A stretch of DNA of 64,000 nucleotides from Flavobacteriaceae bacterium MAR_2010_188. GTDB taxonomy: Bacteria > Bacteroidota > Bacteroidia > Flavobacteriales > Flavobacteriaceae. Positions within the stretch are counted from its first letter, which is position 1; every line of letters starts with the position of its first letter. A model generated the notes under the pieces. That model was given only the letters and a program-made list of their open reading frames with translations. It was not told the origin of the DNA and ran no database searches. Made by a program: the position numbers and the translations under genes. Shown here in pieces: positions 1 through 64,000 of this stretch. The DNA is taken from assembly GCA_900104375.1 (NCBI GenBank), contig LT629302.1, positions 3,702,480 to 3,766,479 of the forward strand. Reading direction: 5' to 3'.

Positions 1-115
1 CCAGTTTGTACCTGTTTACGTTACTGAGAATATGGTAGGTCATAAATTAGGAGAATTTTCACCAACGCGTTCATTCAGAGGTCACTCTGGAGCTAAGAAT
101 AAAGGTAAAAAATAA
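1..115 (+). CDS. rpsS: 30S ribosomal protein S19, C-terminal part (cut by window start)
   Basis: This is the last 37 codons of S19, which binds the head of 16S rRNA with S13. The open frame starts at base 2 and ends with TAA at 113-115. The visible tail carries [13 protein letters not shown] and [10 protein letters not shown], typical of the S19 C-terminus. The gene continues to the left of the window. It is followed after 5 bases by rplV, as in the S10 operon of nearly all bacteria. Confidence 0.96.
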
Positions 116-120
116 GAGTT

Positions 121-528
121 ATGGGAAGTCGTAAAAAGGAAATGGCTGAAGCTAGAAAGGCTGAAAATAAGCTTATTGCATTTGCAAAGCTTAATAACTG
201 CCCTACTTCACCAAGGAAAATGCGTTTAGTCGCAGATTTGATCAGAGGTAAGAAAGCTGAACATGCTCTTCAGATATTAAGGTTTAGTCAAAAAGAATCA
301 TCAAGACGTTTAGAGAAATTAGTTCTTTCTGCCTTGGCGAATTGGCAAACCAAAAACGAAGATGCAGATATCGAAAATGCTGAACTTTTCATCCAAGAAA
401 TTAAGGTTGATGGTGGAAGTATGTTGAAGAGACTGCGTCCTGCTCCACAAGGTAGAGCACACAGAATTAGAAAACGTTCAAATCATGTTACTGTTGTAAT
501 AGGTTCACTAAACAACGCTCAAAGTTAA
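121..528 (+). CDS. rplV: 50S ribosomal protein L22
   Basis: L22 is an early assembly protein of the large subunit whose beta-hairpin lines the peptide exit tunnel. The 135-residue product has the family core [18 protein letters not shown] near residues 28-45 and the hairpin end [19 protein letters not shown] near 101-119. A second ATG lies 21 bases downstream, but starting at 121 places the gene 5 bases after rpsS and gives the N-terminus I recall for flavobacterial L22. It belongs to the S10 operon. Confidence 0.97.
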
Positions 529-537
529 GATAGAAAT

Positions 538-1254
538 ATGGGACAAAAGACAAATCCAATAGGGAATCGTTTAGGTATAATCAGAGGTTGGGAGTCTAAC
601 TGGTATGGTGGAGATGACTACGGTGATAAATTAGCTGAAGACGATAAAATCCGTCAATATATTCACGCTCGTTTGCAAAAAGCAAGTGTTTCTAGAGTTA
701 TTATTGAGCGCACTTTAAAACTTGTAACAGTTACAATAACCACTGCAAGACCAGGTATCATTATCGGTAAAGGTGGGCAAGAAGTAGATAAGCTTAAAGA
801 AGAGCTTAAAAAACTTACAGGTAAAGAAGTTCAGTTGAACATCTTTGAAATAAAAAGACCTGAGCTTGATGCATTTTTAGTTGCTTCGAGTGTTGCGAGA
901 CAAATAGAAAATAGGATTTCTTACCGACGTGCAATTAAAATGGCAATCGCAGCTGCGATACGTATGAATGCCGAAGGTATTAAAATTCAAATAAGTGGTC
1001 GTTTAAACGGTGCTGAAATGGCACGTAGCGAACATTATAAAGAAGGAAGAATTCCATTATCTACTTTTAGGGCAGATATTGATTATGCTCTTGTAGAAGC
1101 TCACACTACTTACGGTAGATTGGGTATAAAAGTATGGATCATGAAGGGTGAAGTATACGGTAAAAGAGAACTTTCTCCGTTAGTTGGCTTAACTAAGAAC
1201 AACAAAGGAGGAAAACCTGCAGGACGTGAGAACAAACCACGTCGTAGAAAGTAA
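538..1254 (+). CDS. rpsC: 30S ribosomal protein S3
   Basis: S3 sits at the mRNA entry site of the small subunit. The 238-residue product shows the N-terminal [14 protein letters not shown], a type II KH domain with the GxxG loop IIIGKGG near residue 76, and the C-terminal domain with [13 protein letters not shown] basic, Gly/Lys-rich tail of about 20 residues (ending PRRRK) follows the conserved domain, as is common in Bacteroidota. It is 9 bases after rplV and is translated from the same message. Confidence 0.98.
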
Positions 1255-1273
1255 TTTTTAAAGAAAAGAAAAA

Positions 1274-1699
1274 ATGTTACAGCCTAAAAGAACAAAATTC
1301 CGTAAGCAGCAGAAAGGACGAATGAAGGGTAACTCTGGTAGAGGTAATCTTCTGTCTTATGGAACGTTTGGTATAAAGTCTTTGGAGTCAGAATTTATTA
1401 CTGCAAGACAAATTGAAGCAGCGCGTATTGCTGCTACACGTTTCATGAAAAGAGAAGGTTCTATCTGGATCAAGATTTTCCCGGACAAGCCAATTACCAA
1501 GAAGCCTTTAGAGGTGCGTATGGGTAAAGGTAAAGGTGCTGTAGAATATTGGGTAGCTGTGGTAAAACCAGGAAGAATACTTTTTGAAGTGGGTGGTGTG
1601 CCATTAGAAACTGCTAAAGAAGCACTTAGACTAGCCGCGCAAAAATTACCGGTAAAAACAAAATTTGTAATAGCTCGAGATTTCGATAACGAAGCTTAA
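1274..1699 (+). CDS. rplP: 50S ribosomal protein L16
   Basis: L16 binds near the A site of the large subunit and is needed for late subunit assembly. The 141 residues begin [19 protein letters not shown], the classic L16 start, and contain the signature [19 protein letters not shown] near residues 82-100. The length is normal. It follows rpsC by 19 bases and precedes rpmC by 12, all within the S10 operon. Confidence 0.98.
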
Positions 1700-1711
1700 G
1701 AAATAAGTATT

Positions 1712-1909
1712 ATGAAGCAATCAGACATATCTCAGTTGTCAACAGCTGAACTGAAAGAGAAATTGATGGAGACCAAAAAAAGTTATTCAGACTTAAAAAT
1801 GGCACATACCATTTCTCCGTTAGAAAATCCAATTCAACTGCGTAACGTTAGACGTTCCGTAGCTAGAATCGCAACAGAATTAACCAAAAGAGAATTACAA
1901 CAATTGTAA
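1712..1909 (+). CDS. rpmC: 50S ribosomal protein L29
   Basis: L29 lies at the exit of the peptide tunnel, next to L23. The 65-residue helical protein contains LSTAELKEKLMETKKSYSDL and ends in a helix with NVRRSVARIATEL, the usual L29 pattern. Length is normal. The gene sits between rplP and rpsQ with spacings of 12 and 11 bases, which fits co-translation in the S10 operon. Confidence 0.97.
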   Translation: MKQSDISQLSTAELKEKLMETKKSYSDLKMAHTISPLENPIQLRNVRRSVARIATELTKRELQQL

Positions 1910-1920
1910 TCTGCTGAAAG

Positions 1921-2178
1921 ATGGAAAAAAGAAATTTAAGAAAAGAGCGTATCGGGGTTGTTACTAGTAACAAGATGCAGAAATCCATAGTGGTTGCCGA
2001 AGTTAAAAAGGTAAAACACCCTATGTACGGAAAGTTCGTTTTGAAGACTAAGAAATATGTCGCCCACGACGAGACAAACGATTGTAACATTGGTGATACT
2101 GTAAAGATCATGGAAACACGACCTTTAAGTAAATCTAAATGTTGGAGATTAGTAGAAATAATCGAAAGAGCTAAATAA
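1921..2178 (+). CDS. rpsQ: 30S ribosomal protein S17
   Basis: S17 is a primary 16S rRNA binder with an OB fold. The 85-residue product begins [19 protein letters not shown], carries [17 protein letters not shown] and the family signature [18 protein letters not shown] near residues 58-75. It ends the S10 operon gene set. Only 2 bases separate its stop from rplN, so the S10 and spc gene sets appear to be transcribed together here. Confidence 0.97.
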
Positions 2179-2180
2179 TT

Positions 2181-2549
2181 ATGTTACAGCAAGAATCAAG
2201 ATTAAAGGTTGCCGACAATACTGGCGCCAAAGAAGTTTTAACCATAAGGGTTTTAGGTGGTACCAAGAAAAGGTATGCTTCGATAGGTGATAAGATCGTA
2301 GTTTCTGTAAAAGATGCTACACCTAACGGAAACATAAAGAAAGGTGCTGTTTCTACTGCGGTTGTTGTACGTACAGTAAAAGAAGTGCGTCGTCCAGACG
2401 GATCTTATATTAGATTCGATGATAACGCTTGTGTTCTATTGAACCCAACCGGTGAGATGAGAGGAACCCGTGTTTTTGGTCCTGTTGCAAGAGAACTTCG
2501 TGACAAACAATTCATGAAAATAGTATCATTGGCGCCAGAGGTGCTTTAA
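2181..2549 (+). CDS. rplN: 50S ribosomal protein L14
   Basis: L14 contacts L19 and takes part in intersubunit bridges. The 122 residues start [19 protein letters not shown] and carry the signature of the family near residues 60-90 ([25 protein letters not shown]), ending [23 protein letters not shown]-like. Length matches bacterial L14 exactly. It opens the spc gene set and is followed by rplX after 12 bases. Confidence 0.98.
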
Positions 2550-2561
2550 TGAAATAATAAA

Positions 2562-2873
2562 ATGACAAAGTTTAGAATTAAAACAGGAGATATAGTTAGA
2601 GTTACAGCTGGTGATCACAAAGGTGAAGAAGGTAAAGTAGTAACTATATTGACAGATAAGAATAAGGCAATTGTGGAAGGCGTTAATATGGTCAAAAAAC
2701 ACAATAAGCCAAGTGCTCAAAATCCACAAGGTGGAATTTCTGAAAAAGAAGCTTCTATCCAGATTTCAAATCTTTCTCTTTTGACTGCCAAAGGCGAGAC
2801 TACAAGAGTTGGATACAGAATGGAAGATGGTAAAAAAGTTCGCTTTTCTAAAAAATCTAATGAAGTAATTTAG
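2562..2873 (+). CDS. rplX: 50S ribosomal protein L24
   Basis: L24 is one of the proteins that start assembly of the large subunit and lies near the tunnel exit. The 103-residue product has a KOW motif at the N-terminus ([20 protein letters not shown], residues 5-24), followed by [21 protein letters not shown]-type sequence. The C-terminal part ([18 protein letters not shown]) is also typical. It is 2 bases from rplE. Confidence 0.97.
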
Positions 2874-2875
2874 TT

Positions 2876-3427
2876 ATGGCTTATATTCCAAGATTAAAGC
2901 AAGAATATAAGGACAGAGTAGTTTCTGCCCTTACCGATGAGTTCGGTTATAAGAATGTTATGCAAGTTCCTAAACTTAAGAAAATAGTAATTTCTAAAGG
3001 TGTTGGTGCTGCAGTTGCAGATAAGAAATTGATCGATCACGCTCTTGAAGAAATTGCAACTATTTCAGGTCAAAAACCAATTTCTACCATCTCTAAAAAG
3101 GATGTTGCATCTTTCAAATTAAGAAAAGGTATGCCAATTGGGGTTAAGGTGACTCTAAGAGGAGAGAAGATGTATGAATTTCTTGATAGATTAATCACTT
3201 CAGCTTTACCAAGGGTTAGAGACTTTAATGGAATCAAAGCAACAGGTTTTGACGGAAGAGGAAATTACAACCTAGGTATAACAGAACAAATTATCTTCCC
3301 AGAGATGAACATTGATAAGATCAATAGGATTTCTGGTATGGATATTACCTTTGTTACTTCTGCTGATACAGATAAAGAGGCACAGTCACTATTACAAGAA
3401 TTAGGATTACCTTTTAAAAAGAACTAG
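2876..3427 (+). CDS. rplE: 50S ribosomal protein L5
   Basis: L5 holds 5S rRNA in the central protuberance. The 183 residues include [20 protein letters not shown] near residue 31, [20 protein letters not shown] near 79 and the end segment [20 protein letters not shown]. Length is normal. In E. coli, the S8 repressor site overlaps the start of this gene; here the gap to rplX is only 2 bases and no such structure is evident, while a folded element occurs further down, ahead of rpsH. Confidence 0.98.
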
Positions 3428-3430
3428 AAT

Positions 3431-3700
3431 ATGGCTAAAGAATCAATGAAAGCCCGCGAGGTAAAGCGTGCAAAAATGGTAGCAAAATATGCAGAAAAGA
3501 GAAAGGCTCTTAAAGAGGCTGGAGACTATGATGCTTTACAAAAGTTACCAAAAAACGCTTCACCTGTAAGACAACATAACAGATGTAAATTAACCGGAAG
3601 ACCAAAAGGATACATGAGAGTATTCGGTGTTTCTAGGGTTATGTTCCGTCAGATGGCAAACCAAGGTCTTATACCTGGTGTCAGAAAAGCGAGCTGGTAA
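3431..3700 (+). CDS. rpsN: 30S ribosomal protein S14, long zinc-free type
   Basis: S14 packs in the head of the small subunit with S3, S10 and S19. At 89 residues this is the long form, about 28 residues longer than the zinc-binding short form. The core [20 protein letters not shown] (residues 50-69) keeps one cysteine and lacks the CxxC pairs of the zinc form, so it should not bind zinc. The gap to rpsH is 70 bases and contains a strong stem-loop. Confidence 0.97.
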
Positions 3701-3709
3701 AAAAAGAAT

Positions 3710-3754
3710 TAACTGGTTTCAGGTTTAATCTAATGACTAGATTAAAAACCGTTA
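3710..3754 (+). promoter_or_regulatory. Stem-loop ahead of rpsH (candidate S8 mRNA leader)
   Basis: The rpsN-rpsH gap can fold into one long bulged hairpin. TAAC (3710-3713) pairs with GTTA (3751-3754). After a one-base bulge, GGTT (3715-3718) pairs with AACC (3747-3750). After a five-base bulge, TTTAATCTA (3724-3732) pairs with TAGATTAAA (3738-3746) around the loop ATGAC. S8 represses the spc operon in E. coli by binding an imperfect mRNA stem, so this position suggests autogenous control. That role is inferred. There is no T tract, so it is not an intrinsic terminator. Confidence 0.55.
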
Positions 3755-3770
3755 CCGAAATATAACTATT

Positions 3771-4169
3771 ATGTATACAGATCCAATAGCGGATTATTTA
3801 ACCAGGATTAGGAATGCGGTGAAAGCTAACCACAGAGTGGTAGATATCCCAGCATCTAACCTTAAAAAGGAAATGACTAAAATATTATTCGACCAAGGAT
3901 ATATTTTAAGTTACAAGTTTGAATCGGATACTCCTCAAGGTATTATTAAGATCGCTCTTAAATATAACAAGGAGACTAAAGAACCGGTTATCAAAAAGAT
4001 TCAAAGAATCAGTAAACCAGGTCTACGTAAGTACGCCGGCTCACAAGAGATGCCAAGAATCTTAAATGGTTTAGGTATCGCAATCGTTTCAACTTCTAAA
4101 GGAGTTTTAACGGCCAAACAAGCAGAACGCGAGAATGTTGGTGGTGAGGTATTGTGTTTCGTTTACTAA
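3771..4169 (+). CDS. rpsH: 30S ribosomal protein S8
   Basis: S8 is a primary binder of the central domain of 16S rRNA and, in E. coli, the translational repressor of the spc operon. The 132 residues start MYTDPIADYLTRIRNAVKA and end with GVLTAKQAERENVGGEVLCFVY-type sequence, the family signature (STSKGVLTAKQAERENVGG). Length is normal. It is the only gene of this stretch of the spc set preceded by a long gap, which holds a bulged stem-loop at 3710-3754. Confidence 0.98.
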   Translation: MYTDPIADYLTRIRNAVKANHRVVDIPASNLKKEMTKILFDQGYILSYKFESDTPQGIIKIALKYNKETKEPVIKKIQRISKPGLRKYAGSQEMPRILNGLGIAIVSTSKGVLTAKQAERENVGGEVLCFVY

Positions 4170-4184
4170 AAAAGACTAAAAGGT

Positions 4185-4727
4185 ATGTCAAGAATAGGAA
4201 ATAACCCAGTTGCGATTCCTCAAGGAGTCGACATTCAAGTTAAAGACAATTTAATTACTGCAAAAGGTAAGCTTGGTGAATTGACCCAAGAATTCTCTGA
4301 AGTAGAAATTAAAGTAGAGGATGGTAACGTTTATGTTACCCGTCCATCTGACAATAAAGCTCATAAAGCTAAACACGGACTATATAGATCATTGATCAAT
4401 AATATGATCAACGGAGTATCTACCGGTTGGACCAAACAACTAGAGTTGGTTGGTGTAGGTTATAGAGCAACAAACCAAGGTCAAAAATTAGACCTTGCTT
4501 TAGGATTTTCACACAACATCGTATTAGACATTGCTCCTGAAGTTAAAGTTGAAACCATCGCTGAGAAAGGTAAAAACCCAATCGTGAAATTAACGTCTCA
4601 CGATAAACAATTAGTTGGCCAAGTTGCTGCTAAGATTCGTGGTTTCAGAAGACCTGAGCCTTATAAAGGCAAAGGTATTAAGTTCGTTGGAGAGCAATTA
4701 AGAAGAAAAGCAGGTAAATCAGCTTAA
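4185..4727 (+). CDS. rplF: 50S ribosomal protein L6
   Basis: L6 consists of two similar alpha/beta domains and lies near the factor-binding site. The 180-residue product begins MSRIGNNPVAIPQGVDIQVK and carries the C-terminal signature RRPEPYKGKGIKFVGEQLR near residues 155-173. Length matches the family. It is spaced 15 bases from rpsH and 9 from rplR. Confidence 0.98.
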   Translation: MSRIGNNPVAIPQGVDIQVKDNLITAKGKLGELTQEFSEVEIKVEDGNVYVTRPSDNKAHKAKHGLYRSLINNMINGVSTGWTKQLELVGVGYRATNQGQKLDLALGFSHNIVLDIAPEVKVETIAEKGKNPIVKLTSHDKQLVGQVAAKIRGFRRPEPYKGKGIKFVGEQLRRKAGKSA

Positions 4728-4736
4728 AATTAGGTC

Positions 4737-5090
4737 ATGGCATTAACAAAATACAAGAGAAGAATAAGAATAAAAAACAGAATTCGTAAAGTTGTTTCGG
4801 GTACTGAAGCAAGACCACGTCTGTCTGTTTTTAGAAGTAATAAAGAAATCTACGCTCAGATTATCGATGACGTTAGTGGTAAGACTATCGCTGCAGCATC
4901 TTCTAGAGACAAAGATCTTAAAGCCGATGGCAACAAGAGTGATATGGCAATATTAGTTGGTAAAACTATCGCAGAGAGAGCGTTAAAGGCAGGTGTTGAA
5001 ACTATTTCTTTTGACAGAGGTGGTTATCAATATCACGGAAGAGTTAAATCATTAGCAGAAGGCGCTAGAGAAGGCGGACTTAAATTCTAA
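4737..5090 (+). CDS. rplR: 50S ribosomal protein L18
   Basis: L18 binds 5S rRNA together with L5. The 117 residues contain [20 protein letters not shown] near residues 25-44 and end with [20 protein letters not shown], both diagnostic. The N-terminus is basic and short, as usual for the bacterial form. It is followed by rpsE after 6 bases. Confidence 0.98.
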
Positions 5091-5096
5091 GAAAAT

Positions 5097-5621
5097 ATGT
5101 ATCAAAAATATAAAAACGCAGAACTAGTTAAACCAAGTGGAATTGATCTTAAAGATCGTCTAGTTGGGGTACAAAGGGTTACTAAAGTTACAAAAGGTGG
5201 TAGAGCTTTCGGTTTTTCAGCGATTGTAGTAGTAGGTGACGAAGCAGGTGTTGTTGGTCATGGTCTTGGAAAATCTAAGGATGTTGCAACTGCGATTGCT
5301 AAGGCTGTCGAAGATGCTAAGAAGAACCTGGTAAGAATTCCTATTATAAAAGGAACATTACCTCACGAACAAAAAGGTAAATTTGGTGGAGCTAGAGTAA
5401 ACATTATTCCTGCTGCGCCTGGTACCGGTGTAATTGCTGGTGGTGCTGTAAGAACAGTTCTTGAAGCAGTTGGAGTTCATGATGTACTTTCTAAGTCACA
5501 AGGATCATCTAACCCTCACAATGTTGTGAAAGCTACTTTTGATGCACTTCTACAATTAAGGGATGCACAAAGTGTGGCTAAGGAAAGAGGAATTTCTCTT
5601 GATAAAGTTTTTAACGGATAA
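5097..5621 (+). CDS. rpsE: 30S ribosomal protein S5
   Basis: S5 lies at the mRNA entry and decoding region and affects accuracy. The 174 residues hold the N-terminal double-stranded RNA-binding domain with the signature [20 protein letters not shown] (near 45-64) and the C-terminal domain with [20 protein letters not shown]. Length is normal. The gene is tightly linked to rplR and rpmD. Confidence 0.98.
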
Positions 5622-5632
5622 TAGGAAGACTG

Positions 5633-5818
5633 ATGGCAAAGAAAATCAAAGTAACCAAAACGAAAAGTGCAATTAACAGACCTAAAAACCAAAAAAGGAT
5701 TTTAGAATCTCTTGGACTTCGTAAAATTGGACAAGTAGTAGAGCATGAGGCCACATCTAGTATAATGGGTATGGTATCTAAAGTGAATCATTTAGTTTCT
5801 GTAGAAGAAACAAAATAA
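5633..5818 (+). CDS. rpmD: 50S ribosomal protein L30
   Basis: L30 is a small peripheral protein of the large subunit, absent from some bacteria. The 61 residues start MAKKIKVTKTKSAINRPKNQ and contain ILESLGLRKIGQVVEHEAT, matching the L30 fold. It sits in its usual place between rpsE and rplO, with 11- and 12-base spacers. Confidence 0.96.
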   Translation: MAKKIKVTKTKSAINRPKNQKRILESLGLRKIGQVVEHEATSSIMGMVSKVNHLVSVEETK

Positions 5819-5830
5819 TAATATATACAC

Positions 5831-6283
5831 ATGGACTTAAGTAACTTAAAACCAGCGAAAGGATCTGTTAAGAGCCAAGGCAAAAGAGTAGGTAGAGGAC
5901 AAGGCTCTGGTAAAGGTGGAACTGCCACTAGAGGTCATAAAGGTGCCAAATCTCGATCTGGTTATTCTAAGAAAATCGGTTTTGAAGGTGGGCAAATGCC
6001 ACTTCAAAGACGTGTTCCTAAATTTGGATTTACAAATATTAACCGTGTTGAATATCAAGGTATAAACCTAGATACTCTTCAAATGATGGTTGATGAGAAT
6101 AAAATAAAGGATTCAGTAGATTTTGACAATCTAATCGAACTTGGACTTGCCAACAAAAGAGAGATGGTAAAGATTCTAGGTAGAGGAGAATTGAAATCTA
6201 AATTAAAAGTGACTGCTCATAAATTTACTGCTTCGGCTAAAGCCGCTATAGAAGCTGCAGGAGGAGAAGTTGTAACTTTATAA
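5831..6283 (+). CDS. rplO: 50S ribosomal protein L15
   Basis: L15 has a long unstructured N-terminal arm that enters the large subunit. The 150 residues show that arm, rich in Gly, Lys and Arg (KRVGRGQGSGKGGTATRGHK near 18-37), then GFEGGQMPLQRRVPKFGF near 50-67 and a globular C-terminal domain. Length is normal. It is followed by secY after 13 bases, the classical spc order. Confidence 0.98.
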   Translation: MDLSNLKPAKGSVKSQGKRVGRGQGSGKGGTATRGHKGAKSRSGYSKKIGFEGGQMPLQRRVPKFGFTNINRVEYQGINLDTLQMMVDENKIKDSVDFDNLIELGLANKREMVKILGRGELKSKLKVTAHKFTASAKAAIEAAGGEVVTL

Positions 6284-6296
6284 GATCTTTTAACAG

Positions 6297-7646
6297 ATGA
6301 AATTTATAGACACTTTAAAGAATGTTTGGAAAATTACGGAATTAAAAGACCGTATCATTTTAACGTTAGGTCTGCTTTTAGTTTACCGATTTGGTGCCCA
6401 GGTAGTATTGCCGGGTATCGATGCTAGCAAACTAGGAGGCTTGGCTGCAGGAACTGATCAAGGTATTCTTGGAATACTTAATATGTTCACTGGTGGTGCC
6501 TTTGCAAACGCTTCGGTGTTCGCATTAGGGATTATGCCATACATTTCTGCATCTATTGTTGTTCAGTTAATGGGAATTGCGATTCCCTATCTACAAAAGC
6601 TGCAAAAGGAAGGCGAAAGTGGTCGTAAGAAAATAAATCAAATAACCCGATGGTTAACCATTGGTATCTGTCTTGTACAGGCGCCTGGTTACCTTGCTAG
6701 TTTACAACCGGTATTCGGAATTCCTCAAGAGGCATTCCTATTAGGTACTGGAGGTATGTTCTACGTTTCATCAGTAATTATCTTAGTAACAGGAACTGTG
6801 TTCGCTATGTGGTTGGGTGAAAAGATTACAGATAAAGGTATTGGTAATGGTATTTCACTTTTAATAATGGTTGGTATTATCGCTAGGTTACCAGTGTCCT
6901 TTATCCAAAACGCATCATCTAGATTAGATGGTGGCGGTAACGGTGGATTAATGATGATCTTAATTGAATTGGTTATATGGTTATTGATAATTATGGCATC
7001 TGTGATGTTGGTAATGGCTGTAAGAAAAGTGGCCGTACAATATGCAAGAAGAACAGCTTCTGGTGGATATGAAAGGAACGTTTTTGGTTCTAGACAGTTT
7101 TTACCATTAAAGTTGAATGCTTCCGGTGTTATGCCAATTATCTTCGCTCAAGCAATAATGTTCGTGCCGAGTTTAATCGGTAAGACTATGGGAAGCTCTG
7201 ATGCCGGTCAATGGATGCAAACCGAGTTTGCCGATATCTTCGGATTCTGGTATAACTTTGTATTCGCATTATTGATTATAATCTTTACTTATTTCTATAC
7301 CGCCATTACAGTACCAACAAATAAAATGGCAGACGATTTAAAGAGAAGCGGTGGTTTTATCCCAGGTATCAGACCAGGTACAGAGACATCAGAATATCTA
7401 GATAGGATTATGTCACAGATAACCTTACCAGGCTCAATCTTTTTGGCCTTGATAGCGATATTCCCTGCTGTCATTGTTAAGTTGATGGATGTACAAGCAG
7501 GTTGGGCATTATTTTTCGGTGGAACTTCGCTGTTGATTATGGTTGGAGTTGCAATCGACACTATGCAACAAGTCAATTCTTACCTTCTTAATAAGCATTA
7601 CGATGGTTTGATGAAAACTGGTAAAAATAGAAAAGCAGTTGCATAA
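6297..7646 (+). CDS. secY: Preprotein translocase channel subunit SecY
   Basis: SecY forms the protein-conducting channel in the inner membrane with SecE and SecG, powered by SecA. The 449 residues contain about ten hydrophobic segments, the plug-region sequence after the first helix, and the conserved cytoplasmic-loop sequence RSGGFIPGIRPG near residues 350-361. The start MKFIDTLKNVWKI is typical. secDF, further along at 53.6 kb, encodes the partner that aids late translocation. Confidence 0.98.
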   Translation: MKFIDTLKNVWKITELKDRIILTLGLLLVYRFGAQVVLPGIDASKLGGLAAGTDQGILGILNMFTGGAFANASVFALGIMPYISASIVVQLMGIAIPYLQKLQKEGESGRKKINQITRWLTIGICLVQAPGYLASLQPVFGIPQEAFLLGTGGMFYVSSVIILVTGTVFAMWLGEKITDKGIGNGISLLIMVGIIARLPVSFIQNASSRLDGGGNGGLMMILIELVIWLLIIMASVMLVMAVRKVAVQYARRTASGGYERNVFGSRQFLPLKLNASGVMPIIFAQAIMFVPSLIGKTMGSSDAGQWMQTEFADIFGFWYNFVFALLIIIFTYFYTAITVPTNKMADDLKRSGGFIPGIRPGTETSEYLDRIMSQITLPGSIFLALIAIFPAVIVKLMDVQAGWALFFGGTSLLIMVGVAIDTMQQVNSYLLNKHYDGLMKTGKNRKAVA

Positions 7647-7669
7647 ATTATATATAACTAAAGATCAGA

Positions 7670-7723
7670 ATGCTAGAAGTTTTAGGCAAGGTATTTGCTA
7701 ATCGAGAACTGATTATTAAATAA
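7670..7723 (+). other. Possible 17-codon leader ORF between secY and infA
   Basis: An ATG at 7670 opens a frame of 17 codons (MLEVLGKVFANRELIIK) that stops with TAA at 7721-7723, five bases ahead of the infA start. I do not recognise the peptide. The same stretch can form small stems (GCAA/TTGC inside, AGTTTT/AGAACT outside). It may be chance in an 82-base gap, a translated leader, or simple spacer. Conservation of the peptide in relatives would decide. Confidence 0.22.
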
Positions 7724-7728
7724 CATAA

Positions 7729-7944
7729 ATGGCAAAACAATCAGCAATAGAACAAGACGGAACGATTATCGAAGCATTATCAAATGCAATGTTCCGTGTT
7801 GAATTAGAAAATGGTCACATCGTGACCGCCCATATCTCTGGTAAGATGCGTATGCATTACATTAAATTACTACCAGGAGATAAAGTAAAATTAGAGATGA
7901 GTCCTTACGATTTAAGTAAGGCAAGAATAACATATAGATATTAA
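7729..7944 (+). CDS. infA: Translation initiation factor IF-1
   Basis: IF-1 occupies the A site of the 30S subunit during initiation. The 71-residue OB-fold protein has [20 protein letters not shown] and [20 protein letters not shown], followed by [20 protein letters not shown]-like sequence, nearly identical in pattern to infA of other bacteria. In Bacteroidota infA sits between secY and rpmJ in the spc operon, as here. Confidence 0.98.
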
Positions 7945-7956
7945 AAGCAAAAGTTG

Positions 7957-7964
7957 TATTTTTG
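7957..7964 (+). promoter_or_regulatory. -7 box TATTTTTG ahead of rpmJ
   Basis: The octamer matches the Bacteroidota -7 consensus TAnnTTTG and is followed by C, 13 bases after the infA stop and 21 bases before the rpmJ ATG. No clear TTG -33 element is visible. It could give rpmJ, rpsM and downstream genes an extra start of transcription inside the operon. Confidence 0.45.
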
Positions 7965-7984
7965 CACGCTTTAAATAAATCAAG

Positions 7985-8101
7985 ATGAAAGTAAGAGCAT
8001 CAGTAAAAAAACGTAGCGCAGAATGTAAATTGGTGCGCCGGAAAGGAAGACTTTACGTAATTAACAAAAAGAATCCTAGATTCAAACAAAGACAAGGATA
8101 A
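7985..8101 (+). CDS. rpmJ: 50S ribosomal protein L36, zinc-free type
   Basis: L36 is the smallest ribosomal protein, 38 residues here, starting [14 protein letters not shown] and ending NPRFKQRQG. The zinc-binding form has ligands at Cys11, Cys14, Cys27 and His33. This copy has Ser11, Cys14, Asn27 and Phe33, so only one ligand remains and zinc should not be bound. It lies between infA and rpsM, 2 bases before the latter. Short length makes it easy to miss in gene calling. Confidence 0.95.
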
Positions 8102-8103
8102 TT

Positions 8104-8478
8104 ATGGCAAGAATTGCAGGTGTAGATATACCAAAACAAAAAAGAGGGGTTATTGCCCTTACCTACATTTACGGAATAGGTAGAAGTAGATCTCAAGAAA
8201 TTTTAGCTACCGCTAAAGTAGATGAAAGTACTAAAGTAGATGATTGGACCGATGAAGAAATCGGAGCCATTCGTGAAGCTGTTGGAACTTACACTATTGA
8301 AGGTGAATTGCGTTCTGAGACCCAGTTGAACATTAAGCGTTTAATGGACATTGGATGTTACAGAGGTATTCGTCATAGAGCTGGTCTTCCGTTGAGAGGT
8401 CAACGTACCAAGAACAACTCTAGAACGAGAAAAGGTAGAAGAAAAACAGTTGCTAACAAGAAGAAAGCAACCAAATAA
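8104..8478 (+). CDS. rpsM: 30S ribosomal protein S13
   Basis: S13 forms intersubunit bridges from the head of the small subunit. The 124 residues start [20 protein letters not shown], hold a helix-two-turns-helix region, and carry the signature [18 protein letters not shown] near residues 96-113, ending in a basic tail. It opens the alpha operon gene set (rpsM-rpsK-rpsD-rpoA-rplQ). Length is normal. Confidence 0.98.
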
Positions 8479-8487
8479 TAAATAAGA

Positions 8488-8582
8488 CATTAGTCATTAG
8501 TGATTAGTAGTTAGACGAATCTGTTTGAAATTGAAAAGTTTAGGATTCTAACAACTAAAAACTGACAACTATAAACTAAAAA
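8488..8582. repeat. AT-rich imperfect inverted repeat between rpsM and rpsK
   Basis: The left arm (8488-8514) is made of iterated ATTAGT/GATTAGT-like units, and the right arm (8548-8582) of AACTAAAA/AACTGACAACT-like units. The right arm is an imperfect reverse complement of the left: GTCA...TTAGTAGTTAG against CTAACAACTAA...TGAC. The RNA could form a long bulged hairpin just ahead of rpsK. It resembles low-complexity repeats I associate with flavobacterial intergenic DNA. Its function is unknown. Confidence 0.5.
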
Positions 8583-8584
8583 GT

Positions 8585-8968
8585 ATGGCAAAGTCGAGTA
8601 CTAAAAAACGTAAAGTTATTGTTGACGCAATAGGTGAGGCACATGTAAATGCTTCCTTCAACAATATTATTATCTCTTTAACCAACAAAAAAGGCGATGT
8701 TGTTTCATGGTCTTCTGCTGGTAAAATGGGCTTCAGAGGTTCTAAAAAGAACACTCCTTATGCAGCTCAACTAGCTGCTGAAGATGCAGCAGGTGTTGCT
8801 AAAGATGCAGGCCTTAAAAAGGTAAAAGTGTATGTTAAGGGACCAGGTAATGGTAGAGAATCTGCAATAAGATCTTTGCATAATGCTGGTATCGAGGTTT
8901 CAGAAATCATCGATGTTACTCCTTTACCTCATAATGGATGTAGACCTCCAAAAAGACGTAGAGTATAA
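8585..8968 (+). CDS. rpsK: 30S ribosomal protein S11
   Basis: S11 is in the platform of the small subunit and contacts mRNA near the E site. The 127 residues contain [20 protein letters not shown] near the start and the C-terminal signature [18 protein letters not shown]. Length is normal. A 106-base gap with an inverted repeat separates it from rpsM, and a 122-base gap with structured RNA separates it from rpsD. Confidence 0.98.
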
Positions 8969-8971
8969 TCA

Positions 8972-8989
8972 ATGTTCGGTTTCGAACAT
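8972..8989 (+). other. Perfect 7-bp hairpin just after rpsK
   Basis: ATGTTCG (8972-8978) and CGAACAT (8983-8989) are perfect complements around the loop GTTT, three bases after the rpsK stop. The following sequence is AT-rich without a proper T run, so termination would be weak at best. It may protect the rpsK end of the message or attenuate transcription into rpsD. Confidence 0.45.
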
Positions 8990-9018
8990 CTTTATATAAT
9001 TATTTAATAACAAGTATA

Positions 9019-9074
9019 GAGGGAACGATGGTCATCGAAGGATAAGATTAAGACCTTAATTCATGATTACCCTC
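9019..9074 (+). promoter_or_regulatory. Multi-stem element ahead of rpsD (candidate S4 mRNA leader)
   Basis: A closing stem GAGGG (9019-9023)/CCCTC (9070-9074) encloses two small hairpins. The first is CGAT-GGTC-ATCG (9026-9037) and the second TTAA-GACC-TTAA (9048-9059). The loops GGTC and GACC are exact complements and could form a kissing or pseudoknot contact. The element ends 16 bases before the rpsD start. S4 represses the alpha operon in E. coli by binding an mRNA pseudoknot, so this is a likely S4 site by position and shape. The binding itself is inferred. Confidence 0.6.
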
Positions 9075-9090
9075 AGAATAAACAAAAGAA

Positions 9091-9696
9091 ATGGCAAGAT
9101 ATACTGGTCCTAAAACTAAAATAGCCCGAAAATTCGGTGAAGCTATTTTTGGTGACGACAAAGCATTCGAGAAAAGAAATTATCCTCCGGGTCAACACGG
9201 TAACAACCGTAGACGTGGTAAAAAATCTGAATACGCAATCCAGTTAATGGAAAAGCAAAAAGCTAAATATACCTATGGGATTTTAGAGCGTCAGTTCAGA
9301 AACATGTTTAAAAAAGCTACCTCTTCTCCAGGTATTACCGGACAGGTTTTACTTCAATTGGCAGAATCTAGATTAGATAATGTTGTTTACAGAATGGGAC
9401 TTTCTCCTTCTAGAAGCGGAGCAAGACAATTAGTATCTCACAGACACATCACAGTTAATGGTGAATTGGTAAACATACCTTCATACATTCTTAAGGCTGG
9501 TGACAATGTTGGTGTTAGAGAAAAATCTAAATCTTTAGAATCTATTCAGAGCTCGTTGACTAACAGTAGTCAAGTTTACGAATGGATTACTTGGAACAAG
9601 GACACTATGCAAGGAACATTTGTTTCTGTGCCAGAAAGAATCCAAATTCCAGAAAAGATAAATGAACAATTCATCGTTGAATTATATTCTAAATAA
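9091..9696 (+). CDS. rpsD: 30S ribosomal protein S4
   Basis: S4 nucleates assembly of the 5' domain of 16S rRNA and is an autogenous repressor in E. coli and Bacillus. The 201 residues start [20 protein letters not shown] and contain the S4 RNA-binding domain ([20 protein letters not shown] near residues 95-114). Length is normal. The 122-base upstream gap carries two folded elements, unusual for the interior of this operon. Confidence 0.98.
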
Positions 9697-9716
9697 TAAC
9701 TGATACAAAACGCAAT

Positions 9717-10709
9717 ATGGCAATATTAAATTTTCAGAAGCCGGACAAAGTAATCATGATTGATTCTACCGAGTTCGAAGGTAAATTTGAGTTTAGACCT
9801 TTAGAACCAGGCTATGGACTAACAGTAGGTAATGCTTTAAGAAGAGTTTTGTTATCTTCATTAGAGGGATTCGCAATTACTTCAATCAGAATTGAAGGAG
9901 TTGATCACGAATTTTCAACTATTTCTGGTGTAGTAGAAGATGTAACCGAAATGGTTTTAAATCTTAAACAAATCAATTTTAAACGTCAGATTGACGAAAT
10001 CGATAACGAATCGGTCTCAATTTCGATCAGCGGACAAGATCAAATTACAGCCGGAGATTTTCAGAAATTCATTTCTGGTTTTCAAGTTTTAAATAAGGAT
10101 TTGGTTATATGTAACCTTGACCCTAAGGTGAGCGTTAATATGGAAATCACTATCGAAAAGGGTAGAGGTTATGTTCCAGCAGAAGAAAATAAAAAATCAT
10201 CTGCACCAATTGGTACGATCTTTACTGATTCTATATACACACCAATTAAAAATGTTAAGTATAGCATAGAAAATTTCCGTGTAGAGCAAAAGACCGATTA
10301 CGAAAAATTAATTTTCGAAATTATCACTGATGGCTCTATTCCTCCCAAGGATGCGTTGACAGAAGCTGCTAAAATCTTAATCCATCACTTTATGCTTTTC
10401 TCTGATGAAAGAATTACTCTTGAAGCAGACGAAATCGCTCAGACTGAAACATATGATGAGGAATCTTTGCATATGAGACAGTTATTGAAAACTAAACTAG
10501 TAGATATGGATCTTTCAGTACGAGCATTAAATTGCTTAAAAGCTGCAGAGGTAGATACTCTAGGTGATTTAGTTTCTTTCAACAAGAACGACTTGATGAA
10601 ATTTAGAAACTTCGGTAAGAAATCATTGACTGAACTAGAAGAATTGGTTCATGTTAAAGGTTTAAATTTCGGAATGGACTTAACAAAATACAAATTAGAT
10701 AAAGATTAA
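9717..10709 (+). CDS. rpoA: RNA polymerase alpha subunit
   Basis: The alpha dimer is the scaffold on which RNA polymerase assembles. The 330 residues show an N-terminal dimerisation domain ([20 protein letters not shown] near residues 29-48) and a C-terminal DNA- and activator-binding domain (near 255-320) with two helix-hairpin-helix motifs, including [16 protein letters not shown]. It follows rpsD by 20 bases in the alpha operon. Confidence 0.98.
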
Positions 10710-10711
10710 TT

Positions 10712-10765
10712 CATCATATTTTGCTCTCCAGACGATGAATGTCTGGATTTAGCAGCAAGATGATG
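10712..10765 (+). promoter_or_regulatory. Three-tier stem-loop ahead of rplQ (candidate L17 mRNA leader)
   Basis: Nearly the whole rpoA-rplQ gap folds into one hairpin. CATCAT (10712-10717) pairs with ATGATG (10760-10765). TTGCT (10721-10725) pairs with AGCAA (10754-10758). CCAGAC (10728-10733) pairs with GTCTGG (10741-10746) around a seven-base loop. The rplQ ATG is 15 bases downstream. Seventeen consecutive pairs across three tiers in a 70-base gap are unlikely by chance. It may regulate rplQ or set its level relative to rpoA. No T tract follows, so it is not a terminator. Confidence 0.6.
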
Positions 10766-10779
10766 TAAATAAAAATTCC

Positions 10780-11259
10780 ATGAGACACGGAAAAAAAATC
10801 AACCATTTAGGTAGAAAAACAGCCCACAGAAAATCAATGTTGGCAAATATGGCTTGTTCTTTAATTGAGCACAAGAGAATCAACACAACAGTTGCAAAGG
10901 CTAAGGCCTTAAAGCAATTTGTTGAGCCAATGATTACTAAATCTAAAGAAGATACAACTCACAATAGAAGGATTGTATTTGCGAGACTTAGACAGAAAGA
11001 AGCTGTTGCAGAACTTTTTAGGGATGTTGCCGCTAAGGTTGGTGATAGACCAGGAGGTTACACTAGAATTATTAAATTAGGTAATAGACTTGGTGATAAT
11101 GCGGATATGGCGATGATAGAACTTGTTGATTACAATGATATCTACAACGTTAACACTCCTGCTAAGAAAACTACACGTAGATCTAGAAGAAGTGGTACTA
11201 GTACTAAAACGGAAAAACCTGTTGTTTCATCGAAAGAAACTAAGCAAGAGGAGGAATAG
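10780..11259 (+). CDS. rplQ: 50S ribosomal protein L17
   Basis: L17 surrounds the peptide exit. The 159 residues start [20 protein letters not shown], the family signature, and hold the usual core to about residue 120. A Lys/Thr/Ser-rich tail of about 35 residues follows ([18 protein letters not shown]), making it longer than the E. coli protein (127), as is common in Bacteroidota. It is the last gene of the alpha operon and is followed by a strong terminator. Confidence 0.97.
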
Positions 11260-11290
11260 ATTAATATTTAGTATATTACACTTAAAATAT

Positions 11291-11324
11291 AAGGTAAGCT
11301 TTAATAAAGTTTACCTTTTTTTTA
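11291..11324 (+). terminator. Intrinsic terminator after rplQ
   Basis: AAGGTAA (11291-11297) pairs with TTACCTT (11311-11317), with further pairing inside (CTTTA/TAAAG), and a run of T follows. It closes the ribosomal superoperon 31 bases after the rplQ stop. Confidence 0.88.
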
Positions 11325-11343
11325 TTCAAAAAAAACACACAAT

Positions 11344-12033
11344 ATGAAGTTCACGATTCTAATATTTTCCCTACTTATAACTGCGCTCGCAATCTCTCAG
11401 AATAATCTGGCCATGGAGATGCGAAATGATAAAGATGCTGTGCTAGGATCTCAAACTATGGGTGTTTCTATGCGCATTGTAAACCCGGCAAGAGAAACTG
11501 ATGGTTCGGTGTACTTATTTGATAAATGGGAAAACCTTATTTATATTGTTACAGATCAGGGAGATAAAATGCAGTTAGATAATATTAACCTAAATGTGGA
11601 CAAAAACGTATTCGAATCTAGATTCGGTGGCGATTCTATTTTTTCTTTCAACTTCAACAACATTGATAGATTTCTCGTAAATAATAAAGAGTACAAAAAC
11701 TATTTCTGGAAAGACGATAATAGAGTATATCAGGTACTAGCAGAAACTGATGATTTTTCTGTGCTGAAAGGATTTTCGGTTTCATTCGTAGAAGGATCTG
11801 TGGATCCAATGTTGAATAGATCACGTGACAGATATGTAATGAAGGAGAGATATTACATTAAAAGAGAAAATTCGATTAAACCATTTGCTTTACGGAAAGG
11901 AAGTGTACTAAAATTGTTCGCAGATGATAAATCGAAGAAAAGTGCAATTAAACAATTTGTAAAGGATAAGAATTTGTCCTTTAATGACGAAGAGGACATC
12001 GATAAGATTATTTCCTATGCTATGAGCATCTAG
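11344..12033 (+). CDS. Exported protein of unknown function
   Basis: I do not recognise this 229-residue protein. It has a clear Sec signal peptide (MKFTILIFSLLITALAIS, cleavage near residue 18-19) and no further membrane segment. The mature part is polar, with many Asp, Asn and Lys residues, and alternating strand-like patterns (SVYLFDKWENLIYIVTDQGD). It is probably periplasmic or surface-attached. It stands alone between two terminators (11291-11324 and 12053-12085), so it is a single-gene unit inserted between rplQ and carA. Confidence 0.75.
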   Translation: MKFTILIFSLLITALAISQNNLAMEMRNDKDAVLGSQTMGVSMRIVNPARETDGSVYLFDKWENLIYIVTDQGDKMQLDNINLNVDKNVFESRFGGDSIFSFNFNNIDRFLVNNKEYKNYFWKDDNRVYQVLAETDDFSVLKGFSVSFVEGSVDPMLNRSRDRYVMKERYYIKRENSIKPFALRKGSVLKLFADDKSKKSAIKQFVKDKNLSFNDEEDIDKIISYAMSI

Positions 12034-12052
12034 ATTTTGGGAAACACAAATT

Positions 12053-12085
12053 AAAAAAAAGCAACTTCTTGGTTGCTTTTTTTTT
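12053..12085 (+). terminator. Intrinsic terminator after the exported unknown gene
   Basis: AAAAGCAAC pairs with GTTGCTTTT (GCAAC 12061-12065, GTTGC 12072-12076) with a six-base loop and a T run of nine. A similar A-rich left flank would make it work in both directions. Confidence 0.88.
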
Positions 12086-12179
12086 GTTTTACTTGAATTT
12101 TTACAAATCACTTTAGTATCAATTATTCTGCTGATGGATAAATTCAAAATTAAATCTTCGAATTTTCATCCTTATGAGT

Positions 12180-12187
12180 TATTTTTG
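12180..12187 (+). promoter_or_regulatory. -7 box TATTTTTG ahead of carA
   Basis: The octamer matches TAnnTTTG and ends 15 bases before the ATG at 12203. Transcription from it would begin too late to include the upstream in-frame ATG at 12134, which supports the shorter carA product. No clear -33 TTG is visible. Confidence 0.5.
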
Positions 12188-12202
12188 CTAAACTTTTATT
12201 TG

Positions 12203-13324
12203 ATGAAATACACAAAAAAGCATAAAGCCATCGTACTTCTTGAAGATGGTACCATATTCTACGGAAAATCAATAGGAAGGGAAGGTACTTCATTCGGTGA
12301 AGTTTGTTTTAATACTGGTACAACCGGTTACCAAGAAATCTTTACAGATCCTTCGTATTTTGGACAAATTATGGTCACCACAAACGCCCACATTGGCAAT
12401 TACGGAACCGAACTCGAAGAAATTGAATCGGACTCAGTCAAGATTGCCGGCCTGGTTTGTAGAAACTTTAGCTTTACCTACTCTAGAAAAGCTGCACAGA
12501 ATTCATTACAAAAGTTTTTAGAGAAAAATAATCTTTTCGCATTAACCGATGTAGACACCCGGGCTTTGGTGAGTTACATTAGAGATAATGGGGTTATGAA
12601 TGCCGCGATTTCTACCGATATAGAGAACATTGATAGTCTTAAAGAGCAGTTGTCCCAAGTGCCTAATATGAAAGGATTGGAACTGGCTTCACAAGTCTCT
12701 ACAAAAGAACCTTACTTCTTTGGCGATGAAAATGCTAAATATAAGATTGCCGCCTTAGACTTAGGAATTAAGAAGAACATCTTAAGAAACCTGGCAAAGA
12801 GAGACGCTTACATCAAAGTTTTTCCATACGACACCCAATTTGAAGAAATGGAAAAATTTAATCCAGATGGTTACTTTTTATCTAACGGACCAGGAGATCC
12901 AGAACCACTGGAAGCGGCACAAAATCTAGCAAGAGAAATTCTTAAAAGAAATCTGCCGTTATTCGGCATTTGCTTAGGGCATCAAGTGATTGCTCTAGCA
13001 AATGATATATCGACCTATAAGATGCACCACGGACATCGTGGTATTAATCATCCTGTTAGTAATCTCGCATCTTCTAAAGGAGAGATTACTTCCCAAAATC
13101 ATGGTTTTGCCATAAATAGGGAAGAGGCAGAAAACAATCCTAATATTGAAATCACCCACACTCATCTAAACGACCATACCGTGGCAGGAATAAAGGTGAA
13201 GGATAAGTTTTGTTTCTCAGTGCAATATCATCCGGAAGCCGGACCAGGACCTAGTGATGCATCCTATCTTTTCAATCAGTTTATCGAAATGATTAACGAT
13301 TCAAAACTAGAAGAAGTACAATAA
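12203..13324 (+). CDS. carA: Carbamoyl-phosphate synthase small (glutaminase) subunit
   Basis: CarA releases ammonia from glutamine for CarB, which makes carbamoyl phosphate for pyrimidines and arginine. The N-terminal domain (EDGTIFYGKSIGREGTSFGE) precedes a class I glutamine amidotransferase domain with the nucleophile in FGICLGHQ and the histidine in QYHPEAGPGP. The frame is open from an ATG at 12134, but the family N-terminus begins near MKYTKKHKAIVLLEDG, so I start at 12203 (373 residues). carB is not in the window. Confidence 0.96.
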   Translation: MKYTKKHKAIVLLEDGTIFYGKSIGREGTSFGEVCFNTGTTGYQEIFTDPSYFGQIMVTTNAHIGNYGTELEEIESDSVKIAGLVCRNFSFTYSRKAAQNSLQKFLEKNNLFALTDVDTRALVSYIRDNGVMNAAISTDIENIDSLKEQLSQVPNMKGLELASQVSTKEPYFFGDENAKYKIAALDLGIKKNILRNLAKRDAYIKVFPYDTQFEEMEKFNPDGYFLSNGPGDPEPLEAAQNLAREILKRNLPLFGICLGHQVIALANDISTYKMHHGHRGINHPVSNLASSKGEITSQNHGFAINREEAENNPNIEITHTHLNDHTVAGIKVKDKFCFSVQYHPEAGPGPSDASYLFNQFIEMINDSKLEEVQ

Positions 13325-13360
13325 CATCATTTTTCTTCAGCTAGAGTAGTTTGAGAAAAC

Positions 13361-13384
13361 ATTGTAGGTTAAATTATCTACAAT
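13361..13384 (+). terminator. Weak hairpin after carA
   Basis: ATTGTAG (13361-13367) is the exact complement of CTACAAT (13378-13384) with a ten-base loop. The next bases are ATTTAG, not a T run. It may mark the carA 3' end without being an efficient terminator. Confidence 0.35.
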
Positions 13385-13420
13385 ATTTAGCGGTTATTCC
13401 ATTCTATAATGGCTATTTCG

Positions 13421-13428
13421 TAAATTTG
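13421..13428 (+). promoter_or_regulatory. -7 box TAAATTTG ahead of eno
   Basis: This exact TAnnTTTG match lies 30 bases before the eno ATG, in the 134-base carA-eno gap. A convincing -33 TTG is not visible. Confidence 0.5.
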
Positions 13429-13446
13429 AAAATCATTAACTATTAA

Positions 13447-14751
<1,305 letters not shown>

Positions 14752-14772
14752 TTTAGCATATGTTTCAATTAT

Positions 14773-14803
14773 AAAAAAACCTCATATTCTATGAGGTTTT
14801 TTT
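14773..14803 (+). terminator. Intrinsic terminator after eno
   Basis: ACCTCAT and ATGAGGT pair around ATTCT, flanked by A7 on the left and T7 on the right. It lies 22 bases after the eno stop and could act on both strands. Confidence 0.9.
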
Positions 14804-14867
14804 ATGTTTTGATTTTATCAGCAATTAATTTCATAAATTATAATATCAATATAAATAAGCGTAATAA

Positions 14868-16415
14868 TTGAAACATAACTTTTTATTTGTCGCCGCAGAA
14901 AATGATGGGATTGCGAACTGCAAAGCGGGAGGCATGGGAGATGTGGTTAGGGATGTGCCTAGAATCATTGCAGATTTAGGTGATACTTCTTCCATTGTAA
15001 CACCTGCATACGCCCGGCTACATCATGAGCAAGAAAAAATTGCGACTCTTAATTTTCAATATAGAGGTGAAAATCAAACAGCAGATCTTTATAAAGTTCA
15101 ACCAAAACGGGAACTTCCTAATATTTCACACTACGTAATAGACCACCCTAATATTATTTCTGGGAATATTGCGCATATTTATTTTGATGACCCCGAGCAA
15201 CCTTTCTATACGGATGCTAACACATTTTCACTGTTTTGTACCGCCGTTGCTCAAGCTTTAAAAGATAATTGTTTTGGTGATGTAGACACCGTTCATCTCC
15301 ATGACTGGCATACTAGTTTGTTATTGTTTTTGAGAGAATTTCATCAGGATTTTCAAAATTTGAAATCCTTAAAGATGGTGTATTCCATTCATAATTTATC
15401 CATTCAGGGGATTAGACCATTTAGAAATAACGAGTCATCTGTTGAAGCATTTTATCCAAATATCGATGCGGATTATGAATTTTTACAAGACCCCCGCTAT
15501 CCCGATTGTATAAATCTTATGGGTGTTGGGATTCAATTAGCAGATAAAATCCATACTGTTTCTCCATCTTATAAAAAAGATATTCTAAAGCCGAGCGACT
15601 TTCCAAATTTTGTTGGGGGTGAAGGATTGCAGGATTTTCTTCAAAAAGCTGATGCAGAGAATCGATTAGTTGGGATACTTAATGGTTGCAATTATAAAAA
15701 CATCAATGTTGCCGAGCCAGATGCATTCTACATGAATTCACTAGAAGCTATTTTTGAATGGTTACAACTTTCCGACAAAAAATATAAGGCCGATTTTCTG
15801 GTCCATACCGGTGAAAAAATCGTAAAGTTAATTCGGAATAAACCTGCGTTCGTATGCGCTAGTGTTGCGCGTCTTACAGAACAGAAGTTTTATTTTTACA
15901 AAGAGTCACCCTATATATTAGAACAGATTCTAATCGCCTTAAAAGAAATAAACGGCGTCTATTTTGTTTTGGGAACGGGAGCGCCAGAATATGAAACGTT
16001 TCTGAGGGAGTTTAGCTATAAATACGATAATCTTATTTTCTTTAACGGCCAATCCGAGAAAGTCATCGATTCTATTTACTACGGATCCGATTTATATCTC
16101 ATGCCAAGTTTGTTTGAACCTTGTGGCATCAGCCAGATGTTGGCTATGAGGAATGGCCAGCCATGTTTTGTACACCACACCGGCGGCTTAATCGATACGG
16201 TTGAAGATATGAAGACCGGCTTCGCCTTTGATGGGGAAAACTTTTATGAGAAATCCGATAATTTTGTTGAACGCTTCAAAGAAGTACTCAATATCTTTCA
16301 GAACAACAAAAAACTTTGGGATAGCATTATAGAAAACGCAGAAAAAGTTCGCTTTACCTGGAAGAAATCGGTTAAGGATTATTATCGATTACTTTATGAA
16401 ATTCCTATTGACTAA
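14868..16415 (+). CDS. glgA: Glycogen/starch synthase-like glycosyltransferase (GT5 family)
   Basis: The family transfers glucose from ADP-glucose to a growing alpha-1,4-glucan. The N-terminus has the sugar-nucleotide motif CKAGGMGDVVRDVPR (residues 18-32). The C-terminal domain has FEPCGISQMLAMRNGQP, the E-x7-E region, then HHTGGLIDTVEDMKTGFAF. At 515 residues it is somewhat longer than E. coli GlgA. The start is TTG at 14868, because no in-frame ATG precedes the first motif. No glgB, glgC or glgP is nearby, so its glucan is unknown. Its stop codon interlocks with that of the convergent gene (CTAA, 16412-16415). Confidence 0.85.
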   Translation: MKHNFLFVAAENDGIANCKAGGMGDVVRDVPRIIADLGDTSSIVTPAYARLHHEQEKIATLNFQYRGENQTADLYKVQPKRELPNISHYVIDHPNIISGNIAHIYFDDPEQPFYTDANTFSLFCTAVAQALKDNCFGDVDTVHLHDWHTSLLLFLREFHQDFQNLKSLKMVYSIHNLSIQGIRPFRNNESSVEAFYPNIDADYEFLQDPRYPDCINLMGVGIQLADKIHTVSPSYKKDILKPSDFPNFVGGEGLQDFLQKADAENRLVGILNGCNYKNINVAEPDAFYMNSLEAIFEWLQLSDKKYKADFLVHTGEKIVKLIRNKPAFVCASVARLTEQKFYFYKESPYILEQILIALKEINGVYFVLGTGAPEYETFLREFSYKYDNLIFFNGQSEKVIDSIYYGSDLYLMPSLFEPCGISQMLAMRNGQPCFVHHTGGLIDTVEDMKTGFAFDGENFYEKSDNFVERFKEVLNIFQNNKKLWDSIIENAEKVRFTWKKSVKDYYRLLYEIPID

Positions 16416-17188
16416 TCAAACGTATAAGCAATACCGTTGGTAAAACGATATTGGGTTTTCGGGGTGTCTCCGATTGGATATTCATCAATAAAATAAGAGA
16501 ACGTCGATACAAAGGCGAAATTCTTAAATAATGATAGCGATAGCGAAGTCTGGCTAGAAATCCTATAATCCTTAAATTCGCTCAGTTTAGGTTGATAATA
16601 GGTTGTGCTTACCAAAGATATCTTGTCGGTAGGATAGAGACTAAACGACAAATAGGCGCTACCTCTAATATCCTTTTGAACTCTTTCTTCAGTAATTTCT
16701 TCCGAGGCCTTCTCATATTCATACATCGCCAAAGTCCCCAGATATACACGGTACTTGTCGTTGCTGCTTAATTTAAATCTAGGTCCAATCCCTGCCAGAC
16801 CGCGGAAATCTAAATATGAAACCGCATCATATTGTCCTTGCAAAAAAGCTTCAAGCTTTACGCGTTCTGCAATTCTATAATTATAACGAAGATGCTGAGT
16901 GCCCTGATTTATAAAGGAATTCTCTTCTAATTTTTGGAAATTAAGGTCATTCACAAATAAAAGGAGATGCCGATGGTCATTGTACTGCAGGTGTATATTG
17001 TTGGAAATGATAAAAATGTCATTTGTGTTCTTTATAATACTAAGATTTAAACCAGCTGATCCCGACCATTTTGACGAATCAGTTACCTTGCGCAGCGATT
17101 CTACATTTATTATTTGGGCACTTAAAAAATTTATAGCGAATAGAATAAAGAAGATTAAGAATTTAGATGTTCTTAAATTAATATTCAT
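16412..17188 (-). CDS. Outer-membrane beta-barrel-like protein (DUF481-like)
   Basis: The 258-residue product begins with a signal peptide ending near residue 24 (FAINFLSAQ). The rest alternates short amphipathic strands, such as HLRYNYRIAERVKLEAFLQG and AYLSFSLYPTDKISLVSTTY, and ends with the aromatic pattern NGIAYTFD, as expected of an outer-membrane barrel. The pattern fits the DUF481 family, whose function is unknown. It converges on the glgA-like gene. The next gene upstream is the divergent citrate synthase. Confidence 0.65.
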   Translation of the reverse strand: MNINLRTSKFLIFFILFAINFLSAQIINVESLRKVTDSSKWSGSAGLNLSIIKNTNDIFIISNNIHLQYNDHRHLLLFVNDLNFQKLEENSFINQGTQHLRYNYRIAERVKLEAFLQGQYDAVSYLDFRGLAGIGPRFKLSSNDKYRVYLGTLAMYEYEKASEEITEERVQKDIRGSAYLSFSLYPTDKISLVSTTYYQPKLSEFKDYRISSQTSLSLSLFKNFAFVSTFSYFIDEYPIGDTPKTQYRFTNGIAYTFD

Positions 17189-17379
17189 TGGTTGGGATAT
17201 TTGCAGTTATTTGGCAGCTCCTGAAGTTTGAGAAAATTTAGCAGTTTCTTCTAAAATTTCAATACTGGCAAAAATATTAAAATTAGTGGAGATACAGTGA
17301 TAATCCTTTGTTAAGTGGTTTTAAAAGTACTTATATATTTCGTAAATTAGCATTCCTTAAAATTAAACAATCAAGTTAT

Positions 17380-18666
17380 ATGTCGGACAAAGCAACTGTA
17401 GAAGTCAATAATAAAAAATACGATTTTCCTGTCATTACAGGGACCGAAAATGAGCAAGCAATAGATATAAAATCCTTTAGAGGAGATACCAATGGTGTTA
17501 TTACTTTGGACCCAGGTTTTAAAAATACCGGTGCTTGTGAAAGTGCTATAACTTTTTTAGACGGTGAAAAAGGGATTCTAAGATATAGAGGTTATTCTAT
17601 CGAAGAGCTCGCTGAAAAGGCAAGTTTCCTAGAAGTTTCTTATTTATTGATTTTTGGGGAGCTTCCTACCACCGACCAATTAAATAAATTTCATAAAGAC
17701 ATAAAAGCACAATCTGTTGTTGATGATGACATCAAAAAAATTGTAGATGCTTTTCCTAAGAGTGCTCATCCTATGGGTGTTCTTTCTTCTTTAACAAGTG
17801 CGCTAACTGCTTTTAACCCAACTTCGGTTAACGTAGAGTCCGAACAAGAGATGTACAATGCCATCGTTAAGTTACTTGGAAAATTCCCGGTTCTTGTTGC
17901 ATGGACAATGAGGAAAAAACAAGGGATGCCTTTGGATTATGGGGATAGTACTATGGGTTATGTAGAGAATGTGCTTAAGATGATGTTTAAGAAGCCGAAC
18001 GAGACTTATGATATGGATCCGATATTAGTTGAAGCGTTAGATAAGCTTTTAATTCTTCATGCTGATCATGAGCAAAATTGCTCTACTTCGACAGTACGGA
18101 TAGTAGGGTCATCTCATGCTGGGATGTTCGCTTCTATTGCAGCGGGCATTTCTGCACTTTGGGGACCATTGCACGGTGGTGCAAATCAAGCTGTGCTAGA
18201 GATGCTGGAAGCCATTAAAGCGGATGGTGGCGATACTAAAAAATATATGTCGAAGGCAAAAGATAAAAATGATCCATTCAGACTTATGGGCTTTGGTCAT
18301 AGAGTTTATAAAAACTTTGATCCTCGAGCTAAGATTATTAAAAAGGCTGCAGATGAAGTTTTAGGGAATCTAGGAGTTGAAGACCCAATCCTTGACATTG
18401 CAAAAGGATTAGAGAAAGAAGCGCTTGAAGATGATTACTTCGTACAAAGAAAATTATACCCTAACGTAGATTTCTATTCAGGAATCATTTACCGAGCTAT
18501 GGGGATTCCCGTAGAAATGTTTACCGTAATGTTCGCATTAGGGCGTTTACCGGGTTGGATTGCTCAATGGAGAGAAATGAGATTGAATAAAGAACCTATA
18601 GGTAGACCAAGACAAGTTTATGTTGGTGAAAATCTTCGCTCTTTTGTGAGTATTGAGAAACGATAA
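17380..18666 (+). CDS. gltA: Citrate synthase
   Basis: Citrate synthase condenses oxaloacetate with acetyl-CoA, the entry step of the TCA cycle. The family signature GFGHRVYKNFDPRAK, the active-site histidine in LHADHEQNCSTSTVR and the aspartate in NVDFYSGIIYRAMG are present. The frame is open upstream to 17308, but MSDKATVEVNNKKYDF at 17380 matches the usual N-terminus and gives 428 residues, the length of hexameric type II enzymes. It is monocistronic, with a terminator at 18684-18714. Confidence 0.97.
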   Translation: MSDKATVEVNNKKYDFPVITGTENEQAIDIKSFRGDTNGVITLDPGFKNTGACESAITFLDGEKGILRYRGYSIEELAEKASFLEVSYLLIFGELPTTDQLNKFHKDIKAQSVVDDDIKKIVDAFPKSAHPMGVLSSLTSALTAFNPTSVNVESEQEMYNAIVKLLGKFPVLVAWTMRKKQGMPLDYGDSTMGYVENVLKMMFKKPNETYDMDPILVEALDKLLILHADHEQNCSTSTVRIVGSSHAGMFASIAAGISALWGPLHGGANQAVLEMLEAIKADGGDTKKYMSKAKDKNDPFRLMGFGHRVYKNFDPRAKIIKKAADEVLGNLGVEDPILDIAKGLEKEALEDDYFVQRKLYPNVDFYSGIIYRAMGIPVEMFTVMFALGRLPGWIAQWREMRLNKEPIGRPRQVYVGENLRSFVSIEKR

Positions 18667-18683
18667 AATTTTGATTACTTTTG

Positions 18684-18714
18684 AAAAGCTTCAATTAATT
18701 GAAGCTTTTTTTTT
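18684..18714 (+). terminator. Intrinsic terminator after gltA
   Basis: AAAAGCTTCAA pairs with TTGAAGCTTTT and a T run follows, 17 bases after the gltA stop. It sits only 10 bases before the next ATG (18725), so the downstream gene cannot start at the earlier in-frame codon at 18653. Confidence 0.9.
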
Positions 18715-18724
18715 GACCTTTTAT

Positions 18725-19639
18725 ATGCTGAAATTAAATATTACCAACGAAACATCGAGATTGAGGGCAGTGGTTTTAGGAACTGCGGAAAGTGTTGGAC
18801 CAATCCCGACCTTAGAAGAAGCTTATGATCCTAAGTCAATTGAGCATATTTTGGCGGGTACCTACCCCGAAGAAGAAAATATGGTCAAAGAGTTGACTGC
18901 AGTAGAGCAAGTATTGGAAAAATACCAAGTTGAGGTTTTTAGACCGAAAGTCATTCAGGATTATAACCAGATTTTTGCGAGGGATATTGCTTTTGTGGTA
19001 GATGACTTTTTTATAAAATCGAACATTTTGCCAGATAGAGATCGTGAGTTAGATGCGATACAATATGTGGTAGACCAAATCGATAAGGAAAAAATTGTAA
19101 AGCTTCCAGAAGAATGTCATGTAGAAGGAGGGGACGTCATGCCTTGGTATGATTATATATTTATTGGCACCTATAGTAATGCCGACTATGCCGAAAATAT
19201 TACCGCAAGGACCAATATTAAGTCGGTAGATGCCATTACGCAACTATTTCCTAAGAAAAAAATTAAATCTTTCGATTTACGAAAGTCTAATACCGATCCA
19301 TTTACAAACGCTCTTCATTTAGATTGTTGCTTTCAACCAGTCGGCAGAGATAAGGCAATAATCCATGAGAATGGATTCCTAAATAAGAAAGATTATCAAT
19401 GGCTTGTCAATTTCTTTGGAAAGGAAAACGTTTTTGAAATCACCAAGGATGAAATGTACTATATGAATAGTAACATCTTTTCAATATCCGAAGATATCGT
19501 GATTTCAGAGAAAAACTTCATGCGCCTAAATAAATGGTTAAGAAATAATGGAATTACTGTGGAAGAAGTGCCATACGCAGAAATTGCTAAACAAGAAGGC
19601 CTTTTACGTTGCAGTACTATGCCCTTAATCAGAGACTAA
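18725..19639 (+). CDS. Amidinotransferase-fold enzyme, DDAH/arginine deiminase-like
   Basis: This 304-residue protein belongs to the guanidino-group-modifying superfamily (arginine deiminase, dimethylarginine dimethylaminohydrolase, amidinotransferase). Visible motifs are IFARDIAFVVDDFF (catalytic aspartate region), CHVEGGDVMPWYDY, the histidine in NALHLDCCFQP and the C-terminal nucleophile in LLRCSTMPLIRD. Substrate cannot be told from sequence. The start at 18725 gives MLKLNITNETSRLRAVVLG; the gltA terminator fills the space upstream. Its stop interlocks with the convergent ACBP gene (CTAA, 19636-19639). Confidence 0.85.
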   Translation: MLKLNITNETSRLRAVVLGTAESVGPIPTLEEAYDPKSIEHILAGTYPEEENMVKELTAVEQVLEKYQVEVFRPKVIQDYNQIFARDIAFVVDDFFIKSNILPDRDRELDAIQYVVDQIDKEKIVKLPEECHVEGGDVMPWYDYIFIGTYSNADYAENITARTNIKSVDAITQLFPKKKIKSFDLRKSNTDPFTNALHLDCCFQPVGRDKAIIHENGFLNKKDYQWLVNFFGKENVFEITKDEMYYMNSNIFSISEDIVISEKNFMRLNKWLRNNGITVEEVPYAEIAKQEGLLRCSTMPLIRD

Positions 19640-19908
19640 TTTTTCTGATTTTTTATGAAATAATCATTTACCAATTCTATGTAAATACTTTTTGCTTCTT
19701 CTTGTGAGATATCCTTAATTTGAAAGAGAGCATTTGTTTTAAAAGCATTGATAATAGCTTCCTTGCTACTTGGTCTGTTGTAGTTGTTAGTAGCTTTTTT
19801 ATAATAGGCGTAAAGCCTCAACAAGAAGTCAGCTGGTAGTCGCTCGGTGTGATGGTTAATTTTGTCGACTGCCTCTTCAAATTCTTTGTCTAAGGAAGAG
19901 TTGATCAT
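19636..19908 (-). CDS. Acyl-CoA-binding protein (ACBP) family
   Basis: ACBPs bind long-chain acyl-CoA in the cytosol and hold it for lipid enzymes. The 90 residues have the four-helix family pattern: an early helix with FEEAVDKI, then LPADFLLRLYAYYKKAT (residues 24-40), and SQEEAKSIYIELVNDYF near the end. The family is well known in eukaryotes and uncommon in bacteria. It overlaps the psd start by 4 bases, is last in the ftsH-cdsA-psd operon, and so probably buffers acyl-CoA for phospholipid synthesis (inference). Confidence 0.82.
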   Translation of the reverse strand: MINSSLDKEFEEAVDKINHHTERLPADFLLRLYAYYKKATNNYNRPSSKEAIINAFKTNALFQIKDISQEEAKSIYIELVNDYFIKNQKN

Positions 19909-20558
19909 TTTCTTTCGGCAATAACCGTGGTACCACCTTTTACTTTCTGATTCAAGCTCACTTTAATATCAGAATCCAATGGTAAAAAGAGATCTACCCG
20001 GCTACCAAATTTAATAAAGCCAGAATCCTTACCTTGTATGACTTCCGAACTTACTTTGGCATAGTTAACGATTCTCTTCGCCATGGCGCCTGCGATTTGT
20101 CTGTATAATACCTTTCCGAAAGATTCATTTTCAACAACAACGGTCGTTCTTTCATTTTCTTCACTGGCTTTAGGATGCCAGGCGACCAAGTATTTTCCTG
20201 GATGATATTTGCTATAGACAACTTTTCCACCAATAGGATACCGAGTTACATGCACATTTATAGGAGACATAAAAACAGAAACTTGTATACGTTTGTCCTT
20301 AAAGAATTCGTTTTCTTCAACTTCTTCAATAACGACTACTTTACCATCTACAGGAGAAACCGCATGGTTGTCATGAAGCTGAGTAATACGTCTTGGATTT
20401 CGAAAAAATTGAAGCACCAATAAAAAAAGTACAATAATAGCAACCATCAATGCTGTGCGTAACCAAGGGGTATCAATGAAAGAGTCAACCAAAAAAATGG
20501 AGGCTACTACGATTACCAAGGTTATGAAAATTATCTTAAATCCTTCTTTATGAAACAT
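19905..20558 (-). CDS. psd: Phosphatidylserine decarboxylase, short membrane form
   Basis: Psd makes phosphatidylethanolamine from phosphatidylserine at the inner membrane. The 217 residues start with two hydrophobic segments (about 8-25 and 34-52), then FFRNPRR, SPVDGKVVVIEEVEEN, the region MSPINVHVTRYPIGGKV and the self-cleavage site IKFGSRVDLFLP, where the Gly-Ser bond is cut to form the pyruvoyl group. It is the short Psd type. It overlaps cdsA by 11 bases and the ACBP gene by 4, so translation is coupled. Confidence 0.95.
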   Translation of the reverse strand: MFHKEGFKIIFITLVIVVASIFLVDSFIDTPWLRTALMVAIIVLFLLVLQFFRNPRRITQLHDNHAVSPVDGKVVVIEEVEENEFFKDKRIQVSVFMSPINVHVTRYPIGGKVVYSKYHPGKYLVAWHPKASEENERTTVVVENESFGKVLYRQIAGAMAKRIVNYAKVSSEVIQGKDSGFIKFGSRVDLFLPLDSDIKVSLNQKVKGGTTVIAERK

Positions 20559-21369
20559 CTGACATGAGTTTTAAAAACATATAAATAAATGGTGAAGCAA
20601 AGATTATACTATCCAAGCGATCTAATAAACCTCCGTGGCCTGGCATGATAACACCGCTATCCTTAACGTTTGCCTGGCGTTTAAATTTTGATTCTATCAA
20701 GTCACCAAGAGTACCAAAAACACTAATAATGATACCTAAAAATAGCCAATGATTAAAGGGAAGCGTTTTTGTGAATTCTGCAATGATTAAACTCGCAATA
20801 CAAGAGAAAAACAATCCTCCCAAAAAACCTTCAACCGTTTTCTTTGGTGAAATTCTCGGGAACAGCTTTTGTCTTCCGAAATTCTTACCTACAATATAAG
20901 CAAACGAATCGTTTGTCCAAACAAGTATAAAAGCACCTAAAATAATCCAAGGTGAGAATTCATTGTTCATAGTAGAAATCGAAACTAAGAAAACGAAGGC
21001 GCTAGATACATAAAACGTGGTGATGATGAATCGTTTCGACTGAAATAAAGGAATTGTTTTTAGAGAAAATAAATCCTTGATCAAAAGAAGTTCAACAAAT
21101 ATGGCGATTACGTGAATGATTTGAAGCAAATCCTTCACAATGTAATTAGATTCTGAAAAGAACTGCCAATATCCAAATCCTAAGTAAAGAAAAGTGAAAA
21201 CAACGTAGGGATAATTTCTTTTTAGTTGGATTAGCCTGTTGAATTCTACTAAACAAACGATTCCAAAAAAATAAAAAAGAATAATAAATGCGTGTAGTGA
21301 AAAGAGAGATGCTATTAAAAGGGCGATGTATAGAAAACCAGAAACTGCTCGTATTCGAAGGTCGCTCAT
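20548..21369 (-). CDS. cdsA: Phosphatidate cytidylyltransferase (CDP-diglyceride synthase)
   Basis: CdsA makes CDP-diacylglycerol from phosphatidate and CTP, the branch point of phospholipid synthesis. The 273 residues are mostly membrane segments. The C-terminal family signature is complete: SKFKRQANVKDSGVIMPG, then HGGLLDRLDS. The start codon follows the LUD gene stop with no gap, and the end overlaps psd by 11 bases. Its product CDP-DAG feeds the serine branch whose second step is encoded by psd. Confidence 0.96.
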   Translation of the reverse strand: MSDLRIRAVSGFLYIALLIASLFSLHAFIILFYFFGIVCLVEFNRLIQLKRNYPYVVFTFLYLGFGYWQFFSESNYIVKDLLQIIHVIAIFVELLLIKDLFSLKTIPLFQSKRFIITTFYVSSAFVFLVSISTMNNEFSPWIILGAFILVWTNDSFAYIVGKNFGRQKLFPRISPKKTVEGFLGGLFFSCIASLIIAEFTKTLPFNHWLFLGIIISVFGTLGDLIESKFKRQANVKDSGVIMPGHGGLLDRLDSIIFASPFIYMFLKLMSDVS

Positions 21370-21975
21370 CTATAAATCTTCAAGTAAAAGCAAATAAAGG
21401 TTTTTAGAACTGCTACCGTAGGTAAGAAAATCTTTGTCCTCTAAAGTCTTGAAGTGCTTAATGGTAGTAATATTTGTTGGTATGCGCTCTTTGTTCTTGC
21501 CTTTAATGCCTCTGAGCCCTTCACCAATCGTTTCGGCAAATTGGCTGGTTGTGGCATAAATAATAAAATTATCTGGAAGCTCTTTCAGTTTCTTTTCCGC
21601 GATTTGGTTGGAGCAAATTAGTAGAGATCCATCGTCCGAAATTAAGAACTCGCAAGTAGAGAGAAAATAATCAGAGTTATATTCTGTCCGGGTAGTAACA
21701 ATATTGAAATCTTTAAAAAGTTCTACCAAGCGCTGATCAAATATTAAAGCTTTGGAATTTTGCCACTTATTTTCCGCCAAAATCCTGTCAAAACTTTCTT
21801 GCACTTCTTGCATGTTTTCACAATACAAGAACTTACCGCCGTTAGCTTTAAAATTTATTGTGAATCGTTCATCTGCAGGAAGTTTAACTTCTGGCATATA
21901 TCTACCACGACCTTCATTCTGAATTGCTTCTTCAGAGGTAGTTTTATTGCCAAAAATTTTACGAAATAAACTCAT
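21370..21975 (-). CDS. LUD-domain protein
   Basis: The 201-residue soluble protein resembles the LUD family (LutC/YkgG), named for lactate utilisation proteins. Visible points are the central segment STCEFLISDDGSLLICSNQI and the C-terminal part FIIYATTSQFAETIGEGLRG. No lutA or lutB is near, so a role in lactate oxidation is doubtful. It lies between ftsH and cdsA, a position I recall from other Flavobacteriaceae, which suggests a link to the membrane. Function is not known. Confidence 0.7.
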   Translation of the reverse strand: MSLFRKIFGNKTTSEEAIQNEGRGRYMPEVKLPADERFTINFKANGGKFLYCENMQEVQESFDRILAENKWQNSKALIFDQRLVELFKDFNIVTTRTEYNSDYFLSTCEFLISDDGSLLICSNQIAEKKLKELPDNFIIYATTSQFAETIGEGLRGIKGKNKERIPTNITTIKHFKTLEDKDFLTYGSSSKNLYLLLLEDL

Positions 21976-22065
21976 ACAGCTTAGGTGCTAACCATTTTGG
22001 GTACGTTAACTTCAAATATAAAAAATCTAAAATTAACTAAGCTTTAATTAAATTGAAAATAAGAA

Positions 22066-24006
22066 TTAGACCTTCTTCTCTTCAACTTCTAAAGTAGCGA
22101 ACGGACGTTGACCAAAAATCTTTTCTAAGTTGTCCTTAAATATAACTTCCTTTTCTAGAAGTACTTCGGCCAACTGAGTAAGTTTGTCCTTGTTTTCTTG
22201 CAGAATACTTACTGCCCGACGGTATTGCTCTTCGATGATATTAGAAATTTCTTTATCTATCATTTCTGCAGTTTTCTCGCTATAAGGCTTCGTAAAACCA
22301 TATTCAGTCTGTCCTGAAGAATCATAGTAAGTGAGGTTTCCAACTTTCTCACTAAGGCCGTAAATAGTAACCATAGCTCTAGCTTGTTTGGTAACTTTTT
22401 CTAGATCACTCAACGCTCCGGTAGAAATCTGATTGAAAATTACTTTTTCTGCAGCTCGACCACCTAATGCTGCACACATCTCGTCTAGCATTTGTTCTGG
22501 TCTAACGATTAAACGTTCTTCAGGTAAATACCAAGCGGCACCTAATGATTGACCACGTGGTACAATTGTTACCTTAACCAAAGGAGCGGCATGCTCCAAC
22601 ATCCAACTGATTGTAGCGTGTCCTGCTTCGTGGAATGCGACTGCGCGTTTTTCGTCTGGGGTAATAATTTTATTTTTCTTCTCTAGACCTCCAATAATTC
22701 TATCAACTGCATCCAAGAAATCTTGTCTGTCAACTGCTTTCTTACCTCGCCTCGCTGCGATTAACGCCGCTTCGTTACATACGTTGGCAATATCTGCCCC
22801 AGAGAAACCTGGAGTTTGTTTAGCTAGAAAATCTATATCTAATTCTTCGGATTTTTTGATTGGTCTAAGGTGAACTTCGAAAATCTCTTTTCTTTCTCTT
22901 ACATCCGGAAGATCAACAAAAATCTGTCTATCAAATCGACCAGCTCTCATCAATGCTTTGTCTAAAACATCAGCTCGGTTGGTAGCGGCAATAACGATTA
23001 CGTTAGTATTTGTTCCGAAACCATCCATTTCTGTCAATAACTGGTTCAAGGTATTTTCGCGTTCGTCATTAGAACCAGAAAAATTATTTTTTCCTCGAGC
23101 TCTACCAATTGCATCTATTTCATCAATAAAAATAATTGCAGGAGATTTTTCTTTGGCTTGTTTAAAAAGGTCTCGTACTCTAGATGCACCCACACCAACA
23201 AACATTTCTACGAAGTCAGAACCAGAAAGAGAGAAGAAAGGTACCTTAGCTTCACCAGCAACTGCTTTTGCCAATAATGTTTTACCAGTACCTGGAGGTC
23301 CAACCAATAATGCTCCTTTGGGGATTTTTCCACCCAAGGAAGTATATTTATCAGGAAACTTTAAGAAGTCGACAATCTCTTGAACTTCTTCTTTTGCGCC
23401 TTCCAAACCAGCAACATCTTTAAAGGACGTTTTCATATCTGTTTTCTCGTCGAAAAGTTTAGCCTTTGATTTACCAATATTAAATATTTGTCCACCTGCA
23501 CCACCACCTGCGCCTCCAGACATTCTGCGCATTATAAAAATCCAAACACCAATTATTAAAATAAACGGAAGCAGGGAAACTAAAAAGTTACCCCACATAT
23601 TATCCTCGGTTCTATACTTAACCTCTGTAGATAGATTGTTATTCTTTATGGTATCGCTTAAATCCTCTTGAAACAAGGCTAAGTCACCAAATTCAAAACT
23701 ATAGTTTGGGGATTTTGAGACCGACGGTAAAAAATTTTCTGGTTTTGTACCTTTATGCTTCTCTAAAGCCATTGCCTCGTCAGTAAGATAGACTTTGGCT
23801 TCTCTTTGATTAACTATATCTACTCTAGAAACTTCTCCATCTTCTAGGTACTCCAAAAATTGAGCAGGACTAGTAGTCGTTGGTGCCTGTCCGCTAAGGC
23901 CGCCTGAAAATATTTGTATAACAATAAAAACGAGGATAATGATTCCGTATATCCAATACGGATTTATCTTCGGTTTTTTATTGGTACTTTTTGAATCCTT
24001 TGCCAT
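22066..24006 (-). CDS. ftsH: ATP-dependent zinc metalloprotease FtsH
   Basis: FtsH degrades misassembled membrane proteins and short-lived regulators. The 646 residues show membrane segments at about 17-34 and 141-159, with a periplasmic domain between. They are followed by an AAA domain with Walker A GPPGTGKT (236-243), Walker [12 protein letters not shown] (291-301) and the arginine-finger region RAGRFDRQ. The zinc protease motif HEAGH is at 459-463. It follows rsfS by 10 bases and precedes the LUD gene by 90. Confidence 0.98.
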
Positions 24007-24016
24007 TGGCTATTTT

Positions 24017-24388
24017 TTAATAACTTGTTTCTATTTCAGTAATTTTTGCATCTCCCCAAAGACTTTCTATATCATAGAACTGTCTAATATGCTTTTGAAA
24101 AACGTGAACTACAACATTCACATAATCGATCAAAACCCATTCCGCATTATCAGACCCTTCAACATGCCACGGGTTATCCCTTAATTCTTTACTGACTTTT
24201 TTTTGTATGGAATTTACTATGGCGTTAACTTGTGTGTTAGAAGTTCCCTCGCAGATGATAAAATAATCGCAAACCGTGTTTTCAATTTCCCTTAAATCTA
24301 AGATGATTATATCTTTTCCCTTAACATCTTCAATCCCATTCAAAATGGTAGTAATTAGTTGGTCTGCGCTCTTATTTTCTTTCGCCAT
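24017..24388 (-). CDS. rsfS: Ribosome silencing factor RsfS
   Basis: RsfS binds L14 and blocks subunit joining when nutrients are short. The 123 residues have the family core: DIIILDLREIENTVCDYFII, ICEGTSNTQVNAIV, WHVEGSDNAEWVLIDY and VVVHVFQKHIRQFYDIESLW. Length is normal. It is the first gene of the minus-strand operon with ftsH. A good -7 box lies 20 bases upstream, at 24409-24416. Confidence 0.96.
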   Translation of the reverse strand: MAKENKSADQLITTILNGIEDVKGKDIIILDLREIENTVCDYFIICEGTSNTQVNAIVNSIQKKVSKELRDNPWHVEGSDNAEWVLIDYVNVVVHVFQKHIRQFYDIESLWGDAKITEIETSY

Positions 24389-24408
24389 TAAAATGATTTA
24401 AATTTGTG

Positions 24409-24438
24409 CAAAGTTATATTTTTTTTGCTTCTTACAAG
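24409..24438 (-). promoter_or_regulatory. Promoter of rsfS-ftsH operon
   Basis: Read on the minus strand, TTG (complement of 24435-24437) is followed after 18 bases by TAACTTTG (complement of 24409-24416). This is the best full match in the window to the Bacteroidota pattern of a -33 TTG and a -7 TAnnTTTG. The start of transcription would fall about 15 bases before the rsfS ATG. Confidence 0.65.
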
Positions 24439-24485
24439 TTTTAAAACTTCATAAGAAAATTATAAAATTTACACTATAATCTTAC

Positions 24486-25217
24486 ATGCGTATAATCAAA
24501 CTTAATGCCATTGACTCAACCAACTCTTATTTGCGGAAGTTGTGTGCCAATGGGGACTTGAGCGATTTTACTATTGTTACTGCAAACATTCAAAATAATG
24601 GTCGCGGGCAGATGGGCACAACCTGGGTATCAGAAAAAGGTAAAAACCTCACAGCTAGCATCTATAAACGATTTAATTACTTAGAAATTGAAGATAAGTT
24701 CTTAATAAGTATGCTAGTTTCGGTTTCGGTTATGGAAGCGCTTAGAGCCCTAAATATCCGTAATCTCAACATTAAATGGCCTAACGACATTTTGGCAGAA
24801 TCCCAGAAAATTGGCGGAATCCTTATTGAAAACATCATAAAAGGAGACAAGATTGACGGTTCCATCATTGGAATAGGATTAAATGTACAACAGACTAATT
24901 TCGAAAATTTGCCAAGAGCGACGTCACTTCTTTGCTTATCTGGTAAAACTTATGAAACAGAAGAAGTCCTCTATACTATCATCGACTCCCTTAAAAGAAA
25001 TTGCGAAGAATTAAAAGCTGGGAATGGAGATTATATAAAGAATACTTACCACCAATATCTTTTCCGAAGAGACAAACCATCGACCTTTAAAGATGAGGCC
25101 GGCAATTTGTTTTCAGGCTATATAAAAGGTGTTTCCGATAATGGAAATATGGTGGTGATTTTAGAAGACGAAATAGAAAAACATTATGACCTTAAGGAAG
25201 TCACCCTTCTTTATTGA
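24486..25217 (+). CDS. birA: Biotin--[acetyl-CoA-carboxylase] ligase, catalytic domain only
   Basis: BirA attaches biotin to carrier proteins such as AccB through biotinyl-AMP. The 243 residues carry STNSYLRKL near residue 11, the ATP/biotin loop GRGQMGTTWVSEKGKNL (about 40-56), and IKWPNDILAESQKIGGIL. There is no N-terminal winged-helix domain, so this form should not repress transcription as E. coli BirA does. It diverges from rsfS across a 97-base gap. Its end overlaps the next convergent gene by 7 bases. Confidence 0.95.
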   Translation: MRIIKLNAIDSTNSYLRKLCANGDLSDFTIVTANIQNNGRGQMGTTWVSEKGKNLTASIYKRFNYLEIEDKFLISMLVSVSVMEALRALNIRNLNIKWPNDILAESQKIGGILIENIIKGDKIDGSIIGIGLNVQQTNFENLPRATSLLCLSGKTYETEEVLYTIIDSLKRNCEELKAGNGDYIKNTYHQYLFRRDKPSTFKDEAGNLFSGYIKGVSDNGNMVVILEDEIEKHYDLKEVTLLY

Positions 25218-25609
25218 ATCGCAGTCGGTAAATTTGTTGCTAAGGTTTCGATGAATTTTTTAATCGGACCTTTAATCATCATAGACATCATAGGATTAAA
25301 ATCTCCCTTGAAAGTAAGGTTGACTTCAGATGAATTAGAACTTATTTCTTTAATATCGCCAAGGAGTGAAAAATCAATTTTTCCTCCAGCAGCACCAAAA
25401 ACTAATCGGTTAGGAGGAAGTTCTTCTTTTTTCTCCAAGATAATTTCTGGCATTCCCTTTAAGGCAAATAAGAAGCGAGACTCGTTTAGAACTTCAAATT
25501 TTTCAATGCTCTCTGGCATCAATTTTTCAAAATTTTGGACCTTGCTCAGAAAATTATAAGTTTCTTGTGGCGATTTATTAATGGTAACTTTGGGGGATTC
25601 TAATAACAT
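25211..25609 (-). CDS. SRPBCC/START-like family protein
   Basis: This 132-residue protein has the pattern of SRPBCC ligand-binding proteins. The N-terminal strand-helix VTINKSPQETYNFLSKVQNF is followed by seven or so strands, then a long C-terminal helix (MIKGPIKKFIETLATNLPTA). There is no signal peptide. Its ligand and role are unknown. It lies 7 bases after pyrE on the same strand and is probably co-transcribed with it. Confidence 0.72.
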   Translation of the reverse strand: MLLESPKVTINKSPQETYNFLSKVQNFEKLMPESIEKFEVLNESRFLFALKGMPEIILEKKEELPPNRLVFGAAGGKIDFSLLGDIKEISSNSSEVNLTFKGDFNPMMSMMIKGPIKKFIETLATNLPTAIQ

Positions 25610-25616
25610 AATGACT

Positions 25617-26258
25617 CTAGTTTAACCAGTTTTCTGGATCGGCATTCCACTTTGTTAAAACAGAATGCTCTTTTATATTTATATATTTAGAAGACTGTGC
25701 CTTATCGAGCAGGTTTTCGTAATCACTCAAAGTATATAAGGTTATGTGATCTTCTTTAAAATTGTTTATCGCTATATCAAAACCATAGCTAAAAATGGCG
25801 ACCATTCCTTTAACGTTCGCTCCTTCTTCTTTTAAAGCTGAAACTGCGTTAAGGCTACTCTTTCCTGTACTAATCAAATCTTCTACCACCACAACATTCT
25901 GACCAGATTCTAAAAAACCTTCAACTTGGTTCTTTCTTCCATGCGATTTTGGCTCAGGTCTTACATAAACAAATGGTAGGCCTAAGTATTCTGCTACTAA
26001 CGCACCGATACCAATCGCCCCAGTTGCAACACCGGCGATGACATCAGGCTTTCCAAACTTAGATTCAATACCTCTTGCGAGTTGAGTGCGGACGTAATTT
26101 CGTATGGTTGGAAAAGAAAGGATAATTCGATTATCGCAGTAAATTGGAGATTTCCAGCCCGAAGCCCAAGTAAAAGGTTCTGCTGGCTGCAATTTAATCG
26201 CATTGATTTTAAGCAGTGATTCAGCAGTCTGCTGGGCGGTTTCCTTGTTGAAAATCAT
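25617..26258 (-). CDS. pyrE: Orotate phosphoribosyltransferase
   Basis: PyrE joins orotate to PRPP in UMP synthesis. The 213 residues contain FTWASGWKSPIYCDNR near residue 29, VRPEPKSHGRKNQVEG (the catalytic loop) and the PRPP-binding motif VVVVEDLISTGKSS. Length is normal. A -7 box TAGCTTTG ends only four bases before the ATG, so the message should be almost leaderless. carA, in the same pathway, is elsewhere in the window at 12.2 kb. Confidence 0.97.
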   Translation of the reverse strand: MIFNKETAQQTAESLLKINAIKLQPAEPFTWASGWKSPIYCDNRIILSFPTIRNYVRTQLARGIESKFGKPDVIAGVATGAIGIGALVAEYLGLPFVYVRPEPKSHGRKNQVEGFLESGQNVVVVEDLISTGKSSLNAVSALKEEGANVKGMVAIFSYGFDIAINNFKEDHITLYTLSDYENLLDKAQSSKYINIKEHSVLTKWNADPENWLN

Positions 26259-26262
26259 GGGG

Positions 26263-26270
26263 CAAAGCTA
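26263..26270 (-). promoter_or_regulatory. -7 box TAGCTTTG abutting the pyrE start
   Basis: On the minus strand the octamer is followed by CCCC and then the pyrE ATG. Since transcription in Bacteroidota usually starts about five to seven bases beyond this box, the mRNA would begin at or within the start codon. No -33 TTG is obvious. Confidence 0.45.
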
Positions 26271-26376
26271 AGCATTAAATTAAATTTATCTTTCCCTCCA
26301 TTTAATTAATTTTTAAAATTAATCATATGAATTAAAAATTAATATTTTTACGGCAATAAGCCTTTCAAACTTTAAA

Positions 26377-26958
26377 ATGTATAAAATATTTGTCAATGAC
26401 AAACCGATAATCTTGACAACAGTGGTAGAAAAGGAGGTAGGTTTTAAAAACTATCTGCTCAAAACTGTCAAATTAGGTAAGGTCATTAAAGATTTGAATA
26501 AATCTTCACTCAAAGAAGTTAGGCTTATTCACCACAGTGAAAAGAAAATCCTGAAGAAATTTTTGAAGAAACTTCCAAATGTAATTGCGGCCGGTGGCAA
26601 GGTCTATAACGATGAAGGTGGGATCTTATTTATCTACAGAAATGGTAAATGGGATTTGCCAAAAGGTAAGACCGAAAAGGGCGAGAAGATTGAAGCTACC
26701 GCTTTGCGAGAAGTAAAAGAGGAAACAGGCATCAAAAACTTAGAAATCGTAAAAGAAATTGACACTACCTACCATATCTTTAAAAGAAACGGTAATCATA
26801 GAATTAAGATTACAAAATGGTTTGAAATGAAATCTAACTATTCTGGTGATTTAATACCGGAAGAAAGCGAAGGGATTACGGATGTAAAATGGCTCAATAT
26901 TGAAGAAATTGAGCAGGCGCTTCAAAATTCTTACGCTAATATACAAGACCTCATATAA
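26377..26958 (+). CDS. Nudix hydrolase
   Basis: Nudix enzymes cleave nucleoside diphosphates linked to another group. The full Nudix box is present at residues 97-119 (GKTEKGE, then seven residues, REVKEETGI), in a domain preceded by WDLPKGK. About 67 residues precede the domain (MYKIFVNDKPIILTT), a region I do not recognise but which appears in flavobacterial homologues. Substrate cannot be predicted. The gene diverges from pyrE and is followed after 14 bases by ctlX. Confidence 0.88.
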   Translation: MYKIFVNDKPIILTTVVEKEVGFKNYLLKTVKLGKVIKDLNKSSLKEVRLIHHSEKKILKKFLKKLPNVIAAGGKVYNDEGGILFIYRNGKWDLPKGKTEKGEKIEATALREVKEETGIKNLEIVKEIDTTYHIFKRNGNHRIKITKWFEMKSNYSGDLIPEESEGITDVKWLNIEEIEQALQNSYANIQDLI

Positions 26959-26972
26959 TTCTTTATCAGAAC

Positions 26973-27902
26973 ATGCAAAGCACCAATAACATACTCATGA
27001 TCCGTCCTGTCGGATTTAGAATGAACGAACAGACTGCGGTCAACAATTTTTTTCAGGAAGACATCGATATTAAAAACACCGAGATTAATCTCCAGGCGCA
27101 AAAGGAATTTGATCAATTTGTTTCAAAGCTTCAAGATAAAGGGATTAATGTAATCGTGGAAGAAGATGATAAGTTAATGGACACTCCGGATTCCATATTT
27201 CCTAATAACTGGGTGAGCTTTCACTCCAATGGCGATGTTGCCATCTATCCTATGTTTGCTGAGAATAGGCGCAAAGAAAGAAGGGATGAAGTTTTTATAA
27301 GAATAGAAAAAGAAGGTTTTCTAATAAATAATATAATTGACTATACGTCAGCAGAAGAAGAAGGTGTTTTTTTAGAAGGAACAGGAAGTCTTTTATTGGA
27401 TAGAATAAATATGAAGGCTTATTGCGCGCTTTCAGCAAGGGCAGATGAAGAATTGTTTATTGAGTTTTGTGAGGATTTTGATTATTTCCCAGTAGTCTTT
27501 ACCGCTTATCAGACAGCGGAAGGCAAGCGATTACCAATTTATCATACTAACGTAATGATGTGTTTAACCGCAGATTTGGCCGTGATTTGTTTATCTACAA
27601 TTGATGACAAGAAGGAAAGAAAAAATGTAGTGAATCATTTAAAACAGGATGGGAAAGAAATCATAGAGATTACAGAAGAGCAAATGCACCATTTCGCTGG
27701 AAATATGTTGGAGGTGTTAGGAAAAGATGGTAAAAAGATTATGGTGATGAGCAAGGCGGCTTTTACAAGCTTGAATGGCAATCAGATTAAAAGCATCCAG
27801 AAATATTGCGAAATCCTATATAGCGATATAAATACTATTGAGACTTGTGGTGGAGGTAGTGTAAGATGCATGATGGCAGAGGTGTTCTTGCCAAAAAAAT
27901 AA
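26973..27902 (+). CDS. ctlX: Citrulline utilisation hydrolase CtlX-type amidinotransferase
   Basis: The 309 residues match the CtlX type of the guanidino-modifying superfamily, with ILMIRPVGFRMNEQT near the start, DSIFPNNWVSFHSNGDVAIY, the histidine in PIYHTNVMMCLT and the C-terminal nucleophile in CGGGSVRCMMAEVF. The family was named in Francisella for citrulline breakdown. A second member of the superfamily lies at 18.7 kb. It is probably co-transcribed with the Nudix gene. Confidence 0.88.
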   Translation: MQSTNNILMIRPVGFRMNEQTAVNNFFQEDIDIKNTEINLQAQKEFDQFVSKLQDKGINVIVEEDDKLMDTPDSIFPNNWVSFHSNGDVAIYPMFAENRRKERRDEVFIRIEKEGFLINNIIDYTSAEEEGVFLEGTGSLLLDRINMKAYCALSARADEELFIEFCEDFDYFPVVFTAYQTAEGKRLPIYHTNVMMCLTADLAVICLSTIDDKKERKNVVNHLKQDGKEIIEITEEQMHHFAGNMLEVLGKDGKKIMVMSKAAFTSLNGNQIKSIQKYCEILYSDINTIETCGGGSVRCMMAEVFLPKK

Positions 27903-27905
27903 TAT

Positions 27906-29957
27906 TTAAGAAGCTGTCGGTTTAGATTTAGGAAGTTCAATGAAGAATTTAGTGCCGACATTTCTACTGCTTTCTACCCATATTCTACCGTTATTTAGTT
28001 CTACAAGTTCTTTGCAGATAACGAGTCCAAGACCGGTTCCTTTTTCGTTCTTAGTGCCAATTGTGGTGAAATTATTCTTCTGAAATAATTTATCTAAATT
28101 CTCTTCTGCGATACCAATACCAGTATCCTCAATAGTAATTAATGATTTTCCTTGAAGGTCTTTATTGGTGACGGTAATAATATCACCGACCCTGCTAAAC
28201 TTCACTGCATTTGTAATTAGATTTTGTATAACGATTTCGATCATGCTCTTGTCGGCATATACAAAATCTCGATGTGACTCGTCAATCACTACAATGCGTT
28301 TCTCTTCAGCTTTTTGTTCGATTAGTTGAAGTTTGCCCTTAAATATATCCTGAATATTAAATAATTCTGGATGTGACTCTAAACTCTGCATTTGTGATTT
28401 TGACCAGTTGAGTAGATTAAAGAGCAATAGGGAAGCGTTGTTGGCATTTTCGCTTAGCTCTGGAACGAGGTCATAGAATTCTTCCCTAGTTAAGCTGTCT
28501 TCTTTTAAAAGGTCTATAAAACCTTTGATGGATGACACAGAATCTTTAAGATCATGAGAAACAATAGAAAACAACCGGTCTTTTACATTATTGGTTTCTT
28601 CTAAATTCTGCATCTGTTCGTAATAGGCGTCATTTTGAAGCTTTAGCTCTCGTTTTTCGTTTATGGAGTCAATTCGAGACTGTTCGTCTTTCTTGCGTTG
28701 AACAAATAGAAATACAAAAGCGGCGATACTGAATAAAAGTCCAGCTGCCAACGCATAAATGATATACTTAGATTTTTCTGATAATGAAGAGCTATTAGTA
28801 TTTCTATTTTCTTCTGTAGTTTCTTCAGCTTCATTAGTTGGTTCGAGCTTAGCACTGTCGAGATTTATGATTTTAGAAGTATTAACCGCGTTCTCTCGGG
28901 CTATTTCCTCCTTCAAGTTATAATATTTTCCTTGCCAAAAGAAAGCACTTTGATAATAATTCCTAGTAGAATCCAGTTCTTTTCGGAGTTTTAAATTCTT
29001 CAGTAATTCTGGTTTATGTTTTGAATTCTTGGCGATTTCATATGCTTCATTAAGTTGGTTATTTGCCAAGCGGACACGGCCTTCCTTCAAATTGAGATTT
29101 CCCATTGCATTTAGCGCCCGTATAATTCCTTCATCATCGCCAATTTCACGACTAAGGTTTAATCCTTCAACCAAATAATTCCCAGCAACAGCTGTTTTAT
29201 TAAGTGCTAAATATTCATCACCTATTCTTGGTAAGATTTCGGTGCGAATGCTATTATCATCTGGTCCTAGCATGGCAAGGACTTTTTCGAAATATTCGAT
29301 TGCTTTGGTATGTTGATTTTCTAGGGAATAAATTATCCCAATATTTTTGGTGGTGGTCTTTATTCCTAGAGTATCACTAATATTTTCCTTTGCATTTAAT
29401 GATTTGAAACTATATTCTAAAGCACTTTCAAGCTGTTTGGTTTTAAAGTAAGCCTCGGCTAGATTGCCGTAGGCCAAGCTCAATTCTGTTTGAAGATTCT
29501 CTCTTTCGAATGCATCTATTGCTGACATGGAATTTCTTAACCCGACTGCGTAGTTGCCACGATTAATCTCGAGCAATCCAACATTATTATTGACTTTGGC
29601 GACACCTATATGGTCATATAATTGTTGAAAAAGAAGTCTCGACTTATTAAAACTATCTAGAGCATTTACATAATCGTCTTCCCTTGCATAGATTAATCCT
29701 CTAAAGAAATTGGTATCGGCAAGTCCCTTATCATAGTTGAGGCTTTGGGCTAATTGGTCAGTTTGCTCTAGATAAAGAATTGCTTTTTTGAAGTTTTCAG
29801 TTTCAACAAGAGACTTAATAAGTTGGAGTGAAGTTATTACCTTGGTAGTATCTTGTTTCTGGTAAGCTAGTTCAATAGTCAGCCTATCTATCTCATCTGT
29901 TTGAGAAAAACAGAAGAAGACAGACAAGAAAGTAGTTATGGTTAATAACCACTTCAT
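27906..29957 (-). CDS. TPR-containing sensor histidine kinase
   Basis: The 683-residue protein has a signal peptide (1-19), a periplasmic region of tetratricopeptide repeats (about 40-320, as in LAYGNLAEAYFKTKQLESAL), one membrane helix (398-420), a coiled coil, and a kinase core. The phospho-acceptor is His468 in FSIVSHDLKDS. The ATP-binding domain has N box NLITNAVKFS, G1 DTGIGIAEE and G2 GTGLGLVICKEL. No response regulator gene adjoins it, so its partner lies elsewhere. It converges on ctlX with a three-base gap. Confidence 0.93.
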   Translation of the reverse strand: MKWLLTITTFLSVFFCFSQTDEIDRLTIELAYQKQDTTKVITSLQLIKSLVETENFKKAILYLEQTDQLAQSLNYDKGLADTNFFRGLIYAREDDYVNALDSFNKSRLLFQQLYDHIGVAKVNNNVGLLEINRGNYAVGLRNSMSAIDAFERENLQTELSLAYGNLAEAYFKTKQLESALEYSFKSLNAKENISDTLGIKTTTKNIGIIYSLENQHTKAIEYFEKVLAMLGPDDNSIRTEILPRIGDEYLALNKTAVAGNYLVEGLNLSREIGDDEGIIRALNAMGNLNLKEGRVRLANNQLNEAYEIAKNSKHKPELLKNLKLRKELDSTRNYYQSAFFWQGKYYNLKEEIARENAVNTSKIINLDSAKLEPTNEAEETTEENRNTNSSSLSEKSKYIIYALAAGLLFSIAAFVFLFVQRKKDEQSRIDSINEKRELKLQNDAYYEQMQNLEETNNVKDRLFSIVSHDLKDSVSSIKGFIDLLKEDSLTREEFYDLVPELSENANNASLLLFNLLNWSKSQMQSLESHPELFNIQDIFKGKLQLIEQKAEEKRIVVIDESHRDFVYADKSMIEIVIQNLITNAVKFSRVGDIITVTNKDLQGKSLITIEDTGIGIAEENLDKLFQKNNFTTIGTKNEKGTGLGLVICKELVELNNGRIWVESSRNVGTKFFIELPKSKPTAS

Positions 29958-30360
29958 CTTGAATAAATGTTTTTAATTGCGACGTAGTTTTGAAACCAAC
30001 TTGCCTCGAGGGAAAGGATAATCAGTGATACAAAATCAAGCAACAATCTTGATAAAGGTTGAATACTAAGTATCATCAACGATTGGGACTTTGATTAATA
30101 GCTATACCAAAAATCACTAAATGACCCTGTATAATCTAATTTATAGGTCTTATTACCAAAAAATTAGATAAAGTGGCAATGCCTGAGTTATAGGAATATC
30201 GACGAATAGATTAACAGCAAGAAACATAGAAAAACGGAACAACTATCGATGAAATGCATTTGGAAAGCAGATGAAGCAAATAGGCCTTAATTATAACGCG
30301 TAACTTGCCTAATATTAAGTACCTTAACACTTTATTTAACTAACCCACAACTAACCCACC
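29958..30360. other. 403-base intergenic region
   Basis: No gene, exact TAnnTTTG box or terminator was found in this region between the divergent histidine kinase and the small membrane protein. The only structure noted is an exact tandem pair of the 11-mer AACTAACCCAC at 30338-30348 and 30349-30359, one base before the next ATG. Confidence 0.5.
30338..30359 (+). repeat. Tandem 11-bp repeat touching the start codon
   Basis: AACTAACCCAC occurs twice head to tail, ending one base before the ATG at 30361. It therefore lies where the ribosome binds. Copy number change would alter the leader by 11 bases. Confidence 0.8.
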
Positions 30361-30564
30361 ATGAATAAAACAGTAAAAGCCGTTCTCCTTATTGTAGGAT
30401 TTATATTAATCTGCTATGGTATATATACTCTGATAACTCCAGAAGCATCTGTAAAAATTGGAGGATTTAGTGTAGAAGCACAAGATAATACCAATGCAAT
30501 TATTACGATAGGCTTGGGATTGGTTTCGGTGATTTTAAGCATATTAGCGAGTAGAAAAATATAG
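30361..30564 (+). CDS. Small two-helix membrane protein of unknown function
   Basis: The 67 residues form two membrane helices (about 5-24 and 46-63) joined by a polar loop, KIGGFSVEAQDNTN. I do not recognise it as a named family. Layout is like that of another small protein encoded at 38421-38606, although the sequences are not clearly related. It stands alone, 109 bases ahead of argS. Confidence 0.68.
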   Translation: MNKTVKAVLLIVGFILICYGIYTLITPEASVKIGGFSVEAQDNTNAIITIGLGLVSVILSILASRKI

Positions 30565-30644
30565 TATATCTAGTTTTTACTTTGAAAGTCATTTTCTAAG
30601 GTAAATTCCAATAAAGCTTCCTCCCATAAACTCTCATAAATCCC

Positions 30645-30652
30645 TATTTTTG
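30645..30652 (+). promoter_or_regulatory. -7 box TATTTTTG ahead of argS
   Basis: This exact TAnnTTTG match lies 21 bases before the argS ATG. A -33 TTG is not evident. Confidence 0.45.
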
Positions 30653-30673
30653 TTCATTGAAAACAGTTATTAG

Positions 30674-32452
30674 ATGGACCTACAAGAATTACTTCGAGAA
30701 GCGACGGATGAGATAGTAAAAGAAAATTTTGGAGTTGAAATGGAATCTCTAGAGTTTCAAGCCACAAGAAAGGAATTTGAAGGAGACATAACTTTGGTCA
30801 TTTTTCCGATGTTAAGGAAGATAAGGGGTAACCCAGTTGAGATTGGTGAGTTAATAGGCAAGAACCTTGTCGAGAAAGTAGAAGAGGTTGTTTCCTATAA
30901 TGTAATTAAGGGTTTTCTAAATCTTGAAATATCTGATTCCTTCTATTTGAATCATTTTTATTCTGAAATCTTGCAAGATGATTTTGGGTTCAAAAAACCT
31001 GATGGTCATTCTAGAACTTTTATGGTTGAATATTCTTCACCCAATACCAATAAACCTCTGCACCTCGGACATATCAGAAATAACCTTTTAGGTTATAGTG
31101 TTGCAGAAATCCTAAAAGCAGCAGGAAATAAAGTATATAAAACCCAAATAATTAATGATAGGGGAATTCATATATGCAAAAGTATGGTGGCTTGGCAGCG
31201 GTACGGAAATGGTGAAACACCAAGCAGCTCAGGAATAAAAGGAGATAAGTTGGTTGGTAATTACTATATAAGGTTCGATCAAGAATACAAAAAGGAAATA
31301 GCGGAACTTGTAGAGAATGGAGCATCTTTAGAAAATGCAAAAGAGAACGCGCCGATAATGACTGATGCTCAGGAAATGCTCAGACAGTGGGAAACTGGAA
31401 ACCCGGATGTGATAAATCTTTGGGAAATGATGAATGAGTGGGTATACCAAGGCTTTGATATGACATATAATAACTTAGGTGTCGATTTTGATAGTTATTA
31501 TTATGAAAGTGAAACATATTTACTAGGAAAAGAATTTGTAAAAGAAGGACTGCGAGAAGGAGTGTTTTTCGAAAAAGAAGATGGATCTGTTTGGTGCGAC
31601 TTAACCGATGAAGGTTTGGATGAGAAAATTGTCCTAAGATCAGATGGCACTGCGGTATATATGACTCAAGATATAGGGACCGCAATTCAAAGAAAAAAAG
31701 ATTATCCAGATATAGATGGTATCGTATATACCGTCGGGAATGAACAAGATTATCACTTCAAGGTGTTGTTCTTAATCTTGAAAAAGCTCGGATTTGATTG
31801 GGCAAAAAATCTATATCACTTAAGTTATGGAATGGTAGATTTACCTTCGGGAAAGATGAAGAGCAGGGAAGGCACTGTAGTAGATGCGGATGACTTAATG
31901 GAGGAAATGTCATTAACCGCCAAAGAAATTTCAGAAGAATTGGGCAAACTAGATGGTTATACCGAGGAAGAAAAATCAGATTTATATCAAAGCATCGGTT
32001 TAAGCGCTCTTAAATATTATATACTAAAGGTCGATCCAAAAAAGAAAATTCTATTTGACCCTAAGGAATCAATCGATTTTCAAGGAAATACTGGTCCCTT
32101 TATTCAATATACCTACGCTCGGATACAATCAATTTTACGTAAGGCCAATAATAATGCGGAAAATCATGACATTCAGCAAATTCTGGATTCTAGAGAAAAG
32201 ACACTATTAAAGAAGATGGGAGAATTTCCAGAAGTAATTTCACTTTCAGCAGAACAGTATAGCCCGGCTTTAGTCGCCAATTATGTTTATGATTTGGTTA
32301 AAGAATTCAATTCTTTTTATCAAAACGTGCCAATACTCTCTACTACAGATGAATATGAGAAAAACTTTAGAGTAAGTCTTTGCAAATCCGTGAGTTCGAT
32401 TATAGAAAAAAGTTTGAAACTGTTAGGAATAAAAGTTGTGGACAGAATGTAG
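30674..32452 (+). CDS. argS: Arginyl-tRNA synthetase
   Basis: ArgRS charges tRNA-Arg. The 592 residues show the N-terminal Add-1 domain, the HIGH-type motif HLGH at 130-133 in SPNTNKPLHLGHIRNN, and a KMSKS-equivalent SGKMKSREGTVV. The C-terminal anticodon-binding domain contains GPFIQYTYARIQSILRK. Length is normal for the bacterial enzyme. It is probably transcribed alone. Confidence 0.97.
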   Translation: MDLQELLREATDEIVKENFGVEMESLEFQATRKEFEGDITLVIFPMLRKIRGNPVEIGELIGKNLVEKVEEVVSYNVIKGFLNLEISDSFYLNHFYSEILQDDFGFKKPDGHSRTFMVEYSSPNTNKPLHLGHIRNNLLGYSVAEILKAAGNKVYKTQIINDRGIHICKSMVAWQRYGNGETPSSSGIKGDKLVGNYYIRFDQEYKKEIAELVENGASLENAKENAPIMTDAQEMLRQWETGNPDVINLWEMMNEWVYQGFDMTYNNLGVDFDSYYYESETYLLGKEFVKEGLREGVFFEKEDGSVWCDLTDEGLDEKIVLRSDGTAVYMTQDIGTAIQRKKDYPDIDGIVYTVGNEQDYHFKVLFLILKKLGFDWAKNLYHLSYGMVDLPSGKMKSREGTVVDADDLMEEMSLTAKEISEELGKLDGYTEEEKSDLYQSIGLSALKYYILKVDPKKKILFDPKESIDFQGNTGPFIQYTYARIQSILRKANNNAENHDIQQILDSREKTLLKKMGEFPEVISLSAEQYSPALVANYVYDLVKEFNSFYQNVPILSTTDEYEKNFRVSLCKSVSSIIEKSLKLLGIKVVDRM

Positions 32453-32599
32453 ATTAATTCTTATCGAGATAACCTTTAAACGTTTTTTTTAGTATTTTTA
32501 ACTCCGATTAAGAATTAAAACAAGAAAACCCTCTACAGTTTTTGTTTTATTTCTCAAGCATTAAAACCCCTTAGCGGCAAACATCGTACATGTTTTACA

Positions 32600-32623
32600 T
32601 TACTAATTTACTAATTTACTAAA
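32600..32623 (+). repeat. Tandem 8-bp repeats upstream of the beta-helix gene
   Basis: TTACTAAT is repeated at 32600-32607 and 32608-32615, with a third copy TTACTAAA at 32616-32623, 29 bases before the ATG. It lies in the leader or promoter region of a surface protein gene. Confidence 0.75.
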
Positions 32624-32652
32624 TCTAAATATTAACCCTTAATTTTTATGAA

Positions 32653-35604
32653 ATGAGAAAAAACTTTACACTACTTATTTGTTTAATTTTCGTCGGAATG
32701 TCCTCTGCGATTCATGCCCAGGTTGTAACCAATGGCAATGATAGTGGGGAGGGTTCTTTAAGACAAGAAATTATAGACGCAGGCGCTGGAGGAACAGTAA
32801 CGTTCAATGGGGCCGTGACCACGGTTACAATTAGTTCTGGCGATTTAGATATCCCTTACGATTTGACCATAACAGGACCTGCCACTAAGGTAACAATAGA
32901 CGCAAATGATACAAGTCGAATATTTAACATAACTGGTGGCACAGTAGTCTTGAATAATTTAACTATTACTGATGGTACTGCTGTAAACGGTGGAGGTGTA
33001 TACATCACCAATGCAAATGTTAGGATGAATAACTGCATTGTTAGTAACAATGTCGCGGATGGTGCAACAACCTCTTCAGGGGGTGGAATTTATAATGACG
33101 TCGGTGGAGTCTTGACAGTAAATAATTCCCAAGTTAGCTCAAATTCTGCCAACAGAGCAGGAGGAGGAATTGAAGATAACTCAGGAGCTGGATTAGGAAT
33201 CACTTTGTTGTTTGTAAGGATGGTGAGTAATACTACTGGCTCTACCCCTGGAAATGGTGGTGCATTACATATCACCGGTGCAGGAGATTCGAACATAACT
33301 GGTGCAGAGCTTTTTAATAATAGTGCTTCTGCAGAAGGAGGAGGTTTCTGGAATGGTACGGGAACTATGATTATAGATTCTTCACGACTACTAAGTAACA
33401 GAGCTAGTGGGAATAACTCCGACCAAGGTGGTGGAGGTATTTACAACAATGGTGGAAATCTTATCGTAAGAAATAATACTATAATTAATTCTAATGCTGC
33501 TAATGGTACATCTGGTTCAGGTGGAGGTATTTTAAATAATAATGGAACTCTAAATGTTAGTGACTCATTTATACGAAGTAACACAGCAGTTAGAGCGGGC
33601 GGTGGAATAGAAGAAAATTCTGTTGCAGGCCAGTTGTTGACTTTAACAAATGTAGAGTTATCGACTAATCAAACATCAGGAAATCCAGGTAATGGCGGTG
33701 GACTGCATATTAGTGGCGCCGGTGATTCAAATATTACTGCCTCCTTAATACGAGGCAATTTGGCTAGTGCTGAAGGTGGTGGACTTTGGAATGGTTCAGG
33801 TGTGATGGCAATACTGGATAGTAGAATTACCTTGAATACTGCAAGTGGTGCCGCTCCCGATCAAGGTGGAGGAGGTATCTACAATTTAAGTGGTACATTA
33901 GATATATCATCATCAACTATATCTCAGAATGTTGCAAATGGCGCTTCTGGTTCTGGTGGAGGTATCTTAAATGATGCTGGAGCTACACTTAATGTATCGG
34001 ATTCTGAAATCTCTGGCAACACCGCTATGAGAGCTGGTGGTGGTATCGAAGACAATTCTGGAGCTGGACTTGGTGTTAGCCTGATGAATGTCATGTTAAA
34101 CGATAATTCAACTGGTTCTTCTCCTGGTAACGGTGGTGGATTGCATGTTACTGGTGCTGGAGATATCAGCATTGCTGATGGATCTGTTACCACAAATACT
34201 GCTTCCTCTGAGGGAGGTGGTCTATGGAACGGCTCGGGAACTATGAATATCGATGGAACTACAATTGACGCCAACACTGCCAGCGGAGCTGCATCTGACC
34301 AAGGTGGTGGAGGAATCTATAACCTAAGTGGAACAGTTAACATCACCAACGGAGCGACAATTACAAATAATATAGCTGATGGAGCTGCAGGTTCAGGTGG
34401 AGGTATCTTGAATGATGCTGGAGCTACACTTAATGTATCGGATTCTGAAATCTCTGGCAACACTGCTATGAGAGCTGGTGGTGGTATCGAAGACAATTCT
34501 GGAGCTGGACTTGGTGTTAGCCTGATGAATGTCATGTTAAACGATAATTCAACTGGTTCTTCTCCTGGTAATGGAGGTGGATTACATGTTACTGGTGCAG
34601 GTGATACTTCAGTCGTCCTTGGTACTGTAAACAATAATGATGCATCATCTGAGGGTGGTGGATTATGGAATGGTTCTGGAACAATGACTGTAGACCGTGT
34701 GACGCTTGATGGAAACACTGCAAGTGGTGATGCACTAGATAATGGCGGTGGTGCAATTTATAATAATGGCGGTACCTTAATTGTTACCCAATCAACATTA
34801 TCAAATAATCAGGTAGACGGAACTTCTAGTGCTGGAGGTGGAATTCACAATGGTGATGGTGGTGATGTTACTTTATTAAGGAGCACAGTTTCTGGAAATA
34901 CATCAAATGGACCTGGTGCTGGTTTAGCAAATAGAGGCGCAAGCTTTGATGTGAACGCTAGTACAATTGCAATGAATACTTCTGGTTCAACTGGTGGTGG
35001 TATTGCTGGAGTTACTGAAGTAACAATTAAAAATACTGTAGTAGCTTATAATACAGGAACTTCTGGAACAGATGTATTTGGTACGGTTACATCAAATGAT
35101 TATAACCTAGTTCAAAATGATGATCTTAATATCTTTGCTGCAATGGCTAATGATATTGAGGGAGAGGACCCAATGTTAGATGCTCTTGCAGATAATGGTG
35201 GACCTACCATGACGCATGCCAATCAAGACAAATCTCCTACCTATAATGGTGGTGACCCGGCAGACATGTTTAATGATCAGAGAGGATTACCTGTCTTCGA
35301 CGGACCAAGAGATATAGGTTCGTTTGAATCTCAAGTGACTCTTTCTATTGGAGATTTCAGTAAAACAGGAATATCAAGTATCTACCCTAACCCTACAACT
35401 GGTAAATTCTATGTAGAGGTTGGCAATTCTGTATCTAGTAAACTACGTATGCAGATAGTTTCTATGACAGGTCAGCTTATGGCAGACTTCGATATGTCAG
35501 TTGGTAGAAATGAAATCAATATTGATGGAATGTCTACTGGTATTTATATCTTGAATATTAGCGATGGTAACAATAAAATTTCACATAAACTTATTCTTCA
35601 ATAA
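32653..35604 (+). CDS. Secreted repetitive beta-helix surface protein with T9SS type A sorting domain
   Basis: The 983 residues start with a signal peptide (1-22, cut after AIHA). A short right-handed beta-helix lead-in follows (NDSGEGSLRQEI is typical of such proteins). Then come four repeats of about 147 residues (starting near 141, 286, 432 and 579) and part of a fifth. Each repeat holds GGGI, RAGGGIEDNS, PGNGGGLH, EGGGLWNGSG and DQGGGGIYN. The last 80 residues (IYPNPTTGKFYVEV to KISHKLILQ) form a type A T9SS sorting domain. It should be an exported adhesin or surface fibre protein; its ligand is unknown. Confidence 0.9.
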   Translation: MRKNFTLLICLIFVGMSSAIHAQVVTNGNDSGEGSLRQEIIDAGAGGTVTFNGAVTTVTISSGDLDIPYDLTITGPATKVTIDANDTSRIFNITGGTVVLNNLTITDGTAVNGGGVYITNANVRMNNCIVSNNVADGATTSSGGGIYNDVGGVLTVNNSQVSSNSANRAGGGIEDNSGAGLGITLLFVRMVSNTTGSTPGNGGALHITGAGDSNITGAELFNNSASAEGGGFWNGTGTMIIDSSRLLSNRASGNNSDQGGGGIYNNGGNLIVRNNTIINSNAANGTSGSGGGILNNNGTLNVSDSFIRSNTAVRAGGGIEENSVAGQLLTLTNVELSTNQTSGNPGNGGGLHISGAGDSNITASLIRGNLASAEGGGLWNGSGVMAILDSRITLNTASGAAPDQGGGGIYNLSGTLDISSSTISQNVANGASGSGGGILNDAGATLNVSDSEISGNTAMRAGGGIEDNSGAGLGVSLMNVMLNDNSTGSSPGNGGGLHVTGAGDISIADGSVTTNTASSEGGGLWNGSGTMNIDGTTIDANTASGAASDQGGGGIYNLSGTVNITNGATITNNIADGAAGSGGGILNDAGATLNVSDSEISGNTAMRAGGGIEDNSGAGLGVSLMNVMLNDNSTGSSPGNGGGLHVTGAGDTSVVLGTVNNNDASSEGGGLWNGSGTMTVDRVTLDGNTASGDALDNGGGAIYNNGGTLIVTQSTLSNNQVDGTSSAGGGIHNGDGGDVTLLRSTVSGNTSNGPGAGLANRGASFDVNASTIAMNTSGSTGGGIAGVTEVTIKNTVVAYNTGTSGTDVFGTVTSNDYNLVQNDDLNIFAAMANDIEGEDPMLDALADNGGPTMTHANQDKSPTYNGGDPADMFNDQRGLPVFDGPRDIGSFESQVTLSIGDFSKTGISSIYPNPTTGKFYVEVGNSVSSKLRMQIVSMTGQLMADFDMSVGRNEINIDGMSTGIYILNISDGNNKISHKLILQ
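33955..34130 (+). repeat. Near-identical internal repeat, copy 1
   Basis: This stretch of the beta-helix gene recurs 441 bases downstream (34396-34571) with very few differences, all in third codon positions in the part I compared. About 106 bases are identical without a break. The identity is far above that to the other repeat units, so the duplication or gene conversion is recent. Confidence 0.9.
34396..34571 (+). repeat. Near-identical internal repeat, copy 2
   Basis: This is the second copy of the repeat at 33955-34130, offset by exactly 441 bases (147 codons), so the reading frame is kept. The flanking halves of the two 147-residue units differ much more. Confidence 0.9.
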
Positions 35605-35622
35605 GTTCTAATATACATTATC

Positions 35623-35656
35623 AAAGACCGTCAAAATTTTTGACGGTCTTTTTTTT
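35623..35656 (+). terminator. Intrinsic terminator after the beta-helix gene
   Basis: AAAGACCGTCAAAA pairs with TTTTTGACGGTCTTT, and a T run follows. It lies 18 bases after the stop and separates the surface protein from ffh. Confidence 0.92.
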
Positions 35657-35714
35657 GATGTTATTTCAGTTTCAGTTTGTTCAAAGTTTGCTTCACTCAT
35701 TAGTTACATTTCAT

Positions 35715-35722
35715 TAAATTTG
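35715..35722 (+). promoter_or_regulatory. -7 box TAAATTTG ahead of ffh
   Basis: This exact TAnnTTTG match is followed by C and lies 22 bases before the ffh ATG. A TTG occurs 24 bases upstream (35688-35690), longer than the usual spacing. Confidence 0.5.
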
Positions 35723-35744
35723 CATTCCATTAAAAATCAATATA

Positions 35745-37073
35745 ATGTTCAATAATCTTAGTGAAAAGCTAGATAAGGCGTTCCACGTTCTTAAAGGCCA
35801 TGGAAGCATAACGGAAATAAATGTTGCAGAAACCCTTAAGGAGGTAAGGCGTGCGCTACTAGATGCCGATGTTAACTTCAAGATAGCTAAAGAGTTTACT
35901 ACTACTGTAAAAGAAAAAGCTCTCGGACAAAATGTTCTCACATCTTTACAACCGGGACAATTATTGGTTAAAATTGTTAAGGATGAATTAACAAAATTAA
36001 TGGGTGGTGATGCCGAAGGAATAAATCTTTCAGGAAATCCTAGCGTTATATTGATGTCTGGTCTTCAAGGTTCTGGTAAGACAACTTTTTCCGGAAAACT
36101 TGCTAACTATCTAAAAAATAAAAAAGCCAAAAAACCTTTGTTGGTAGCCTGTGATGTCTATCGTCCTGCTGCAATAGACCAACTTCATGTTGTTGGTGAT
36201 CAAATAAAAGTAGAAGTATATAGCGACCGCGAAAACCAAGATCCTGTTAGTATTGCAAAAGCTGGTATCGAACATGCAAAAAAGAACGGATACAATGTCG
36301 TAATAATTGATACCGCCGGACGTTTGGCTGTTGACGATGCGATGATGAAGGAAATCAGCAATATTCACGCTGCAGTTAAACCTCAAGAAACGCTGTTCGT
36401 TGTGGATTCTATGACGGGTCAAGATGCGGTTAACACTGCAAAAGCATTTAATGACATCCTAAATTTTGATGGGGTTATCCTTACTAAACTTGATGGTGAC
36501 ACCAGAGGTGGTGCTGCTATCTCTATTAAGTCTGTGGTAGATAAACCAATTAAATTTATCGGTACAGGCGAGAAAATGGAGGCTATTGATGTCTTCTATC
36601 CATCTAGGATGGCCGATAGAATCTTGGGCATGGGAGATGTTGTTTCTTTAGTTGAAAGAGCTCAAGAGCAATTTGATGAACAAGAGGCTAGAAAGATTCA
36701 AAAGAAAATAGCCAAGAACCAATTTGGCTTCGACGATTTCCTTAAGCAGATCCAACAGATCAAGAAAATGGGAAATATGAAGGACTTGATGGGTATGATT
36801 CCCGGGATGGGCAAAATGATGAAAGATATAGATATTGATGATGATGCTTTCAAACATATTGAAGCCATTATTCATTCTATGACTCCAGCAGAAAGATCAA
36901 ATCCTTCAGTTATTAATGGTTCGCGTAAAAAGCGAATCGGAAAAGGTTCTGGTACTTCGGTGCAGCAAGTCAATCAACTCCTAAAACAATTTTCTCAAAT
37001 GAGCAAAATGATGAAAATGATGCAAGGTGGCGGTGGCAAACGTATGATGCAGGCCATGCAAAATCTAGGATAA
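35745..37073 (+). CDS. ffh: Signal recognition particle protein Ffh
   Basis: Ffh with the 4.5S RNA delivers nascent membrane proteins to FtsY and SecYEG. The 442 residues show the N domain, the GTPase G domain with the P-loop GLQGSGKTTFSGKL (106-119), DTAGRLAVDD and TKLDGDTRGGAA, and the Met-rich M domain at the C-terminus (KMMKMMQGGGGKRMMQAM). Length is normal. folD follows after 28 bases. Confidence 0.98.
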   Translation: MFNNLSEKLDKAFHVLKGHGSITEINVAETLKEVRRALLDADVNFKIAKEFTTTVKEKALGQNVLTSLQPGQLLVKIVKDELTKLMGGDAEGINLSGNPSVILMSGLQGSGKTTFSGKLANYLKNKKAKKPLLVACDVYRPAAIDQLHVVGDQIKVEVYSDRENQDPVSIAKAGIEHAKKNGYNVVIIDTAGRLAVDDAMMKEISNIHAAVKPQETLFVVDSMTGQDAVNTAKAFNDILNFDGVILTKLDGDTRGGAAISIKSVVDKPIKFIGTGEKMEAIDVFYPSRMADRILGMGDVVSLVERAQEQFDEQEARKIQKKIAKNQFGFDDFLKQIQQIKKMGNMKDLMGMIPGMGKMMKDIDIDDDAFKHIEAIIHSMTPAERSNPSVINGSRKKRIGKGSGTSVQQVNQLLKQFSQMSKMMKMMQGGGGKRMMQAMQNLG

Positions 37074-37101
37074 AAAAAACATTCAACAAAAAGCTTTATA
37101 G

Positions 37102-37986
37102 ATGACCATACTCGACGGAAAAAAAATTAGTAATGATATTAAGGATGAAATTACCGAGCAGGTCCAAAAAATAAAAGATAAAGGTGAAAAAGTCCCTCAT
37201 CTCGCTGCGATTATCGTTGGGAACGATGGCGCCAGTCTTACCTATGTAGGAAGTAAAGTGAGAGCTTGTGAGCGTGTAGGATTTGAATCTACCATGGTCC
37301 GCATGTCTAATACGACAAGTGAAATCGAACTACTAGAAAAAATTCATGAACTTAATAATAATCCAGATATAGACGGATTTATTATTCAACTCCCGTTGCC
37401 AAAACAGATAGATACCCAAAAAGTTTTATTAGCAGTTGACCCAAACAAGGATGTTGATGGATTTCATCCCACTAATTTTGGCAAAATGGCACTGGACATG
37501 AGCACATTTATACCGGCCACTCCATTTGGTATTTTAGAGTTGTTAGATCGTTATAATGTCGAAACGCAAGGAAAACATACTGTAGTAATAGGACGTAGCC
37601 ATATAGTTGGTAGACCCATGAGCATTTTAATGGGAAGAAAAGGATTTCCTGGTAATTCAACCGTAACCCTTACACACAGTCATACCAAAAACATTACCCA
37701 AATTACTTCAAGAGCGGACATTATCATTACTGCATTAGGTGTTCCAGGGTTTTTGAAAGCAGAAATGGTGAAGGATGATGTTGTTATAATCGATGTAGGG
37801 ATTACTCGAGTGCCAGATGAAGATTCTCCCAAAGGCTATAGAATAACCGGAGATGTTGATTTTGAAAATGTTAGCAAGAAAGCAAGTTTTATCACTCCAG
37901 TTCCAGGAGGAGTTGGTCCTATGACGATTGCGATGTTATTAAAGAATACCCTTTTGGCAAGGGAAAGACAAATAAATAGGAAATAA
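37102..37986 (+). CDS. folD: Methylenetetrahydrofolate dehydrogenase/cyclohydrolase
   Basis: FolD converts 5,10-methylene-THF to 10-formyl-THF in two steps for purine and fMet synthesis. The 294 residues contain ILDGKKISNDIKDEI, the catalytic lysine in LTYVGSKVRACERVG, IDGFIIQLPLPKQ, the NADP-binding GRSHIVGRPMSILM and PVPGGVGPMTIAMLL. Length is normal. It probably shares the ffh transcript. It converges on the next gene with a two-base gap. Confidence 0.97.
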   Translation: MTILDGKKISNDIKDEITEQVQKIKDKGEKVPHLAAIIVGNDGASLTYVGSKVRACERVGFESTMVRMSNTTSEIELLEKIHELNNNPDIDGFIIQLPLPKQIDTQKVLLAVDPNKDVDGFHPTNFGKMALDMSTFIPATPFGILELLDRYNVETQGKHTVVIGRSHIVGRPMSILMGRKGFPGNSTVTLTHSHTKNITQITSRADIIITALGVPGFLKAEMVKDDVVIIDVGITRVPDEDSPKGYRITGDVDFENVSKKASFITPVPGGVGPMTIAMLLKNTLLARERQINRK

Positions 37987-37988
37987 AT

Positions 37989-38414
37989 TTATTTTGCGAA
38001 GAGCTGATTGATATCCCCAAATGCTTTAAACTCTAGAGCGTTTCCGGCTGGATCTAGAAAGAACATTGTGGCTTGCTCACCGATTTCACCTTTAAATCTT
38101 ACGTAAGGTTCAATTACAAATTGAACATCTTTCGATTTTAAATGATCGGCGAAATCGTGGAATGTTTCCATTGGAAGAACTACTCCATAGTGCGGCACAG
38201 GAACATTCTTACCGTCTACAGCATTTGTATGTAAGTCTTCCTGAGACATTGGTTTATAGTGAATAACCAATTGGTGACCAAAAAGATTAAAATCCACCCA
38301 GTGGTCACTACTTCGACCTTCTTCACAATTCAAAACATCTCTATAAAAAGCACGGCATTCATCTAAATTATGAACTGGTATCGCAATATGAAACGGATGG
38401 ATTTTATCTTTCAT
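37989..38414 (-). CDS. VOC-family (glyoxalase-fold) protein
   Basis: The 141-residue protein has two beta-alpha-beta-beta-beta modules of the vicinal oxygen chelate fold. Likely metal ligands are His6-8 in [10 protein letters not shown], a histidine in the middle (VIHYKP or VPHYGV) and Glu in [14 protein letters not shown]. The family includes dioxygenases, glyoxalases and resistance proteins. Substrate cannot be predicted. It follows the small membrane protein gene by 6 bases on the same strand. Confidence 0.85.
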
Positions 38415-38420
38415 AATATA

Positions 38421-38606
38421 TTATTCAGCGGGAGTGTCTTTTCTAAACTTCAACATAGAAACTCCTGCAAGAAAAAACACAAGTCCTAGGATTGTTAATG
38501 CCCAAGGGCTTAGCGTCACGTAATTTGTTCCGAAAATTCCTAGTACACCTAGAACCAATCCAATTATACCTGCGATGGTCAAAATAAATGCTAATATTCG
38601 TATCAT
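38421..38606 (-). CDS. Small two-helix membrane protein of unknown function
   Basis: The 61 residues form two hydrophobic helices (about 3-23 and 33-51) with a short loop, FGTNYVTLSP, and a polar end KFRKDTPAE. Low sequence complexity prevents family assignment. It is probably co-transcribed with the VOC gene 6 bases downstream. Confidence 0.65.
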   Translation of the reverse strand: MIRILAFILTIAGIIGLVLGVLGIFGTNYVTLSPWALTILGLVFFLAGVSMLKFRKDTPAE

Positions 38607-38721
38607 AGTAGTTTGTTGTTTGCGATAAAAATAAGAATTATTTGTTGAGCAATAATTTTTTCTAAATAAATATTGCGCTCTTAAATCACACTGTCGTTAA
38701 GTTTAAAAGAAAATCTAGTTC

Positions 38722-39486
38722 TTAATGAGAACTTCTTCCGTTTTTATAATTCTCCTTGGGTTGAAAGGTCTTATCAGAATCTTCAAGTAGCTTGTTAAGT
38801 TCCTTTAGCTCGCCCGCCGATAAATCTCGATACTTACCCGATGGAACATCTAATTTAATGTTCATAATCCTCACTCTTTCTAGACTTTGCACTTCATAAT
38901 CGAGAAATTCGCACATTCTTCTTATCTGCCTATTAAGTCCTTGGGTAAGGATAATTTTGAAGGTTTGGCTACTGATTTTTTCAACTTTACATTCTTTTGT
39001 CACGGTGTCGAGAATGGGTATGCCACCTGACATTCGTTTAAGAAACGTCTGGGAAATCGGTTTATCTACGGTTACAAGATATTCTTTCTCATGATTATTA
39101 CTTGCCCGTAGAATTTTGTTTACTATATCTCCATCGTCTGTGAGTAAAATTAAACCCTCACTCATTTTATCTAATCGACCAATCGGGAAAATTCGCTTTT
39201 CGTAATTAATATAGTCGATAATATTATCTTTTTCTACTCTTGTATCAGTGGTGCAGACGATACCAACCGGTTTGTTAAATGCTAGATAAACAGACTTTTC
39301 ATCAGAATTCTTTATTTCCTTTCCATCTACCTTTACTATGTCTTCCGGAGTAACTTTTGTTCCCATTTCTGGGACGACCCCATTTATGGTTACCCTACCG
39401 GCATCGATCAAGCGGTCAGCTTCACGACGAGAACAAAATCCTGCTTCGCTTAAATATTTATTCAATCTTGTTAAATCTTCGGACAT
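38722..39486 (-). CDS. rluF: 23S rRNA pseudouridine synthase, RluF type
   Basis: RluF modifies uridine 2604 of 23S rRNA in E. coli. The 254 residues have an N-terminal S4 domain (LNKYLSEAGFCSRREADRLI, residues 7-26) and a RsuA-class catalytic domain with the active aspartate in GRLDKMSEGLILLTDDG. QGLNRQIRRMCEFL is the conserved Arg-rich motif. RluF rather than RluB or RsuA is suggested by overall pattern, less surely. A -7 box lies at 39518-39525. Confidence 0.88.
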   Translation of the reverse strand: MSEDLTRLNKYLSEAGFCSRREADRLIDAGRVTINGVVPEMGTKVTPEDIVKVDGKEIKNSDEKSVYLAFNKPVGIVCTTDTRVEKDNIIDYINYEKRIFPIGRLDKMSEGLILLTDDGDIVNKILRASNNHEKEYLVTVDKPISQTFLKRMSGGIPILDTVTKECKVEKISSQTFKIILTQGLNRQIRRMCEFLDYEVQSLERVRIMNIKLDVPSGKYRDLSAGELKELNKLLEDSDKTFQPKENYKNGRSSH

Positions 39487-39517
39487 CTTCGAGTTATGTT
39501 TACTTTTCTACTTGTCA

Positions 39518-39525
39518 CAAAGGTA
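39518..39525 (-). promoter_or_regulatory. -7 box TACCTTTG ahead of rluF
   Basis: On the minus strand this exact TAnnTTTG match ends 31 bases before the rluF ATG, within the short gap after the hydrolase gene. No -33 TTG is clear. Confidence 0.5.
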
Positions 39526-39535
39526 ATGAAGTAAT

Positions 39536-40363
39536 CTATGCTTCTATAAATTCGTAGATATGTTGGGAAACTGAGTCATCGGTGAGAGAATGTCCTAATC
39601 CTTTAGTCGTAATAAGCAGACTGTTTTTATAACTATCCTTTATGGTGAGTGCGTCATTGTAAGGAATAACATCATCATCTTCGTCATGAATTATCAATCC
39701 TTTAGAATCCACAGATTGCAGATATTTTGAAGTGGAAAATTCTTCGGGCTCCCTACCGAACCTTTCCATAATAAGAGTCCTAGTTTTCTTAAGGATTCTC
39801 TTATTGTAACCCATCATATCTGTGTAGCGTTTAAATACATCCTTAAATTCTGATGGCGCGCCAAGTAAGACAAGTTTGTTAATCGAAGTTACTTGATATT
39901 TGTTGATGAAAATTCCTGCTGCCATACCTCCAACGGAATGAGCGATTAAAATAGTTGGCTTAAAACGTTTAACCACGACATTTATGCAATCTGCATATAA
40001 CACAGCATTAAAGGTTTTGCTGCCAGAATATCCATGACCTGGGGCATCTATGGCAATGACACCATGGCCTTTTTTATTAAGATTCTGGATAATTTTTTTC
40101 CAACGGCTAGCATTGCTTTCCCAACCGTGCAAGAGTAAAATAGTGTCTTTTTGGCCCAACCAACGATAGGTCATTATATGAATTTTATCTAACATCAGCT
40201 CTTCCTTAAAAGCGGTGTTCAAAAAATCCCTTTGCTCTTCGTTGAGCCTCTTTTTTCGCGGTCTAGTAAAAAGATGGATTGCCCTTTCGGCTGCAAAACC
40301 AACCGAAACAAAACTTATTACGTTGAAGAGATTCCCGACTAATTTTATAAAGATCATCCTCAT
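39536..40363 (-). CDS. Alpha/beta hydrolase
   Basis: The 275 residues begin with a hydrophobic stretch that may anchor it to the membrane (LVGNLFNVISFVSVGFAAE). The alpha/beta hydrolase fold follows, with LLLHGWESNASRW (oxyanion region), AIDAPGHGYSG, the nucleophile elbow AHSVGGMAAG, an acid in HDEDDDVIPY and a late histidine in GLGHSLTDD. Substrate unknown. It overlaps the cupin gene by 4 bases, so the pair is translationally coupled. Confidence 0.87.
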   Translation of the reverse strand: MRMIFIKLVGNLFNVISFVSVGFAAERAIHLFTRPRKKRLNEEQRDFLNTAFKEELMLDKIHIMTYRWLGQKDTILLLHGWESNASRWKKIIQNLNKKGHGVIAIDAPGHGYSGSKTFNAVLYADCINVVVKRFKPTILIAHSVGGMAAGIFINKYQVTSINKLVLLGAPSEFKDVFKRYTDMMGYNKRILKKTRTLIMERFGREPEEFSTSKYLQSVDSKGLIIHDEDDDVIPYNDALTIKDSYKNSLLITTKGLGHSLTDDSVSQHIYEFIEA

Positions 40364-40725
40364 TCTTCCTCGCGGTTTACCTTATCGAGAGAGAATGCTG
40401 GCGTGCAGATTGAAACATAGACACAAGGTTCTATAAACGGATTAGAATATTGAACTCTCGTTCCACCTAGAATTTTGATTGATTCTCCGGCGTTTAATAT
40501 TATTATCTCACCATCAATGATAAATTGTTTTTTTCCTATTACTACTAGCGTAAACTCATCGAATTCTGGAGTTTGATAGGGTTCGCTCCAACCGGGTGGA
40601 GCAATCATATGCGCGATGCTAATTTTTGAATCGCCGATACTTGCCAGTCCGAAATGCTCATTAATCACCTTCCCATCTTCTGTGGGTACTGTAAAAGGGG
40701 ATTTTTGTATATAGTACTTTTTCAA
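40360..40725 (-). CDS. Cupin-domain protein
   Basis: The 121-residue protein has a single cupin barrel. Motif 1 is GWSEPYQTPEFDEFTLVVIG and motif 2 IIILNAGESIKILGGTRVQY. Metal-binding histidines of the usual motif are mostly missing (Glu and Asp remain), so it may bind a ligand rather than catalyse. It is upstream of the alpha/beta hydrolase with a four-base overlap. Function unknown. Confidence 0.8.
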   Translation of the reverse strand: MKKYYIQKSPFTVPTEDGKVINEHFGLASIGDSKISIAHMIAPPGWSEPYQTPEFDEFTLVVIGKKQFIIDGEIIILNAGESIKILGGTRVQYSNPFIEPCVYVSICTPAFSLDKVNREEE

Positions 40726-40737
40726 TATAGCAGTTGC

Positions 40738-41328
40738 TTACCAATAAATCATAAAATATTTGATCTTCGCATTATCTGGAATCTGGGATTTTTCTATCGG
40801 TGCATTACTGTCATATTGCAAATGTGCTGGAAGTTCTTTTTTGTCAATCGTGAACGACGCATTGATTTCATTCACAGAAATTACCACCGCATTTATCAAG
40901 TTATTGATCTTTGAAATTTTATAATTGTCGTTTATGTCCTTAAAAGTGCTTAAGGTTGAAACATTTTTGGCGGTTTTATAATCTTCACTAAATATTTGAA
41001 CATTAGAAATCGTTGCCGTAGAATCCATCGCACTTGACGGTGTAAGCGTCAATAACTTTTTTCCTTCTTTAGAATAAATATCAATTTCGCTAACGTTACT
41101 TCGGAATTGATCGGATTCTAGATTTGCGATACTATCCCCTTCAAAGATTTGTTTTAAGTCCATCACTTTTGTGGAATCGGTGAGCATCCCTACATGATTT
41201 TTTTCAACAAGAAAAGGATTAGACTTTTCGTCAGAACAATTCCACATAATGCTTGCAACTAACAGAATTCCTATAATTATTCTTTTTGAAGAATTTAAGT
41301 GAGGGTATTTTATTTTATTTTTTTTCAT
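40738..41328 (-). CDS. Lipoprotein of unknown function
   Basis: The 196 residues start with a basic region and a hydrophobic segment ending at a lipobox (ASIMWNC, Cys31), so the protein should be lipid-anchored outside the inner membrane. The mature part is rich in Lys, Asn and Ser with strand-like segments (SEIDIYSKEGKKLLTLTP). I do not recognise a family. It lies between the HerA-like ATPase gene, 2 bases away, and the cupin gene, 12 bases away. Confidence 0.7.
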   Translation of the reverse strand: MKKNKIKYPHLNSSKRIIIGILLVASIMWNCSDEKSNPFLVEKNHVGMLTDSTKVMDLKQIFEGDSIANLESDQFRSNVSEIDIYSKEGKKLLTLTPSSAMDSTATISNVQIFSEDYKTAKNVSTLSTFKDINDNYKISKINNLINAVVISVNEINASFTIDKKELPAHLQYDSNAPIEKSQIPDNAKIKYFMIYW

Positions 41329-41330
41329 AG

Positions 41331-42881
41331 TTATTTCATCATCTTGGTAAGAATTCCCAGTACGCTTCTAATCACGGTCGGGCTAGTTAATACTTTTAGC
41401 AGTGGACTGCTTTGTGTCCTTTGCCTTTTCTGGGAGCGTTCCCGCTCTTGCTGTTCTCTTTTTTGTTGTGCCTTTTCTAGGTCCTCTTTTTCTTTTTTTG
41501 CTTTTGCTAAAGCTTCATCTTTTTCGGCTTGCTCTATTTTTTTATTTAAGAGCTCATAAGCACTTTCACGGTCAATCGTTTCATTATATTTTCTGACCAA
41601 CTTGGAGTTGGAATATAATTCTGCCAATTCTGAACTGTTCAAAATATCCATCCTGCTCATCGGAGCCCGCATCATGGTAGCAGCTAGGGGAGAAGGTCTT
41701 CCTTTATCATCTAATGCAGAAACCAGTGCCTCACCTGTACCTAGGGAAGTTAAAATTGTTGCCGTATCGTAATAAATGGAGTCTGGATAATTTTCGGCAG
41801 TAAGTTTAATCGCTTTCCTGTCTTTTGCGGTAAACGAGCGCAATGCATGCTGAATCTTTAGTCCCAACTGACCTAAAACCGCTTCAGGAACATCGGTAGG
41901 ATTTTGGGTAACAAAATAAAGTCCGACACCTTTACTCCTTATAAGCTTAACGATACTTTCAATCTGATTTAACAGAGCTTTAGACGCTTCATTAAAAATT
42001 AAATGAGCCTCATCAATAAAGATGATAAGCTCTGGTCTATCTGCATCACCTTGTTCGGGAAATGTTGAATAAATTTCGGCAAGCAAGCTCAACATAAAGG
42101 TTGAAAAAAGTTTTGGTCGGTCTTGTATATCGGTAAGTCTAAGAATATTTATATAGCCTCTCCCATCTCTGTCCACTCGTAAAAGATCATCGACCTCAAA
42201 GGATTTTTCACCGAAAAACACATCGCCTCCTTGCTGCTCAATCTCTACGATTTTTCTAAGTATCGCTCCGGTTGAAGCTGCAGATATTCTACCGTAACTT
42301 TCTTCAAACTCTACTTTGCCTTCTTCAGTGGAGTATTGAAGTATTTTTTTGAAATCCTTTAAATCAAGTAGTGGCAATTTATTGTCGTCGCAATATTTGA
42401 AGATTACCGCGATGATTCCCGCTTGGGTTTCTGAAACGTCTAATATTCGTGAGAGTAAAACCGGTCCGAATTCACTAACAGTCGCACGTAATCTAACGCC
42501 ATCTTGTTCTGATAATGAGAGGATTTCAACCGGAAAACCTTTTGGAGTAAATGGAAGTCCAATTTTTTGATGTCTTTCATCTATTTTGGGATGTCCCTCG
42601 CTAGGCTGCGCCAATCCGCTTAAATCACCTTTTATATCCATCAAGAGAACAGGGATGCCTTTCTCGGAAAGGTTTTCTGCCAGCACCTGAAGTGTTTTTG
42701 TTTTACCTGTACCCGTCGCACCAGCAATTAAACCGTGGCGGTTCATGGTTTTAAGTGGCACGTTCACAAAAGCATTCGTAATAGTTTCGCCATCCAAGAT
42801 TGCAGAACCCAAAGTAATATACTCTCCTTTAAAAGTATAACCTTCCTTGATCTGTTCTAAAAACGCTTTTGAATCTGCCAT
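41331..42881 (-). CDS. HerA-like ATPase, DUF853 (YjgR) family
   Basis: The 516-residue P-loop ATPase has Walker A AGATGTGKTKTLQ (about 54-66), LLMDIKGDLSGLAQP and Walker B LIIFIDEAHLIF. The FtsK/HerA-like pattern QNPTDVPEAVLGQLGLKIQH follows. The C-terminus is a charged coiled coil (EKEDLEKAQQKREQQERE) and a hydrophobic end. The DUF853 family is widespread, and its role (possibly DNA translocation or remodelling) is unproven. It diverges from the RidA-like gene. Confidence 0.92.
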   Translation of the reverse strand: MADSKAFLEQIKEGYTFKGEYITLGSAILDGETITNAFVNVPLKTMNRHGLIAGATGTGKTKTLQVLAENLSEKGIPVLLMDIKGDLSGLAQPSEGHPKIDERHQKIGLPFTPKGFPVEILSLSEQDGVRLRATVSEFGPVLLSRILDVSETQAGIIAVIFKYCDDNKLPLLDLKDFKKILQYSTEEGKVEFEESYGRISAASTGAILRKIVEIEQQGGDVFFGEKSFEVDDLLRVDRDGRGYINILRLTDIQDRPKLFSTFMLSLLAEIYSTFPEQGDADRPELIIFIDEAHLIFNEASKALLNQIESIVKLIRSKGVGLYFVTQNPTDVPEAVLGQLGLKIQHALRSFTAKDRKAIKLTAENYPDSIYYDTATILTSLGTGEALVSALDDKGRPSPLAATMMRAPMSRMDILNSSELAELYSNSKLVRKYNETIDRESAYELLNKKIEQAEKDEALAKAKKEKEDLEKAQQKREQQERERSQKRQRTQSSPLLKVLTSPTVIRSVLGILTKMMK

Positions 42882-42944
42882 TAATCAAAATATTTGCATA
42901 AAAATAACCTAAATTTAGTCAAGTATAAAATCAAGAAAAATCTT

Positions 42945-43394
42945 ATGAAAATTAATCTGAATGAATTTCTTATAATCATTATAGCGCTCACGATAGTTTC
43001 TTGTTCTGCTACAAAACAAGACATTAAATTTCATGCATCACATGAGCCAAAGAAAATAAATGCACCTTTTAGCGACGCAGTAGAGGCCAATGGTTTTTTA
43101 TTTCTGTCTGGTCAAATTGGGATGGATCACAAAACTAGGATTTTGGTTGAAGGAGGTATTAAAGCTGAAACAGAGCAAGCCATCAAGAATATCGAGGAAG
43201 TTTTAAAGATTCACGGACTAACGCTGGACAATGTTGTGAAGGCTACCGTAATATTGAAGAATATTGAAGAGTTTGCCCAATTCAATGAAATTTACATAAA
43301 ACACTTTGATAGAAAACCTGCAAGGACAACTTTCGCCGCATCTGGCCTGGCAGCAAATGCTTCGGTTGAAATAGAAGTTATCGCAGCCAAATAG
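42945..43394 (+). CDS. Exported RidA-family lipoprotein
   Basis: RidA proteins hydrolyse reactive enamines and imines made by PLP enzymes. The RidA domain is clear (GFLFLSGQIGMD, EQAIKNIEEVLKIHGLTLDN, PARTTFAASGL with the usual arginine, VEIEVIAAK). Unlike ordinary RidA it begins with a lipoprotein signal ending IVSC (Cys21 region), so it should act in the periplasm or at the membrane. A TTG at 42894 would extend the frame, but the ATG at 42945 places the signal peptide correctly (150 residues). Confidence 0.88.
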   Translation: MKINLNEFLIIIIALTIVSCSATKQDIKFHASHEPKKINAPFSDAVEANGFLFLSGQIGMDHKTRILVEGGIKAETEQAIKNIEEVLKIHGLTLDNVVKATVILKNIEEFAQFNEIYIKHFDRKPARTTFAASGLAANASVEIEVIAAK

Positions 43395-43449
43395 TTTTTG
43401 GATGTTCAAATTCTGCTTAATTCAGATCAATCACTTAGTCCTTTATGAC

Positions 43450-43457
43450 TATCTTTG
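43450..43457 (+). promoter_or_regulatory. -7 box TATCTTTG six bases before queE
   Basis: This exact TAnnTTTG match is followed by CACGCT and then the queE ATG. Transcription would be expected to start at about the A of the ATG, giving a leaderless or nearly leaderless message. No -33 TTG is visible at normal distance. Confidence 0.5.
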
Positions 43458-43463
43458 CACGCT

Positions 43464-44093
43464 ATGGAAAAATTGATACAGGAAAAGGTAGAGAGCGGGT
43501 TAATGCTGCCCCTAATGGAGGAATTTTACACCATCCAAGGAGAAGGTTTTCATAAAGGTACTGCTGCGTATTTTATTAGGGTTGGGGGTTGTGATGTTGG
43601 CTGTCATTGGTGCGATGTTAAAGAAAGCTGGAATGCAGAATTACACCCGCCTACTGAAATTACAAAAATCGTGGAAAATGCTGCGCTGCATAGTAAAACT
43701 ATCGTGGTAACAGGAGGAGAACCCTTAACTTGGGATATGGGACCACTTACCGCCGCGCTTAAAGAGAGAAATCTTCAAACTCATATCGAAACTTCTGGCG
43801 CTTACGAGCTAACGGGTTCTTGGGATTGGATCTGTTTATCACCGAAGAAACTTAAACTACCAACCCCAAGAGTTTATGACAACGCGGATGAACTTAAAGT
43901 GATTGTTTTCAATAGAGATGATTTCAGGTTCGCTGAAGAACAGGCAGAAAGGGTTAATGATAATTGTATTCTATATTTGCAACCAGAATGGAGCAAGCGC
44001 GATAAAATCGTTCCCGAGATTGTGGAATATGTTATGAGCAATCCAAAGTGGAAGGTTTCGTTGCAAACCCATAAATATCTTAATATCCCATAA
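43464..44093 (+). CDS. queE: 7-carboxy-7-deazaguanine synthase (radical SAM)
   Basis: QueE makes the 7-deazaguanine ring precursor of queuosine with SAM and Mg. The 209 residues have the N-terminal EEFYTIQGEGFHKGTAAYFI, the Fe-S cluster motif GGCDVGCHWCDVKESW (Cys-x3-Cys-x2-Cys) and VVTGGEPLTWD. An in-frame TTG at 43455 lies within the -7 box, so the ATG at 43464 is the better start. The other queuosine genes are not in the window. Confidence 0.95.
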   Translation: MEKLIQEKVESGLMLPLMEEFYTIQGEGFHKGTAAYFIRVGGCDVGCHWCDVKESWNAELHPPTEITKIVENAALHSKTIVVTGGEPLTWDMGPLTAALKERNLQTHIETSGAYELTGSWDWICLSPKKLKLPTPRVYDNADELKVIVFNRDDFRFAEEQAERVNDNCILYLQPEWSKRDKIVPEIVEYVMSNPKWKVSLQTHKYLNIP

Positions 44094-44122
44094 AAAAAGC
44101 CTGATAATTTATCAGGCTTTTC
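44092..44122. terminator. Bidirectional terminator between queE and the DUF2911 gene
   Basis: GCCTGAT (44099-44105) pairs with ATCAGGC (44111-44117), with A7 on the left and a T run on the right. It lies between the convergent stops and can serve both genes. Confidence 0.9.
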
Positions 44123-44139
44123 TAGTTTCTAAAATAATC

Positions 44140-44673
44140 TTATTTGGTAAAAGGAACAGCTACTCTTTTGGTATCCCATCCCATATGCATCGTTCCCTCA
44201 TCATCAAAAGCGATAGAAAATGCTTCCAATGATTTGTCGCCATTTGTAACCGGTACTGTGGTTCTAGCTACATCATTTTTTTCATCATAAGAATAAGATC
44301 CCCAAGCGTTCTTATCTGAACTAAGTATAATGGTCCATTCTTTATCTCCAGGAATGGTGAACAGAGAATAGGTGCCAGCGGCAATTTTGGTTCCGCCCAT
44401 CATCATATCTTCATAAAAAGTAATCTGAGTAGATTCATTTGCGCCAGTTCTCCAAACTTTATCACTGGGAGTTAGCTCAGTTAATGAACGACCTTTTAGC
44501 TGAGGTCTGCTGTAATAAACTTTTATTTTTTTCTCAGCAACCTGATTGCTCGTTGGGTAAGCGGTTGCATCCATTGGGCTTACATCCAAATCCTTAAAAT
44601 TTTGGGCAAATCCTGTTGCAGTTACAATTAACATTGCAAAAACGGCTACTAAAATTGATTTTGTTTTCTTCAT
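44140..44673 (-). CDS. DUF2911-family exported protein
   Basis: The 177 residues start with a signal peptide (about 1-23, cut near TGFAQ). The mature part has the DUF2911 pattern: KKIKVYYSRPQLKGRSLTEL, DKVWRTGANESTQITF, GTYSLFTIPGDKEWTIILS and a final VPFTK. The family is common in Bacteroidota, and its function is unknown. It forms a single-gene unit with a bidirectional terminator at its end. Confidence 0.88.
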   Translation of the reverse strand: MKKTKSILVAVFAMLIVTATGFAQNFKDLDVSPMDATAYPTSNQVAEKKIKVYYSRPQLKGRSLTELTPSDKVWRTGANESTQITFYEDMMMGGTKIAAGTYSLFTIPGDKEWTIILSSDKNAWGSYSYDEKNDVARTTVPVTNGDKSLEAFSIAFDDEGTMHMGWDTKRVAVPFTK

Positions 44674-44777
44674 TTGATTTTTTAATTTTTTAGATTAATA
44701 AAAATAAGGGTTAAGTAAAGATTACTGACTGCCTCGATAATAAATTTTTGTTAAATGGATTAAAATACTATCAAATA

Positions 44778-46046
44778 CTATTCCTTTACGAACTTAATCG
44801 CATTTCGGTTGAAATTATTATGTAAATAGAGAAGGTAGGTTCCGCTCGAAAGTTCTTTAATGTCGTATGAAAAACTTTGATTTGAAGCTTCAAAAATAAC
44901 TTTTCTATCTAATCTTTTAATCAACTTACCTTGAAGGTCATAAAGCTCTATCAACAGATTATCCGGACTTTCGAAATCAACTGTGAATTCCAGTTTCTCT
45001 TTAACTGGGTTTTGCGATAATTGAACATTCAGGGTTTTAGAATTTTCATTTTTGAATTCTTCAACCCCTAAAGATGAGTTTGTGTATTTATAGATTGACG
45101 TGCCCGAAGCATACACTAAACCTTCATTAAGAACAAAAACTCTATTTAAATTACCACCAATTCCAAGATTGGTCCAACTTTCTCCACCATTATTGGTTTC
45201 GAAAATTCCTGTGTTGTGGCCTCCCATCCAACCTTTTGTTTTCGACACAAATCCAACTGCTTGTATCTCATATTCGGGAGCATCTAGCTCAGTCCAAGTT
45301 GCACCTTCATTAAAGGTTTTTATCAATTTACCGGGATTGGGAGAAATTGAAAAAATCGATCCAAAAATCGTGTCCGGTGAATCTTTTAATACCTGTAGCT
45401 TCCATACATATTCCCCCGGAATTCCTGAATTATAAATCTCCGTCCAATTCGCACCTCCGTCGGTGGTTTTAAGTACACAGGCGCCACGATCATTAAATCC
45501 AGAGGTATAACCAATATTTTCATCTAGAAATTTAATTTCAACTAGGCCGTTAGCATAAGCAGACATGTCGATATAAGTCCAGTTCTCACCTTTATCGGTG
45601 GATTTTATAACAAACGCAGGCATAAAATATGCTCCGCAACCGTAAATTATATTTTCATCCACAGCATTTAGACCACATATTGCAACTGGATTTGGAGTTA
45701 TAGAAACGAGGTTCCAAGTTATGCCGCCATCTAAGGTTTTGTAAAATTTATTGTTTAGAGTTCCTAAAAAACCGATTTGCTCATCTAGAAATTCAATTTT
45801 TCTAAAGTAAAGATTGCTTCCTAAATCAGTTTCATTAAGTTGTTCGGACCAGGTAATTCCACCATCAATTGTCTTATAAACCGCAGCAAAATTGCCGTTG
45901 GCAGCCCATCCGATATCTTTATTCAGAAAGAATACATCATCGTAACGATGTCCTGATTGATTAGCCGGAATAGAGGTGACTTGCCAGGTTTGAGAGAACG
46001 CCCAAGAAGAACTGAGAAATAGAAATAAAGCAGTAAAAATTTTCAT
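44778..46046 (-). CDS. Secreted YCF48-like beta-propeller protein with T9SS type A sorting domain
   Basis: The 422-residue product starts with a signal peptide (MKIFTALFLFLSSSWAFSQ). The main part has repeated propeller blades of the YCF48/BNR type (VYKTIDGGITWSEQ, FYKTLDGGITWNLV, VIKSTDKGENWTY, VLKTTDGGANWTEI, IFETNNGGESWTNL). The last 80 residues (LSQNPVKEKLEFTVDF to RNAIKFVKE) form a type A sorting domain for T9SS. The frame is open up to 46106, but the signal peptide fixes the start at 46046. Confidence 0.88.
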   Translation of the reverse strand: MKIFTALFLFLSSSWAFSQTWQVTSIPANQSGHRYDDVFFLNKDIGWAANGNFAAVYKTIDGGITWSEQLNETDLGSNLYFRKIEFLDEQIGFLGTLNNKFYKTLDGGITWNLVSITPNPVAICGLNAVDENIIYGCGAYFMPAFVIKSTDKGENWTYIDMSAYANGLVEIKFLDENIGYTSGFNDRGACVLKTTDGGANWTEIYNSGIPGEYVWKLQVLKDSPDTIFGSIFSISPNPGKLIKTFNEGATWTELDAPEYEIQAVGFVSKTKGWMGGHNTGIFETNNGGESWTNLGIGGNLNRVFVLNEGLVYASGTSIYKYTNSSLGVEEFKNENSKTLNVQLSQNPVKEKLEFTVDFESPDNLLIELYDLQGKLIKRLDRKVIFEASNQSFSYDIKELSSGTYLLYLHNNFNRNAIKFVKE

Positions 46047-46111
46047 ATTGTAAATATAATTAACAAGATCTTCAAGCATTAGTTTCAATCTATATAAATA
46101 ATTCAAATTAA

Positions 46112-46128
46112 AATTACAAATTGTAATT
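46112..46128. promoter_or_regulatory. 17-bp palindrome between divergent genes
   Basis: AATTACAA and TTGTAATT are perfect inverted repeats around a central A. The site lies 66 bases upstream of the propeller gene start and 76 bases upstream of asnB. It has the form of an operator for a dimeric regulator, but no regulator can be named. Confidence 0.4.
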
Positions 46129-46203
46129 AATTTGGTCTATTTAGTTTCTATTGAGTATCTTTCAATTGATATTTGCCTTAAATATTAAACAAAAATTAAA
46201 ATT

Positions 46204-47877
46204 ATGTGTGGAATTGTATGTGCCTTTGATTTAAAACAGAAGTCGGATGATTTAAGACCACAGGTCTTATCCATGGCAAAGCAGATTAGACATAGAGGCC
46301 CAGATTGGAGTGGGATATTTCATAATGATAAAGCAATAATGGCTCACGAACGTTTAGCTATTGTAGACCCTGCCTCGGGGAAACAACCTTTGTTCAATGA
46401 TGACAAGCAACTGGTATTGGCCGCGAACGGTGAGATTTACAATCATAGAGAACTAAGAAAACAATTTGCAGGCAAGTATAAGTTTAATACTGAATCTGAC
46501 TGCGAAGTTATTTTGGCGCTATACAAAGAAAAAGGTCCAGGTTTTTTGGATGAAATGAACGGAATATTCGGTTTTGCAATTTACGATGTAGAAAAGGATG
46601 AATATTTTATCGCTAGAGATCATATGGGTATCATTCCACTTTATATCGGTTGGGACAAGAACGGGACTTTCTATGTGGCTTCAGAATTAAAAGCTTTGGA
46701 AGGCATCTGTACTAAAATTCAGCTATTTCCTCCTGGACATTATTTTACCAGTAAGGATGGTGAATTTGTGAAATGGTACAAGAGGGATTGGGAAGATTAT
46801 GATGCGGTGAAAGACAATGAGACGAGCATTCCGAAAATAAAGAAGGCCCTAGAAGACGCGGTGCATAGACAACTAATGAGCGACGTTCCTTACGGTGTTC
46901 TTTTATCTGGCGGACTAGATTCTTCAGTTACATCGGCAATCGCTAAAAAATACGCACAAAAAAGGATTGAGTCAGATGACACAACCGACGCTTGGTGGCC
47001 ACAGCTCCATTCATTCTCGGTAGGACTAGAAGGTTCTCCAGATTTAGCCGCCGCACGATTGGTTGCTGACCATATAGGTACGGTTCACCATGAAATAAAA
47101 TTTACTATACAGGAAGGATTAGACGCAATTAGAGATGTTATTTACAATCTAGAAACCTATGATATTACCACAATCCGCGCATCTACGCCTATGTATTTAA
47201 TGGCGAGGGTCATAAAATCGATGGGAATAAAAATGGTGCTATCAGGTGAAGGTGCGGATGAATTATTTGGAGGTTATCTATATTTTCACAAAGCTCCTAA
47301 CGCCAGAGAATTTCACGAAGAAACCGTTAGGAAGTTGAGCAAATTACATATGTATGATTGTCTTAGGGCGAACAAAAGTCTAGCGGCATGGGGGATAGAA
47401 GGAAGAGTGCCGTTTTTAGACAAAGAATTTATGGATGTTGCGATGAGCATAAATCCTGATGATAAAATGATCAACGGTGAGAGAATGGAGAAATGGGTGA
47501 TTAGAAAAGCTTTTGAAGATTATCTACCGCCTAGCGTGGCCTGGAGACAGAAAGAGCAATTTAGTGATGGAGTAGGGTATAGCTGGATTGATACCATAAA
47601 AGAAATGGTGAATACTGAAATTTCAGATGAGCAAATGGCAAGCGCTCGTTATAGATTTCCAATACAAACCCCACAAAACAAGGAAGAATATTATTATAGG
47701 TCCATCTTTGAAGGTCATTTCCCTAGCGATGCAGCTGCGTTAAGTGTTCCGCAAGAACCGAGTGTTGCGTGCAGTACCAAAATCGCGTTAGAGTGGGATG
47801 AAGCATTCAAAAACATGAATGATCCTAGCGGACGAGCGGTTTCTAAAGTGCATGCCGATGCATACGTAAAAGCATAG
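46204..47877 (+). CDS. asnB: Asparagine synthase B (glutamine-hydrolysing)
   Basis: AsnB makes asparagine from aspartate, glutamine and ATP. The nucleophile is Cys2 (MCGIVCAFD). The N-terminal glutaminase domain has ANGEIYNHREL and GIFGFAIYD. The synthetase domain has the PP-loop LSGGLDSS (234-241) and LSGEGADELFGGYLYFH. The length (557) and pattern match AsnB of E. coli. It stands alone with a strong terminator. Confidence 0.97.
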   Translation: MCGIVCAFDLKQKSDDLRPQVLSMAKQIRHRGPDWSGIFHNDKAIMAHERLAIVDPASGKQPLFNDDKQLVLAANGEIYNHRELRKQFAGKYKFNTESDCEVILALYKEKGPGFLDEMNGIFGFAIYDVEKDEYFIARDHMGIIPLYIGWDKNGTFYVASELKALEGICTKIQLFPPGHYFTSKDGEFVKWYKRDWEDYDAVKDNETSIPKIKKALEDAVHRQLMSDVPYGVLLSGGLDSSVTSAIAKKYAQKRIESDDTTDAWWPQLHSFSVGLEGSPDLAAARLVADHIGTVHHEIKFTIQEGLDAIRDVIYNLETYDITTIRASTPMYLMARVIKSMGIKMVLSGEGADELFGGYLYFHKAPNAREFHEETVRKLSKLHMYDCLRANKSLAAWGIEGRVPFLDKEFMDVAMSINPDDKMINGERMEKWVIRKAFEDYLPPSVAWRQKEQFSDGVGYSWIDTIKEMVNTEISDEQMASARYRFPIQTPQNKEEYYYRSIFEGHFPSDAAALSVPQEPSVACSTKIALEWDEAFKNMNDPSGRAVSKVHADAYVKA

Positions 47878-47907
47878 TTTTAAATTTTTAAGTTTTTTTT
47901 ATTTAGG

Positions 47908-47941
47908 AAGCGACCGAAATTATCCGGTCGCTTTCTTTTTA
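47908..47941 (+). terminator. Intrinsic terminator after asnB
   Basis: AAGCGACCG (47908-47916) pairs with CGGTCGCTT (47925-47933), followed by TCTTTTT. It lies 31 bases after the asnB stop. Confidence 0.9.
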
Positions 47942-47992
47942 TCGTAGTTATGAAATGGGGAATTGTAATATGGAAAATCTTATTTTAGTTGA

Positions 47993-49048
47993 ATGAAGTT
48001 ATCGGTTAAGTCGTATCCATTTTCTCTAGCGCTGAGGTATCCATTTACGATTTCACGTTATACTGTAGAAAATCAGGATACTTTTATTGTTGAAATCAGC
48101 GATGGAGAATTTTCAGGATATGGTGAAGCTACCGCCAATCCATTTTACGAGAGCACTCTAGACAACTTGAAAAAATCCGTAGAATCGGTAGCTGTCTTTA
48201 TTGAAAACTCAACCGACCTTCATCCTGACCAACTCTGGGAAATCTTGCATCCTCATTTGCTTGATAATTACTTTGCTTTATGTGCGATTGACTGTGCTTT
48301 TTGGGATTATTATGGGAAAAGGAATAAGATAAAATTGCACCAATTCTTTTCTAATGGTAGGCAACCCCACATACTGAGCAGCTATACTATTGGTATTGAT
48401 ACTCTTGAAAAAATGAAATCAAAAATTTCAGATTTACCGTGGCCAATTTATAAGATTAAGCTAGGCACTTATGATGATTTGCAGATTATGAAGGAGATTA
48501 GGAATAGCACTGATTCGGTTTTAAGGATTGATGCAAACTGTGCCTGGACTGCAAAGCAAACAATAGAGTATTCTCTAGTTTTAAGGAATTTCAAAGTTGA
48601 ATATATTGAACAGCCCTTAAAACCGGACGATTTAACCGGAATGAAACTGGTTTACTCGGAATCCGTTTTACCCATTATTGCCGATGAGAGTTGCCAAAAA
48701 TATGCAGACGTAGATAAATGCGCCGGCCATTTTCATGGCATAAATATTAAACTGACAAAATGTGGCGGACTTACCCCAGCCCTTAAAATGATTAGAAGGG
48801 GAAGGGAGTTGGGCTTGAAAATCATGGTAGGTTGTATGACGGAATCAACCGTTGGTATATCGAACCTTCTTCAACTTGCACCGCTTTTAGATTACTTAGA
48901 TGCTGATGGCGCTCTGCTTTTAAAAGAAGATGTCGCCCAAGGAGCAAAATTGAAAGATGGTAAGGTAATTTTTAGCGATAAGTTTGGCTCCGGAATCGAT
49001 TTTTTATTCAACAAGAGGGCTTCGCAAAACTCATTTAAAGACCTCTAA
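47993..49048 (+). CDS. Dipeptide epimerase (enolase superfamily, MLE subgroup)
   Basis: This type, which includes L-Ala-D/L-Glu epimerase, recycles peptides from cell-wall turnover. The 351 residues carry the capping domain (FSGYGEATANPFYESTL) and the barrel with the catalytic K-x-K in YKIKLGTYD. The metal ligands are in RIDANCAW, EYIEQPLKP and IADESCQK. The second catalytic lysine is in NIKLTKCGG. Substrate specificity cannot be read surely from sequence. It precedes gyrB by 289 bases. Confidence 0.88.
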   Translation: MKLSVKSYPFSLALRYPFTISRYTVENQDTFIVEISDGEFSGYGEATANPFYESTLDNLKKSVESVAVFIENSTDLHPDQLWEILHPHLLDNYFALCAIDCAFWDYYGKRNKIKLHQFFSNGRQPHILSSYTIGIDTLEKMKSKISDLPWPIYKIKLGTYDDLQIMKEIRNSTDSVLRIDANCAWTAKQTIEYSLVLRNFKVEYIEQPLKPDDLTGMKLVYSESVLPIIADESCQKYADVDKCAGHFHGINIKLTKCGGLTPALKMIRRGRELGLKIMVGCMTESTVGISNLLQLAPLLDYLDADGALLLKEDVAQGAKLKDGKVIFSDKFGSGIDFLFNKRASQNSFKDL

Positions 49049-49208
49049 AGCGAACTTCACATTTGGCGTTTCAGAATTTCAAAATTTAGAACCAATATTC
49101 AATTTAAAGCCATTTTTAAGCGATTTAAGACACTTTTACGTTTTTCACAATTGTTAATAAAAATATGACAATTGCAACATATCGCCTGCATCTCCGTTTT
49201 TAATATCG

Positions 49209-49216
49209 TACCTTTG
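49209..49216 (+). promoter_or_regulatory. -7 box TACCTTTG in the gyrB leader region
   Basis: This is an exact TAnnTTTG match, 121 bases before the gyrB ATG and 13 bases before the terminator-like hairpin at 49230. If it is the gyrB promoter, the transcript must pass that hairpin. Confidence 0.45.
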
Positions 49217-49229
49217 TTTTGCGTCAAAG

Positions 49230-49256
49230 ATGATACTCCATAGTATCATTTTTTTA
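49230..49256 (+). terminator. Intrinsic terminator in the gyrB leader
   Basis: ATGATACT (49230-49237) pairs perfectly with AGTATCAT (49242-49249) around CCAT, and a T run follows. It lies 181 bases after the epimerase stop and 81 bases before gyrB. It may end the epimerase transcript, or act as an attenuator for gyrB, since the only good -7 box is upstream of it. Confidence 0.8.
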
Positions 49257-49284
49257 TGCCGACTAATCTTTAATTTTTAATCGA

Positions 49285-49323
49285 TACTTCAGACTCTCTC
49301 ACGGTTCAACAAGCACTGAAGTA
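49285..49323 (+). other. Second stem in the gyrB leader
   Basis: TACTTCAG (49285-49292) is the exact complement of CTGAAGTA (49316-49323), with a 23-base loop, 14 bases before the gyrB ATG. GATACT at 49283-49288 repeats part of the terminator's left arm, so the terminator's right arm could also pair here. Confidence 0.5.
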
Positions 49324-49328
49324 GATAA

Positions 49329-51275
<1,947 letters not shown>

Positions 51276-51298
51276 TTAAAAATAAGAACCAAACTTAC

Positions 51299-51334
51299 AG
51301 CAGTTTCGTAATTAAATACGGGACTGCTTTTTTT
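51299..51334 (+). terminator. Intrinsic terminator after gyrB
   Basis: AGCAGT (51299-51304) pairs with ACTGCT (51323-51328), with CGTA/TACG paired inside, followed by a T run. It lies 24 bases after the gyrB stop. Confidence 0.88.
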
Positions 51335-51390
51335 GTACAACAAAGCTAAAATGGAGTCGTTTAAATATTATTAATTAAAATGAACAAGAC

Positions 51391-52407
51391 ATGTTAAAAC
51401 CATATTTAAGTATTCTATTTATTTCAGTTTTTACTACAGTAGCGAGCGCTCAAGAAAATCTTGACGATCTTTTAGCTGCTGGCATCCAGGACGCAAAGAC
51501 TTTTACTACGGATTATATTGCTCCTGCAGAAGAAGGAGTGTCATTCGGGATTAATAATGGCTGGTTTAACAATGCAAAATTGGGAAAGAAATTCGGGTTC
51601 GAACTTTCTTTGATAGGTAATATTTCATTTATTAAAGATGATAAGAAGGACTTTGAGTTGAATATCAATGATTACAATAATGTCAGGTTTGAAGATAACA
51701 GTGATTCAAAAATGGTTGCTACGGCCTTAGGACATAATGATCCGCCGCAAACTGTTATTGTGACCTATGATGATCCATTATTTGGCAATCAAGAAGTAGA
51801 ATTGGTTTTGCCCACTGGTATTGGCTCCCAAAATGTAAATCTTATCCCTACGGCATTTCTTCAAGCTTCATTTTCAATTTTTGAAGGAACTCAATTGAAA
51901 GCGAGATATTTTCCACGCATCGATACGGAGGATACGAAACTGGGACTATATGGGCTTGGTATTCAGCAAGAATTTACTTCATGGCTGCCAGTAGATAATG
52001 TTTTCCCTGTGGCAATATCTGGAGTTGCAGCATATACCCATTTAGATGGAAGTTATGATTTTACAGATACAAGTGTCATAAAAGGTGCAAATCAAAGGGT
52101 TGAAACAGACGTAAATACATTCTTATTGGAGATGGTTGTAGGAACTAAATTACCGATCATAAATTTTTATGGTGGATTGGGATACATTACAGGAAAGACC
52201 AAAACTAGTTTGCTAGGTACTTACATAGTCACCAATGGGATTTTGTTTTCTGAAGAAATTGAAGATCCTTTCACCATCAATGGAGATGTCTCGGGAATAA
52301 GAGCAACTCTAGGAACCAATCTTAAGCTTGGATTTTTTGGTATAAATGCCGATTATACCATGGCTGAATTCGATAGCGCATCCTTGGGTATTAATTTTTC
52401 ATTTTGA
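51391..52407 (+). CDS. Outer-membrane beta-barrel-like protein (DUF6588-like)
   Basis: The 338 residues begin with a signal peptide (cut after VASA, near residue 20). The mature part starts ENLDDLLAAGIQDAKTFTTD, then GINNGWFNNAKLGKKFGFEL, followed by many amphipathic strands and a C-terminal LGINFSF. This pattern resembles the Bacteroidota DUF6588 family of putative outer-membrane proteins, function unknown; the family name is from memory. It sits between gyrB and mdh. Confidence 0.62.
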   Translation: MLKPYLSILFISVFTTVASAQENLDDLLAAGIQDAKTFTTDYIAPAEEGVSFGINNGWFNNAKLGKKFGFELSLIGNISFIKDDKKDFELNINDYNNVRFEDNSDSKMVATALGHNDPPQTVIVTYDDPLFGNQEVELVLPTGIGSQNVNLIPTAFLQASFSIFEGTQLKARYFPRIDTEDTKLGLYGLGIQQEFTSWLPVDNVFPVAISGVAAYTHLDGSYDFTDTSVIKGANQRVETDVNTFLLEMVVGTKLPIINFYGGLGYITGKTKTSLLGTYIVTNGILFSEEIEDPFTINGDVSGIRATLGTNLKLGFFGINADYTMAEFDSASLGINFSF

Positions 52408-52441
52408 TTAGCTTCAACTCACTAAAATGGTTTAAATGTTT

Positions 52442-52449
52442 TAATTTTG
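52442..52449 (+). promoter_or_regulatory. -7 box TAATTTTG ahead of mdh
   Basis: This exact TAnnTTTG match ends 30 bases before the mdh ATG, in the 72-base gap after the outer-membrane protein gene. No -33 TTG is visible at normal spacing. Confidence 0.5.
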
Positions 52450-52479
52450 TGAGACAATTTCTAAAATAAATAAGATATT

Positions 52480-53412
52480 ATGAAAGTAACAGTTGTAGGA
52501 GCAGGAGCGGTTGGCGCTAGTTGTGCAGAATATATAGCAATTAAGAATTTTGCTAGTGAAGTCGTTTTATTAGACATTAAAGAAGGATTTGCTGAAGGAA
52601 AAGCAATGGACCTTATGCAAACGGCGTCATTGAACGGTTTCGACACAAAAATTACTGGAGTTACTGGTGATTATTCTTCAACTGCAAATAGTGATATATG
52701 TGTAATTACTTCTGGGATTCCAAGAAAACCTGGGATGACGAGAGAAGAATTAATAGGAATAAATGCTGGGATTGTTAAGGATGTTTCATCGAACCTTATA
52801 AAAAATTCACCCAACACAATTATTATAGTCGTTAGTAATCCAATGGACACTATGACTTATTTAGTTCATAAAACTACGGACCTACCAAGACACAGAATTA
52901 TAGGGATGGGTGGAGCGTTAGACTCCGCAAGATTTAAATACAGACTGGCTGAAGCTTTAGGTGCGCCAATTAGCGATGTAGATGGAATGGTTATAGGTGG
53001 CCATAGTGATACCGGGATGGTGCCTTTAACTAGATTGGCAACTAGAAATAGCGTACCCGTTACAGAATTTTTATCTGAGGAAAGATTAAATCAAGTTATG
53101 GAAGATACCAAAGTTGGTGGTGCAACCCTTACCAAACTTCTTGGAACTTCTGCTTGGTATGCTCCAGGAGCCGCAGTTAGTGGGATGGTACAGGCAATCG
53201 CTTGTGACCAGAAAAAGATTTTCCCATGTTCGACCTTGCTTCAAAATGAATATGGATTAAATGACATTTGTATTGGTGTCCCTGTAGTCATTGGAAGAAA
53301 GGGAATAGAGAAAGTTGTAATCATTAAATTATCTGAAGAAGAGAGAAACCAAATGGAGAAAAGTGCAGAAGGGGTTAAAAACACCAATGATCTGTTAGAA
53401 TTACACGGATAA
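52480..53412 (+). CDS. mdh: Malate dehydrogenase (LDH-like type)
   Basis: Mdh oxidises malate to oxaloacetate with NAD in the TCA cycle. The 310 residues start with the NAD-binding VTVVGAGAVGASCAEYIA and VVLLDIKEGFAEGKAMDL. The substrate-loop arginines lie in GIPRKPGMTREEL and the catalytic histidine in IGGHSDTGMVPL. It belongs to the LDH-like group used by many bacteria, and works with gltA (17.4 kb), also in the window. Confidence 0.97.
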   Translation: MKVTVVGAGAVGASCAEYIAIKNFASEVVLLDIKEGFAEGKAMDLMQTASLNGFDTKITGVTGDYSSTANSDICVITSGIPRKPGMTREELIGINAGIVKDVSSNLIKNSPNTIIIVVSNPMDTMTYLVHKTTDLPRHRIIGMGGALDSARFKYRLAEALGAPISDVDGMVIGGHSDTGMVPLTRLATRNSVPVTEFLSEERLNQVMEDTKVGGATLTKLLGTSAWYAPGAAVSGMVQAIACDQKKIFPCSTLLQNEYGLNDICIGVPVVIGRKGIEKVVIIKLSEEERNQMEKSAEGVKNTNDLLELHG

Positions 53413-53437
53413 TCAGTTGTGCTTTATCGATTAAATA

Positions 53438-53469
53438 TAGGAGCGGCTTGTTAGTCGCTCCTTTTTTTA
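53438..53469 (+). terminator. Intrinsic terminator after mdh
   Basis: AGGAGCG pairs with CGCTCCT (GGAGCG 53440-53445, CGCTCC 53456-53461), followed by T7. It lies 28 bases after the mdh stop. Confidence 0.92.
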
Positions 53470-53486
53470 TAAAACATCCAAATGTA

Positions 53487-53517
53487 TTGGCATTTCTTAA
53501 CTGAAATCATATATTTG
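53487..53517 (+). promoter_or_regulatory. Promoter of secDF
   Basis: TTG (53487-53489) is followed after 20 bases by TATATTTG (53510-53517), then CAC. This is a good match to the Bacteroidota -33/-7 pattern. The start codon lies 38 bases beyond the box. Confidence 0.6.
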
Positions 53518-53555
53518 CACGTTTTAAAAAATTTGGACGACATAAATTATCGATA

Positions 53556-56543
53556 ATGCAAAACAAAGGATTAGTTAAGCTTTTTGCAATTCTATTTGGA
53601 TTGGTAAGTATTTACCAATTGTCATTTACATTTAAAGCTAACCAGATTGAAGACAGGGCGGAAGCAATCGCTACCAGCAAATTTGATACTCCTGATCAAA
53701 TCTACGCGGAAGAAGTTCGATATCTAGATTCTCTTTCTAATAAAGATGTTTTTGACATCGGTATTGCAAAGTTCACCTATAGCGAGGTAAAAGAAAAGGC
53801 CATGAATTTGGGTCTTGACCTTAAAGGTGGAATAAATGTTATCCTTCAAATTTCGGTTAGGGATATATTGGAAGGACTTTCTAATAATAGTAAGGACCCA
53901 TTCTTTAACCAAGCTTTAGATAGAGCTGAAGAAATTCAAAAAGATGCTCAAGAATCTTATCTTGAATCTTTTTTCACTGCATTCGACGAAATAAAGGGAG
54001 ATACCAAACTTGCGTCTCCAGATCTATTTGCTAACAGAACTTTAAGCGAAGACATAGACATTCAAATGTCTGATAATGATGTTAAGGATGTTCTTCGTAC
54101 CAAAGTCGATGAGTCAGTTATTTCAGCCTTTGAAGTTCTAAGAAAGCGTATCGATAAATTCGGTGTTACTTCTCCAAACATTCAGCGTTTAGGGAATTCA
54201 GGTAGAATTTTAGTTGAATTACCTGGAGCAAAGGATGTTGAAAGAATCAAGAAATTATTACAGAGTACCGCTCAGTTAGAGTTCTGGGATGTGTATAAGA
54301 CCGAAGAAATGGCTTCTTATGTACTTCAGGTAAATCAAGCTGTAATACAAGAAACTAGTGAAAGAACGGTAGATATAGATACTACTGAAGTTGCTCAAAG
54401 TGCTGAGGTCGCTGATACTACTGCCAATACTATTGCAGAATTGACCGGTGATATTCAGTCAGACTCAACTGATGTAGAAAATAGTAATCCATTAGGGATT
54501 GTAGGTCTTGGAAATGGTGGACCGGTTATCGCAACTTTTAATGTGGCTAGCAGACAAACAGCATTAAAATATTTAAATGATCCAAAATACAGAGCTTTAT
54601 TGCCAGCCGAGCAGAGATATGTAAAATTTGCTTGGGGCCTTCAACCAGACGATAGTGAGTTTGTTGATTTATATGCTATAAAAGGAAATAGAGAAAACAC
54701 TCCTGAACTTAGTGGAGCGGTTATTACTGATGCTAGACAATCTTTCAACCAAAGAAATGAGCCTTCAGTAAGTATGCAGATGAATGGTAAAGGTTCTAAA
54801 ATCTGGGAAGAAATGACCGGAAGAGCTTACCAAAGCCAATCGCAAATCGCAATCGTTTTAGATAGTATTGTTTATTCAGCACCAGGTGTTACAACCGGTG
54901 CAATCTCTGGTGGTAACTCAGAAATTTCTGGTTCATTCTCAGTAAATGAAGCTACCGATTTAGCTAACGTTCTTAGAGCCGGTAAGCTTCCTGCTTCTGC
55001 AGATATCGTACAAGCTGAAGAAATTGGTCCGTCATTAGGGCAAGAAGCAATTGATAGCGGCACTCAATCTTTCATCATCGCACTTACATTAGTATTGATT
55101 TGGATGATACTTTATTACGGTGTTGCAGGTGGATTTGCAGATATCGCATTGGTTTTCAACATTCTTTTAATCTTTGGTGTGCTTTCTGGACTTGGTGCTG
55201 TGTTAACTTTGCCAGGTCTTGCAGGTATCGTATTAACCATTGGTATGTCAGTAGATGCAAACGTTCTGATTTTTGAAAGGATCCGAGAGGAACTGGATAA
55301 AGGTAAGAGCATGAAGGAATCCGTAAAAGACGGTTTTTCAAATGCGCTTTCGTCGATTCTGGATGCAAACATCACCACTGGTCTAACCGCCTTAATATTA
55401 TTTGTATTCGGAACAGGACCTATAAAAGGATTCGCTACCACGCTTTTGATAGGTATCGTAACGTCATTATTTACTGCAATATTCGTCACAAGATTACTGG
55501 TAGACTGGTATGTAAATAGCAATAAGAAATTAGATTTCTCTACTCCTATAACTAAGAACTTATTTAAGAGTGCCCATATTAATTTTATTGGAAAACGTAA
55601 AATGGCCTATATCGTTTCTGGCATTTTAATCTTAATCAGTTTGTTTTCACTTTTCACCAAGAAACTAGATCAAGGTATCGATTTCGTAGGTGGAAGAACT
55701 TACCAAGTAAGGTTTGCGAATGAAATAGATAACGAAGAAGTTCGTTCTGCACTTAATGCACAATTTGGAAGCGCTGAGGTTAAGACAATCGGAAATAACA
55801 ATCAGTTAAAACTATCTACTAAGTATAAGGTTGATGAAAACTCAGCTGAAGCAGATGAGGAAGTACAGTCGATGTTGTTTACTGCCCTTAAGCCATTTTT
55901 ACCAGCTGACATAACTTATGATCAATTTGTAGATGGTTCTGGTTCTGAAATGATAGGAAAAATGTCCTCTAGCAAAGTAAGTCCTACCATTGCGGATGAT
56001 ATCAAGAAATCTTCTATCTGGGCAATCCTTGGTTCCTTAGTGGTAGTATTCCTTTATATCTTAATCAGATTTAAGAGATGGCAGTTCTCACTCGGTGCTG
56101 TGGCCGCAGTTTTCCATGATATAATCATAGTTTTAGGTGTCTTCTCACTTACTTACAATCTTATGCCTTTCAGCATGGAAATTGACCAAGCCTTTATCGC
56201 AGCAATCCTGACGGTGATTGGTTACTCCTTGAATGATACCGTGGTTGTATTCGATAGAATTAGAGAAACCCTTGCAGAACGTGCAGGCTTTAAAGGAGGT
56301 GTAAACATCAACTTGGCTGTTAATAGTACACTAAGTAGGACATTAAATACCTCGCTTACAACATTGGTGGTTCTAATTGCAATGTTCAGTTTCGGATCAG
56401 ATTCTCTTAGAGGGTTGTTGTTTGCATTGATTGTGGGTGTTGTTGTAGGTACTTATTCATCGATCTTCATTGCAACTCCTATTATGTTCGATACCTTAAA
56501 GAATAAAGGTATTGCTCCAGACCCGGAACATATGGATATGTAG
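53556..56543 (+). CDS. secDF: Fused protein translocase subunit SecDF
   Basis: SecD and SecF use the proton gradient to finish protein export through SecYEG. The 995 residues join a SecD part (first helix near 7-24, large periplasmic domain with MNLGLDLKGGINVILQISV, then ANVLRAGKLPASADIV and GLAGIVLTIGMSVDANVLIF) to a SecF part (from about 670: LDQGIDFVGGRTYQVRF, VIGYSLNDTVVVFDRIRETL). Twelve membrane helices are expected. The fusion is usual in Bacteroidota. An acidic Ser/Asp-rich insert occurs near residues 270-310. Confidence 0.97.
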   Translation: MQNKGLVKLFAILFGLVSIYQLSFTFKANQIEDRAEAIATSKFDTPDQIYAEEVRYLDSLSNKDVFDIGIAKFTYSEVKEKAMNLGLDLKGGINVILQISVRDILEGLSNNSKDPFFNQALDRAEEIQKDAQESYLESFFTAFDEIKGDTKLASPDLFANRTLSEDIDIQMSDNDVKDVLRTKVDESVISAFEVLRKRIDKFGVTSPNIQRLGNSGRILVELPGAKDVERIKKLLQSTAQLEFWDVYKTEEMASYVLQVNQAVIQETSERTVDIDTTEVAQSAEVADTTANTIAELTGDIQSDSTDVENSNPLGIVGLGNGGPVIATFNVASRQTALKYLNDPKYRALLPAEQRYVKFAWGLQPDDSEFVDLYAIKGNRENTPELSGAVITDARQSFNQRNEPSVSMQMNGKGSKIWEEMTGRAYQSQSQIAIVLDSIVYSAPGVTTGAISGGNSEISGSFSVNEATDLANVLRAGKLPASADIVQAEEIGPSLGQEAIDSGTQSFIIALTLVLIWMILYYGVAGGFADIALVFNILLIFGVLSGLGAVLTLPGLAGIVLTIGMSVDANVLIFERIREELDKGKSMKESVKDGFSNALSSILDANITTGLTALILFVFGTGPIKGFATTLLIGIVTSLFTAIFVTRLLVDWYVNSNKKLDFSTPITKNLFKSAHINFIGKRKMAYIVSGILILISLFSLFTKKLDQGIDFVGGRTYQVRFANEIDNEEVRSALNAQFGSAEVKTIGNNNQLKLSTKYKVDENSAEADEEVQSMLFTALKPFLPADITYDQFVDGSGSEMIGKMSSSKVSPTIADDIKKSSIWAILGSLVVVFLYILIRFKRWQFSLGAVAAVFHDIIIVLGVFSLTYNLMPFSMEIDQAFIAAILTVIGYSLNDTVVVFDRIRETLAERAGFKGGVNINLAVNSTLSRTLNTSLTTLVVLIAMFSFGSDSLRGLLFALIVGVVVGTYSSIFIATPIMFDTLKNKGIAPDPEHMDM

Positions 56544-56563
56544 AATTTCGAAAATTTCATTAT

Positions 56564-56597
56564 AAAAAAAGACCGCTAAATTTAGCGGTCTTTTTTA
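56564..56597. terminator. Bidirectional terminator after secDF
   Basis: GACCGCTAAA and TTTAGCGGTC (56571-56590) form a perfect 20-base palindrome flanked by A7 on the left and T6 on the right. It lies between secDF and the convergent DUF192 gene and can end both transcripts. Confidence 0.92.
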
Positions 56598-56615
56598 TTT
56601 ATAGAATATCTACAC

Positions 56616-57112
56616 TTAGTTGTATCTAATAAGATCACCCTTCTCAATCTGCCATTTATCAGCAAGGCCAGCATTAATTTCGAGCACGTATTTCGCAGGA
56701 GCATCGGAAGGTAAGGATGTTTCATCCATGGGCTTAGCATTCTTTCGAATGTTTATCACTTTCATATTTTCATCAATGAAAATGATATCTAACGGTAGCT
56801 TTGTATTTTTCATATAAAAGGTATGGTACTCTGCTTCTGGGAAAACAAATAGCATCGCCTGGTCATTGTTCATTTTATCGCGATACATTAATCCAGTTTC
56901 CCGTTCGTAATCATTATCGGCAATTTCAATTTGAAGCATTTTAACCAAAGAATCAGAGTTCGCCTTAAATATTTTAAGTTCGCCTTCTTTTTGAATTTAA
57001 CCGCGACCGCCTTTATTTCTTGCGTTTGTGTTTCCTCTTTGCAAGAGGAAATAAATGTCGAAAAACTTAAACAGGAACAAGAAACTAATAAGCTAACCTT
57101 ATACCTTCTCAT
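56616..57112 (-). pseudogene. DUF192-family lipoprotein gene with an apparent frameshift
   Basis: The start at 57112 encodes a lipoprotein signal (lipobox FISSC) and KAVAVKFKKK, then drifts into unrelated sequence and stops at 56888. The frame beside it encodes EGELKIFKANSDSLVK, then a complete DUF192 domain (ERETGLMYRDKM, MLFVFPEAEYHTFYMKNTKL, PLDIIFIDENMKVI) ending at 56616. The two halves join if one A is added to the A5 run (T5 at 56988-56992 on the plus strand). It is a real frameshift, a sequencing error or, less likely, recoding. Its start overlaps the lgt end by 14 bases. Confidence 0.82.
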
Positions 57113-57941
57113 TTTTTAATTCGGTTTTTGGCTTATAGATAAACATGAAATAGAGACCGATCAATATAAAAGGAATACTTAACACTTGACCAGTATTCAT
57201 TCCGAAAATCCAATCCTCACGTCCTGGGTTTTGCGGTTCTTTGAAGAATTCAACAATAAATCTAATTGTGAAGAGCATCAATAAGAACAGTCCGAATAAA
57301 AAGCCTTGTTTTTCACTCTTATTGGTGTTCCAATAGAAGTAAGAGAGTGCAACAAAGACGAATATGTATAAAAATGCCTCATATAATTGTGCCGGATGTC
57401 TTGGGAAGGTTTCGCCCAACTGGGTAAAGACAACACCAAAGTCAGTCCCGGTTGGCTTACCGATTATTTCTGAATTTATAAAATTCCCGATTCTAACGAA
57501 TACCGCTCCAGATGCAACCGGAATTACAACCCGATCTAAAATCCATAAAACAGTTTTATGAAGAATTTTCTTGTTGTATATATACATTGAGATTATCATA
57601 GCAATGGCAGCACCGTGACTCGCTAAACCTTGAAAGCCTGTAAACTTAAATTCTGGATTGAACCGAACGGGAAGAAAAATACTAAAAAAGTCTTCTTGAA
57701 AAAGTTCAGGTTGGTAGAATATCACATGTCCCAAACGAGCGCCCAACATTATCCCGATAACCGAATACATAAAAAGAGAATCGAGCGTATCCTCGCCAAG
57801 ACCTTCCTTTTTAAAAATGCGTTTCATAATCATGAATCCTAGCAAAAATGCTATAATCCACATGACACTGTAAAAATGAAGTGTGAATCCTAAAATATCA
57901 ATCCCTTTTAGCGGATCCCAAACTATCTCTAAAAAATGCAT
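57099..57941 (-). CDS. lgt: Prolipoprotein diacylglyceryl transferase
   Basis: Lgt moves diacylglycerol from phosphatidylglycerol to the lipobox cysteine of prolipoproteins. The 280 residues have about seven membrane helices, the N-terminal LHFYSVMWIIAFLLGF, GIMLGARLGHVIFYQ, GLASHGAAIAMI (HG motif) and the signature VRIGNFINSEIIGKPT, then HPAQLYEAF. Length is normal. The window itself contains several lipobox proteins it would act on. Confidence 0.97.
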   Translation of the reverse strand: MHFLEIVWDPLKGIDILGFTLHFYSVMWIIAFLLGFMIMKRIFKKEGLGEDTLDSLFMYSVIGIMLGARLGHVIFYQPELFQEDFFSIFLPVRFNPEFKFTGFQGLASHGAAIAMIISMYIYNKKILHKTVLWILDRVVIPVASGAVFVRIGNFINSEIIGKPTGTDFGVVFTQLGETFPRHPAQLYEAFLYIFVFVALSYFYWNTNKSEKQGFLFGLFLLMLFTIRFIVEFFKEPQNPGREDWIFGMNTGQVLSIPFILIGLYFMFIYKPKTELKNEKV

Positions 57942-57999
57942 CTATAAGAATTTTGAGCAGTAAATATACTATTTTCTAAGACTCTTCGCTTTTAGCAAA

Positions 58000-58024
58000 T
58001 GCCAACACTTTCGTAATATTGGCA
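58000..58024 (-). terminator. Weak hairpin after yidD
   Basis: TGCCAA (58000-58005) pairs with TTGGCA (58019-58024). On the minus strand it follows the yidD stop by 27 bases, but the T run beyond it is poor. It may weakly separate folE-cysS-yidD from lgt. Confidence 0.35.
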
Positions 58025-58051
58025 ATGTAACGGGCTTATGTTTAGTTAAAA

Positions 58052-58273
58052 TTAAGGAACTGGGTCATAACCACTACCACCCCAAGGAGTACAACTGAAA
58101 ATTCTTTTAATTGCAAGCCAACCCCCTTTAAATAATCCATGCTTCTCTAATGCGGTCACAGTATAATGTGAGCAGGTCGGCTGGTATCTACAGCTTGCAG
58201 GAGTAAGTGGTGATATAAGTGTTTGGTATATTTTTATCAAAAAGAGAAGAGGAGCAATCAATACTTTTTTCAT
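58052..58273 (-). CDS. yidD: Membrane protein insertion efficiency factor YidD
   Basis: YidD aids insertion of membrane proteins by YidC. The 73 residues start with an amphipathic/hydrophobic helix ([20 protein letters not shown]-like) and carry the family motifs [19 protein letters not shown] and [20 protein letters not shown]. Length is normal. It overlaps the cysS end by 4 bases. In many bacteria it is linked to rnpA-yidC instead; here it follows folE-cysS. Confidence 0.96.
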
Positions 58274-59757
58274 CCTTGGCTAGTCGTGAATGTGGTGCCT
58301 TCCTTTCCGTCATTCAATTGAATCCCAGCTAACGCCAACTCATCCCTAATTTTATCGGACATCGCAAAATCCTTATTGTTTCTCGCTTGCTGCCTTAAAT
58401 TTATAAGAAGTTCTACTGCCGCAGCCAATTTATCCGTTTCGGTATTAACTCCGGTACTAGAGGTCAGTCCTAGTACATCAAATATAAAAGTGTTTATAGT
58501 CGTTTTAAAAACTTCCAAATCTTCTTCTGAAATAGTCTCGCTGCCTTCCTTAATCTGGTTTATGAATTTTACCCCTTCAAATAGATTAGCAATTAGAATC
58601 GGTGAATTAAAATCATCATTCATGGCATCGTAACAAGATTGCTTCCAGCTATTAATGTCTAAAGTTGAAGATTTTGAAGTTTTTAATTCATCCATCATTG
58701 AAACGGCATCCATCAACCTGAAAAAACCTTTTTCACTTGCTAAGAGTCCATTATTGGTAAAATCTAAAATACTTCTATAATGCGCCTGAAGCATAAAGAA
58801 ACGTGCCACACTAGGAGAAAAGCCTTTCGTGATATTTGGGTTCTTACCCGTAAATATTTCAGTCGGAAGGATAAAGTTGCCAGTAGATTTCGCCATCTTT
58901 TTACCGTTCATAATCAGCATATTGGCATGCATCCAGTAATTGACCGGTTTTTGATTGTTGGAAGCTTCAGACTGAGCGATTTCGCATTCGTGATGGGGAA
59001 ATTTTAAATCCATCCCTCCGCCGTGAATATCAAAGTGTTCACCTAAATATTTAGTGCTCATTGCAGTACATTCTAAATGCCAACCTGGGAAACCATCGCT
59101 CCAAGGTGATGGCCATCTCATAATGTGCTGAGGTTCTGCCTTTTTCCATAGCGCAAAATCCTGTGGATTTTTCTTATCGCTCTGACCATCTAATACCCTA
59201 GTATTATGGATTAAATCTTCAACATTCCTTTTGCTCAGAATACCATAAGATTTAGTCTCATTGTATTTTAAAACATCAAAATAGATAGAGCCATTAACCT
59301 CATACGCTAATCCTTTGTCTAAAATTGTTTTAATAATTTCAATCTGTTCTATGATATGTCCTGTTGCCGTTGGCTCAATACTTGGAGGTAAGAAGTTGAA
59401 CGTGTTTAGTATATTATGAAAATCGACGGTATACCTCTGTACGACTTCCATTGGTTCAATTTCTTCAATCCTAGCCTTTTTTGCAATTCTATCTTCGCCA
59501 ACATCAGCATCATTTTCTAAATGTCCGGCATCAGTAATATTCCTGACGTAACGTACTTTGTATCCGAGATGCTTAAGATATCTAAAAATCATATCAAAAG
59601 ACATAAAGGTCCGTACGTTTCCTAAATGCACATTGCTATATACTGTCGGTCCGCAAACATACATGCCTACGGTGCCTTCATTAATAGGTTTAAAAATTTC
59701 TTTTTCTCCAGAAAGAGTGTTGTAGATTTTTATTTCTTGATCAGAGTAAAGTGGCAT
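58270..59757 (-). CDS. cysS: Cysteinyl-tRNA synthetase
   Basis: CysRS charges tRNA-Cys. The 495 residues show the zinc and HIGH-type region [19 protein letters not shown] (about 33-51), the zinc/active-site segment [20 protein letters not shown] and the KMSKS motif [12 protein letters not shown]. The C-terminal helical anticodon-binding domain is present. Length is normal. It lies 10 bases after folE. Confidence 0.97.
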
Positions 59758-59767
59758 AGGTTGTAGG

Positions 59768-60442
59768 TTATTGGAACTTTGTTTCTAATTTTATGTAATC
59801 AAGAAATTCTCTTTTGGTCTCTTCTTCCTTAAATTTACCCCCGTATTCAGAAGTTACTGTACTGCAATCAATATCGCGGATGCCTCTTGAATTAACGCAT
59901 AAATGTTTGGCATCAATTACACAGGCAACATTTTCGGTTTTTAAGACTTCCTGTAGTTCCTTAACAATTTGGATGGTTAAACGTTCCTGGACTTGTGGAC
60001 GTTTCGCAAAATAGTCTACAATTCTATTCATTTTAGATAAACCAACCACTGTACCGTTTGAGATATAAGCGACGTGAGCTTTACCAACGATAGGTAATAA
60101 ATGATGTTCGCAAGTCGAATAAACATTAATATTTCGCTCGACCAGCATTTCTCCGTATTGGTATTTATTAAGAAATGTTGAGGCCTTTGGTTTCATTTCT
60201 GGCAAAAGACCTCCAAAACTTTCCTTTACAAACATCTTCGCTACGCGCATAGGTGTACCCTTTAAACTATCATCGGTAAGATCAAGTCCGAGGGTTTCTA
60301 AAATATGCCGGACATCATCCTTTATAATATCAATCTTTTCTTCGGTCGTGAGTTTAAAGGCATCAATGCGGATGGGCGTATTAGTTGAGGTGCCAACGTG
60401 GTTATCCCCCACTGATTCTATATTTTCTAAATCCTTATTCAT
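59768..60442 (-). CDS. folE: GTP cyclohydrolase I
   Basis: FolE converts GTP to dihydroneopterin triphosphate, first step of folate and of the queuosine precursor path (queE is at 43.5 kb). The 224 residues contain [18 protein letters not shown], the zinc-site [38 protein letters not shown] and the second cysteine in [15 protein letters not shown] at 60463 would add seven residues, but the ATG at 60442 fits better. It heads the folE-cysS-yidD operon. Confidence 0.96.
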
Positions 60443-60764
60443 AAGCTTTTGAATAGTATGCAAGTACTAATTAATTAAGGTTGCAAAGATAAGGAAATAT
60501 GATTTTCCAATTTCTTTATACGAAGTTAAATCCAATATATCCCGATAAGTGTCATAAAAGAGCGATACAAACCCCTTTAAAAGTCAATAAAATTGTTTGT
60601 TTTTTCTTATTTTTCCTGTCCTTTAAGCGCTATTGTAACTTTTATGAAATTTCTAAATTTATAGATATATAAAAATAAAGGCTGATGATAGTTAACTGGT
60701 ACTAAACCAGAAAATAATTCGTTAAGTAAGTTTAAAAGGAAATTGTTAAATGTTGAAGAATTAA
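60443..60764. other. Intergenic region between folE and the surface protein gene
   Basis: The 322-base divergent gap contains the folE promoter box (60484-60491) and a small hairpin CTGGT/ACCAG at 60696-60710, 55 bases ahead of the surface protein ATG. No gene was seen. Confidence 0.6.
60484..60510 (-). promoter_or_regulatory. Promoter of folE-cysS-yidD
   Basis: On the minus strand TATCTTTG (complement of 60484-60491) is followed by CAACC and lies 41 bases before the folE ATG. A TTG (complement of 60508-60510) precedes it by 16 bases, slightly short of the usual spacing. Confidence 0.55.
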
Positions 60765-63380
60765 ATGAGAAGCTTTCTGTTTTTATTTTTATTGATTTTC
60801 CCTTTTATAGGTGAAGCTCAGACCATTATAATGAGTGATGGAAGGTCTTCTCAATGCGGAGGAAAATTCTATGATGCCGGAGGACCAAATAATGACTACG
60901 GGAACAATGTGCAGCTGACTTATACCATATGCCCAGATAATCCTGGCCAATCTTTAAGAGTGCAGTTTACACAATTTAATGTTGAAGATGGTAATGATTA
61001 TCTCTATGTCTACGATGGACCAGATGCTTCGGGCAACGCAGTAGGAGGATTAACCGGAAATAATTTGCCTTCAAACATTACAGCGAGCCCTAACAATAGT
61101 TCGGGCTGTATCACCTTTGTATTTTCGGCCGATTCAACCATAGAATTATCAGGTTGGGAAGCCGACATCAGTTGTGTTACGGGCTGCCAAACCATTAATT
61201 CTCAACTCGATTCTGCTTCGCCTGCGCCAAATTCAGACGGAAACATTCAAGTCTGTGTTGGTGAAACGATTAGTCTTCAGGGTAGTGGTGTATTTGAAAA
61301 CAGCGGCGCCGGCGCCACCTATCAATGGGATTTGGGAGATGGGAGAACCATCAATGGACAATCCGCCTCATTCTCTTACGATACTCCTGGAGCATATCTG
61401 GTTAATTTAGATATTAGAGGACCAAATACCACGACAGATCCAGAAGGTTGCAAAAACACTAACCGGATTAATCAAATTATTCAAGTAGGCTCTGATCCGG
61501 ATTTTACTGGTACAGAAGCCGCAGAAACGGCAATTTGCCTTGGAAATTCTACGGTGATAAATGGCGTGGTGGAAGGAGTGAAAGTTGAAGGAGAATGTAC
61601 ACCACCAGTAAGTGGTACAACTTTTTTACCTGATGGAACTGGAGAAACTTACTTTACTTCAATTACCGTAGATTGCTTTGATTCTGATCAGAAACTTGAA
61701 AATGTAAATCAATTAACAGAGATTTGCTTAAATATTGAACACGCCTGGGCGGATGACTTAGATATTACAATTATTTCTCCGGATGGGAAAAGAGCTAAAT
61801 TGTTTGTTAGCAGATCTTTTGATTCAGAGGTGTATTTAGGTAGTCCAAATGACCAGGACCGAGATAACCCTTGTGGTCAGACAGGACCGGGTACAGGAGC
61901 AAATTATTGTTTTACGATGGCCGCAACTAAATTGTTGAAGGATGCTTCATTTGTTACAGCAGGTTGTCCGGCTAATAATTCTATAGCTCCAGGTAATTAT
62001 TTACCCGTGGATTCTTTCGCATCTTTGATAGGAAGCCCATTAAATGGGGAATGGACGCTTTCCATAACAGATAATCTCGAACAAGATGATGGTTATCTTT
62101 TTGAGTTTAATATGGCTTTTGACCCAAATATAGTTCCGGCGGAACTTTCTTTTACCCCAACAATCTTTTCAGAATCTTGGGATGCAGACCCAACTATCAC
62201 TTCTACTTCTGGGACCAACATAACAGTGACTCCAACTGCAGTCGGTCAAAAATGCTATACTTATAGGCCAGTCGACTCTTTTGGTTGTGAATTTACCAAA
62301 GAAGTTTGTATAGATGTTTATCCCCAAGTAACTGCCACAGAACCTACACCTTATGAAATTTGTGATGTGGTAAGTTCTACTATTGAAACTTCAATGAGCG
62401 CGGTAGATTTTGATTTAAGATTAAAAGATTCAGAAATTCTTGGGGGGCAAAATCCGTCCATTACTAAAGTCGAATATTATTTGACATATAATGATGCAGA
62501 GCAGGCAATGAACCCATTGCCTACTATTTATACTAATACCAGTAGCCCTCAAACAATTTATGCAAGAGTAGAAAATACGGCAAATGTGAATGCGCTTTGT
62601 TATGAAATAACCGAATTGATTTTAATTGTAAATCAAATTCCGGGAGAACTTTTGCCCGAAGAAGAAAGGATCTGTGTTGACCTCAATGGAACGGAAACTG
62701 CGATAGACCCAACTTTAGATACTGCATTATCTCCGATGAATTATACATTTGAGTGGTCCTTAGATGGGGTGGTAATACCCTTCCAGAGCAATTCTTCAAT
62801 CATTGCTAATCAAGCTGGTATATATGAAGTTTTGGTCACGGATAGACTTAGTGGTTGTACTGTAACCGACACTACTAATGTAGTTGAAAGCTCTCCTCCA
62901 AATTTAACAGCGAGTTTGGTTACTGATGCTTTTGCGGATAATAATATTATTGAAGCAACCGCAACCGGATTAGGAGATTATGAATATAGTCTTAATGATG
63001 GACCATTTCAACCAAGTGGTAGATTTCAAAGAGTACCAGCAGGTCTTAATGTAATCACCGCAAATGATATAAATGGATGTGGTACGGCATCAGTTACGAT
63101 AAGAGTGCTAAATTACCCAAGATTCTTCACGCCAAATAATGATGGTTCTAATGATACTTGGAATGTAAAGGGTATCTTAAATCAACCAACAGCTCTGATT
63201 ACCATTTTCGATAGATATGGTAAACTATTAAAACAGATTAGACCTTCAGGTCAAGGTTGGGATGGAACGTTTAACGGTACCGATTTGCCCTCTGCAGATT
63301 ATTGGTTTTCAATCGAGTTTAATGAACCAGGTTCTGGAGAATCCAAAAACTTTAAAGCGCACTTCTCTTTGATAAGATAA
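60765..63380 (+). CDS. Large secreted multidomain protein with T9SS type B sorting domain
   Basis: The 871 residues start with a signal peptide (cut after IGEAQ, near 19). A CUB-like domain follows (about 20-140: QLTYTICPDNPGQSLRVQFT, DYLYVYDGPDASG). Next is a PKD-like domain (about 150-245: ATYQWDLGDGRTI), then a proprotein convertase P-like domain (about 265-455: LNIEHAWADDLDITIISPDG, PLNGEWTLSITDN). Ig-like segments lead to a type B (gliding-motility-type) C-terminal domain (about 780-871: RFFTPNNDGSNDTWNVKGI, FDRYGKLL, GWDGTFNGTDLPSADYWF). It is a surface or adhesive protein of unknown target. Confidence 0.88.
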   Translation: MRSFLFLFLLIFPFIGEAQTIIMSDGRSSQCGGKFYDAGGPNNDYGNNVQLTYTICPDNPGQSLRVQFTQFNVEDGNDYLYVYDGPDASGNAVGGLTGNNLPSNITASPNNSSGCITFVFSADSTIELSGWEADISCVTGCQTINSQLDSASPAPNSDGNIQVCVGETISLQGSGVFENSGAGATYQWDLGDGRTINGQSASFSYDTPGAYLVNLDIRGPNTTTDPEGCKNTNRINQIIQVGSDPDFTGTEAAETAICLGNSTVINGVVEGVKVEGECTPPVSGTTFLPDGTGETYFTSITVDCFDSDQKLENVNQLTEICLNIEHAWADDLDITIISPDGKRAKLFVSRSFDSEVYLGSPNDQDRDNPCGQTGPGTGANYCFTMAATKLLKDASFVTAGCPANNSIAPGNYLPVDSFASLIGSPLNGEWTLSITDNLEQDDGYLFEFNMAFDPNIVPAELSFTPTIFSESWDADPTITSTSGTNITVTPTAVGQKCYTYRPVDSFGCEFTKEVCIDVYPQVTATEPTPYEICDVVSSTIETSMSAVDFDLRLKDSEILGGQNPSITKVEYYLTYNDAEQAMNPLPTIYTNTSSPQTIYARVENTANVNALCYEITELILIVNQIPGELLPEEERICVDLNGTETAIDPTLDTALSPMNYTFEWSLDGVVIPFQSNSSIIANQAGIYEVLVTDRLSGCTVTDTTNVVESSPPNLTASLVTDAFADNNIIEATATGLGDYEYSLNDGPFQPSGRFQRVPAGLNVITANDINGCGTASVTIRVLNYPRFFTPNNDGSNDTWNVKGILNQPTALITIFDRYGKLLKQIRPSGQGWDGTFNGTDLPSADYWFSIEFNEPGSGESKNFKAHFSLIR

Positions 63381-63390
63381 TACTTTGGGA

Positions 63391-64000
63391 TTATAAAGAA
63401 AAGCCGAGAGAAAGAATAACATTCTTATTATCGGATTTTAATCTTGCAGTATCAGTTAAACCACTTTCATATAATCTCTGATTATAGTCACGGTTGTGGT
63501 CTGTATAAGCCACGTCTAATTTGAAGTTTCCAAAATTATAGCCTAAGCCTAATGAATAGCCAGAAAGGTTTCCGTAAAAGTCTTCATTCTCATAAGGACT
63601 TTCTTCAAAACGATAACCTCCTCTAAAACTCCAAGTCTTAACTCTATACTCCGCACCAAAATTATAAGTTGCTGCAGATTTTAAGCTATTGGAAATATTA
63701 TCATTCTGAGCTCTAAAAGCCGGGTCATCTGTCGGGCGAAACTCGATATTACCGTAATCTTTTCTTCCATAATCAAAACTTATTAGCCCTTGTTCTCCGA
63801 AAACATAAGCTAAACTCGCTTTATAGCTACTTGGAGAACGCAGTCTATATTCTGGAAAAATATTTACCGTTCCTGGGTCGACTATTTGACGAAAATCTCC
63901 AGTCTCATCGTTTACCAAAGTGGAAACATATTGTGTGGTTTCTTCAAAAATTCTAAACCATGTAGGGGAGCTATAACTTAATCCCGCTCTTAGTTCGTTG
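63391..64000 (-). CDS. FadL/OmpP1-like outer-membrane transport protein, C-terminal part (cut by window end)
   Basis: The frame is open from the window edge to the stop at 63391, about 203 codons. Visible sequence includes NELRAGLSYSSPTWFRIFEE, SSYKASLAYVFGEQGLISFD, YGRKDYGNIEF, AEYRVKTWSFRGGYRF and a final VILSLGFSL. Repeated long amphipathic strands and the RAGLSYSSP pattern fit the FadL/OmpP1/TodX family, which moves hydrophobic compounds across the outer membrane. The N-terminus lies beyond the window. It converges on the surface protein gene. Confidence 0.8.
   Translation of the reverse strand, partial: NELRAGLSYSSPTWFRIFEETTQYVSTLVNDETGDFRQIVDPGTVNIFPEYRLRSPSSYKASLAYVFGEQGLISFDYGRKDYGNIEFRPTDDPAFRAQNDNISNSLKSAATYNFGAEYRVKTWSFRGGYRFEESPYENEDFYGNLSGYSLGLGYNFGNFKLDVAYTDHNRDYNQRLYESGLTDTARLKSDNKNVILSLGFSL

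Follow-up and report, generated by a model that had tools for sequence, protein, structure and literature searches.

The element at positions 9,019 to 9,074 of the window (the whole 64,000-nt stretch of DNA that was analysed) belongs to an already known RNA family, the S4-Flavobacteria ribosomal protein leader (RF03141), and its existence lies beyond chance. It is best explained, with considerable confidence, as a larger form of this flavobacterial leader, in which a single hairpin would allow ribosomal protein S4 to repress rpsD. Comparison of related leaders establishes the existence, position and lineage range of the hairpin, as well as its fold with the exception of one GG/CC step; judged by these relatives, the real fold is one long imperfect hairpin, not two kissing hairpins. 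The element is probably an S4 target, a putative one for which no similarity to the S4 site of 16S rRNA has been reported. The refinements beyond the known family concern an outer stem (P1), the register of the inner helix, variant leaders, and a possible pairing with the rpsD coding region (P0). These corrections provide a better model of a catalogued r-protein leader, and offer a concrete idea of how S4 might halt translation initiation in bacteria that do without Shine-Dalgarno sequences.

A catalogued leader between rpsK and rpsD

When the whole 64-kb window was scanned with Rfam 15, the sole match at gathering thresholds was RF03141, at positions 9030-9068 of the forward strand (score 40.9 bits, cut-off 35.2; E = 1e-4 over the 64 kb), with model positions 1-33 spanned completely. 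This match, together with the covariation described below, indicates that the structured element is real beyond chance. The folding energy of the single sequence is unremarkable (z = -1.4; 18 of 200 shuffles equally good). The original prediction of a structured r-protein leader ahead of rpsD was borne out by both lines of evidence, and the search with Rfam covariance models that it had recommended revealed that the leader is already catalogued. Rereading of the sequence confirmed its letters and coordinates exactly: GAGGG at 9019-9023 and CCCTC at 9070-9074, CGAT-GGTC-ATCG at 9026-9037 and TTAA-GACC-TTAA at 9048-9059, and a distance of 16 bases (9075-9090) to the rpsD ATG at 9091. The gene order at the locus is rpsM, rpsK, leader, rpsD, rpoA, rplQ, and the genes downstream of the leader are:

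9091..9696, forward strand: rpsD, ribosomal protein S4, the presumed regulated gene and ligand (NCBIfam PRK05327 and rpsD_bact, both above cut-off)
9717..10709, forward strand: rpoA, second gene of the presumed regulated unit
10780..11259, forward strand: rplQ, third gene of the presumed regulated unit (TIGR00059, L17, above cut-off)

The rpsD product was recognized as S4 by PRK05327 with 281.5 bits against a cut-off of 116, and is closest to S4 proteins of Flavobacteriaceae such as Psychroserpens, Winogradskyella, and Aequorivita. The rplQ product is an L17 of 159 aa, in which the bacterial L17 model covers residues 7-117; it also matches the NCBIfam L17 "sunset domain variant" below cut-off (143.7 bits against 280).

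The RF03141 family was described as a predicted leader by Eckert and Weinberg in 2020 (PMC7247131), where Table 1 lists it as S4, with rpsD, rpoA, and rplQ, in Flavobacteria, with the rating Y and a ligand assigned on the principle "Prior". The passages of that paper on S4 leaders present the motif as a hairpin and report that it does not meaningfully resemble other S4 leaders, the E. coli-type and the Bacteroidia leaders among them, or rRNA. No experiments on the RF03141 leader, including binding or expression studies, were found in the open-licence literature, which is weak evidence of absence. The window element and RF03141 share the same hairpin and the same gene context (rpsD-rpoA-rplQ), and the score exceeds the gathering cut-off. 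The catalogued model has 33 positions, omits P1, and draws the inner helix as AAGG/CCUU, whereas the structure proposed here contains P1, a GAA/UUC helix, and a UUAA bulge.

Fold of the leader

For comparison, 130 rpsD leaders of the same family were fetched (30 plus 100), of which 128 were parsed and, together with the window, gave a set of 129; L046 and L081 stand outside these rows, though both carry the element. The 130 loci, most of which scored over the cut-off, were drawn from 176 genomes of the family that matched at E<=1. Alignment A1 was made with MAFFT and contains 124 sequences. A larger set of 245 leaders was gathered by a pattern that fixes GG, CC, AA, and most adjacent letters. 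Among the 46 loci without this core, the sole visible leader was L162, which the distance limit had excluded, and the core was present in 80 of 80 loci chosen by the S4 protein alone. The hairpin comprises the following features:

9019..9023, forward strand: 5′ strand of the outer stem P1, GAGGG; own-partner helix and covariation, absent from the 33-position Rfam model
9024..9028, forward strand: asymmetric internal loop joining P1 to P2; in the window its unpaired bases are all in the 5′ strand
9029..9035, forward strand: 5′ strand of the main helix P2, UGGUCAU, pairing with 9063-9069; Rfam pairs and double-sided changes
9036..9036, forward strand: bulged C of P2, usual and dispensable; C in 124/124 sequences of A1
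9037..9039, forward strand: continuation of P2, GAA, pairing with UUC at 9060-9062
9040..9041, forward strand: GG of the GG/CC step, pairing with 9054-9055; invariant in 124/124
9042..9053, forward strand: apical loop, which begins with A and ends with G or GA; 4-15 nt among 129 leaders
9054..9055, forward strand: CC of the GG/CC step, pairing with 9040-9041; invariant
9056..9059, forward strand: 3′ bulge UUAA, U[U/G]AA in all but one leader; candidate heart of the S4 site
9060..9062, forward strand: 3′ strand of the P2 continuation, UUC; pairs in 245/245 leaders
9063..9069, forward strand: 3′ strand of P2, AUGAUUA, with the same evidence as its partner
9070..9074, forward strand: 3′ strand of P1, CCCTC, with the same evidence as its partner; 16 nt before the ATG

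The closing stem GAGGG/CCCTC, already part of the original prediction, is genuine and covaries in relatives. A P1 helix of at least 5 bp was formed by a leader's own strands in 121/129 cases, compared with 42% (at most 49%) when partners were swapped among genomes. In the larger set, where 217 of the 245 leaders had the canonical core, the corresponding values were 204/217 and 45%, with 103 distinct 5′ strands. In A1, both the covariation score (0.478 compared with 0.262 in shuffled alignments) and the proportion of paired cells (75.3% compared with 62.3%) were matched by 0 of 500 shuffles, whereas two coarser measures did not separate P1 from the shuffles (pairs with double changes, 417/500; pair types, 17/500). 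Versions of P1 slid by one column still scored 0.32-0.37, probably because MAFFT leaves the stems partly one base off-register. P1 is thus an addition to the Rfam model, and may already be drawn in the figures or supplements of PMC7247131. Between P1 and P2, the 5′ side of the internal loop measures 4-8 nt in 127/129 leaders, usually 6, and the 3′ side 0-1 nt in 124/129.

The whole Rfam structure was paired in 97.9% of the cells of A1, compared with 92.3% after shuffling and at most 49% when slid. Within the P2 core, GGUCAU/AUGAUU in the window and typically GAUUAU/AUAAUC, all six pairs had sequences changed on both sides (n = 124). The bulged C is replaced or absent in variant lineages, and P2 ends 15-27 nt before the ATG in the 129 leaders.

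Above the bulged C, comparison with relatives supports a GAA/UUC helix, followed by the 3′ bulge UUAA and the GG/CC step, as a better fit than the AAGG/CCUU register of Rfam. All three GAA/UUC pairs can form in 245/245 of the pattern-selected leaders, a constancy that arises partly by construction because the gathering pattern fixes part of those letters. Paired substitutions were found from G-C to A-U in 24 leaders, which represent few events since they fall mostly on one branch, and from A-U to G-C in L075. In the Rfam register, which leaves AAUU unpaired, one A-U pair is broken in 16/245 leaders. Both registers can be formed in the window, with pair probabilities of 0.75-0.83 for GAA/UUC and about 0.1 for AAGG/CCUU.

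The GG/CC pairing is beyond the reach of covariation because it is invariant. Its probability in the window alone is 0.11, and a competing UAAG/CUUA stem is favoured at 0.71-0.85; the minimum free energy (MFE) structure of the window uses this competing upper stem, which was counted against the best explanation. The competitor would not be available to many short-loop relatives, as the apical loop measures 4-7 nt in 67/129 leaders. The bulge reads UUAA or UGAA in 244/245 leaders and CUAA in L146, in a set whose gathering pattern allowed only T or C, then T or G, before AA. The near-invariant GG, CC, and U[U/G]AA are natural candidates for contact with S4. In three variant leaders located before rpsD, an extra hairpin is inserted in the apical loop, with the arms GGCAG/CTGCC in L134, GGCAGGAT/ATCCTGCC in L263, and CGCAAT/ATTGCG in L239; the apical loop therefore tolerates large insertions.

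Inside the closing stem, the original prediction had placed two 4-bp hairpins whose complementary GGTC and GACC tetraloops kiss. The leader ahead of rpsD and its closing stem stood, but the two hairpins and the loop-loop contact are not kept in relatives. The compensatory-change test, which had been named beforehand, refuted the idea on the 124 sequences of A1: the 12 hairpin and loop-loop pairs remained at shuffle level by all five measures, with 65.0% of cells paired (65.0% shuffled) and a covariation score of 0.107 (0.109 shuffled), values equalled by 290 and 313 of 500 shuffles. All four pairs of the first stem were possible in 4/129 leaders and the second stem in 39/129, the exact GGTC/GACC loops occurred in the window only, and the complete two-hairpin fold could be made only by the window and L099. 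When 9019-9074 is folded, no pair of the two small hairpins exceeds a probability of 0.006, and these pairs compete for the same letters as the conserved helix. The two-hairpin fold of the window has an energy of -5.4 kcal/mol, kissing pairs not counted, compared with -10.3 kcal/mol for the conserved hairpin and -13.3 kcal/mol for the MFE, both single-hairpin folds.

Several observations could be read in favour of the kissing fold. The letters that it needs are present in the window, and P1 is common to both models. When wobbles are admitted, all four loop-loop pairs are possible in 16/129 leaders and three of four in 92/129; on the alignment, pairing reaches 82.7% of cells in the second stem and 73.5% in the loops, and the full set of 12 pairs surpasses versions slid by 1-3 columns (65.0% compared with at most 44.0%). 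Wobble pairing between the loops is common because the letters are conserved for another helix, and the slid versions are exceeded because the pairs were copied from one row over conserved letters. The kissing fold was consequently rejected as extremely improbable, on its rarity among the 129 leaders, its lack of covariation, and its pair probabilities; the small hairpins and the complementarity of their loops seem to be coincidental features of the window sequence.

Distribution and relation to other S4 leaders

RF03141 exceeded its cut-off in 150/199 genomes of the family and gave a match at E<=1 in 176/199. A sample of 28 genomes with a weak or no match (20 of the 23 without a match and 8 weak ones) was examined, and rpsD was located in 21 of these: 13 loci had a variant leader, one (L146) a degenerate leader, and 7 no leader. 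The leaderless genomes are all small (1.3-2.2 Mb) and have a short rpsK-rpsD gap. The variant leaders have a P2 without the bulged C, and follow the form ..YUARAGGA...GACCUUAAUUUAR... None of 14 variants reached the Rfam cut-off, so that this branch is missed by it, while our own 63-position covariance model (R1) recovered 11/14 at E values up to 2.

In 395 genomes of the class, R1 gave matches at E<=0.1 in 34, of which 31 lie before rpsD: 14 belong to the family, and three other families account for 17. The remaining three are weak (G202, G213, and G351; E = 0.0016 to 0.0174), had no rpsD start within about 1.2 kb, and were dropped as false. No leader was found at rpsD in 20 genomes without an R1 match, drawn from 19 other families (two of them from one family of the same order), where 19 loci were scanned with Rfam and R1, and L196 by pattern. 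Of 19 additional rpsD loci, taken from other families within the order, one (L320) carried a leader and 18 lacked it. Given its absence from these 18/19 loci and from 7/21 within the family, rpsD works without the leader in many genomes.

In E. coli, the S4 leader of the alpha operon is a pseudoknot that precedes rpsM and includes the rpsM ribosome binding site. The window element shares with it the presumed repression by S4 of part of the same operon, but lies ahead of rpsD instead of rpsM, and the only pseudoknot proposed here, the loop-loop pairing, does not covary. The S4 leaders of Firmicutes and Fusobacteriales, whose ligand is presumably the same as that of the window element, contain a GUAA that mimics 16S rRNA, in a context defined in the figures of that family; GUAA is absent from the A1 consensus, and the conserved bulge in the 245-leader set is UUAA or UGAA. 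The S4-Bacteroidia leader is likewise a hairpin before rpsD-rpoA-rplQ in a related lineage, although its authors' discussion of S4 leaders reports no meaningful similarity between the two (PMC7247131). A scan of rpsD loci from other families of the class, 19 in all, produced no Rfam match through which the two could be compared.

Mimicry of 16S rRNA found no support in the window element, which shares no words with the 16S locus of its own genome beyond the level of shuffles: 16 shared 7-mers were found, compared with a shuffle mean of 11.4 and a maximum of 24, in a crude count over the whole 4.5-kb locus including its flanks. Single-word matches such as AACGATGGTCA, at 16S position ~800, lie outside the region that we take to be the S4 site. 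The genome contains one complete 16S rRNA gene (2321807-2323325) and a second, apparently broken copy on the reverse strand (G000:C1:1580015-1581229), in pieces corresponding to model positions 9-873, 875-902, and 934-1228, the middle one below cut-off.

Probable control by S4 and possible pairing with the start of rpsD

In the proposed mechanism, S4 present in excess over 16S rRNA would bind the invariant GG/CC-UUAA end and freeze the hairpin. Since 122 nt separate rpsK and rpsD, rpsD probably needs its own initiation. Shine-Dalgarno pairing is absent from most flavobacterial start sites, where upstream adenines (-12/-13) and a low degree of structure take its place (PMC6847099, PMC9976891), so a clamped stem with its base 16 nt from the AUG would be expected to hinder loading of the 30S subunit at rpsD. 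An rpsD'-gfp reporter is available for the laboratory strain Flavobacterium johnsoniae (PMC9976891). Expression of rpoA and rplQ would be lowered through their coupling to rpsD.

Alternatively, a factor other than S4 might be the ligand (a helicase, an RNase, RpoA, or L17), and the hairpin would then act in RNA stability or processing. The genes rpoA and rplQ lie directly downstream of rpsD, and Eckert and Weinberg note that, in operons with several genes, the ligand is poorly predicted by the gene immediately downstream (PMC7247131). In gamma-proteobacteria and Firmicutes, according to the same source, S4 is confirmed as the ligand of independent leaders, and the element stands directly ahead of rpsD in 31/34 class-level matches, the other three being weak. 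A ligand other than S4 is accordingly considered improbable.

Transcription attenuation, in which S4 binding would toggle a terminator, was also considered. A terminator-like 7-bp hairpin (ATGTTCG-GTTT-CGAACAT, with a weak T-rich tail) is present between rpsK and the leader at 8972-8989, but its position is upstream of the leader, the rpsK-rpsD gap of L163, a genome of the same genus, does not contain it, and no U-run follows P1/P2. Because no terminator-like site was found 3′ of the leader hairpin in the window, attenuation was rejected as very unlikely. Unrelated palindromes occur near the same spot in L014, L015, L018, L133, and L141.

Repression by S4 at the level of initiation could involve the coding region itself. 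We tentatively propose, as a possibility somewhat short of even, that in the lineage of the window the flank AGUAU(A) and codons 4-5 of rpsD form a helix stacked on P1, leaving the AUG in a 25-nt loop:

9013..9018, forward strand: speculative 5′ strand of P0, AGUAUA, complementary to rpsD codons 4-5 and directly 5′ of P1
9100..9105, forward strand: speculative 3′ strand of P0, rpsD codons 4-5, UAU ACU, which are nearly frozen

S4 binding might then close the initiation region directly. If P0 is real, the S4 leader in the window's branch of Flavobacteriaceae would be larger than catalogued and include the gene start, and would form a Shine-Dalgarno-independent lock on the start codon, suited to bacteria that generally do not use such pairing. 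The other reading, which on balance seems a little the likelier to be true, is that S4 clamps the P1/P2 hairpin only, and that the frozen codons 4-6 have no connection with the AGUAU flank, both having been inherited within a clade.

The tight match between flank and codons argues for P0. Among the 245 distinct leaders, AGTAT was accompanied by TATACT in 129/132, the exceptions being L079, which has ACC, and L160 and L168, which are outside the family and carry AGTAT far from the core. Three flank motifs were distinguished, and 84/245 leaders lack all of them; TATACT occurs in 7 of these 84, or in 7/63 once the 21 leaders without Thr at codon 5 are set aside. Synonymous changes were counted on a tree of 143 full rpsD genes, of which 78 taxa have AGTAT (including L160 and L168) and 43 are motif-free. 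In the AGTAT taxa, codons 4, 5, and 6 changed 1, 1, and 2 times, compared with 14-19 changes at six other Tyr codons, 10-31 at other Thr codons, and 4-27 at other Gly codons; the fewer motif-free taxa showed 7 changes at codon 4 and 4 at codon 6. At four named Salegentibacter loci, the flankless L272 has ACA, and the other three have both the flank and ACT. The MFE structure of 8965-9150 forms P0 stacked on P1 with the AUG looped out, whereas the centroid structure does not.

Several results point instead towards separate inheritance. P0 alone is thermodynamically weak, with a mean pair probability of 0.24 (0.09 after synonymous recoding), and appears in the MFE structure of 19/129 leaders. 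The flank is missing in the motif-free third of the set described above, and Zunongwangia L273 has ACT without it. The Lys codons 8 and 10 are nearly unchanging as well, with one synonymous change each in the AGTAT taxa, and codons 2-3 (GCA AGA) are nearly frozen with or without AGTAT, the 143-gene tree showing 0-2 synonymous changes there. On the tree, changes in the flank motif outnumber those in the codon (14 compared with 5). Among the four supported independent pairs that differ in flank, from which the ambiguous motifs AGTAA and ATATC were left out, the codon changed in the same direction in 1-2, in the opposite direction in 0, and was unchanged in 2-3; with only four such pairs p cannot reach 0.05, and the tree test therefore lacks power. 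Fourteen leaders with a GACC core and a non-ACT codon were found among 397 genomes, of which two keep AGTAT, L345 (from the genome of L079) and L346, while L339 has TGTATA with ACG.

Further upstream, TTAGT-type units are repeated in the gap between rpsM and rpsK (8479-8584), forming the run TTAGTCATTAGTGATTAGTAGTTAG; a second run farther along, CTAACAACTAAAAACTGACAACTA, resembles an approximate complement of the first. When up to 3 mismatches are allowed, the TTAGTCATTAGTGATTAGTAGTTAG pattern has five matches in the genome, two of them overlapping, compared with one for the reversed pattern, and this run is possibly a dispersed short repeat.
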